Source: a virus
Direction: 5' to 3' (one strand)
Virus record (IMG/VR): IMGVR_UViG_3300037011_000620
Coordinates: 1-25,737 of that record
Length of the DNA stretch: 25,737 nucleotides
The position numbers and the translations under genes are program-made. The notes beneath the pieces were generated by a model that saw nothing but the letters and a program-made list of their open reading frames with translations, was not told where the DNA came from and ran no database searches. Of this stretch, positions 1 to 25,737 are shown piece by piece. Each line of letters starts with the position of its first letter. Positions within the stretch are counted from its first letter, which is position 1.

Positions 1-125
1 AGGTTTTCATTTGATCGGACGAATGCAACGAACTCAGACGATTGTCCTTCCTCAGATGCAAATGCAAACAACATTTTGTTTCTAAATGCAGTGTATCTTG
101 TTGCCGCTTTTGTTCTACCCCGCAT
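1..125 (-). CDS. Hypothetical protein, N-terminal 41 residues (cut by window edge)
   Basis: Only the 5' end is present. The frame opens with ATG at 125, 6 nt after a GAGGAG ribosome site (132-137), and stays open to the window edge. The visible peptide begins MRGRTKAATRYTAFRNKMLF and is basic, then mixed. It follows the RNA ligase stop by 13 nt, so the two are probably one transcript. No family is recognised. Confidence 0.7.
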   Translation of the reverse strand, partial: MRGRTKAATRYTAFRNKMLFAFASEEGQSSEFVAFVRSNEN

Positions 126-138
126 GCGGTACTCCTCG

Positions 139-1179
139 TTAGAAGTGATTTCGTTCAGTCAACTCAGAATCATCAGGGTCAATTGAAGATTTTAGAGGCT
201 CTTTGATTTCACCCTGAAGACTCTTGATATAGTACTCCTTTGCACGTTCGAAGACTAATCTCTTCAACAGTTTAAAATTGATAGTTGGATCCTTGAGTCT
301 TTTGAGGATGTCATTCATCTCCTCGGTGATGATATCGTACCAAACCATGTTGATGACCTGAGGGATGTCTTTCATTTCGAGTCGAACGTTAGTTGCATCA
401 TACTGATTTGTCACGAGTGCAAGTGGATGAGCCTTATCGATAGCCTTGCTCATTTTAACTTTCTGACAAATCTTCTCAACCCTGGCTGCAGTTACATACT
501 GAACCTGAATAGCGAGTTCAATAGCGTCTGGGCTAATAGGAGCCTTTGGCTTACTCTTTACTTCCTGGAAGGTTTCATGAAGAAGCTTAGCATAAGGCTG
601 ACGACCAAACTTATTCACAAAATAGTAGTTCTTAATTACGATACCTTCGCGGAACTTAGCGCCATATCGAGAAGGCAATTCAAGCATTCGCATCAAATCT
701 TGCATTGTTGGATTTTCAAGACGATAATCAAATGCGACAAAATTAATGCCGAGATTTAAAAGGTCTTGCCAAGATCGATGACTTTCGATTCCCATATATC
801 TACCCTCAATAGAGTCGTAGATATCGAAGACGTAAAATTTACTATAGGCGGTAGGACCATATTGAACAGAGTGCTTGATTAGCCACTCCCCATTGAGAAT
901 AAAGCTGGGATGAATGTCGAAGAACTTCTGAAGCGGCTCTCGGTTCTCCTTCACCCAAGCGGCAAAGCCCCGGAACGAGTCTCCAGAAATAAGATTATCA
1001 CCAATACCGAGAACCCTATTACGACTACCGAAAGCAATCTCTCGGGTCTCAGTATCTAGATAGATCTGTGCATTGGCACCATCAATCTTCTCAAAGATAT
1101 AGCACGCGCCATTGAGAATGCCATCGCACTCTTCTTTTTCTAGACGTTCAACTTTTTCGTAGGCATGGAAGACAGACAT
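139..1179 (-). CDS. ATP-dependent RNA ligase, Rnl2-like
   Basis: This 346-residue protein carries the covalent nucleotidyltransferase motifs in order. Motif I is EKIDGAN with the adenylated Lys31. FGSRNR lies at 49-54, motif III NGEW at 96-99, IIIa FYVFDI at 115-120, motif IV REGIVIKN at 177-184, and motif V AKLL with Lys198. The family seals RNA 3'-OH/5'-phosphate ends. The helical C-terminal part (about 210-346) is not assigned and could be the specificity domain. ATG 1179 has GAGGTG 8 nt upstream and a promoter at 1208-1236. Its place at the end of a large tRNA array suggests tRNA repair, by analogy with T4 RNA ligases; that role is inference. A DRB0094-type ligase is the alternative subfamily. 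Confidence 0.88.
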   Translation of the reverse strand: MSVFHAYEKVERLEKEECDGILNGACYIFEKIDGANAQIYLDTETREIAFGSRNRVLGIGDNLISGDSFRGFAAWVKENREPLQKFFDIHPSFILNGEWLIKHSVQYGPTAYSKFYVFDIYDSIEGRYMGIESHRSWQDLLNLGINFVAFDYRLENPTMQDLMRMLELPSRYGAKFREGIVIKNYYFVNKFGRQPYAKLLHETFQEVKSKPKAPISPDAIELAIQVQYVTAARVEKICQKVKMSKAIDKAHPLALVTNQYDATNVRLEMKDIPQVINMVWYDIITEEMNDILKRLKDPTINFKLLKRLVFERAKEYYIKSLQGEIKEPLKSSIDPDDSELTERNHF

Positions 1180-1207
1180 GATAGATACACCTCATTAAGA
1201 TAAGTTC

Positions 1208-1236
1208 ATTATACTACATTTGTAGGGGATTGTACA
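1208..1236 (-). promoter_or_regulatory. Sigma70-type promoter for the RNA ligase gene
   Basis: On the minus strand TGTACA (1231-1236) is followed by a 17-bp spacer and a perfect TATAAT (1208-1213). The same layout recurs upstream of six other units in this window, each with TGTACA or TATACA in the -35 position. Confidence 0.65.
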
Positions 1237-1240
1237 ACGA

Positions 1241-1441
1241 TTATTTTATTGGAAGAGGTGGTATTGTTATATCGTATGATTTAGGTTCGTCCACAGATAC
1301 GCACTTGCACGGTACAACTCCGTGTTCGGGAACGCCGCCACGAGACACATATGTTCGCTTTACACCTGTGTCGCCGCACTTATTGCACGTTTTCTTGAAT
1401 TCGGGTTTCTTGTCTTTCGGAAGTCTTGATTGCCAGCCCAT
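1241..1441 (-). CDS. Small zinc-ribbon-like protein (66 aa)
   Basis: The start chosen is ATG 1441, preceded by AAGGAG at 1449-1454; a longer frame runs back into tRNA-Leu but has no ribosome site. The protein has CNKCGDTG at residues 19-26 and CKC at 45-47, four cysteines that could bind one zinc ion. The C-terminus is proline rich. Similar tiny Zn proteins are scattered between the tRNAs here. Function unknown. Confidence 0.7.
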   Translation of the reverse strand: MGWQSRLPKDKKPEFKKTCNKCGDTGVKRTYVSRGGVPEHGVVPCKCVSVDEPKSYDITIPPLPIK

Positions 1442-1466
1442 ATGCGTTCTCCTTCTTAATATAATG

Positions 1467-1540
1467 TGCTCCAGACGGGAGTCGAACCCGTCCTGTACTG
1501 GGTTTGAGCCAGCTGACTCTTCCACGTGGCCTACTGGAGC
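1467..1540 (-). tRNA. tRNA-Leu(CAA), short variable arm
   Basis: The acceptor GCTCCAG/CTGGAGC pairs fully. The anticodon loop is CTCAAAC, the T-arm ACGGG-TTCGACT-CCCGT, with A73. CCA is not encoded. The variable region is only 5 nt (ACAGG), whereas bacterial tRNA-Leu normally has a long arm. The body resembles the three other Leu tRNAs in the window. Confidence 0.88.
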
Positions 1541-1544
1541 ATAA

Positions 1545-1599
1545 GTTCGTTTTTAGCTGAACTTGGATCTTACACCAAGAAGACTTACCGGGAACGAAC
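1545..1599 (-). other. 55-nt tRNA-remnant-like element between two tRNAs
   Basis: Ends GTTCGTT/AACGAAC form a perfect 7-bp acceptor-like stem. Inside is one hairpin, CTTGG/CCAAG, with an 8-nt loop. There is no recognisable D or T arm, so this is either a decayed tRNA or a spacer hairpin for processing. Weak call. Confidence 0.25.
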
Positions 1600-1619
1600 G
1601 TTTCGAACCGTACTACTTG

Positions 1620-1691
1620 CGCCCTCGGAAGGAATCGAACCCTCATTCTGAGTTTAGAAGACTCATGTCCTCTCCATTGAACGACAAGGGC
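1620..1691 (-). tRNA. tRNA-Arg(UCU)
   Basis: Acceptor GCCCTTG/CGAGGGC, anticodon loop CTTCTAA in stem TGAGT/ACTCA, canonical TTCGATT T-loop, G73. No encoded CCA. It would read AGA (and AGG by wobble), codons rare in many hosts. Confidence 0.92.
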
Positions 1692-1696
1692 GTATG

Positions 1697-2077
1697 TTAA
1701 TTTATTGTTGGAGGCTTTTCTTTATCGATGCTGCTCCACTTATTAAAGATTTTTTCCATTTCATCCATATCGTGTTGATCATTTAGATCGAATGCGGCGC
1801 TCTTATTGACAAGAAATTTATTTACCCATTCAGTGAAATGATAAAACATTCGCTTAACAAATGGAAGATGCCATCCGTCATTAATTCCCTGCGCTAAAGC
1901 CCAACCTATATCAGCTGATGCGCCATACGACAAAACGTAGTAGACTTTCGCTTCGCCATCAGCTGCTACTAAATGTATGCCGCCCTTAAATTCTTTAGGT
2001 GGCACATTTTCTCGGCTGTCATTTATTGTAATAGTTTTCTTATCGTCGTCTATTTCAAGCTCTACTTTAAATTTCAT
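1697..2077 (-). CDS. Hypothetical protein (126 aa)
   Basis: The protein is acidic and soluble, with an N-terminal beta-like stretch (MKFKVELEIDDDKKTITI) followed by an alpha-rich part ending KEKPPTIN. No catalytic motif is visible. The upstream site is weak (TAAG about 7 nt before ATG). The start lies 5 nt below the stop of the 2083-2256 gene, so translation is probably coupled. The stop lies 5 nt before tRNA-Arg(UCU). No family is recognised. Confidence 0.72.
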   Translation of the reverse strand: MKFKVELEIDDDKKTITINDSRENVPPKEFKGGIHLVAADGEAKVYYVLSYGASADIGWALAQGINDGWHLPFVKRMFYHFTEWVNKFLVNKSAAFDLNDQHDMDEMEKIFNKWSSIDKEKPPTIN

Positions 2078-2082
2078 TGAAC

Positions 2083-2256
2083 TTACTTACGAAGATCTGA
2101 TTCTCCGCCTTTTCCAATAACATCAGTTGACTGAACCTTTGAAAGGTCATCAGAAAGTCTTCCAGCACCAACAGGAATGTCTCTTGATGGCGGCTGTACT
2201 GCAGCTTGATGTTTCTTGATTTGTCTCTGAATCTCTTCAATCTTATTGATGTCCAT
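2083..2256 (-). CDS. Small hypothetical protein (57 aa)
   Basis: ATG 2256 follows AAGGGG at a good distance. The peptide starts MDINKIEEIQRQIKKHQAAV, a short amphipathic or coiled-coil helix, and continues with a polar tail ending GESDLRK. It is too short for a family call. It sits between two small genes with very short gaps, consistent with an operon. Confidence 0.65.
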   Translation of the reverse strand: MDINKIEEIQRQIKKHQAAVQPPSRDIPVGAGRLSDDLSKVQSTDVIGKGGESDLRK

Positions 2257-2270
2257 TTTCTATTCCCCTT

Positions 2271-2441
2271 CTAGCCCATAAGCCTTGAATTACAACCGTA
2301 CGGCTCGTCTCTTTTCCACTCTGCTGCCATAAACGGATCAGCAATCGCAGCATTATACTTGCACACTTTGCTGCAAGCCTCGCAGCCGGGTGCCGTTACT
2401 AACGTACTCGGTCTCTTCGTCATCTTGCCCTTTTTTGCCAT
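2271..2441 (-). CDS. Small cysteine-containing protein (56 aa)
   Basis: ATG 2441 follows AAGGAG. The N-terminus is lysine rich (MAKKGKMTKR). The core holds CEACSKVC at residues 20-27 and another Cys at 50, which could bind zinc or form disulfides. It loosely resembles the Cys-rich 56-aa protein at 11712-11882. Function unknown. Confidence 0.68.
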   Translation of the reverse strand: MAKKGKMTKRPSTLVTAPGCEACSKVCKYNAAIADPFMAAEWKRDEPYGCNSRLMG

Positions 2442-2461
2442 ATTTTATGCTCCTTTTTAAA

Positions 2462-2626
2462 TTACTTCTTTGAAAGTTGTTCCTCTAAAGTCTTAGCTTT
2501 TGCAAGCGCCTCGGCTAATTTTGCTTCTAATATTTTAGCTGCAACTTCACCTTTAGCTGGATTATTTCTAAACACCAAAGCTCCAGCAACAAAAGCAATG
2601 ATCGCGACAATAATGTACCAAATCAT
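2462..2626 (-). CDS. Small single-pass membrane protein (54 aa)
   Basis: The start is ATG 2626, placed after GAGGTG; an upstream in-frame ATG near the tRNA has no ribosome site. Residues 1-19 (MIWYIIVAIIAFVAGALVF) form a transmembrane helix or uncleaved signal. The rest is an Ala/Glu/Lys-rich helix (AKILEAKLAEALAKAKTLEE) with coiled-coil character. This shape recalls small phage membrane-tethered helices such as spanin-like or holin-accessory proteins, but there is no specific evidence. Confidence 0.7.
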   Translation of the reverse strand: MIWYIIVAIIAFVAGALVFRNNPAKGEVAAKILEAKLAEALAKAKTLEEQLSKK

Positions 2627-2663
2627 GATATCACCTCGAAAATTTGATAATGCAATTTTTATG

Positions 2664-2734
2664 AGCCCCATACAGGAATCGAACCCGTATTCACTGCTTA
2701 CAAGACAGTTGTTCTACCATTAAACTAATAGGGC
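2664..2734 (-). tRNA. tRNA-Thr(UGU)
   Basis: Acceptor GCCCTAT/ATGGGGC, anticodon loop CTTGTAA, T-loop TTCGATT, T73. Its first 10 nt also encode the stop codon and last residues of the upstream gene 2725-2991. Confidence 0.92.
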
Positions 2735-2991
2735 ATTATTTTCCTTGGACGACCTCTGGGCTTTTTACCCAGCTTTTTAGTATCGTTTCTTTCTGTGTCT
2801 TTTACTATAATTTTCTTTACTTGTTTCGCCTTAATCACTTTTGAAATAATTGTTTTGTCGATAATTGGAAGATTGGGATCATCAACATCGTATATTGAAA
2901 AATCCTTAAACATGTCTAAAAATTGCCGGCCGCCAGGAATCGCCATTCGCAGATTATCAATCAGATCTCGAATAGCAGTTTTAACAGTCAT
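2725..2991 (-). CDS. Small basic protein with a C-terminal AT-hook-like motif (88 aa)
   Basis: ATG 2991 follows GAGG. The first half is a mixed helix (MTVKTAIRDLIDNLRMA). The tail is strongly basic and contains PRGRPRK at residues 78-84, the core of an AT-hook, which binds the minor groove of AT-rich DNA. A DNA-associated role is therefore plausible but is inference from one short motif. The TAG stop lies inside tRNA-Thr(UGU), giving a 10-nt overlap. The start follows the TGA of 2995-3198 by 3 nt. Confidence 0.72.
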   Translation of the reverse strand: MTVKTAIRDLIDNLRMAIPGGRQFLDMFKDFSIYDVDDPNLPIIDKTIISKVIKAKQVKKIIVKDTERNDTKKLGKKPRGRPRKIMPY

Positions 2992-2994
2992 AAA

Positions 2995-3198
2995 TCAACC
3001 TCGTTTCCATCCCAAAGCTTTACTATCTGCTACTGCACCCGCTGGATCGGCATTCTTTTTAGCGAACATCACCTTGCTATAATATTCTCCAAGTTCGCCC
3101 CGAAACATCGGGTCGCCCACAGGAGCAAAGCGCCACTTGTCAAGAAGTTGGTAATACGTCATGCCGTCGATGTCTTTTTTGAGATTTTCAGGAATCAT
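2995..3198 (-). CDS. Small conserved-type phage hypothetical protein (67 aa)
   Basis: I chose the internal ATG at 3198 because CGGAGG lies 6 nt upstream of it; the first in-frame ATG (3216) has no site. The protein has the pattern MTYYQLLDKWRFAPVGDPMF followed by GELGEYY, which resembles small proteins in other phages as far as I recall. No function is known. It is expressed from the promoter-like element at 3228-3256. Confidence 0.75.
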   Translation of the reverse strand: MIPENLKKDIDGMTYYQLLDKWRFAPVGDPMFRGELGEYYSKVMFAKKNADPAGAVADSKALGWKRG

Positions 3199-3227
3199 GC
3201 TATGCCTCCGGGCCATTTTATAAGTCT

Positions 3228-3256
3228 ATCATACCATTAAATTAATCGTTTGTATA
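3228..3256 (-). promoter_or_regulatory. Promoter-like element
   Basis: Minus-strand TATACA (3251-3256), 17-bp spacer, TATGAT (3228-3233). Same spacing as the TGTACA promoters. It sits between tRNA-Cys and the 2995-3198 gene. Confidence 0.45.
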
Positions 3257-3265
3257 TCAATTATG

Positions 3266-3337
3266 AGGTCCTGCCGAGAATCGAACTCGGTTATGCTGTT
3301 TTGCAGACAGCTGGCTAATCCAGTCACCCACAGAACC
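3266..3337 (-). tRNA. tRNA-Cys(GCA)
   Basis: Acceptor GGTTCTG/CAGGACC, anticodon loop CTGCAAA, T-arm CCGAG-TTCGATT-CTCGG. U73 matches the bacterial Cys identity base. CCA not encoded. Confidence 0.93.
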
Positions 3338-3340
3338 ATG

Positions 3341-3412
3341 AGCCACAGCCCGGTGCTGCCCCGGGACTTTCACCTTACCAAAGTGACGTTCTACTGTTGA
3401 TACTACTGCGGC
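3341..3412 (-). tRNA. tRNA-Thr(GGU) with non-canonical T-loop
   Basis: Acceptor GCCGCAG/CTGTGGC, anticodon stem TCACT/GGTGA with loop TTGGTAA, and T-stem CCCGG/CCGGG closed by loop GGCAGCA instead of TTCRANN. The D-loop reads AACAGTA, with A where G18 is expected. It is 3 nt from tRNA-Cys. Standard tRNA finders may score it low. Confidence 0.75.
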
Positions 3413-3417
3413 ATAAT

Positions 3418-3679
3418 TAGCAGCGGAGGGATTTGAACCCTCTTGATCATCAAGTACGGCATTTCCGTTATTACACTTGCTAGCACGTTTCGTATCTCCC
3501 CATTAGAGGCTGTCCTGAGGGATACTGCCGATTCTACCACTAAGCCTCACTAGTGTTGATGATCCTCACGGTTGCTAGCTTCCTTCCGCCCTGATCGGTT
3601 TATTTAGGACCCCTCTGCCCCTCTGCAGAAGGGAAACCACCCCTGCGGCTTAGCCTGTTCACATCCAGGCTGCACTGCT
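3418..3679 (-). ncRNA. 262-nt RNA with tRNA-like ends; candidate tmRNA-like element
   Basis: The ends form a 7-bp acceptor AGCAGTG/CGCTGCT with A73 (3418), next to a canonical T-arm GAGGG-TTCAAAT-CCCTC. The 5' part CCTGGATGTGAACAGG resembles the tmRNA D-region (CUGGAUUCGACGGG in E. coli). Inside are a 9-bp hairpin (3625-3633 with 3610-3618) and a pseudoknot (3543-3548 with 3506-3511; 3517-3525 with 3492-3501). A purine-rich GGAAGGAA precedes two possible tag frames: from GCA at 3575-3573 (ATVRIINTSEA, stop) or GCT at 3579-3577 (ASNREDHQH, stop). It lies 2 nt from tRNA-Arg(ACG) and 5 nt from tRNA-Thr. Against tmRNA: acceptor pair 3 is C-G, not the G-U needed for alanylation, and no clear P2 helix is seen. 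A tRNA with a large insert is the alternative. Confidence 0.5.
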
Positions 3680-3681
3680 TG

Positions 3682-3753
3682 CGTCCTTAGAAGGAATCGA
3701 ACCTTCATCTTGAGTTTCGTAGACTCATGATCTATCCGTTGAACTATAAGGAC
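3682..3753 (-). tRNA. tRNA-Arg(ACG)
   Basis: Acceptor GTCCTTA/TAAGGAC, anticodon loop CTACGAA, T-loop TTCGATT, G73. A34 would need host TadA conversion to inosine to read CGU/CGC/CGA. Confidence 0.92.
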
Positions 3754-3756
3754 GTG

Positions 3757-3841
3757 CGATAGAGGCAGGATTCGAACCTGCACGGCTTTTACACCCTAAC
3801 TGTTTAGCAAACAGCCCTCTTTACCACTTGAGTACTCTACC
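3757..3841 (-). tRNA. tRNA-Ser(GCU), long variable arm
   Basis: Acceptor GGTAGAG/CTCTATC, anticodon loop TTGCTAA, long variable region of about 17 nt, T-loop TTCGAAT, G73 as expected for Ser. Its 5' end overlaps the stop of gene 3837-4034 by 5 nt. Confidence 0.93.
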
Positions 3842-4034
3842 GTCTTAATGCTGCCGGATGCACCTTTTTATCAATCGCGTTTTGAACAGCTTCAAAAATG
3901 GTTGGAGCCCAATATCCATTATCATGACCACAATCGCCGTCTGATTCAATAACTTTAAACATTGAACGATGTTCATCATAAACGATAAACATGCCGGTTT
4001 TAATCATAAAGATTTCAACGTCTCTAATTTCCAT
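3837..4034 (-). CDS. Small hypothetical protein (65 aa)
   Basis: ATG 4034 follows AAGGAG; the longer frame into tRNA-Ser(CGA) lacks a site. The protein starts MEIRDVEIFMIKTGMFIVYD and ends DKKVHPAALRR, looking like a compact alpha/beta domain with a Cys/His/Asp patch (SDGDCGHDNGYW). No family is recognised. It lies exactly between two Ser tRNAs and its TAG stop is within tRNA-Ser(GCU). Confidence 0.7.
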   Translation of the reverse strand: MEIRDVEIFMIKTGMFIVYDEHRSMFKVIESDGDCGHDNGYWAPTIFEAVQNAIDKKVHPAALRR

Positions 4035-4051
4035 GCTATTCTCCTTTTGTG

Positions 4052-4138
4052 CGATAAGAGTGGGATTTGAACCCACGTGGCTTTTACACCCATCCGTGTT
4101 CGAAACGGAGCCAATTAGCCAGACTCTGGCATCTTACC
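4052..4138 (-). tRNA. tRNA-Ser(CGA), long variable arm
   Basis: Acceptor GGTAAGA/TCTTATC, anticodon loop TTCGAAC in stem TCCGT/ACGGA, long variable region, T-arm GTGGG-TTCAAAT-CCCAC, G73. A D-arm of Ser type (GCCAGAG...). CCA not encoded. Confidence 0.92.
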
Positions 4139-4171
4139 AAGACTATTTCTCATCCAGCCGGATCCTTACCG
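4139..4171 (-). pseudogene. Fragment of a Ser-type tRNA 5' half
   Basis: Minus-strand GGTAAGGATCCGGCTGGATG matches the acceptor and D-arm start of tRNA-Ser(UGA) at 5031-5114 (GGTAAGGGTCCGGCATGGAC). It stops abruptly at tRNA-Ser(CGA), with no anticodon or T arm. Probably the remnant of a recombined or duplicated Ser tRNA. Confidence 0.45.
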
Positions 4172-4242
4172 TTTTCTATTCGTTGCAAAGACTCATTAAG
4201 ATCGATGACTCAATTAATAATTCTTCCATACCATACGATTTC

Positions 4243-4248
4243 ATTATA
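4243..4248 (-). promoter_or_regulatory. Possible -10 element (TATAAT)
   Basis: A perfect TATAAT lies downstream of the jelly-roll gene and upstream of the Ser tRNAs and the tmRNA-like RNA. The -35 region (CGTTTT or TTTTTG) is poor, so the call is tentative. The 4172-4257 gap holds nothing else convincing. Confidence 0.35.
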
Positions 4249-4257
4249 GTTGATTTT

Positions 4258-4911
4258 CTAGCCCAAAAACGATGGAAAGGGCCATCGAACTCTATCTTCA
4301 CCAGTCCAGAGCCTAAATGATTTATACTCAAACGTACCGGCGGCCGTGGAACCATCCGTCCACACATTTCCGAGTACGACGGTCAGCGCATCATTTATAT
4401 CAAGGTCATTATCGAGATTAGTGACATCAATGACCGGAGTGTCCATATCGTCAATCCACAGTCTGCGGATTCCGTTATCCGCTCCGGGCGCCGTTGAGAA
4501 CTTATAATACGCGCGAATCGTGTACCATGTATCCAACGAAGGTGAAAACCCGGAACTGCTATAATCATATGAGTCGTCATCTCTGCAGGCAGTCTGCCAA
4601 ACGACTCCTGAGTTCGAAAGATAAAGCCAGAACTGATCTATTGCGTCTGTTCCGTTATACAGTTCTGCAAAGGTAATCCAAGTTGCATCCCCAAAACTAA
4701 ATCCGGCGGACGGAACTCGCACCATGAACTCCATCCAATAATCGGGATAATGACCGAGGAGGGTCTTCGCAATGTAGTCCTGACCTGAATTTACAATAGT
4801 CGCGGATAGAACCCCTCCGGTTTCAGAAACCGTCCCAACGGTCAACCCACTGTCCCACGGCAATCCGTCGGGATCGTTATCAGTGAAATTGTCTTGCATC
4901 AACGTTGACAT
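4258..4911 (-). CDS. Jelly-roll (LamG/concanavalin-like) domain protein (217 aa)
   Basis: The sequence has alternating beta-strand patterns with the aromatic/acidic spacing of LamG-like folds: YWMEFMVRVPSAG, WYTIRAYYKF, RRLWIDDMDTPVIDVT and FEYKSFRLWTG. It has no signal peptide, so a virion surface or tail-fibre accessory role in glycan binding is plausible. This assignment is by pattern only. ATG 4911 has GAGGAG 9 nt upstream (4921-4926); Met5 is an alternative start. The gene is flanked by Ser tRNAs. A hairpin followed by a T-run is embedded in its last codons. Confidence 0.7.
   Translation of the reverse strand: MSTLMQDNFTDNDPDGLPWDSGLTVGTVSETGGVLSATIVNSGQDYIAKTLLGHYPDYWMEFMVRVPSAGFSFGDATWITFAELYNGTDAIDQFWLYLSNSGVVWQTACRDDDSYDYSSSGFSPSLDTWYTIRAYYKFSTAPGADNGIRRLWIDDMDTPVIDVTNLDNDLDINDALTVVLGNVWTDGSTAAGTFEYKSFRLWTGEDRVRWPFPSFLG
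4264..4287 (-). terminator. Intrinsic-terminator-like hairpin inside the 3' end of the jelly-roll gene
   Basis: Minus strand CGATGG-CCCTTT-CCATCG followed by TTTTTG forms a 6-bp stem with a U-tract, ending 6 nt before the stop codon. A TATAAT follows at 4243, consistent with a transcription-unit boundary. Confidence 0.45.
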
Positions 4912-4935
4912 AGTCCACGACTCCTCATTTTACTG

Positions 4936-5027
4936 CGGTGACTATTGGATTCGAACCAATGTGGCGAGGATCACTCGCGTGCACGACCTTTCCAGAATCG
5001 CCTCTTACCGGACTAGAGTAAGCCACC
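4936..5027 (-). tRNA. tRNA-Ser(GGA), long variable arm
   Basis: Acceptor GGTGGCT/AGTCACC, anticodon loop CTGGAAA, variable arm with its own stem GCGAG/CTCGC, T-loop TTCGAAT, G73. Clear class II tRNA. Confidence 0.93.
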
Positions 5028-5030
5028 ATG

Positions 5031-5114
5031 CGATAAGGAGGAGAATCGAACTCCTGAGCCTTTTACAGCCAGCCGGGTTCAAGCCGGTGTCCTCGTCCAT
5101 GCCGGACCCTTACC
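5031..5114 (-). tRNA. tRNA-Ser(UGA), long variable arm
   Basis: Acceptor GGTAAGG/CCTTATC, anticodon loop CTTGAAC, long variable region, T-arm AGGAG-TTCGATT-CTCCT, G73. It is 3 nt from tRNA-Ser(GGA). The outermost anticodon-stem pair is a mismatch. Confidence 0.9.
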
Positions 5115-5125
5115 GTACTACATGC

Positions 5126-5194
5126 TGGTCTACCAGGTACCGCCCCCGGGACTGCGCGTTCAGAGCGCGCCGTGATCCTATTTCACCATAGACC
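5126..5194 (-). tRNA. tRNA-Gln(CUG) with non-canonical T-loop
   Basis: Anticodon arm GCGCG-CTCTGAA-CGCGC. T-stem CCGGG/CCTGG with loop GGCGGTA instead of TTCRANN. D-loop AATAGGA has A18. The acceptor pairs over GGTCTA/TAGACC; a seventh pair would have to share a base with the T-stem, so the molecule is about 69 nt. A73. Confidence 0.7.
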
Positions 5195-5197
5195 AAT

Positions 5198-5268
5198 TTG
5201 GGATAGAAGGTGCCGCCCCTCCGCATACTGGGTCAAAGCCAGTCACACTACTGTTATGTTATATCCCA
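5198..5268 (-). tRNA. tRNA-Gln(UUG) with non-canonical T-loop
   Basis: Acceptor TGGGATA/TATCCCA, anticodon arm ACTGG-CTTTGAC-CCAGT, T-stem GGAGG/CCTTC with loop GGCGGCA. D-loop AACAGTA has A18. A73, no CCA. Four nt from tRNA-Gln(CUG). Confidence 0.75.
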
Positions 5269-5277
5269 TCGTGTTTG

Positions 5278-5346
5278 TGGCTTAACTCAGTGCTGGCCTG
5301 AGCACGGAACAGTTATGAGCCGTTCCTGGACGCTGGTCCTTAAGCC
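5278..5346 (-). tRNA. tRNA with CAU anticodon, degenerate elbow (Met or Ile2)
   Basis: Acceptor GGCTTAA/TTAAGCC, anticodon arm AACGG-CTCATAA-CTGTT, T-stem CTCAG/CTGAG with loop GCCAGCA. The D-arm is compact (GGAC-CAGC-GTCC or similar). CAU may be Met, or Ile if lysidine-modified at C34. At 69 nt it is short and lacks TTC. Confidence 0.6.
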
Positions 5347-5348
5347 GT

Positions 5349-5423
5349 TGGTAGCGGATACCTGAATTGAACAGGCTAACAAGGTTATGAGCCTTGCATC
5401 TGCACCCAGCCGATTCATCCGCT
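5349..5423 (-). tRNA. tRNA with CAU anticodon, encoded CCA (Met or Ile2)
   Basis: Acceptor AGCGGAT/ATCCGCT, D-stem ATC/GAT, anticodon arm CAAGG-CTCATAA-CCTTG, T-loop TTCAATT, A73 followed by encoded CCA. The first pair A1-U72 is matched and the anticodon stem lacks three G-C pairs, so it is not a typical initiator. Confidence 0.85.
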
Positions 5424-5429
5424 AACGTG

Positions 5430-5726
5430 TTACCACCGCTTGATTTTAGCCTTATCCATCACTAGATTAATGGTGTTGTCGTTGCCCTTCACTGCCGGAT
5501 GATTAAATAAATCAACAAGAGATGCGCCTAAATGACAATCATTGCAATTTTTATCTGTAGCTCTGACCGTCTCGATATGCAATATTGCTATTTTCTCTAA
5601 AGCATGCTGCTTCTTATTATCGAGATGCTTTAAAATCGCAAGCCCGAAAACAAGGATTACCACAGCAACAATAGACGGTATCGCGTCGACAACTTTAAGA
5701 TACCATTTAAGAGCAATTTCTCCCAT
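5430..5726 (-). CDS. Small membrane protein, possible holin (98 aa)
   Basis: One strong transmembrane segment lies at about 16-34 (IPSIVAVVILVFGLAILKH), followed by a soluble tail containing CNDCH, a CxxCH heme- or metal-type motif. ATG 5726 follows GAGGAGG and overlaps the transglycosylase stop (TAATG), so the two are coupled. A membrane protein translated together with a lytic enzyme is a common lysis arrangement, hence the holin suggestion, which is inference. The CxxCH motif is unusual for a holin and leaves other roles open. Confidence 0.65.
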   Translation of the reverse strand: MGEIALKWYLKVVDAIPSIVAVVILVFGLAILKHLDNKKQHALEKIAILHIETVRATDKNCNDCHLGASLVDLFNHPAVKGNDNTINLVMDKAKIKRW

Positions 5727-6259
5727 TAGAGCCTCCTCAGAACTTCTTTTAGTTTGGCAGCATATTCAGCCTTGTTCTCTGCATTGAAAGAGTGATAAGC
5801 GGCTAAATCTGTCTGTCCCATGCTTTTGTTTATGTTGATGATTTTACATGCCACTTCAACATTTTTGTAGACATTAAGAAGGTCTTTTGGATCTCTTGTA
5901 AATCTGTTCTTCCAAGTTGGCCAGTTGATTTGCATCAATCCGTGGTCGCCTGAACTGTTGATAAGGGTTGGTCTAAAGGACGACTCAACATAAGCTATAG
6001 CAACGAGGTTCTTTGGTTTTATTCCATAGTACCGAGCATGTTCTGCTATAGCAAGGGCCACTTTCTTTTTTGTTTCAGGCGGGACATCTGCTCCCGTCTT
6101 GTCGATCATTTCTTCTACTTTTATTACGTCTGGGTGATCGATCGGGCTTATCGTTATCCTAGAAATTGGGCTGACCATCAAACCCGATTCACCTCTACTA
6201 AGTATTACTGCGAACACTGACACCAATGCAAATAGTACGATTATTAGATTCCTTTTCAT
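5726..6259 (-). CDS. Lytic transglycosylase (SLT/lysozyme-like fold), membrane-anchored or secreted
   Basis: This 177-residue protein has a hydrophobic N-terminal segment (residues 4-20, signal or anchor). It then has an SLT-type domain with the catalytic Glu in AIAYVESSF (about 88-96) and the downstream GDHGLMQINWPTW motif. The family cleaves the glycan strands of peptidoglycan. It is smaller than cellular Slt and similar to phage endolysins or virion-associated lysozymes. A GGGAGG site lies 13 nt from ATG, further than usual; a small GGT/ACC hairpin between them may shorten the distance. The promoter is at 6320-6348, and the downstream membrane gene is coupled. Confidence 0.85.
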   Translation of the reverse strand: MKRNLIIVLFALVSVFAVILSRGESGLMVSPISRITISPIDHPDVIKVEEMIDKTGADVPPETKKKVALAIAEHARYYGIKPKNLVAIAYVESSFRPTLINSSGDHGLMQINWPTWKNRFTRDPKDLLNVYKNVEVACKIININKSMGQTDLAAYHSFNAENKAEYAAKLKEVLRRL

Positions 6260-6319
6260 CGTGGTGGGTTTACCTCCCCATCGTAGGTTTTTGGGCTCCT
6301 TTCAATTTGATATAATACC

Positions 6320-6348
6320 ACTATAACACATCTGCAATTGATTGTACA
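6320..6348 (-). promoter_or_regulatory. Promoter for the lysis pair
   Basis: Minus strand TGTACA (6343-6348), 17-bp spacer, TATAGT (6320-6325). The upstream flank CAACGA precedes the -35, as at 16414 and 19293 (AACGA). Confidence 0.6.
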
Positions 6349-6354
6349 TCGTTG

Positions 6355-6426
<72 letters not shown>

Positions 6427-6429
6427 ATG

Positions 6430-6502
6430 TGCTCCCGAGTGGATTCGAACCACCACTGTGCTGGGTTTAAGCCAGCTGACTCTGCCGTTGGCCTACGAGA
6501 GC
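6430..6502 (-). tRNA. tRNA-Leu(UAA), short variable arm
   Basis: Acceptor GCTCTCG/CGGGAGC, anticodon loop CTTAAAC, T-loop TTCGAAT, A73. The variable region is ACAGT (5 nt), a class I shape rather than the long arm usual for bacterial Leu. Confidence 0.88.
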
Positions 6503-6505
6503 ATT

Positions 6506-6580
6506 TGGTAGCCTTGGGAGGAATCGAACCTGCCAATAAGCAATTATAAGTTGCCCGTTATACCGTTTAACTACAAGGCC
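6506..6580 (-). tRNA. tRNA-Ile(UAU), encoded CCA
   Basis: Acceptor GGCCTTG/CAAGGCT, anticodon loop CTTATAA, T-arm GCAGG-TTCGATT-CCTCC with one mismatch, A73 followed by CCA. It would read AUA, a rare codon in many bacteria. Confidence 0.9.
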
Positions 6581-6582
6581 AT

Positions 6583-6819
6583 TTATCTATCAAGATACTT
6601 AATTGTCACATACGTTCCAACAAAACACCCTAAGCTTGCTGGGATCAAAACCCATGAATCTTTAATAAACTCGGCAAATGTAAAAGCACCAATAACATAG
6701 ATAAGAATTGATAGGAGAGCTGCTTTAAAGGCTTTCCCCGATGCCGACCATCGGATATAAAGTGCCCATACGATATCGGTAATAAGCAATGCAATGAATA
6801 TGATTATGTATTTTATCAT
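6583..6819 (-). CDS. Small multi-pass membrane protein (78 aa)
   Basis: Three hydrophobic segments are visible at about 2-20, 33-49 and 56-74. DIVWALYIRW and FVGTYVTIKYL are reminiscent of small phage inner-membrane proteins of unknown role. A holin-like function is possible but not supported by context. The start overlaps the stop of the caspase-like gene (ATGA-type, 4 nt), and the stop lies 2 nt from tRNA-Ile(UAU). Confidence 0.75.
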   Translation of the reverse strand: MIKYIIIFIALLITDIVWALYIRWSASGKAFKAALLSILIYVIGAFTFAEFIKDSWVLIPASLGCFVGTYVTIKYLDR

Positions 6820-7478
6820 AATTCTTCTCGTGTCGAAAGTATACGTCCATCACCGCCTCTGTAGAATAAAGAGAACTTCAGGTCTACAGCCATGGGAAAT
6901 ACTTCGTACAGATTACGTGCAGCATCTTCAGGTTTTGTCATGATGTCCCATTTGGTATTTGTATGAGACGGTCTCCTGAAACGTCCTGATAACAAAAGAC
7001 GGAAGAACATGATGTCGCATAACGTACCCTCAAGCCAGGGCGTCCATTTTGAAAATCCTGCTACCCACTTGAGAGTTGATATGTTATTAAGCAACATCTC
7101 GGCAGTCTTGCGGTTAGCAAAGTCACAAGCGCCGAAATATAGACCATCAAAATTGGTCGTTTTGATTAAAATATTCCGGAGTCTTACTCTATTAATTGGT
7201 CTAAGTGCTTGAAGCTTGTCTTTCTCTGCATGTACACCAAAGTATCCTATTTTCAGACGAGCATCGAGCCCAACATCAAGCTTATAATTCAGCGCCGCTT
7301 CGATTCCCTCTGATGTTTGAAATACATAATACGAAAATAAAGCATCGTGACCCGATTCATCTGAATCAAGTTCTCTTTGTAACTGCACAAAGAAGGGCTT
7401 TACAGACTCCTCGTGTTTACTATCCCATTGGGCCTCATATAGTTTGATGACATACTTGACTTCGGTTCTGTTTTTCAT
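6816..7478 (-). CDS. Candidate caspase/CHAT-like cysteine-peptidase-fold protein (220 aa)
   Basis: Residues 77-84 (IGYFGVHA) and 112-121 (GLYFGACDFA) have the spacing and flavour of the His and Cys motifs of clan CD peptidases (hydrophobic strand then H; hydrophobic strand then AC). A CHAT-like continuation follows: LKWVAGFSKWTPWLEGTLCD, then a helix. The His would be H83 and the Cys C118. This is pattern recognition only; HG is replaced by HA, so activity is uncertain. ATG 7478 is 2 nt below the 3' end of tRNA-Thr(CGU), and the only ribosome-site-like sequence (GGGGGC) is the acceptor strand of that tRNA. Its role in the phage is unknown. Confidence 0.7.
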   Translation of the reverse strand: MKNRTEVKYVIKLYEAQWDSKHEESVKPFFVQLQRELDSDESGHDALFSYYVFQTSEGIEAALNYKLDVGLDARLKIGYFGVHAEKDKLQALRPINRVRLRNILIKTTNFDGLYFGACDFANRKTAEMLLNNISTLKWVAGFSKWTPWLEGTLCDIMFFRLLLSGRFRRPSHTNTKWDIMTKPEDAARNLYEVFPMAVDLKFSLFYRGGDGRILSTREEL

Positions 7479-7479
7479 G

Positions 7480-7550
7480 AGCCCCCACTCGGAATCGAAC
7501 CAAGGCTAACTGCTTACGAAACAGTTGTTCTACCACTAAACTATGAGGGC
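7480..7550 (-). tRNA. tRNA-Thr(CGU)
   Basis: Acceptor GCCCTCA/TGGGGGC, anticodon arm ACTGT-TTCGTAA-GCAGT, T-loop TTCGATT, T73. The next gene starts 2 nt downstream. Confidence 0.92.
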
Positions 7551-7556
7551 AAATCA

Positions 7557-7763
7557 TTAGCCCCGGGGAGATTCGAACTCCCACTGTACTGGTTCTAAGC
7601 CAGCTTCCTCTGCCGTTGGGATACGAGGCCATTCTAACTCTTCTAAAGCTTCACCAATTTCTTCTTCTAAAAATCGCTTGTAATACTGACGCATGTCGTG
7701 ATAGTCGTATACACCATCCCATCCCCAACAAACCTGTTTTTCCATATTCGTTGATTTTTGCAT
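7557..7763 (-). CDS. Small hypothetical protein whose frame runs through tRNA-Leu(UAG) (68 aa)
   Basis: ATG 7763 lies 2 nt past the 3' end of tRNA-Leu(GAG), with GGGG in that acceptor as the only ribosome-site-like sequence. Residues 1-44 (MQKSTNMEKQVCWGWDGVYD, then an acidic helix ending EIGEALEELE) have protein-like composition. The last 24 residues (WPRIPTAEEAG... to SPRG) are encoded entirely by tRNA-Leu(UAG), and the TAA stop uses its final bases. The authentic protein may be truncated by processing. No family is recognised. Confidence 0.5.
   Translation of the reverse strand: MQKSTNMEKQVCWGWDGVYDYHDMRQYYKRFLEEEIGEALEELEWPRIPTAEEAGLEPVQWEFESPRG
7558..7630 (-). tRNA. tRNA-Leu(UAG), short variable arm
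   Basis: Acceptor GGCCTCG/CGGGGCT, anticodon loop CTTAGAA in stem GCTGG/CCAGT, T-arm GGGAG-TTCGAAT-CTCCC, A73. Variable region ACAGT (5 nt). It lies completely inside the reading frame 7557-7763. Confidence 0.88.
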
Positions 7764-7764
7764 G

Positions 7765-7837
7765 TGACCCCGAGTGGATTCGAACCACCACTTTACAGCT
7801 TCTCGAACTGTTTCCTCTGCCGTTGGGATACGAGGCC
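7765..7837 (-). tRNA. tRNA-Leu(GAG), short variable arm
   Basis: Acceptor GGCCTCG/CGGGGTC, anticodon stem ACAGT/GCTGT with loop TCGAGAA, T-loop TTCGAAT, A73. Variable region AAAGT. Its 5' half is identical to tRNA-Leu(UAG), pointing to duplication with anticodon change. Base 1 is shared with the stop of the FkbM gene. Confidence 0.87.
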
Positions 7838-8514
7838 TAATAAATGCCATTCTTTAAAAGCCGATTGTTTATGAAAACGCTGTCTTGCCACACAGGCGTA
7901 TTGTTTATATTATGGTATGACACATAATCTTTATCGCCAAAATATGTGAAACCGAGTGTCATCATTTGATATAATATGTCTGCAAACAATGCTTGCCCTT
8001 CATATTGAGGCTGAAACATGGTCTCAATCACACAAAGATTGGCACGGCGGAAAGTATTTTGTCCGCCTCTAATCACTTTATCTTCAAATCCCTGTGTGTC
8101 GCTCTTTATAAAGAGGCACTTTCCAAGTGAATCGATGTTGACAAACTCATCTAGTCTTACAGTTCGAACAGTAATTTGATTAGACGCAACGTCGATCGAA
8201 AAGCCCTTTTTAATATAATCTTTTGTCAAACTATTGATCTTTAATATCGAACTTGCAGGTCCAAAATTGCACACATTAAAAGTCGTTTCACCCTCGACGT
8301 CAGATAAAGCAACATTAAAGGCTTTAAATTTCTTGTCGAATTCAAAGAACTTACTCAATTGACCATATTCAGCTGGCAACGGTTCAAATGCATATATCAT
8401 AGCTTCTGGTCTATATGCTCTAAACTCTTTTGAATAATCGCCGATGTTTGCGCCGATATCAATCATCGTATCAAACTTAAGATCGTTTATCCACGTCTGA
8501 TCGGGTTTGCACAT
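7837..8514 (-). CDS. FkbM-family SAM-dependent methyltransferase
   Basis: This 225-residue protein has the SAM-binding motif MIDIGANIGDYS (17-28), the acidic motif YAFEPLP (41-47) and FIKSDTQGFE further on, all typical of FkbM-type O-methyltransferases. In cells these often modify sugars or small metabolites; in a phage the target could be glycan, nucleotide or protein, which is unknown here. Length is close to the usual 200-270. ATG 8514 follows GAGG. The TAG stop shares its G with base 1 of tRNA-Leu(GAG). It is one of three methyltransferases in the window. Confidence 0.87.
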   Translation of the reverse strand: MCKPDQTWINDLKFDTMIDIGANIGDYSKEFRAYRPEAMIYAFEPLPAEYGQLSKFFEFDKKFKAFNVALSDVEGETTFNVCNFGPASSILKINSLTKDYIKKGFSIDVASNQITVRTVRLDEFVNIDSLGKCLFIKSDTQGFEDKVIRGGQNTFRRANLCVIETMFQPQYEGQALFADILYQMMTLGFTYFGDKDYVSYHNINNTPVWQDSVFINNRLLKNGIY

Positions 8515-8526
8515 TTTTACCTCGAT

Positions 8527-8597
8527 TGGTCCCTAGAAGAATCGAACTTCTAATTTCTCCATGTCACGGAGACGGTTGACCATTAGCGTAAGGGACC
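8527..8597 (-). tRNA. tRNA-Val(GAC)
   Basis: Acceptor GGTCCCT/AGGGACC, anticodon arm TCTCC-GTGACAT-GGAGA, T-arm AGAAG-TTCGATT-CTTCT, A73. The D-stem is imperfect. It overlaps the stop end of gene 8583-8744 by 15 nt. Confidence 0.87.
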
Positions 8598-8744
8598 GAG
8601 TACGAAACGTGTAATATTTTCAACCCCAGTTTTGCACTTTGGACAGCGAAAACAATAAGCAATATCTCTAATGTTCATATGCCAAGAACTCTTATACGGA
8701 ATCACCTTCTTTTGGCATGCTGGACAATAATAAATGTTTTTCGT
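8583..8744 (-). CDS. Zinc-ribbon protein with no canonical start codon (about 53 aa)
   Basis: The body holds CPAC near the N-terminus and CFRCPKCKTG near the C-terminus, a four-cysteine zinc ribbon. A perfect AGGAGG (8752-8757) is present, but no ATG, GTG or TTG follows at a usable distance; the codon 7 nt downstream is ACG at 8744. The frame continues upstream into tRNA-Gly(GCC), where an ATG exists without a site. Either ACG is used, or a start was lost. The TAA stop is inside tRNA-Val(GAC). Confidence 0.5.
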   Translation of the reverse strand, partial: TKNIYYCPACQKKVIPYKSSWHMNIRDIAYCFRCPKCKTGVENITRFVLGPLR

Positions 8745-8758
8745 TTTCGTTCCTCCTG

Positions 8759-8830
8759 AGCGGGTGATGGGAATCGAACCCACCGCATTCTGGTTGGCAA
8801 CCAGGTATTCTACCGATGAATTACACCCGC
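8759..8830 (-). tRNA. tRNA-Gly(GCC)
   Basis: Acceptor GCGGGTG/CACCCGC, anticodon arm CCTGG-TTGCCAA-CCAGA, T-arm GTGGG-TTCGATT-CCCAT, U73. CCA not encoded. Confidence 0.92.
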
Positions 8831-8831
8831 G

Positions 8832-9206
8832 TTAGAAATTAACATGCAATCCCAGTTTATAGTTATTTACAACACAACCTGTCGTTACCGCTAAAGATAA
8901 TCCTTGGAAGTAAGGACGCCACTTAGACGGTAGGACATGAGTAATAGCCGGGTTGATAACTGTACCCAGACCCATGAACCAATTTACCCTACTAACGGAC
9001 GGATATTCCCCAATAAACGGATTGTTCTCGTGAAACTTATTGGGGTTCTTTGCGATGTCTAACGTTTGACCCCAATCAACGATATGTAAAACCGTCCAGG
9101 TGGCCTGAAGTGTGTAATCCCTCTTACTCCATTCGTCGAAGGCGAAAGTTTTACTTGGAAGTAACAATATGACTACCAAAAGTAATAACTTTAGATAGGA
9201 GACCAT
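8832..9206 (-). CDS. Secreted or membrane hypothetical protein (124 aa)
   Basis: An N-terminal signal sequence is clear (KLLLLVVILLLPSKTFAF, likely cleavage after TFA). A second hydrophobic stretch near the C-terminus (FQGLSLAVTTGCVV) could be a membrane helix. The middle contains the conserved-looking HIVDWGQTLDIAKNP and FHENNPFIGEYPS. I recall similar phage membrane proteins of unknown function but cannot name one. The start overlaps the stop of 9191-9445 by 16 nt with only a weak site, so translation is probably coupled. Confidence 0.72.
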   Translation of the reverse strand: MVSYLKLLLLVVILLLPSKTFAFDEWSKRDYTLQATWTVLHIVDWGQTLDIAKNPNKFHENNPFIGEYPSVSRVNWFMGLGTVINPAITHVLPSKWRPYFQGLSLAVTTGCVVNNYKLGLHVNF

Positions 9207-9445
9207 ATGATCTCATCATCGTCGGCGTGAACAGTGTTTTTTGTACCGCACTTTGGACAACGTTCATGAGCTCTTTTTGATTCGTGCTCATAAAATGCTT
9301 GACCCGATAGATACGAACCAGATTCATCCCACTTAGCTACAACTTTTTCCTCTTTAAAATACATCTCGTCAAGCCGAATTTTAGGCATTGCTTTGTACTT
9401 AAGAAGCCAAGCACCAACATCAGCATGACAATTTGTACAATGCAT
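9191..9445 (-). CDS. Small zinc-finger protein (84 aa)
   Basis: ATG 9445 follows AAGGAGG. The protein has CTNC (residues 3-6) at the N-terminus and CPKCG near residue 63, a widely split CxxC pair likely to bind one zinc. The tail is acidic (HADDDEIIWSPI). The longer frame into tRNA-Asn has no ribosome site. Nucleic-acid or protein binding is possible; nothing specific is known. Confidence 0.73.
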   Translation of the reverse strand: MHCTNCHADVGAWLLKYKAMPKIRLDEMYFKEEKVVAKWDESGSYLSGQAFYEHESKRAHERCPKCGTKNTVHADDDEIIWSPI

Positions 9446-9463
9446 AAAAACCTCCTTGTAATG

Positions 9464-9534
9464 CTCCCCTACGAGGATTCGAACCTCGATTGAGTGATTA
9501 ACAGTCACCTGTCCTGCCGTTGAACGATAAGGGA
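9464..9534 (-). tRNA. tRNA-Asn(GUU)
   Basis: Acceptor TCCCTTA/TAGGGGA, anticodon arm GGTGA-CTGTTAA-TCACT, T-arm CGAGG-TTCGAAT-CCTCG. G73 as in bacterial Asn tRNA. Confidence 0.93.
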
Positions 9535-9540
9535 ATGTGA

Positions 9541-9563
9541 GGGAGGGGTCCGGAGACCCTCCC
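9541..9563 (-). terminator. GC-rich hairpin downstream of the lipoprotein gene
   Basis: GGGAGGG/CCCTCCC with extra pairs and a CTCCGG-type loop makes a very stable stem 9 nt after the lipoprotein stop. No U-tract follows on the minus strand, so it may be a pausing, processing or stability element rather than an intrinsic terminator. Confidence 0.4.
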
Positions 9564-9572
9564 GGTTAGTTG

Positions 9573-10361
9573 TTAGTTAACGTCGCCGTTAAGTGTTGCC
9601 TGAACAATAAATTTGTCTGCTGTAACAGATGGTGAACTATCTCGTCCCTTAGAATCTACCGCTGTAACTGCAAAGCGATACTTCTTAGGAGTATAACTGT
9701 CAGAACAACGCAAATTAACAGCTGAAAGAGGTGCAGGATTCACACCCACAAATGGCTCTCCAGGAAGATTCTCAGTATGACCATCCCAATAATACGAACT
9801 ACCCGTACCATTGGCAAGCTTCACAGGAATTCCAAAAAATCCTTGTGGATCAACGGTAACTGCCCACACATTATACGACACAATAGTACCGCCACCGGCA
9901 GAACCAGTCCACCGGATAGTAGCGCCTCTAGCCTCATCAGTTTCTGGCTCAGTATCTCCATGATATGCTGAAACAAACATTGGCGGATTCGCTACTGGCA
10001 CCAAAGAAGCCGCTTCAAGAACAGCAAGCCGACCATTAAGTTCTTTTACAATTTTTTCGAGTTCATCAAGTCGACCACCAATAGTAACATTGTCGGTGTT
10101 CACTTGCTTCCGAAGAGCTTCAAGCTCAGCACTAAGATCATTTATCTGAGTCTGAAGAAAAATGATCGTTTCATTACTCACTGAACCTCCTGAAAGAGCA
10201 GCAATCTGATTCTGGAGTTCGGTGATCTGATTCTGAAGATTGTCGAACTTGTAATCGTTGTTGGTTGTGTCTAGACTTGTCATGCCCTCTAGTCCACCAC
10301 CGCTGCAACCACCCAAGACTAATGCAAACGCCAACATAAACGCTAATACAATTTTTCTCAT
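9573..10361 (-). CDS. Lipoprotein with coiled coil and Fn3-like domain (262 aa)
   Basis: ATG 10361 is preceded by GGAGGAG; a longer frame upstream has no site. Residues 1-19 are a lipoprotein signal with lipobox LGGC (lipidated Cys19). A coiled coil follows, roughly 38-110, with heptads of Leu/Ile (LQNQITELQNQIAAL). From about 125 the sequence reads as a fibronectin-III-like beta domain (ANPPMFVSAYHGD, IRWTGSAGGG, YRFAVTAVDSKGRDSSP). A phage-encoded surface lipoprotein may alter the infected cell envelope, for example superinfection exclusion; that is inference. Only one Cys is seen besides the lipobox. Confidence 0.8.
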   Translation of the reverse strand: MRKIVLAFMLAFALVLGGCSGGGLEGMTSLDTTNNDYKFDNLQNQITELQNQIAALSGGSVSNETIIFLQTQINDLSAELEALRKQVNTDNVTIGGRLDELEKIVKELNGRLAVLEAASLVPVANPPMFVSAYHGDTEPETDEARGATIRWTGSAGGGTIVSYNVWAVTVDPQGFFGIPVKLANGTGSSYYWDGHTENLPGEPFVGVNPAPLSAVNLRCSDSYTPKKYRFAVTAVDSKGRDSSPSVTADKFIVQATLNGDVN

Positions 10362-10401
10362 ACGTTTCTCCTCCGCTACGTTTTTTGGTTCGCGAAATTG
10401 A

Positions 10402-10599
10402 TTAGTTGTATTTACGGCAGCCGAACCGCATACTCTTTCTCTTGCGACGAACTCCTCCGTCATTCATTGTATTGTAAGCCAACCTCAATCTGTATACGTC
10501 CCTCTCGCGCTCATAAGCTCTCCATCTTAAAAAGCCCTTCTTAGCAAAGAAGCCGAAAATCAAGAGTAAGAGAGTTAATAGAACAAGTAGCGCAACCAT
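10402..10599 (-). CDS. Small single-pass membrane protein with basic tail (65 aa)
   Basis: ATG 10599 follows GAGG at 6 nt. Residues 1-18 (MVALLVLLTLLLLIFGFF) form a membrane helix. The rest is strongly basic (KKGFLRWRAYERERDVYRLR, later VRRKRKSMRFGCRKYN). Topology would be N-out with a cytoplasmic basic tail. It precedes the lipoprotein by 40 nt and may be co-transcribed. Function unknown. Confidence 0.7.
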   Translation of the reverse strand: MVALLVLLTLLLLIFGFFAKKGFLRWRAYERERDVYRLRLAYNTMNDGGVRRKRKSMRFGCRKYN

Positions 10600-10650
10600 G
10601 ACGAACCTCGCTTCCTGGTCGAGTCAACGGTTTATGCCCGACTACGTCTG

Positions 10651-10722
10651 TGGAGCCAATGGGGATTGAACCCACGACCTTTCCGATGCCACCGGAACGC
10701 TCTCCCTCTGAGCTATAGCCCC
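10651..10722 (-). tRNA. tRNA-Ala(GGC)
   Basis: Acceptor GGGGCTA/TGGCTCC with the G3-U70 alanine identity pair, anticodon loop GTGGCAT, T-loop TTCAATC, A73. Confidence 0.93.
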
Positions 10723-10785
10723 ATGACCCAGTATTTTACGAGCCTGGGACTCCACTCGGGCAGGGATTAGCCTCTGCCATTTCTG

Positions 10786-10917
10786 TTAGGCGTTCTTGGC
10801 TCGTCTTTGACGACCGCCCTTCACACCCCTCTTCTTGCCTCGACGTTTACGGTTAGGGTTGGAACCCATTTCACCGTAATCCTTGGCATTCCTATCTCGA
10901 TGAGGATAGTAACCCAT
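10786..10917 (-). CDS. Very basic 43-residue protein
   Basis: ATG 10917 follows AGGAGG at 6 nt, a strong site. The peptide begins MGYYPHRDRNAKDYGEMGSN and ends with an Arg/Lys-rich tail (NRKRRGKKRGVKGGRQRR), resembling small nucleic-acid-binding or ribosomal-protein-like tails. Function unknown; RNA or DNA binding is inferred from charge only. Between this gene and tRNA-Ala(GGC), 10723-10785 contains two small hairpins (CCCAG/CTGGG and GGCAG/CTGCC) and no gene. Confidence 0.68.
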   Translation of the reverse strand: MGYYPHRDRNAKDYGEMGSNPNRKRRGKKRGVKGGRQRRAKNA

Positions 10918-10942
10918 GACAAGCCTCCTATGTGCATTCGCA

Positions 10943-10957
10943 CTAGATACTTGACAT
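10943..10957 (-). CDS. Possible minigene (ATG, three codons, stop) with a strong ribosome site
   Basis: AAGGAGG is followed after 9 nt by ATG TCA AGT ATC TAG. The same stop also closes a 22-codon frame from ATG 11011, whose site (AAGGGAG) directly abuts its ATG. Either is speculative; a leader peptide for the downstream basic protein is possible. Confidence 0.25.
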   Translation of the reverse strand: MSSI

Positions 10958-10984
10958 GTTTACTTCCTCCTTGAGTTTAAAATT

Positions 10985-11045
10985 ATTCTGTGCCGGACCT
11001 CTGCCAGGCATCTCCCTTTCGGGTGTCTTCTTAGACGAACAGAAT
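10985..11045 (-). other. Cloverleaf-like 61-nt element
   Basis: ATTCTGT/ACAGAAT closes a domain containing GTCT-AAGA-AGAC, CCC-GAAA-GGG and a bulged GCC(T)GG/CCGGC stem with a 7-nt loop. Arm order mimics a tRNA but loops are too small for an anticodon. It could be a decayed tRNA or a structured leader between tRNA-Ala(UGC) and the basic-protein gene. Confidence 0.35.
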
Positions 11046-11047
11046 TT

Positions 11048-11126
11048 TGGTGGACCCTGTGGGAGTCCAACCCACCTGTTATCCTGATTGCAAGTCAGGC
11101 GACCACCGCACGCAGTCCCAGAGCCC
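11048..11126 (-). tRNA. tRNA-Ala(UGC), encoded CCA, unusual elbow
   Basis: Acceptor GGGCTCT/AGGGTCC with G3-U70, anticodon arm CCTGA-CTTGCAA-TCAGG, A73 plus CCA. The T-loop is TTGGACT (G at position 56) and the D-arm is atypical (GAC/GTC with a long GC-rich loop), so a rearranged D/T contact is likely. Its 5' 32 nt double as the 3' end of the HNH gene. Confidence 0.78.
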
Positions 11127-11616
11127 TTAAATCAATCTTCCTCCTATGAACCAATACATGATGATTTGGACAAAGAGGAACTAAGTTTTCTATCGAATTA
11201 TTGTTTCGATTGCTGTCTATATGATGAACATCAACAGCATCTGCAAATCCACAAATAAAACATTTTTTCTCATAATTGCTATAGCAAACATAATCGTAAG
11301 AACGTTCAGTTAGTCGACTATTCTTAGCAATACCACCAATTGAATTAGAACATTTTCTTGAGCAAAAACGCTTGTGCTTTACTTTTGATTTTTCTCTTGC
11401 CTTGACAAAAAATATTTTGCCACACTTTTCACATTTATGCTGGAAGTCTATAACTTCGCCATATAGTTTAACAATATTTTCTTTTGCAACATTCGATTGT
11501 CGCTCTTTAATCTCAGCATGCTTAGGATTTTTTGAACAGTATTTCGCGTGATTCCCTATTTTGCTTGTAGAAAACTCAACAAACTCGTTTTTGCAAAACC
11601 TACATTTCCAATTCAT
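11095..11616 (-). CDS. HNH endonuclease with zinc fingers (homing type)
   Basis: The protein has 173 residues. An N-terminal CRFC...H...C finger (residues 5-27) and a second CEKC...CSRKC (62-89) precede an HNH domain with CFICG (119-123), DVHHID (129-134), N140 and LCPNHH (148-153). The HH and final His form the metal and catalytic centre; free-standing HNH proteins of this type are usually homing endonucleases. ATG 11616 follows AGGAG. The C-terminus (RALGLRAVVA) is translated from the first half of tRNA-Ala(UGC), suggesting that insertion next to the tRNA recreated its 5' part. Confidence 0.85.
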   Translation of the reverse strand: MNWKCRFCKNEFVEFSTSKIGNHAKYCSKNPKHAEIKERQSNVAKENIVKLYGEVIDFQHKCEKCGKIFFVKAREKSKVKHKRFCSRKCSNSIGGIAKNSRLTERSYDYVCYSNYEKKCFICGFADAVDVHHIDSNRNNNSIENLVPLCPNHHVLVHRRKIDLRALGLRAVVA

Positions 11617-11683
11617 GTTGTTTATCTCCTGTTAACTTATTCAATATATAAATTAACAAGGAGTGGCGAAAAATTGCGTGTTA

Positions 11684-11721
11684 AATGCAAATTAATAGTT
11701 TTCCCGTTAAACTAAGACCCC
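11684..11721 (-). pseudogene. Orphan tRNA 5' half
   Basis: GGGGTCT-TA-GTTTAACGGGAAAAC is a perfect acceptor-5' strand plus D-arm, followed by a weak TTAA-TTTGCAT-TTAA stem-loop. No matching 3' acceptor or T-arm follows before the HNH gene. Probably a tRNA broken by rearrangement near the HNH insertion. Confidence 0.5.
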
Positions 11722-11882
11722 ATTTTGAAACGTTTCTTTTTATTACATGGCGAACCTTTTGCAATGATTCGCTTAAACAATTTGCATCTTATTCCTGAAA
11801 CTGTTCTACAGCTTTTCGCTGTGCATAAACCTCTTTCTTTTGGGATAGAGGCATGTACGCATAGAAAATCACAAAACTCCAT
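11712..11882 (-). CDS. Cysteine-rich small protein (56 aa)
   Basis: The frame starts at ATG 11882, one base after the TAA of the DUF3307 gene (TAAGATG), so it is translationally coupled; no independent site is strong. It has Cys at residues 4, 8, 20, 25, 33 and 46 and a basic tail (CNKKKRFKMGS), consistent with zinc binding. The TAG stop overlaps the D-arm start of the orphan tRNA half. Family unknown. Outside this gene and the orphan half, 11617-11683 contains an AT-rich leader only. Confidence 0.6.
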   Translation of the reverse strand: MEFCDFLCVHASIPKERGLCTAKSCRTVSGIRCKLFKRIIAKGSPCNKKKRFKMGS

Positions 11883-11883
11883 C

Positions 11884-12246
11884 TTATACTAACAGCGCCA
11901 CAATTGCAAGTTGAACCAAATGCCAAACCTGATCTGCATGAAACAAGAACTTCAATCGGGCTAATACATCTGGATCGCTTTCATTCGCGCCATCAAGCTT
12001 CTCTTTTTCAATCAACATCATCTTATATTTGTCAGAGAACCAATGTCCCACAAACAAAAAGATCGGAACCCACAGTGAAAGAACTGTATAAAACGTCACC
12101 ATCATGGATGCTGCCCACGTCCAGACGAACACATGCACGCCCATTACAAATGGGAGTTTGCCCTTATAATCTGACATGAACTTCGATTGCAAACAAAAAT
12201 CAAACACGAAATGTATGAAAACTAATGATAAAAAGAGTTCCAACAT
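11884..12246 (-). CDS. DUF3307-like membrane protein (120 aa)
   Basis: It begins MLELFLSLVFIHFVFDFCLQ and has three or four membrane segments. The internal GHWFSDKYKMM and the C-terminal FHADQVWHLVQLAIVALLV fit the DUF3307 pattern of phage and bacterial membrane proteins with conserved HxxxD and HxxDQxxH motifs. Function is unknown. ATG 12246 follows GAGGTGACCGC, with the promoter at 12273-12301. Confidence 0.75.
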   Translation of the reverse strand: MLELFLSLVFIHFVFDFCLQSKFMSDYKGKLPFVMGVHVFVWTWAASMMVTFYTVLSLWVPIFLFVGHWFSDKYKMMLIEKEKLDGANESDPDVLARLKFLFHADQVWHLVQLAIVALLV

Positions 12247-12272
12247 GCGGTCACCTCATTGATTTATAATTC

Positions 12273-12301
12273 ATTATATCATAAATTACAGACATTGTAC
12301 A
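12273..12301 (-). promoter_or_regulatory. Promoter for the DUF3307 gene
   Basis: Minus strand TTGTACAAT context with TGTACA (12296-12301), 17-bp spacer, perfect TATAAT (12273-12278). Confidence 0.65.
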
Positions 12302-12309
12302 ATAAAATG

Positions 12310-12380
12310 TGCCCTCGAGAGGTTCTGCCCCTCCGTCGATCGGTTATCAGCCGACTGCTCTACTATTGAGCTACGCGGGC
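12310..12380 (-). tRNA. tRNA-Ile(GAU) with non-canonical T-loop
   Basis: Acceptor GCCCGCG/CGAGGGC (one G-A mismatch), anticodon arm GTCGG-CTGATAA-CCGAT, T-stem GGAGG/CCTCT with loop GGCAGAA. D-loop AATAGTA has A18. A73. Confidence 0.75.
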
Positions 12381-12383
12381 AAT

Positions 12384-12456
12384 TGGGGACTCCCGGTACC
12401 GCCCCGGATTCCATGGCTTTTCAGACCATTGCTATGACTTCATCAGCTAAATCCCC
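12384..12456 (-). tRNA. tRNA-Phe(GAA) with non-canonical T-loop
   Basis: Acceptor GGGGATT/AGTCCCC, anticodon arm ATGGT-CTGAAAA-GCCAT, T-stem TCCGG/CCGGG with loop GGCGGTA. The D-loop ATGAAGTCA has AG where GG is expected. A73. Three nt from tRNA-Ile(GAU). Confidence 0.75.
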
Positions 12457-12461
12457 GTACG

Positions 12462-13064
12462 CTAATCCCACAGATTCCTAAAATATGTACCGAACAAAAT
12501 CAAGCCGTCCTGAGCTCTTTTTTCTACAGCTAAAAGCTCGGCGTAGTCATCCTTCGTGGTCTTTTCAGGCCATTTTTTCTTCGGATAATAATCATGCTCA
12601 CGGCAATTTGCCACGTAATCCATAGCAAATATAATTTCATCAAGAGTCTCGTTCCACTTCTTGAGGGCTGCGGCCACCTGCTCTTCATTATGATTATACT
12701 CGCCCTCTGGCAACGGTTCAAACATCGTGTTGGGAACACCGTGCATCACTTCTTTGAGCCTAATAAGTCTTGGCAAAGCAAACTTGGCGATTGTATAATC
12801 TAATGACCAAATGTCTCTATCGCTCCAATGACCCGGCCGAGTGACAATCTGATAAGCACGTTGCGTGTAGCCACTAAAAACATGCCAGTTCCAGAGGAAA
12901 TCAAAGTTCCTCTTGAACCAGTAATAGACATTCAAATAGTGATTTTCAAAGGTCGTTTCTTTTCGATGCTCAAAAGACTCCCAAACCTCATCCATGTCAT
13001 AGCATGACTTCTTTGGTAGTTTTGGAGCCCATGTAAAATAGTCTTTAAGAGTCACAATGATCAT
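12462..13064 (-). CDS. Conserved-type phage hypothetical protein (200 aa)
   Basis: The sequence is rich in aromatic residues. It has the patterns GHWSDRDIWSLDYTIAKFAL and RAQDGLILFGTYFRNLWD, and a likely helical bundle core. I recall similar proteins in other large phages without a function. ATG 13064 lies 3 nt after GAGG and inside the last codons of the 48-aa gene (20-nt overlap). The stop is 5 nt before tRNA-Phe. Confidence 0.75.
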   Translation of the reverse strand: MIIVTLKDYFTWAPKLPKKSCYDMDEVWESFEHRKETTFENHYLNVYYWFKRNFDFLWNWHVFSGYTQRAYQIVTRPGHWSDRDIWSLDYTIAKFALPRLIRLKEVMHGVPNTMFEPLPEGEYNHNEEQVAAALKKWNETLDEIIFAMDYVANCREHDYYPKKKWPEKTTKDDYAELLAVEKRAQDGLILFGTYFRNLWD

Positions 13065-13191
13065 AAACCTCTTTTATTTTATAGCGATCCTCGGGCTTTG
13101 GTTTTTCATATACTCTATGCTTATAAACATGTTCGCGGCAACATACGGGACAATAATCAATATCAAATTTATACCAATATTTCTTCTTCAT
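13045..13191 (-). CDS. Small cysteine-motif protein (48 aa)
   Basis: ATG 13191 follows AGGAG at 7 nt. The peptide MKKKYWYKFDIDYCPVCCRE has a CPVCC knuckle and continues HVYKHRVYEKPKPED. The N-terminal pattern is common in small phage proteins as far as I recall. A single knuckle may bind zinc in a dimer. It overlaps the next gene by 20 nt. Confidence 0.72.
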   Translation of the reverse strand: MKKKYWYKFDIDYCPVCCREHVYKHRVYEKPKPEDRYKIKEVYDHCDS

Positions 13192-13204
13192 TTTGTCTCC
13201 TGTG

Positions 13205-13279
13205 CACCAGCGGTAGGAATCGAACCCACCCAGTCGGTTTTGGAGGCCAACTCGCCTTATCCTTGGAACATTCGCTGGT
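13205..13279 (-). tRNA. tRNA-Trp(CCA)
   Basis: Acceptor ACCAGCG/CGCTGGT, loop CTCCAAA with the anticodon CCA, T-arm GTGGG-TTCGATT-CCTAC, G73. The innermost anticodon-stem pair is a mismatch (C31, A39). CCA tail not encoded. Confidence 0.87.
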
Positions 13280-13282
13280 ATT

Positions 13283-13357
13283 TGGTACCCTCGGCAGGAG
13301 TTAAACCCGCACTTTCACGTTCGAAGCGTGATGTGATCTTCGTTTCACTACGAGGGT
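13283..13357 (-). tRNA. tRNA-Arg(UCG), encoded CCA, A19-U56 elbow
   Basis: Acceptor ACCCTCG/CGAGGGT, anticodon arm TCACG-CTTCGAA-CGTGA, T-arm GCGGG-TTTAACT-CCTGC, A73 plus CCA. The T-loop has U56 instead of C, and the D-loop (AACGAAGA) has A19 instead of G, a compensatory change. The 3' end of the SPASM gene overlaps it by 10 nt. Confidence 0.87.
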
Positions 13358-14094
13358 ATATTTGCTATTTCTTTTAAAGCCTTTTGTAATATTTTAGGAT
13401 CAAAATCAGCAACTCCCCATTTAGCATTGCAATGGAGACATGTTGGGTGGGCCTTGTCGGTCATTTTCTCACCACAAATCTGTTGTGCATATTCCCATCT
13501 TTTAGCATCAAGCTCTTTGATGCTCATGTCAAAGAGATTTCCAATTTTTACTTCATTCTTCCAATCGTGACAGCAAATGTAAACCTCACCATCATTGGCG
13601 ATTAAAAGATTGTCGAACATGATCGTACAGGGCTTATGGTCGAGGTCGCCATAATGAATCAATCTGTTATCTAATTCCTGCCCACCAATCTTTACAAGCG
13701 GATTATGAAAATGAGCAGCCAGCTCTTCATACGGTCTTTTCAAATAATTACTAACCATCGTCTGATTAAACAATTTCATTCGTTTGTCTTTAATCAGAAT
13801 TGTGCCATTTGTCCACAAGAAAAATCTGACCTGAGGTATCTGATTCTTGATCTCAACCATCAAGGGCAGCATTCTCTTCCAATACAACATCGGTTCATTG
13901 TAGAAATGCCAAGAAATGAAGCCCGTAAAACCCAGTTCAAAATAAGCTTCTCTACTTGCCTTGATGATCATCTCATCGGTAATTGCTGTATAGCCTCGTT
14001 CCATATGCGTGATTGGACAGAGGTCTTTATGCTGCTCTTCAAAATTGCAGCGCTTGCCAATCTCGAATGTTAAAAGCTGAGTAGCGTGTAGCAT
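13348..14094 (-). CDS. SPASM-type radical-SAM-like protein with altered cysteine motif (248 aa)
   Basis: The N-terminus has FEIGKRCNFEEQHKDLCP (Cys16 and Cys26) where radical SAM proteins have CxxxCxxC. A TIM-barrel-like middle follows (FISWHFYNEPMLYW, RFFLWTNGT). The C-terminus is SPASM-like: KPCTIMFDN, VYICCHDW, KIGNL, and CLHCNAKWG (cysteines about 157-224). The C-x9-C arrangement may bind a different cluster or be inactive. Substrate unknown; this class often modifies peptides. The start overlaps the upstream stop (TAATG). The TAG stop is inside tRNA-Arg(UCG). Confidence 0.75.
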   Translation of the reverse strand: MLHATQLLTFEIGKRCNFEEQHKDLCPITHMERGYTAITDEMIIKASREAYFELGFTGFISWHFYNEPMLYWKRMLPLMVEIKNQIPQVRFFLWTNGTILIKDKRMKLFNQTMVSNYLKRPYEELAAHFHNPLVKIGGQELDNRLIHYGDLDHKPCTIMFDNLLIANDGEVYICCHDWKNEVKIGNLFDMSIKELDAKRWEYAQQICGEKMTDKAHPTCLHCNAKWGVADFDPKILQKALKEIANIPS

Positions 14095-14252
14095 TATTCT
14101 GTGTACAGCTTTTTCATTTCTTCGTCGTACTCATCAATGACACGCCAGTAACATTCGCTGTGGATGTCAACACCACCCTCAAGCTCTTCTTCACCAAGCG
14201 GATAATTACATACAGGACAGATTTCGTCATATTCGTTATGAACCTGTGTCAT
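14094..14252 (-). CDS. Small acidic zinc-ribbon-like protein (52 aa)
   Basis: The sequence MTQVHNEYDEICPVCNYPLG has one CPVC knuckle plus a later Cys in HSECYW, and a strongly acidic body (GEEELEGG, EYDEEMKK). ATG 14252 is 2 nt from the 3' end of tRNA-Arg(CCU), and its ribosome site GGAGGG is the acceptor strand of that tRNA. It is coupled to the following SPASM protein by TAATG. Confidence 0.7.
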   Translation of the reverse strand: MTQVHNEYDEICPVCNYPLGEEELEGGVDIHSECYWRVIDEYDEEMKKLYTE

Positions 14253-14253
14253 G

Positions 14254-14325
14254 CGCCCTCCAGCGGAATCGAGCCGCTAATTTAAGTTTAGGAAACTTAC
14301 GTGATATCCGTTTCACCAGAAGGGC
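14254..14325 (-). tRNA. tRNA-Arg(CCU)
   Basis: Acceptor GCCCTTC/GGAGGGC, anticodon arm TAAGT-TTCCTAA-ACTTA, T-arm AGCGG-CTCGATT-CCGCT (C54), D-loop with GG, G73. Its acceptor 3' strand contains GGAGGG, the site for gene 14094-14252. Confidence 0.9.
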
Positions 14326-14435
14326 TAACGCTTACGAGGCGAAGTTGGATCCCATATCCAATAGGCTACTGATACGCCGATTGTAAAAGCAAGAACCAAA
14401 GCACCAATTAGGTTCGCTATTGATATAGTTATCAT
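14325..14435 (-). CDS. Small membrane peptide (36 aa)
   Basis: ATG 14435 follows GGAAG. Residues 3-28 are hydrophobic (ISIANLIGALVLAFTIGVSV, then AYWIW), ending in a basic tail SPRKR, so it is a single-pass membrane peptide. The G of its TAG stop is base 1 of tRNA-Arg(CCU). A TATAAT (14458-14463) lies just upstream but lacks a good -35. Confidence 0.55.
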   Translation of the reverse strand: MITISIANLIGALVLAFTIGVSVAYWIWDPTSPRKR

Positions 14436-14537
14436 TTGACTTCCGCCTTGGATGATAATTATACAGTAGATTAAGCGTGGGTGTCCTTCCAGGTTAGACG
14501 ACCGAGAACTATCTGAACGGTAGCTAATCGTTAGATA

Positions 14538-14572
14538 TCTTTATCGGTAGGATTCGAACCTAATCTCCCACT
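14538..14572 (-). pseudogene. Orphan tRNA 3' part (T-arm)
   Basis: A canonical T-arm TTAGG-TTCGAAT-CCTAC with a preceding stem-loop directly abuts tRNA-Lys(CUU), leaving no space for an acceptor 5' strand or D-arm. It appears to be the 3' remnant of a tRNA beside the GIY-YIG insertion. The rest of 14464-14574 holds no gene. Confidence 0.45.
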
Positions 14573-14574
14573 TG

Positions 14575-14647
14575 TGAGATGCCCGAGACTTGAACTCGGA
14601 ACCTACCGGGTAAGAGCCGGCTGCTCTAACATTAGAGCTAGCATCCC
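14575..14647 (-). tRNA. tRNA-Lys(CUU)
   Basis: Acceptor GGGATGC/GCATCTC, anticodon arm GCCGG-CTCTTAC-CCGGT, T-arm CCGAG-TTCAAGT-CTCGG, A73. The D-loop (TAATGTTA) has U where G19 is expected although C56 is kept. The GIY-YIG reading frame runs 45 nt into it. Confidence 0.88.
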
Positions 14648-15157
14648 ATGTCGCTTGTAATAAGCGATCGTATTTGATTCGCTGTTTCTTCTTTTTGTTT
14701 CTTCTGAATGATGTTTACCATAGCAAGGGTGTTTTTCGCCCTGTTTTGCTAAACTCTCATTCCTTCGTCTTTCAGCTGTGTGCTTTTTACCCAAAAGCGC
14801 TTTACTAATCTTTTTCCCATGTTCGGGATCTAGGGCCAACTGCCGAGATATTTTACTAATCTTTTCTCTTGTTTCTTTTGAATGCGGCCCGTTAAATCCT
14901 TCTCCGCCCTTTGTTATATTATACCCAATTTTTCTATCTCTAGCTTTATAGAAATTAATCCAAAAGATTTCTTTTTCTGCCAGTTCCGCTCTAGTTTCGG
15001 CAATGTCAATTGTTTCTCTTAAAAAATTTTCGATTCCGTATTTAGACACAGCAAACTTTAAAAGCTTGCCAGAACCCAAATAGAACTCGCTCTTATTTAT
15101 CGCTTTTCCTATGTAGATCTTTCCGTCTATCTTATTTGTCGTTTTAAAAATTATCAT
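14603..15157 (-). CDS. GIY-YIG homing endonuclease with NUMOD3 repeats
   Basis: This 184-residue protein starts MIIFKTTNKIDGKIYIGKAI (GIY-YIG core KIYIG at 13-17), then has FYLGSG and EKEIFWINFY. Three NUMOD3-like DNA-binding repeats follow (SKETREKISKI, GKKHTAERRR, GKHHSEETKRRNSES). ATG 15157 lies directly below tRNA-Lys(UUU) A73; AGGA of the acceptor is the only site-like sequence. The frame then enters tRNA-Lys(CUU), which encodes the last 14 residues. Placement between two Lys tRNAs suggests that it homes to tRNA-Lys genes (inference). Confidence 0.87.
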   Translation of the reverse strand: MIIFKTTNKIDGKIYIGKAINKSEFYLGSGKLLKFAVSKYGIENFLRETIDIAETRAELAEKEIFWINFYKARDRKIGYNITKGGEGFNGPHSKETREKISKISRQLALDPEHGKKISKALLGKKHTAERRRNESLAKQGEKHPCYGKHHSEETKRRNSESNTIAYYKRHGMLALMLEQPALTR

Positions 15158-15228
15158 TAGGTCCTGAAGGTTCTGCCCCTTCGTAAACGGTTTAAAAGAC
15201 CGCTATTCTACTATTGAATTAAGGACCC
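15158..15228 (-). tRNA. tRNA-Lys(UUU) with non-canonical T-loop
   Basis: Acceptor GGGTCCT/AGGACCT, anticodon arm GCGGT-CTTTTAA-ACCGT, T-stem GAAGG/CCTTC with loop GGCAGAA. D-loop AATAGTA has A18. A73. The 94 nt between it and tRNA-Tyr (15229-15322) hold no gene that I can identify. Confidence 0.77.
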
Positions 15229-15322
15229 ATTTGGTGACGCAGCCGGTTAATTCCAGTGACCGCGAGCGTTGTCCGCCCCGTCTTTTAACCCTCCCTTTTC
15301 AGATCGGATTATCCACGCCGTG

Positions 15323-15406
15323 TGCCGCAGGAAGGAATCGAACCTTCTTGGCCCTTTGGACACCAGCTTTACAGGCTGGCCACCCTCCATAGATGTCTAC
15401 TACGGC
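15323..15406 (-). tRNA. tRNA-Tyr(GUA), long variable arm
   Basis: Acceptor GCCGTAG/CTGCGGC, anticodon arm CCAGC-CTGTAAA-GCTGG, 14-nt variable region, T-arm GAAGG-TTCGATT-CCTTC, A73. Confidence 0.92.
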
Positions 15407-15421
15407 ATGTGAAAGAACATG

Positions 15422-15495
15422 TGTCCCTGAGGGGATTTGAACCCCTGTAATTCGGCTGAGAACCGAGGATCCTGAGCCTGCTAGATGACAGGGAC
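15422..15495 (-). tRNA. tRNA-Glu(CUC)
   Basis: Acceptor GTCCCTG/CAGGGAC, anticodon arm CTCGG-TTCTCAG-CCGAA, T-arm AGGGG-TTCAAAT-CCCCT. The base after the acceptor is A, whereas Glu usually has G73. Confidence 0.88.
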
Positions 15496-15499
15496 ATGT

Positions 15500-15798
15500 A
15501 AATGCGAAGCAGCGCTTTTGGATGCGCTGGACCAGCTCGAGGAATAGGTTATTCCGGCAAACCACTCCAAACGGCCGCGAACCGTTTTTCGTCGTGGTTA
15601 GAGGCTTTTACCTCTAAGTGGCCGCCTTCTCCTCATTAGATGGGAGCTACCGACCATCACCGCGCTTGGATGAGTTAGAGCCAAGGTTGACCTCATCCGC
15701 CACACCGTTACCGTTTCCCTCATGCTAGGAGCTACTTCTTGACTCCCTAAGTACCCATTGAGACTGAAGGATGTCTCACACTCTGGCACTCCGCATTT
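15500..15798 (-). ncRNA. 299-nt structured RNA between two tRNA-Glu genes
   Basis: The two ends pair as AAATGCGGAG/CTTCGCATTT (15789-15798 with 15500-15509), 10 bp with one G-U on the minus strand that would be A-C on the plus strand, which supports minus-strand transcription. Seven internal hairpins are visible: 15759-15778, 15668-15698, 15639-15658, 15598-15617, 15569-15587, 15541-15555 and 15510-15529. It ends 4 nt from tRNA-Glu(CUC) and 1 nt from tRNA-Glu(UUC), so tRNA processing would release it. A 77-codon frame at 15598-15831 overlaps the tRNA and has no ribosome site. It may be one RNA with 15874-16384. Confidence 0.6.
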
Positions 15799-15799
15799 G

Positions 15800-15873
15800 C
15801 GTAACCGACGGGATTCGAACCCGCATTCCACAGCTTGAAAGGCTGTTTTCCTAATCCGTTAGAAGACGGTTAC
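15800..15873 (-). tRNA. tRNA-Glu(UUC)
   Basis: Acceptor GTAACCG/CGGTTAC, anticodon arm ACAGC-CTTTCAA-GCTGT, T-arm GCGGG-TTCGAAT-CCCGT, G73. It lies between the two large structured RNAs. Confidence 0.92.
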
Positions 15874-16384
15874 ATTCGCCCGATTTTGATGCCGAGATCG
15901 GGAAACTCGTCTTGCCTATTTACTTCAACCGATGATGAACCTACTAACGCTCTAACCACAGTTAAACTAAAGAGGTTTTTATCTCGAGAAATAACCTTTT
16001 CGCCGCAATGGGCTACTCAGGAGGCTTACCTCAAACCTTTAGCCTCTACACAGACAATAAAGCCGGTTTTCAATTTGGCTCCGGCAACCAAGGTGAATCA
16101 AAATCCCGTTTTAAGGTTAAACGGGCAAACCGTATTGGGGCCTCTTTTATTTTGAGTTTCTTATCCCCACGAATATTGGGCACTGGCGAGGTGATCAGCC
16201 TCTGTGGCCTATGCGCATTAGCCACCACCTACTATGCACTACCATAAAAGGTGTCAAAACCAGCCACTGTACGAAGGTTTTCGCCCCAGAAACCTGGGTC
16301 ACAGGAAACCAGCAACCTTTAATAATCAGGAGGTTTGATAGACCTTTTATTAACGGCACCCTGCTCATGTGCCTTCCTGACTAT
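15874..16384 (-). ncRNA. About 510-nt ornate non-coding RNA with its own promoter
   Basis: There is no minus-strand frame of useful length. The region is full of local stems: 16326-16333 with 16372-16380; 16189-16193 and 16204-16208 with 16221-16230; CCCGTTT/AAACGGG (16105-16125); GAGGCT/AGCCTC (16021-16046); CCCGAT/ATCGGG (15879-15902). A TGTACA promoter ends 7 nt before its expected 5' end at about 16384. Length, a promoter of its own, phage origin and neighbouring tRNAs recall GOLLD and ROOL RNAs, which are reported next to tRNAs in phages. I cannot see a family signature, so the class is open. Confidence 0.6.
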
Positions 16385-16390
16385 AGTTCT

Positions 16391-16419
16391 ATAATACTAC
16401 ATTCTACGGCGTTTGTACA
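16391..16419 (-). promoter_or_regulatory. Promoter for the large ncRNA and downstream tRNAs
   Basis: Minus strand TAACGA-TGTACA (16414-16419), 17-bp spacer, TATTAT (16391-16396). It directly follows the stop of the HNH gene and faces only non-coding RNA. Confidence 0.65.
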
Positions 16420-16422
16420 TCG

Positions 16423-16959
16423 TTATGTTTGATCTATTTCCGTGTTCCAGTAGAGATAAGAACGCCAATCCTCTGGGACATTCTTGACGTTACGGTGAAT
16501 TGTGAATACCATAAAGTCGGGCTTCTTCGGAACCTTACGAAGAAGCATCTTAGCCTGCTTTGGAGTACGGCAATCCTTCTCACTGTTGCAAGGAATACAA
16601 GTAGTGACAAGATTCGGCCATTCAGACTTTCCACCCTGGCCCTTAGGCACAACATGGTCGATGTTGAGCTTGTCGGGACCAGCATGCTTGCCACAGTACT
16701 GGCAAGTATAGTTGTCCCTCAACATGATGTTCTTCCTGGTCATCTTAACGATGTTGCGGAGACCTGTAAGCCCCCTCACATAGTTGACCAGACGAACAAC
16801 TGACGGAACTCTGATCGCAACTGAGACGGACCGCCAAGTGATGTCTCTTTCAGCTACAACTGTAACCTTGCCTGAGTACCATAGAACAATAGCTCGTTCC
16901 TGGCTGATGAGGCTTACGGGTTCGTAGCTTGAATTGAGCAGTAACACTCTGTCGGTCAT
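16423..16959 (-). CDS. HNH endonuclease family protein (178 aa)
   Basis: It starts RVLLLNSSYEPVSLISQERA and has the compact HNH core NYTCQYCG (83-90), LNIDHVVPKGQGGKSEW (98-114) and TCIPCNSEKDCRTP (120-133). This matches the widespread bacterial and phage HNH family in which two CxxC pairs bind zinc and the DH is catalytic. Its members are nucleases of largely unknown purpose, some involved in packaging, defence or mobility. It may be a resident gene rather than a homing element, since it has a full N-terminal domain. ATG 16959 follows AGGAGG and overlaps the end region of the methyltransferase gene. Confidence 0.87.
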   Translation of the reverse strand: MTDRVLLLNSSYEPVSLISQERAIVLWYSGKVTVVAERDITWRSVSVAIRVPSVVRLVNYVRGLTGLRNIVKMTRKNIMLRDNYTCQYCGKHAGPDKLNIDHVVPKGQGGKSEWPNLVTTCIPCNSEKDCRTPKQAKMLLRKVPKKPDFMVFTIHRNVKNVPEDWRSYLYWNTEIDQT

Positions 16960-16968
16960 GGTTGCCTC

Positions 16969-17760
16969 CTACTTTTTCTCAAATATTTTCGGCCTTCCGT
17001 TCCAGCATTTCACATCTAATTCGTAATAGTCTTGCCTTACTGCCTTGAGCCACATTTTAGACATTTGTTTTGGCTGCAACACCTCGTACATGTCTAAGAT
17101 TTTGTTGTGCTTGAACTCATTGAAATGGCCGTAGGCCTTTACGTTAAAAGAATTATTGATCACTAGATACTTAAATCCGACCTGATTAAGCAAGAAATCT
17201 GTTTGCTTCATCGGATCTTCAAAATGCTCAAAATACTCGCTTGCGAATAGCATGTCGAATGGGCCGTGCTGCATCATTTCTTTTTCCGTAATCGTCCCAA
17301 TAGTGGGAGCGCCCCATTCGCCTCTTCCGTAACCCTTATGATTTTTAAAAAAATCTGCCTGAACCGAAGGTGTAATATTGTTGTAGTAAACTACTGCTTC
17401 TGGAAACAGATCAGCAAGCAACATTGTACTCAAGCCGATCCCTGCTCCGACATCTACAATTGACTTGATCTTCCTATCGCCAAGATATTGCTTAGCGTAA
17501 ATAGCACAAGGTTTTGAAAATTGATCGAAACAGTTTAATCCGGCATAGAGATAATGATATGATTTATACCGAGAGAAGTCTTTGTAATTGTCATACCACC
17601 AATTATCGAGCTCTTTTTCTTCAAAGGCCATTGAGGCTTTTTTATCCGCGGGAAGCTGTAAGAGAGCCACGGGTCCCATTTCTTTCGACGCAATAAACAA
17701 ATTGAGGCGGCGGATCCAAGTCTTAAACGTATACTCTGATTTGAGATCCTTCAAATCCAT
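16969..17760 (-). CDS. Class I SAM-dependent methyltransferase (263 aa)
   Basis: The SAM-binding motif IVDVGAGIGLST lies at 101-112, with FDMLFASEYFEHFEDP as motif IV/post region and YLVINNSF as a later strand. An N-terminal helical extension of about 95 residues is unassigned. The substrate cannot be inferred. ATG 17760 follows GAGGTG at 8 nt. The stop lies 9 nt from the HNH start and inside its ribosome-site region, so the two are likely co-expressed. Confidence 0.82.
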   Translation of the reverse strand: MDLKDLKSEYTFKTWIRRLNLFIASKEMGPVALLQLPADKKASMAFEEKELDNWWYDNYKDFSRYKSYHYLYAGLNCFDQFSKPCAIYAKQYLGDRKIKSIVDVGAGIGLSTMLLADLFPEAVVYYNNITPSVQADFFKNHKGYGRGEWGAPTIGTITEKEMMQHGPFDMLFASEYFEHFEDPMKQTDFLLNQVGFKYLVINNSFNVKAYGHFNEFKHNKILDMYEVLQPKQMSKMWLKAVRQDYYELDVKCWNGRPKIFEKK

Positions 17761-17785
17761 GCATTCACCTCTTTAGATTTTAATG

Positions 17786-17862
17786 GGTGATAGACGGGAT
17801 TCGAACCCGCAAAAATGACTGGGTCACAACCAGCTGCGTTCAACCGTTTCGCCACTACCACC
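17786..17862 (-). tRNA. tRNA-His(GUG) with G-1
   Basis: Acceptor GTGGTAG/CTATCAC plus an extra G at -1 facing C73, the bacterial His signature. Anticodon arm GCTGG-TTGTGAC-CCAGT, T-arm GCGGG-TTCGAAT-CCCGT. Confidence 0.93.
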
Positions 17863-17877
17863 ACGTGCTACTGCTAT

Positions 17878-17949
17878 TAGCCCTTGACGGTTCTGCCCCG
17901 CCTTTTTCTCGGTGTAAACGAGATGTTATAACTAGTCTACTAAAGGGCC
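17878..17949 (-). tRNA. tRNA-Val(UAC) with non-canonical T-loop
   Basis: Acceptor GGCCCTT/AAGGGCT, anticodon arm TCTCG-TTTACAC-CGAGA, T-stem GGCGG/CCGTC with loop GGCAGAA. D-loop ACTAGTTA has A18. A73. Confidence 0.74.
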
Positions 17950-17955
17950 GTAAAA

Positions 17956-17994
17956 CTCACAGTATTTGCGCTTATAAATAGAGGCTCTGTGAGT
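17956..17994 (-). terminator. Possible terminator or processing hairpin
   Basis: CTCACAG/CTGTGAG forms a 7-bp stem with a large loop, followed by TTTTA on the minus strand, between tRNA-Pro and tRNA-Val. The loop is long for an intrinsic terminator. Confidence 0.3.
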
Positions 17995-18003
17995 ATGCTA
18001 ATG

Positions 18004-18080
18004 TCTGCGAGGCTGGATTCGAACCAGCGGCCTCCCGCTTCCAGGGCGGGTCGTCTTTAACCGGACTGACTTACTCGCAG
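18004..18080 (-). tRNA. tRNA-Pro(UGG)-like with C33
   Basis: Acceptor CTGCGAG/CTCGCAG (C1-G72, typical of bacterial Pro), anticodon arm CCCGC-CCTGGAA-GCGGG, T-arm GCTGG-TTCGAAT-CCAGC, A73. Position 33 is C rather than the near-universal U, so decoding may be affected. Confidence 0.75.
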
Positions 18081-18101
18081 GTGATAATACTTATCTACAT
18101 G

Positions 18102-18177
18102 TCGGAATGAGAGGAATTGAACCTCCACGATGACCTCGCCCCAAACGAGGTGGCCTACCAGATTAGCCCACATTCCG
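18102..18177 (-). tRNA. tRNA-Pro(UGG)
   Basis: Acceptor CGGAATG/CATTCCG with C1-G72, D-arm GGCTAATCTGGTAGGCC close to bacterial Pro, anticodon arm CCTCG-TTTGGGG-CGAGG, T-loop TTCAATT, A73. The 18178-18240 spacer holds one hairpin (ACCG.CTT/AAG.CGGT) and no gene. Confidence 0.9.
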
Positions 18178-18240
18178 AAACTGGAACCGCCTTTATAAGA
18201 CGGTCCTAAACTCTCCTCCCACTCGTGGCGGGTGAGAATG

Positions 18241-18314
18241 CGATCACGACCGGATTCGAACCGGCATCCACTACCGTGACAGGGTAGGACATTAAGCCGT
18301 TATGCTACGTGACC
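18241..18314 (-). tRNA. tRNA-Asp(GUC)
   Basis: Acceptor GGTCACG/CGTGATC, anticodon arm CTACC-CTGTCAC-GGTAG, T-arm GCCGG-TTCGAAT-CCGGT, G73. First tRNA transcribed of the array. Confidence 0.93.
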
Positions 18315-18317
18315 ATA

Positions 18318-18378
18318 AGCGGTTTTTTCAAAACCTAAATCGTCCTGCGGGCACTAGTAGCCCTGGGTGGATAACCGC
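18318..18378 (-). other. Structured leader upstream of the tRNA array
   Basis: GCGGTT/AACCGC closes about 61 nt containing GGGC-TACTAGT-GCCC and GGTTTT/AAAACC hairpins. It lies between a -10 element and tRNA-Asp, so it would be in the 5' leader of the array transcript. It may be a decayed tRNA. Confidence 0.3.
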
Positions 18379-18405
18379 AAACCATGAAGCAAAGAACTAC
18401 CAATC

Positions 18406-18411
18406 ATTATA
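18406..18411 (-). promoter_or_regulatory. Possible -10 element (TATAAT) ahead of the tRNA array
   Basis: A perfect TATAAT lies just below gene 18427-18912. The expected -35 (ACGTTT) is poor, so strength or sigma type is uncertain. Confidence 0.4.
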
Positions 18412-18426
18412 CTATATTAGTGAAAT

Positions 18427-18912
18427 CTAAACGTTTTCTTGCTTTATGTTATGTCTTTTGTTCAATTCGATGGTCACATCCGCCTCGAACGTCTTGTTTT
18501 TCAAGGTTTCAGTAACAAAACCCTTTTTGTTATATGGACAAGAAATTCGCTCACACCGTAGTATGCACTCGGTGTCGATAAGCGGAGAAGCGTTATTAGG
18601 CGTCCAAGATTCGCAATAGAATCTGATAGTACCGATTACATCATACTCACTTGGGAGCTCGACATTGAAGTTTGGGTCGATACTGCCCTCGCCTCTCTGA
18701 CCCTTCTTCCTAAAACACGCATTTCCGTACTTCGGATGTAAAAACACTTTACTCGGGTACTGGAAACACGTAATGTAGTCCTCTAAATCGCACAGATGGA
18801 CATCATGATACTTCGGCCAACGGCCCCTCTTCGGGGTGTTCTTGATCTTCTTTCTGGCCTTGTCAATCTGAGCATCAGTGACGCGAACTCTTGGCTTACG
18901 TTCACGAGCCAT
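18427..18912 (-). CDS. Hypothetical protein (161 aa)
   Basis: The N-terminus is basic (MARERKPRVRVTDAQIDKAR), followed by a beta-rich domain with several cysteines (HLCDLEDYITC, ACFRKKGQRGEG, FYCESW, CILRCERISC). Paired cysteines suggest metal binding, but no known motif is complete. ATG 18912 follows GGAGG. No family is recognised. Confidence 0.75.
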   Translation of the reverse strand: MARERKPRVRVTDAQIDKARKKIKNTPKRGRWPKYHDVHLCDLEDYITCFQYPSKVFLHPKYGNACFRKKGQRGEGSIDPNFNVELPSEYDVIGTIRFYCESWTPNNASPLIDTECILRCERISCPYNKKGFVTETLKNKTFEADVTIELNKRHNIKQENV

Positions 18913-18933
18913 TATTACCTCCAGTTATCTTGC

Positions 18934-19245
18934 TTAGGAGCGGTGGGCGTAATACCAATCGCCACGGACGTACTCGACGTGATCCTTTGCATCCTTGAGG
19001 CCGATGTACTTGTCGTAGTTGACTTTGATGCAATAGTCTCGAACGGCCTTGATTGCGTTGATCTTGCCGCCCAATGCCGGGAACGACGAGATGATCTGAC
19101 GGACAGCCGCTTCGTGATTCACTTCCGAATTAGCAAGCTTTGCCGGGTCGAAAGTCGAAACGAAGTAAGAGCCGTTATTCTCGTCGTTCGGATCCACGAT
19201 GAGAAAGCCGTTGTTGATCTTGAATACGACAGCGACAGGATTCAT
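18934..19245 (-). CDS. Protein with a ribosomal L7/L12 C-terminal-like motif (103 aa)
   Basis: Residues 59-91 (GGKINAIKAVRDYC, then GLKDAKDHVE) match the helix-turn pattern of the L7/L12 C-terminal domain (KIxVIKxVR...GLKEAKDLVE), which in ribosomes recruits GTPase factors. The N-terminal half (MNPVAVVFKINNGFLIVDPN) is an unrelated beta region. The rest of L7/L12 is absent. It might contact translation factors or simply reuse the fold. ATG 19245 follows GAGGTG, with the promoter at 19270-19298. Confidence 0.75.
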   Translation of the reverse strand: MNPVAVVFKINNGFLIVDPNDENNGSYFVSTFDPAKLANSEVNHEAAVRQIISSFPALGGKINAIKAVRDYCIKVNYDKYIGLKDAKDHVEYVRGDWYYAHRS

Positions 19246-19269
19246 GTTCCACCTCTATTTAATAGAATC

Positions 19270-19298
19270 ATTATACCATACTCAGCAGTGATTGTACA
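19270..19298 (-). promoter_or_regulatory. Promoter for the L7/L12-like gene
   Basis: Minus strand AAACGA-TGTACA (19293-19298), 17-bp spacer, perfect TATAAT (19270-19275). The upstream gene's stop codon overlaps the flank of the -35. Confidence 0.68.
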
Positions 19299-19302
19299 TC
19301 GT

Positions 19303-19623
19303 TTATGCAGGCCCTGGAACCCTCGGAGGAGTGGGCGTTTGAGCTCTCATTTGAGCCATCGCAACAATTGTCTCAGCATCAACCCACGTAGGGTCGGGAT
19401 CTCCCAATCTGGAAAGTACTGCAACCCTTTGAGCACCCGGGTAAAAAACTGTCACTCGAGGGTGCCAATTCTTGCCCTTGTCGTTCCTAAACTGTACGGC
19501 TGTATACCAAACCGTGCTATTCGGAGAAATCTCCACGTCAAGCCACTTAAAGTGATAGTTAATACCAAGAACTATTTTAAGAGCCTTGTGGATCTGAAGA
19601 TGACTATACTTTTTGTTTGGCAT
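19303..19623 (-). CDS. Hypothetical protein (106 aa)
   Basis: The start is ATG 19623, which has GGAGG upstream; an earlier frame start has none. The protein begins MPNKKYSHLQIHKALKIVLG and has a beta-strand middle (FKWLDVEISPNSTVWYTAVQ) and a proline-rich tail (TPTPPRVPGPA). No motif is recognised. It overlaps the upstream gene by 20 nt. Confidence 0.72.
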   Translation of the reverse strand: MPNKKYSHLQIHKALKIVLGINYHFKWLDVEISPNSTVWYTAVQFRNDKGKNWHPRVTVFYPGAQRVAVLSRLGDPDPTWVDAETIVAMAQMRAQTPTPPRVPGPA

Positions 19624-19843
19624 TGAAAGCTGCCTCCGCCCTATGACGGCCAATTGCCCTGCGGTTGATTTCAATCATCTCGCCCTTTTCGTCATTCCAA
19701 ATCCAGATCTTCCATGTAGGAGGAACCCTTTTGACGCGCTCTTCTTTCTTGATAACTTCGATAGCATCAAAATCAGATTCTGCTTCTGTCTCCCAATTCA
19801 ATTGAGTTTGCGGAATGAAATACCAAACCTTCTTGAGCGTCAT
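19604..19843 (-). CDS. Small hypothetical protein (79 aa)
   Basis: ATG 19843 follows GGGAGG. The peptide starts MTLKKVWYFIPQTQLNWETE and later has TWKIWIWNDEKGE and a basic C-terminus. It looks like a small beta domain with regular Trp residues. Its first 71 nt are also the 3' end of the GIY-YIG gene in another frame, implying insertion of the endonuclease just upstream. Confidence 0.7.
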   Translation of the reverse strand: MTLKKVWYFIPQTQLNWETEAESDFDAIEVIKKEERVKRVPPTWKIWIWNDEKGEMIEINRRAIGRHRAEAAFNAKQKV

Positions 19844-20393
19844 AACATGCCTCCCGGATTGAAGAAATCTTACTTTTATGCGATTCACTAAGATTTTGTC
19901 TGTGCTTTTCAGAAAACTTCATTCCCATTCGTGCCGCACTTATTTTTCTTTTTGTTTTATTCGAACGTTTTATTCCAGTGAGAGCTTTACTTATTTTTTG
20001 TTTCTGTTCTTCCACGAGATGCTTACCAAACATAGGATGACCTTCGCCCATTAGCGTCTTACTTATTTTTCTTCGCGTTTGTTCGGATAAATCCCCTCCA
20101 GTGCCGCCTGGGTGAATGTTATAGCCAATCGCAGGATTTCTTGCATCATAAAACGCTATCCAAAATCTTTCTTTTCTACGTCGCTCTTCTTTATTCTGAT
20201 AACTATCAATTATGATTTTTATAAAAGTTTCTTCGCCCAGACGATTTAGATCAGATTTCAGTTCATTATTAGAACCAAAATAATGTGATTGACGCTTTCT
20301 AGTATTGGTTGAATAACCAACATAAATTCTACCATCAGCAAGATTAGTTGTTTTATAAATTATTCCATGTTTTCGATCAGGATTCATTTTCAT
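19773..20393 (-). CDS. GIY-YIG homing endonuclease with NUMOD3 repeats (206 aa)
   Basis: The core is HGIIYKTTNLADGRIYVGYS, followed by SHYFGSNNEL and KERFWIAFYDARNPAIGYNI (catalytic Glu region). Several NUMOD3-type repeats follow (LSEQTRRKISKTLMGEGHPM, EEQKQKISKALTG, SEKHRQNLSESHKSKIS). ATG 20393 has AAGGAT upstream; the second Met (20387) is also possible. It overlaps the DNA-ligase stop by 17 nt and the next gene by 71 nt, where its last residues are out-of-frame readings of that gene. It is related in plan to the GIY-YIG at 14603-15157. Confidence 0.87.
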   Translation of the reverse strand: MKMNPDRKHGIIYKTTNLADGRIYVGYSTNTRKRQSHYFGSNNELKSDLNRLGEETFIKIIIDSYQNKEERRRKERFWIAFYDARNPAIGYNIHPGGTGGDLSEQTRRKISKTLMGEGHPMFGKHLVEEQKQKISKALTGIKRSNKTKRKISAARMGMKFSEKHRQNLSESHKSKISSIREACYDAQEGLVFHSANSIELGDRSRI

Positions 20394-21339
20394 AATAAAT
20401 ACAATCCTTTTCGTTCTTATCCAACCGAAGACACAGGAAGCGCGGATGGCGGAACTTCCCAGTTTTCACAATCCTACTTTGTGCTTCAATCGTTATTACA
20501 GTGCCCATTTTGAGTTTATTTGCAGAAAAATCCGCTCGAATGTCGTCGGGCATCCCAGAGCATCGGCCAAGTTCTCGAAGCTTCCCATTTACGTATTGAC
20601 CGAATAATAGAGCACCACACCAACCGTTGGCCGCGAGGCGACTAATAGTGGCCTTATCGTCGCCCTTCTTTATTGTTTCAAGAGTTGCCGCCTGCAATCC
20701 CGTAACAACAACGTCATACGTAGCTACCGCTTTTACTTTTACCCATGCAGTTTTGTCCGTGTAAGGAGCCCGAACGTTCTTGAGGATGACACCTTCGCCA
20801 CCTGCCTTGAAAATGTCCTCGCAGAACTTCTTCTTGTCTTTTATTGTGCACAGCGGAAGCTTGAAGTACTTGCTCGTCTTCAAGTGATTGTACCATTCCT
20901 TGTACACAATCTCTTTTCGAACATGATAGGGAAGGTCGCGGACATCCTGACCCTTGTAAAAGATGACATCGAAGATGTAATAATCAACCCAGACACCAGA
21001 TTCAGCCTGACGCTTTACAGCCTCTTCCGGCAGGCAGCCCATAACGGTCGAGGTCGACATGCTGTCGATGCCCATCTTCATTTCGCCGTCAAACACTGTG
21101 CCTGCAAGCTCGGGAATCTTCCAGTTTGCCAAGTGCATCACATTTCCCGTCTTCTCAGTGAAAAGGTTCGTCTTCTTTGAAAGGCACCGGGAGTCGAACC
21201 GGTTGCTCTCCTTGAAGATGTGCATCTTGAAGCGCTCACCATCGAGCTTCTCTTCGGCCAAGTAGTTCTCGTTCGTCCAAAGGTCTTCCGTAAACTTGCC
21301 TCGGGCAACCTGTGGAGCAATCTGAGTGAGTTCTTTCAT
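20377..21339 (-). CDS. ATP-dependent DNA ligase (320 aa)
   Basis: The motifs are in order: motif I EEKLDGER with adenylated Lys31, motif III VFDGEM (82-87), IIIa FDVIF (123-127), motif IV GGEGVILKN (180-188) and motif V WVKVK (199-203). An OB-fold follows to the C-terminus. The length is that of a minimal phage ligase. It seals nicks during phage replication or repair. ATG 21339 follows GGAGGGG. The promoter at 21367-21395 drives it, and the GIY-YIG gene overlaps its end. Confidence 0.92.
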   Translation of the reverse strand: MKELTQIAPQVARGKFTEDLWTNENYLAEEKLDGERFKMHIFKESNRFDSRCLSKKTNLFTEKTGNVMHLANWKIPELAGTVFDGEMKMGIDSMSTSTVMGCLPEEAVKRQAESGVWVDYYIFDVIFYKGQDVRDLPYHVRKEIVYKEWYNHLKTSKYFKLPLCTIKDKKKFCEDIFKAGGEGVILKNVRAPYTDKTAWVKVKAVATYDVVVTGLQAATLETIKKGDDKATISRLAANGWCGALLFGQYVNGKLRELGRCSGMPDDIRADFSANKLKMGTVITIEAQSRIVKTGKFRHPRFLCLRLDKNEKDCIYYENES

Positions 21340-21366
21340 GCACGCCCCTCCGTATTTGATAAGACT

Positions 21367-21395
21367 ATTATACCCTATTGTGTGGTGATTGTACA
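21367..21395 (-). promoter_or_regulatory. Promoter for the DNA ligase gene
   Basis: Minus strand TGTACA (21390-21395), 17-bp spacer, perfect TATAAT (21367-21372). Confidence 0.68.
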
Positions 21396-21398
21396 GGA

Positions 21399-21566
21399 TT
21401 ATTTTAAAGGCGAGAGGATCTTCTTACACTTATTGCAAGTGGTCTCCCAAAGAGACTTTCTTTCAAGGAACGATGAATCAGCAGGAATAGGCTTTCCGCA
21501 TACGGCGGAGTTCGTACACTGATATGTTACAACGTGGATGACTTTGTCAATAGTCACTGTTTTCAT
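21399..21566 (-). CDS. Small zinc-ribbon protein (55 aa)
   Basis: ATG 21566 overlaps the TGA of the upstream gene (ATGA), so it is translationally coupled. It has CTNSAVC (residues 17-23) and CNKC (44-47), a four-cysteine knuckle pair. The start is MKTVTIDKVIHVVTYQ. The gene stop lies 3 nt before the DNA-ligase promoter -35. Function unknown. Confidence 0.68.
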   Translation of the reverse strand: MKTVTIDKVIHVVTYQCTNSAVCGKPIPADSSFLERKSLWETTCNKCKKILSPLK

Positions 21567-21850
21567 TTGGTCATTCGCTCTTTATATACATCGCCATTTT
21601 GTTCGATCTTTTTATTTTCATAAGCTGCCGCCACTCGCCTATAGAGTTCTAATTTAGCACATTCAAGAACACCAATTGCATCGTTTATTGCTGTATAATT
21701 TAGAGCAGCTCCTTCGAGATAATCATTTATGACCGACGTAATAACAAAATTCAATTCACCGGGAGAAGTAATTTCTCTAGTCTTTATGTCTAATCCTAAT
21801 CCGTTATGTTTAATTAGATGAGTTCTTCGCTCTTCTTTAATATATGGCAT
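21563..21850 (-). CDS. DUF6899-like phage protein (95 aa)
   Basis: The sequence has the pattern MPYIKEERR, GELNFVITSVINDYL, NYTAINDAIGVLECAKLELY and ENKKIEQNGDVY, which I recognise as a conserved small phage/bacterial family annotated DUF6899. Function unknown. ATG 21850 follows AAGGAG at good spacing. Confidence 0.8.
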   Translation of the reverse strand: MPYIKEERRTHLIKHNGLGLDIKTREITSPGELNFVITSVINDYLEGAALNYTAINDAIGVLECAKLELYRRVAAAYENKKIEQNGDVYKERMTK

Positions 21851-21862
21851 GCTAGCTCCTTT

Positions 21863-22759
21863 TTAAGCGTTGGCGTGGTGGGCTAAATACCCTATTCCAG
21901 ACTTTATACATACGGGACAAGCTGAGTGTTTCTTTCTCAACTCTTTCAAATTATCAAAATCAACTTCTCTAATATTACCGATAACATAATCGGGTGTATA
22001 CCTATCAGTGGCACAACACTGAACGACGTTGCTATATTCGTCTAAAACCAGTATGTCATACTGTGGGCAAACCCAATCGAGAGGCTGTCTCTTTTTAGTT
22101 TCTTCAAATACTCTGGGTATAAAATCATTGAGCTCTGGAAGAAGGTGTCCCTTTAACAATGGCATGGCAAGACCTGTAAGATGTGCCACGATGGGCTCAA
22201 ACCAAATTCCGAGTTTATCACAAAAGGCTCTTGCCGCCTCTATTTCAGGTCCGTTATGACTATACAGTTGAAAAACAAGAACAAATTTCACATTAGGCGT
22301 GAACCACTTAATAGATTCAACCATCATTTTAATATTATTGCAGATTGTATTGAAATCAAATCCATGTTGTTTGTCGTAACTAAGCTGGCTGAAACCAGGC
22401 ATAGAGAACTTAAGTTCCATCAAATTCGATAAAGCAAATTTGGGTATTTCCTTGGGCGTAGACGCATTTGTACTCAGCGAATACATAAAGCCTAAATCGG
22501 ACACGACCCGCATCATATCTTCAAACTGTGGATGTAAAAATGGTTCGCCCCAGCTATAAAGGCCAACATGCGTATTTCTAGAAATTATTCCCTTTTGACC
22601 AAGAAAAAGTAGACCGTCGTGAAAGTCTTTCGGTGATAGAAATCCTGCTTGACTCTTGTGAATATTTCCCAAAAGATTTCTGCTACCACTTGAGCAATAT
22701 TTACAAGCAGCATTACATACGCCAGAAATATCCCAATACAAAGTATGATAAGGATTCAT
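21863..22759 (-). CDS. Radical SAM/SPASM enzyme (298 aa)
   Basis: The radical SAM motif CNAACKYC (Cys15, Cys19, Cys22) binds the [4Fe-4S] cluster that cleaves S-adenosylmethionine. The barrel includes GLYSWGEPFLHP and SLSTNAS. C-terminal cysteines (DWVCPQYD, VVQCCATDR, SACPVCIKSG) indicate a SPASM-type auxiliary-cluster domain. Members modify peptides or other small substrates; the target is unknown. The ATG directly follows the TAA of the upstream gene. The window holds a second, atypical member at 13348-14094. Confidence 0.87.
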   Translation of the reverse strand: MNPYHTLYWDISGVCNAACKYCSSGSRNLLGNIHKSQAGFLSPKDFHDGLLFLGQKGIISRNTHVGLYSWGEPFLHPQFEDMMRVVSDLGFMYSLSTNASTPKEIPKFALSNLMELKFSMPGFSQLSYDKQHGFDFNTICNNIKMMVESIKWFTPNVKFVLVFQLYSHNGPEIEAARAFCDKLGIWFEPIVAHLTGLAMPLLKGHLLPELNDFIPRVFEETKKRQPLDWVCPQYDILVLDEYSNVVQCCATDRYTPDYVIGNIREVDFDNLKELRKKHSACPVCIKSGIGYLAHHANA

Positions 22760-23212
22760 TTATACAACTCTAGCAATATTTTTAGCAATAGAACATAAAA
22801 AATCAGCAGCTTCAACATCCGTTCTAAAAAATTGATGACTGTGTACTTTAGCCCAAATCGACGGAAAATCACAATCACTAAATGCTAAAATCAGCTTACC
22901 TAAAGACCATGCTAAATACTGTTCCATGGGCGTACCCCAGCCTGGATTCGTCGCATTAACAATAATAACATCAGACTTAGCAATCTCCATCTTGTCCATC
23001 TGAACAACATAACCTCCAACGTCATCAAGCTGAACGCCCTTATCGTACCAGCGATTACAAGGATCTAAGATGTTAAAATGAACAAAAACACGATTGTCGG
23101 GAGACTGTTGCCATCGCAGTAATCGCTCTTTTATTTCGTCTCTCCATCCTGTTGCCTGTTCTTTACCAAGATACATTGGGCCGCTAAGATACACAGTGAT
23201 TGATTTAGACAT
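22760..23212 (-). CDS. Nucleoside 2-deoxyribosyltransferase-like protein (150 aa)
   Basis: The fold signature is VYLSGPM (7-13), a DP near 50, the acidic MDKMEIAKSDVIIVNA (72-87) and GWGTPMEQYLAWSLGK (91-106). Glu97 fits the nucleophile position of the NDT family, which exchanges bases on deoxyribosides or hydrolyses them. A role in phage nucleotide metabolism or modified-base handling is inference. ATG 23212 overlaps the previous stop by 8 nt and follows AAAAGG. Confidence 0.77.
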   Translation of the reverse strand: MSKSITVYLSGPMYLGKEQATGWRDEIKERLLRWQQSPDNRVFVHFNILDPCNRWYDKGVQLDDVGGYVVQMDKMEIAKSDVIIVNATNPGWGTPMEQYLAWSLGKLILAFSDCDFPSIWAKVHSHQFFRTDVEAADFLCSIAKNIARVV

Positions 23213-23438
23213 GCCTTTTATTTCTCCTGAAAAGTTTCATTTCTACAATTTCGTTCCTAAGTCTAGTATACCACGGCTTATCAGTATAAAGCGATGGGTC
23301 ATTGAATTTGTGAGAATTCTTGACTGTGCCATAGTAATTGGCGAATAACGTGATTTCTACATTTGCTTCTGGCGGGAGAGGACATTCCTGGAGAGTTCGA
23401 TAAGCCCACGCTGGTTTTTCACGACCGCTCATTATCAT
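23205..23438 (-). CDS. Small hypothetical protein (77 aa)
   Basis: ATG 23438 follows GGAGG at 5 nt. The protein starts MIMSGREKPAWAYRTLQECP and ends with a basic helix (EIVEMKLFRRNKRHV). No motif is visible. It is tightly packed with the downstream transferase gene. Confidence 0.7.
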   Translation of the reverse strand: MIMSGREKPAWAYRTLQECPLPPEANVEITLFANYYGTVKNSHKFNDPSLYTDKPWYTRLRNEIVEMKLFRRNKRHV

Positions 23439-23450
23439 GCTAACCTCCGA

Positions 23451-23720
23451 TTAGTGAATAGCTGCCTTTATCTCTAAATCATCGATAGTATTGCCTTCAG
23501 ATAAAAATCCTGTCAACCATCTTTGATTGGGCTTGCCAATTTTGTACGTGTCTTTGTCGGTCATTACAATCTTCTTATCAAGATCTAGCCACAAAAGCGG
23601 AGCAAAATTAGTAAATCGTCCGTCTACAAAGCCTCGTATAACAGGCACAATAGGAGCAAATTCATCGAGAATTGCTATTTGGCCTACAAACCAGTTTTCT
23701 AAAGTTTTATGTTCTGTCAT
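23451..23720 (-). CDS. Hypothetical protein (89 aa)
   Basis: ATG 23720 follows AGAGGA. The sequence (MTEHKTLENWFVGQIAILDE ... GRFTNFAPLLWLDLDKKIVM) looks like a small soluble beta-rich fold. No conserved catalytic residues are recognised. It shares one base with the stop of the membrane coiled-coil gene upstream. Confidence 0.72.
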   Translation of the reverse strand: MTEHKTLENWFVGQIAILDEFAPIVPVIRGFVDGRFTNFAPLLWLDLDKKIVMTDKDTYKIGKPNQRWLTGFLSEGNTIDDLEIKAAIH

Positions 23721-24217
23721 TAATTTCCTCTTTGTAAATAAGGGTTTGTCGACTGCACTTTGGGCAACGATCTTTCTGGCATCACATTTGATACATCCCC
23801 GTCCTGTTCTCTTCGTCTTTTTGCAGCTTCAGCTCTATAATATGCAATAGCTTCATCAATATCTTTTAAGTCTTTTTCAAGCGCAATTTTTTGTATTGAG
23901 ACCGCGTCGGGCATTTTTTTCCCTGAAAACTCTTTTTCAAGAGCCCACAACCGAGATTGAATATCTGACCTCTTCTCTTTCAATTCTAAAATCGAAACCT
24001 TACTTTCAAGATAAACGTTTGTTGCGACCTGCATTTGAAAAGCTTCTTTCACATGAACATCCTTTGGATATCGACTGTCTGCTTTTGTTATACCGCCCCA
24101 TATCATACCTCCTAAAACGACGGCGCTTATAATTGTCGCTATAATTTTTTGCGTTTTATTTAATAGCGGCTCTTTTAGTGGGGGTGGCAGCGATGGCTTT
24201 GCACTTTTTCTTGGCAT
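23720..24217 (-). CDS. Membrane-anchored coiled-coil protein (165 aa), spanin-like shape
   Basis: I chose ATG 24217 (AAGGTG upstream); the frame also extends to a TTG at 24259. The N-terminus is basic and proline rich (PRKSAKPSLPPPLKEP). One membrane helix follows (KIIATIISAVVLGGMIWGGI, about 23-42), then a long charged helix (SILELKEKRSDIQSRLWALE ... EAIAYYRAEAAKRRREQD). The N-in, helix-out layout resembles an inner-membrane spanin, but it is not beside the lysis genes and no outer partner is seen. The function is therefore open. Confidence 0.72.
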   Translation of the reverse strand: MPRKSAKPSLPPPLKEPLLNKTQKIIATIISAVVLGGMIWGGITKADSRYPKDVHVKEAFQMQVATNVYLESKVSILELKEKRSDIQSRLWALEKEFSGKKMPDAVSIQKIALEKDLKDIDEAIAYYRAEAAKRRREQDGDVSNVMPERSLPKVQSTNPYLQRGN

Positions 24218-24434
24218 TCTTTTCACCTTTTGCTTCGTTATAGAGAACTTGCAACTCAAATATCAAGCGCTGCCGAACCATATCATAGTAACTATGATCA
24301 AAATGCTTATTGTTGCATTTCTCGGGAAACATAGCAGCATAGAGGACAACAGAATTCTCGACAAACTTATCATAAAGGGTTTTAGCATATCTTGTAAACA
24401 ATTTATCAGTCTGATGCTGTGTAAGTGTCTTCAC
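24156..24434 (-). CDS. Hypothetical protein, GTG start (92 aa)
   Basis: The start is GTG 24434 with GAGGG 6 nt upstream; no ATG fits. It is a helical protein (KLFTRYAKTLYDKFVENSVV ... MVRQRLIFELQVLYNEAKGE) with a basic Lys/Ala-rich tail. It overlaps the next gene by 62 nt, unusually long for this window, where the basic tails of both proteins are encoded. Confidence 0.65.
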   Translation of the reverse strand: MKTLTQHQTDKLFTRYAKTLYDKFVENSVVLYAAMFPEKCNNKHFDHSYYDMVRQRLIFELQVLYNEAKGEKNAKKKCKAIAATPTKRAAIK

Positions 24435-24541
24435 CTGTTACCCTCTACCTTATAAATTAACAAGGCTTATTGATTAATTGTGCCAAAAGATATGTGCACA
24501 TCGCATCAACAAGCGATCCGGGCTGGCTTTCCGTCCACGAG

Positions 24542-24574
24542 TTAAAGTAAAAGGCCCACAAATAGTTTTCTCAT
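24542..24574 (-). pseudogene. Very short frame resembling the start of a signal peptide
   Basis: ATG 24574 has GAGG upstream and encodes MRKLFVGLLL before TAA. The hydrophobic start looks like a lipoprotein or signal sequence cut by a frameshift. Downstream to 24450 no frame continues. Otherwise the 24435-24584 gap holds only the leader of the GTG gene. Confidence 0.25.
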
Positions 24575-24584
24575 TTGTCTATCC

Positions 24585-25229
24585 TCACAGCGGTTTCTTA
24601 ATAACTCCAATACCCATCGCTTTCGACGGCATAATCTCTGGTAAGCCCGGGTATGAATTGTTGTCAATAAACTCCCAATACTCAAAATTGTTCTTGATTT
24701 CATTCCAAAATTGTGCCACCATACAACCATATTTTCTATGATATTCAGTATCTAAAATGTCATGAAAAGCAATATGGCCGCCCGGCTTCACAAACGGATA
24801 AAAATTATAGAAATCAGCTTTGACACCTTCATATTCATGATCGCCGTCAATAAATATAAAGTCGACTAGTGGACCGACTATATTCTTCACTTGCTCGATA
24901 TAAGCAGGATCATGCGAGTTTCCAGGAATCTCTTTTACATGTTTTGCATAAATCGTATGTGCATACACTTGATCTCTATATTCTCTCATAATATTCACTC
25001 CAGGCTCAATAGAATAATGAGTCCCATAATTAAAACTAAAATCGCAACAATATACAATACCATTATCATATTTCGAAACTATTTTTGCCCAAAGCAAAGC
25101 TGTTCCGCCAGTCCATGTTCCAATTTCAAGAATGCGCTCAAGACGCTCATTCTTAAGCAATTGCTGAAGCATAAGCAATTCGTATTTCTTCTGACCTACG
25201 GGCCAGTCAGGCGTGATGATTTCTCTCAT
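24585..25229 (-). CDS. Class I SAM-dependent methyltransferase, CmcI/Methyltransf_24-like (214 aa)
   Basis: The SAM site is ILEIGTWTGGTALLWA (33-48). VDFIFIDGDHEYEGVKADF (122-140) and GGHIAFHDIL follow, matching small-molecule or sugar O-methyltransferases of the cephalosporin-hydroxylase/Methyltransf_24 group. Asp and His residues near 128-131 suggest a metal-assisted mechanism. With FkbM and the third methyltransferase it may act on glycans, which is inference. ATG 25229 follows AAGGAG. Confidence 0.83.
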   Translation of the reverse strand: MREIITPDWPVGQKKYELLMLQQLLKNERLERILEIGTWTGGTALLWAKIVSKYDNGIVYCCDFSFNYGTHYSIEPGVNIMREYRDQVYAHTIYAKHVKEIPGNSHDPAYIEQVKNIVGPLVDFIFIDGDHEYEGVKADFYNFYPFVKPGGHIAFHDILDTEYHRKYGCMVAQFWNEIKNNFEYWEFIDNNSYPGLPEIMPSKAMGIGVIKKPL

Positions 25230-25239
25230 TAATTTCTCC

Positions 25240-25488
25240 TTACCGTGATTTCTTTATGGAGGGCTGGGAGCTCCCACGCATTTTCCAAGCCTGCAATCTA
25301 GCTATCGCCTTATAGTGCTGCTCGTCCCTCTCAACAGGATGATCAATGTTACCCGCTTCAAGGAGAGTGTCAACAAGCTTCTCTAGCTTTTCGTACTCTA
25401 ATTCGAGCTTGCTATATCGCTCTATCCAATAAGCACTTCTATCGGTGCACGAACAGCCTTCTCGATATGACGATCCAAAAAGAGGCAT
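25240..25488 (-). CDS. Hypothetical coiled-coil protein (82 aa)
   Basis: ATG 25488 follows GGAG and overlaps the stop of the small lipoprotein (TAATG). A Cys pair (CSC) lies at 12-14, followed by a charged helix (WIERYSKLELEYEKLEKLVD) with coiled-coil heptads and a basic tail. No family is recognised. Confidence 0.7.
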   Translation of the reverse strand: MPLFGSSYREGCSCTDRSAYWIERYSKLELEYEKLEKLVDTLLEAGNIDHPVERDEQHYKAIARLQAWKMRGSSQPSIKKSR

Positions 25489-25604
25489 TATTTCTGTCTC
25501 CGCTCAACTTCAACAACTTTCTTGCCTTTACAGGGTGGGGTGTGCGGACAAGGTCCGCACCCCGACAACCCTATAATTAACAGGATAATGATTACGTAAT
25601 TCAT
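25488..25604 (-). CDS. Very small lipoprotein (38 aa)
   Basis: The sequence begins MNYVIIILLIIGLSGCGPCP. The lipobox LSGC puts the lipidated Cys at residue 16, leaving a 23-residue mature peptide with two more Cys and a basic-acidic tail (KGKKVVEVERRQK). This size fits outer-membrane spanin (Rz1-type) lipoproteins, which would pair with a coiled-coil inner-membrane protein such as 23720-24217. Start and stop are both coupled by TAATG overlaps. Confidence 0.65.
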   Translation of the reverse strand: MNYVIIILLIIGLSGCGPCPHTPPCKGKKVVEVERRQK

Positions 25605-25737
25605 TACTTACCGATGTTCATGTTGCCTACGATAGGAACGCCCATCGGACCAACCGGGATATAGACGGTGGTATGATTAGGAGAACCCACCATAGCCTTC
25701 TGTGCTTCAATAGCTTCGTGCTGGAGGTACTGGTTAG
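25604..25737 (-). CDS. C-terminal end of a prohibitin/band-7-like protein (cut by window edge)
   Basis: Only 43 residues are present. EAIEAQKAMVGSPNHTTVYI followed by PVGPMGVPIVGNMNIGK matches, from memory, the tail of phage prohibitin-like (SPFH) proteins (EAQxAxxxSPNTTxVYIPxG). SPFH proteins form membrane rings. The stop overlaps the lipoprotein start by one base. The call rests on the tail only. Confidence 0.6.
   Translation of the reverse strand, partial: NQYLQHEAIEAQKAMVGSPNHTTVYIPVGPMGVPIVGNMNIGK

Follow-up and report, generated by a model that had tools for sequence, protein, structure and literature searches.

A promoter-headed non-coding block and further candidate structured RNAs in the tRNA array of an uncultivated bacterial virus

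About 510 nucleotides in the tRNA array of an uncultivated bacterial virus (block 1; 15874–16384, minus strand) lie between a promoter and a tRNA gene. What does this DNA specify? It could be a large RNA acting on its own, a leader serving the tRNA transcript, a small gene or a spacer. The first-pass annotation favored a single large ornate non-coding RNA reminiscent of GOLLD and ROOL.

The tRNA array, its relatives and the promoter

The window, i.e., the whole stretch of 25,737 nucleotides analyzed, is a 25.7-kb virus record. Its tRNA genes number about 35 (29 called by ARAGORN, plus Rfam-only calls); all lie on the minus strand, interspersed with small genes and homing endonucleases. Genes for a SPASM-domain protein (13348–14094, minus strand) and a radical-SAM protein (21863–22759, minus strand) lie in or near the array. 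Block 1 is flanked upstream by an HNH gene (16959–16423, minus strand), encoding a 178-aa McrA-like protein in which Pfam finds HNH domains only (88 and 81% identity in the relatives), and downstream by tRNA-Glu(ttc) (15873–15799, minus strand), whose RNase P site would free the block.

A scan with the HNH protein revealed G001, its near-duplicate G002 and G003, so that the comparison rests on two independent relatives, G001 (loci L001 and L039) and G003 (locus L003). Relatives found by terminase consisted mostly of short fragments that lack the RNAs of blocks 1 and 2. Scans with the ligase, the HNH protein and two neighbor proteins returned the same phages, together with L040, which has no tRNAs within the piece fetched, and the fragment L051, from which module A and block 2 are absent. 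The HNH protein scan found none in bacterial genomes. One further candidate relative, L009, was rejected as a chance exact match within a coding gene.

The order tRNA-His, HNH, block, tRNA-Glu(ttc), spacer, tRNA-Glu(ctc), tRNA-Tyr is retained in the relatives; the window has an extra 263-aa gene between tRNA-His and HNH, and G003 retains just about 170 nt before tRNA-Glu(ttc). The window and G003 have 100% identical tRNA-Glu(ttc) genes, from which that of G001, although the phage is otherwise similar to the window, is quite different, a pattern which points to mosaic exchange of single tRNA genes in the array. The spacers directly before tRNA-Lys(ttt) in L037 (13545–13628) and L051 (3590–3668) look homologous by eye: both show a stem closing a CUCGAG loop, and a GGGAGG..CCUCC part that resembles tRNA.

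The promoter (16391–16419, minus strand) consists of a −35 element TGTACA (16419–16414), a 17-nt spacer and a −10 element TATTAT (16396–16391), with a predicted +1 at about 16384. Its counterparts, TGTACA-17-TATAGT in G001 and TTTACA-17-TATAGT in G003, stand a few bases past the same HNH gene; the same place and spacer in both relatives were reproduced in a fraction of 0.00075 of shuffles. The class TGTACA-17-TATwwT occurs 16 times in the window and relatives versus 0.25 expected. A looser class (TGTACA/TTTACA-17-TATAAT) gives 23 sites in the three phages versus 2.3 expected, a list in which, on two occasions, two entries represent a single place covered by overlapping pieces of one record; these sites have TGTACAATC...TRTGR-TATAAT in common. 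Minus-strand sites of the phage-wide form TGTACAATC-N-TRTGR-TATAAT lie in the window at 21395, 19298, 16419, 12301, 6348 and 1236, and the form also occurs in the relatives. The promoter proposed at first pass is thus borne out as more than a chance match and, judged by this recurrence, is probably a genuine phage promoter. Most other promoters of the class have a ribosome site and a start codon within about 30 nt downstream; that of block 1 instead precedes a hairpin beginning at the predicted +1 (window and G001).

Block 1 as a chain of modules

The interval 15874–16422 (549 nt) is the window's longest stretch free of both tRNAs and minus-strand ORFs of at least 60 aa, as had been claimed for the block, a result that depends on the cut-off, since at 80 aa the interval 2078–2662 is longer. 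The accompanying statement that block 1 holds no minus-strand frame was inexact because frames of 57 aa (ATG, 16368–16195) and 52 aa exist; neither is conserved in the relatives. Could the longer one encode a small protein or leader peptide? Promoter, AGGA (six bases upstream) and ATG stand in order, and a gene does follow most other promoters of this class. However, its G001 counterpart stops after five codons (MLDGR-stop), the head of the G003 locus has merely a different 5-codon frame, and the aligned block shows stops and single-base indels in every frame, so that the search for a conserved protein frame in homologues gave none. A coding function is very improbable.

The "many stable hairpins" described earlier are, by energy, no more than chance would give: against dinucleotide shuffles the minus-strand folding energy of block 1 has z −0.77, with 19 of 100 shuffles equally good (plus strand, z −2.16), and the whole-block alifold z is just −1.6. 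Both ends are conserved in G001, which shares 79% identity with the 3′ part; the middle is highly diverged with large indels, and its unaided structure-aware alignment did not beat shuffles. The shuffle-like energy, the diverged middle and the mosaic recombination within the array are what would be expected of an evolving spacer that gathers hairpins and old tRNA-like pieces, with selection on modules A and B only or on nothing. Against this reading stand the conserved promoter and the elements described below, namely the compensated stems of modules A and B, a mid-block hairpin with an unchanged loop and a rewritten stem, and 40 identical nucleotides; on balance it is decidedly doubtful.

In the window and G001, module A (16322–16384, minus strand), the 5′ 63 nt, begins at the predicted +1. 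It comprises a 10-bp closing stem AUAGUCAGGA/UCCUGAUUAU, an inner stem and a conserved GUUAAUAA, and over three phages it reaches an alifold column-shuffle z of −6.0, with 2 doubly compensated pairs and 97.6% pairing. Its covariance model (CM R2) matches both relatives at E ~1e-17, once per phage, and detects no other sense-strand copy. In G003, modules A and C lie between the two tRNA-Glu genes and not at the head of the locus, where a different hairpin follows the promoter; module A therefore does not depend on a promoter-proximal place. Module C (16274–16319, minus strand), defined by hand alignment, has a stem AAGGUU/AACCUU around a hairpin CCCAG/CUGGG, with counterparts CUACC/GGUGG around CCCUG/CAGGG in L001 and GGCAG/CUGCC in L003. 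Its conservation is suggestive only, coming from hand-aligned sequences in a middle whose unaided alignment is not significant.

The mid-block hairpin (16188–16202, minus strand) reads GAGG-CUGAUCA-CCUC in the window and CGGU-CUGAUCA-ACCG in L039, the 7-nt loop being identical and the stem rewritten; a common loop of at least 7 nt on a 4-bp stem was seen in 0.1% of shuffle pairs. Module B (15972–16039, minus strand) has an outer stem, an inner stem, an invariant CCUGAGUAG..CGAAAAGG and an internal loop AGUA/GAA, which we take to resemble a bulged-G (sarcin-ricin) motif. Across the three phages its outer stem is GAGG/CCUC, AGGG/CCCU and CCGG/CCGG, with three pair types at both variable positions (GC/AU/CG and AU/GC/CG), a combination seen in no other of the 1770 possible stems. 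We considered reading CUGAGUAG..CGAAA in this module as a hammerhead ribozyme but rejected this, as the core is unlike CUGANGA and the partner strand of stem I was not found. The 40-nt segment (15932–15971, minus strand) is identical in the window and G001 and could form a hairpin, and a 3′ hairpin (15879–15902, minus strand) pairs CCCGAU...AUCGGG, with GCCAG...CUGGC in G001. Palindromic apical (kissing) loops were not enriched when tested.

Comparative folding, which had been proposed as a check, thus yielded compensation in the stems of modules A and B and a middle no better than shuffles; the statistics rest on two independent relatives and fall short of R-scape grade. From these alignments, block 1 is best described as a series of modules, poorly conserved in the middle. 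The relatives support a structured non-coding RNA behind its own promoter beside tRNA genes; the single large ornate fold of the first-pass annotation is not demonstrable.

Block 2 and other RNAs of the array

Block 2 (15496–15798, minus strand), a structured RNA of about 300 nt, lies between the two tRNA-Glu genes, beyond the interval annotated at first pass, and is the better-supported ornate RNA. Between the window and G001, 18 of its pairs are doubly compensated, 8 singly changed and none broken, and its folding z is −8.1 (alifold column shuffle) versus −1.5 to +1.5 for coding controls. It was located in the window and G001 only, and was not found in G003 or the other records searched. In G001 (L001) a 219-aa frame intervenes between tRNA-Glu(ttc) and block 2, the fold of which is retained; blocks 1 and 2 are therefore separable.

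Block 3 (15229–15321, minus strand), between tRNA-Tyr and an Rfam-only tRNA (15158–15228), is a small structured RNA with z −5.3 over three phages. A tRNA-like structure (10983–11047, minus strand) has acceptor, D and T arms without an anticodon loop, CCC-GAAA-GGG taking the place of the anticodon arm, and an unusual T loop, CAGAGRU. Counterparts occur at L039:17050–17120, L037:15789–15861 and L051:7411–7484, with a weaker one at L039:17476–17557. Of its 18 pairs, 6 are doubly compensated, 100% being paired, and its model found a match in a fourth phage (E 4e-17); Rfam and the phage records gave no match, nor did bacterial genomes when searched by a narrow pattern. The small basic frame (MGYYPHRDRNAKDYGEMGSNPNRKRRGKKRG...) downstream of this structure (10723–10982, minus strand) is conserved in G001.

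Blocks 1, 2 and 3 together with the anticodon-less tRNA-like RNA could form a set of functional RNAs that the enzymes of tRNA processing excise from the array and that work jointly, perhaps as tRNA mimics or as complexes made of RNA only. We regard this broader proposal as unlikely, if still worth stating.

Known families and the possible release and role of the RNAs

The window and a relative were searched by cmscan with all 4227 Rfam families, at the gathering cut-off and then with permissive filters and the E limit relaxed to 10. At the cut-off nothing but tRNAs was found; the relaxed search gave sub-threshold chance matches, none of them to GOLLD, ROOL, HEARO or OLE, four of the families named for checking, and block 2 likewise has no Rfam match. 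HEARO goes with an HNH endonuclease gene, for which the gene to compare here is the adjacent one for the 178-aa McrA-like protein. Block 1 is therefore not a detectable member of these four families, and the suggested GOLLD or ROOL identity receives no backing. BLAST of blocks 1 and 2 against 50,697 phage records returned just the embedded tRNA-Glu and one chance match.

The context drawn from GOLLD and ROOL did prove apt, as both are large, structured RNAs of phages and lie near tRNA islands (PMC12286853); block 1 has comparable size and phage origin, and lies near tRNAs, as GOLLD does in phages or prophages, and beside a phage tRNA island, as ROOL does. GOLLD has a conserved 3′ region and a less conserved 5′ region, sometimes with a tRNA in the linker (PMC12286853). 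In contrast, block 1 consists of short modules in series and block 2 has only 300 nt, neither with a covariance-model match. GOLLD forms a closed RNA nanocage and ROOL an ordered homo-oligomeric one. A divergent GOLLD or ROOL RNA, to which size, phage and tRNA neighborhood would be suited, is scarcely credible, since searches relaxed to E 10 gave no Rfam match to either family in the window or the relative.

Block 1 is also non-coding and situated in a phage tRNA region, like other tRNA-island RNAs. The long non-coding RNAs lnc001 and lnc002 of phage K adjoin tRNA genes, and lnc001 has its own early promoter (PMC9241854); they were observed by RNA-seq, whereas blocks 1 and 2 are read from DNA and have no sequence match in annotated phages. 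RNAC and RNAD of T4 are non-tRNA RNAs transcribed from the phage tRNA region, without known role (PMC3014915); unlike block 1 they are small, and homology to the blocks was examined by BLAST of phage records. The non-coding RNA of about 800 nt of ICP1 is large, abundant, phage-borne and without a protein frame (PMC7567579), but that phage has no tRNAs, and similarity to the blocks was not seen among phage records.

We favor, at about even confidence, the reading of block 1 as the 5′ segment of the tRNA-operon transcript, freed at tRNA-Glu and working as a structured phage RNA. Transcription would begin at the dedicated phage promoter, with block 1 as the untranslated 5′ segment, and would continue through tRNA-Glu, block 2, tRNA-Glu, tRNA-Tyr and further tRNAs. 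RNase P cleavage at the 5′ end of tRNA-Glu would free an RNA of about 510 nt; block 2 would be released by RNase P cleavage at tRNA-Glu(ctc) together with 3′ processing of tRNA-Glu(ttc). The freed RNAs might accumulate and work in trans as a scaffold, decoy or RNA complex, like other tRNA-island RNAs; this trans role is the least certain step. The promoter, the non-coding state, modules A and B, the mid-block hairpin and the block 2 fold are supported by comparison. The conserved promoter, module A at +1, the module B stem, the hairpin with rewritten stem and the block 2 fold were counted for a structured RNA; the whole-block energy, the unaided test of the middle, the short G003 version and the number of independent relatives (two) were counted against it.

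The main rival to a freed trans-acting RNA is a cis-acting leader, the modules of which would serve their own transcript only, whether by stabilizing its 5′ end, acting in tRNA processing or allowing antitermination across the long untranslated array of tRNAs. Block 1 does run from +1 to the first tRNA, its middle is dispensable, the short G003 version keeps a +1 hairpin and module B immediately before tRNA-Glu(ttc), and a CUCUUUA string in the window is boxA-like. However, this string is retained in neither G001 nor G003, and module A stands in G003 among tRNA genes, away from the promoter, which argues for self-standing modules. A purely cis-acting role is a tentative but serious possibility.

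The general kind, a non-coding RNA in a phage tRNA region, is already known, and the families of blocks 1 and 2 are new to Rfam. Large RNAs beside phage tRNA islands are recurrent and reported as abundant in phage K, without known function. The array adds new families with covarying folds outside Rfam, a defined class of phage promoter and, in G003, a naturally short version, which make it testable in any cultivated member whether the RNA is free or serves as a cis leader.
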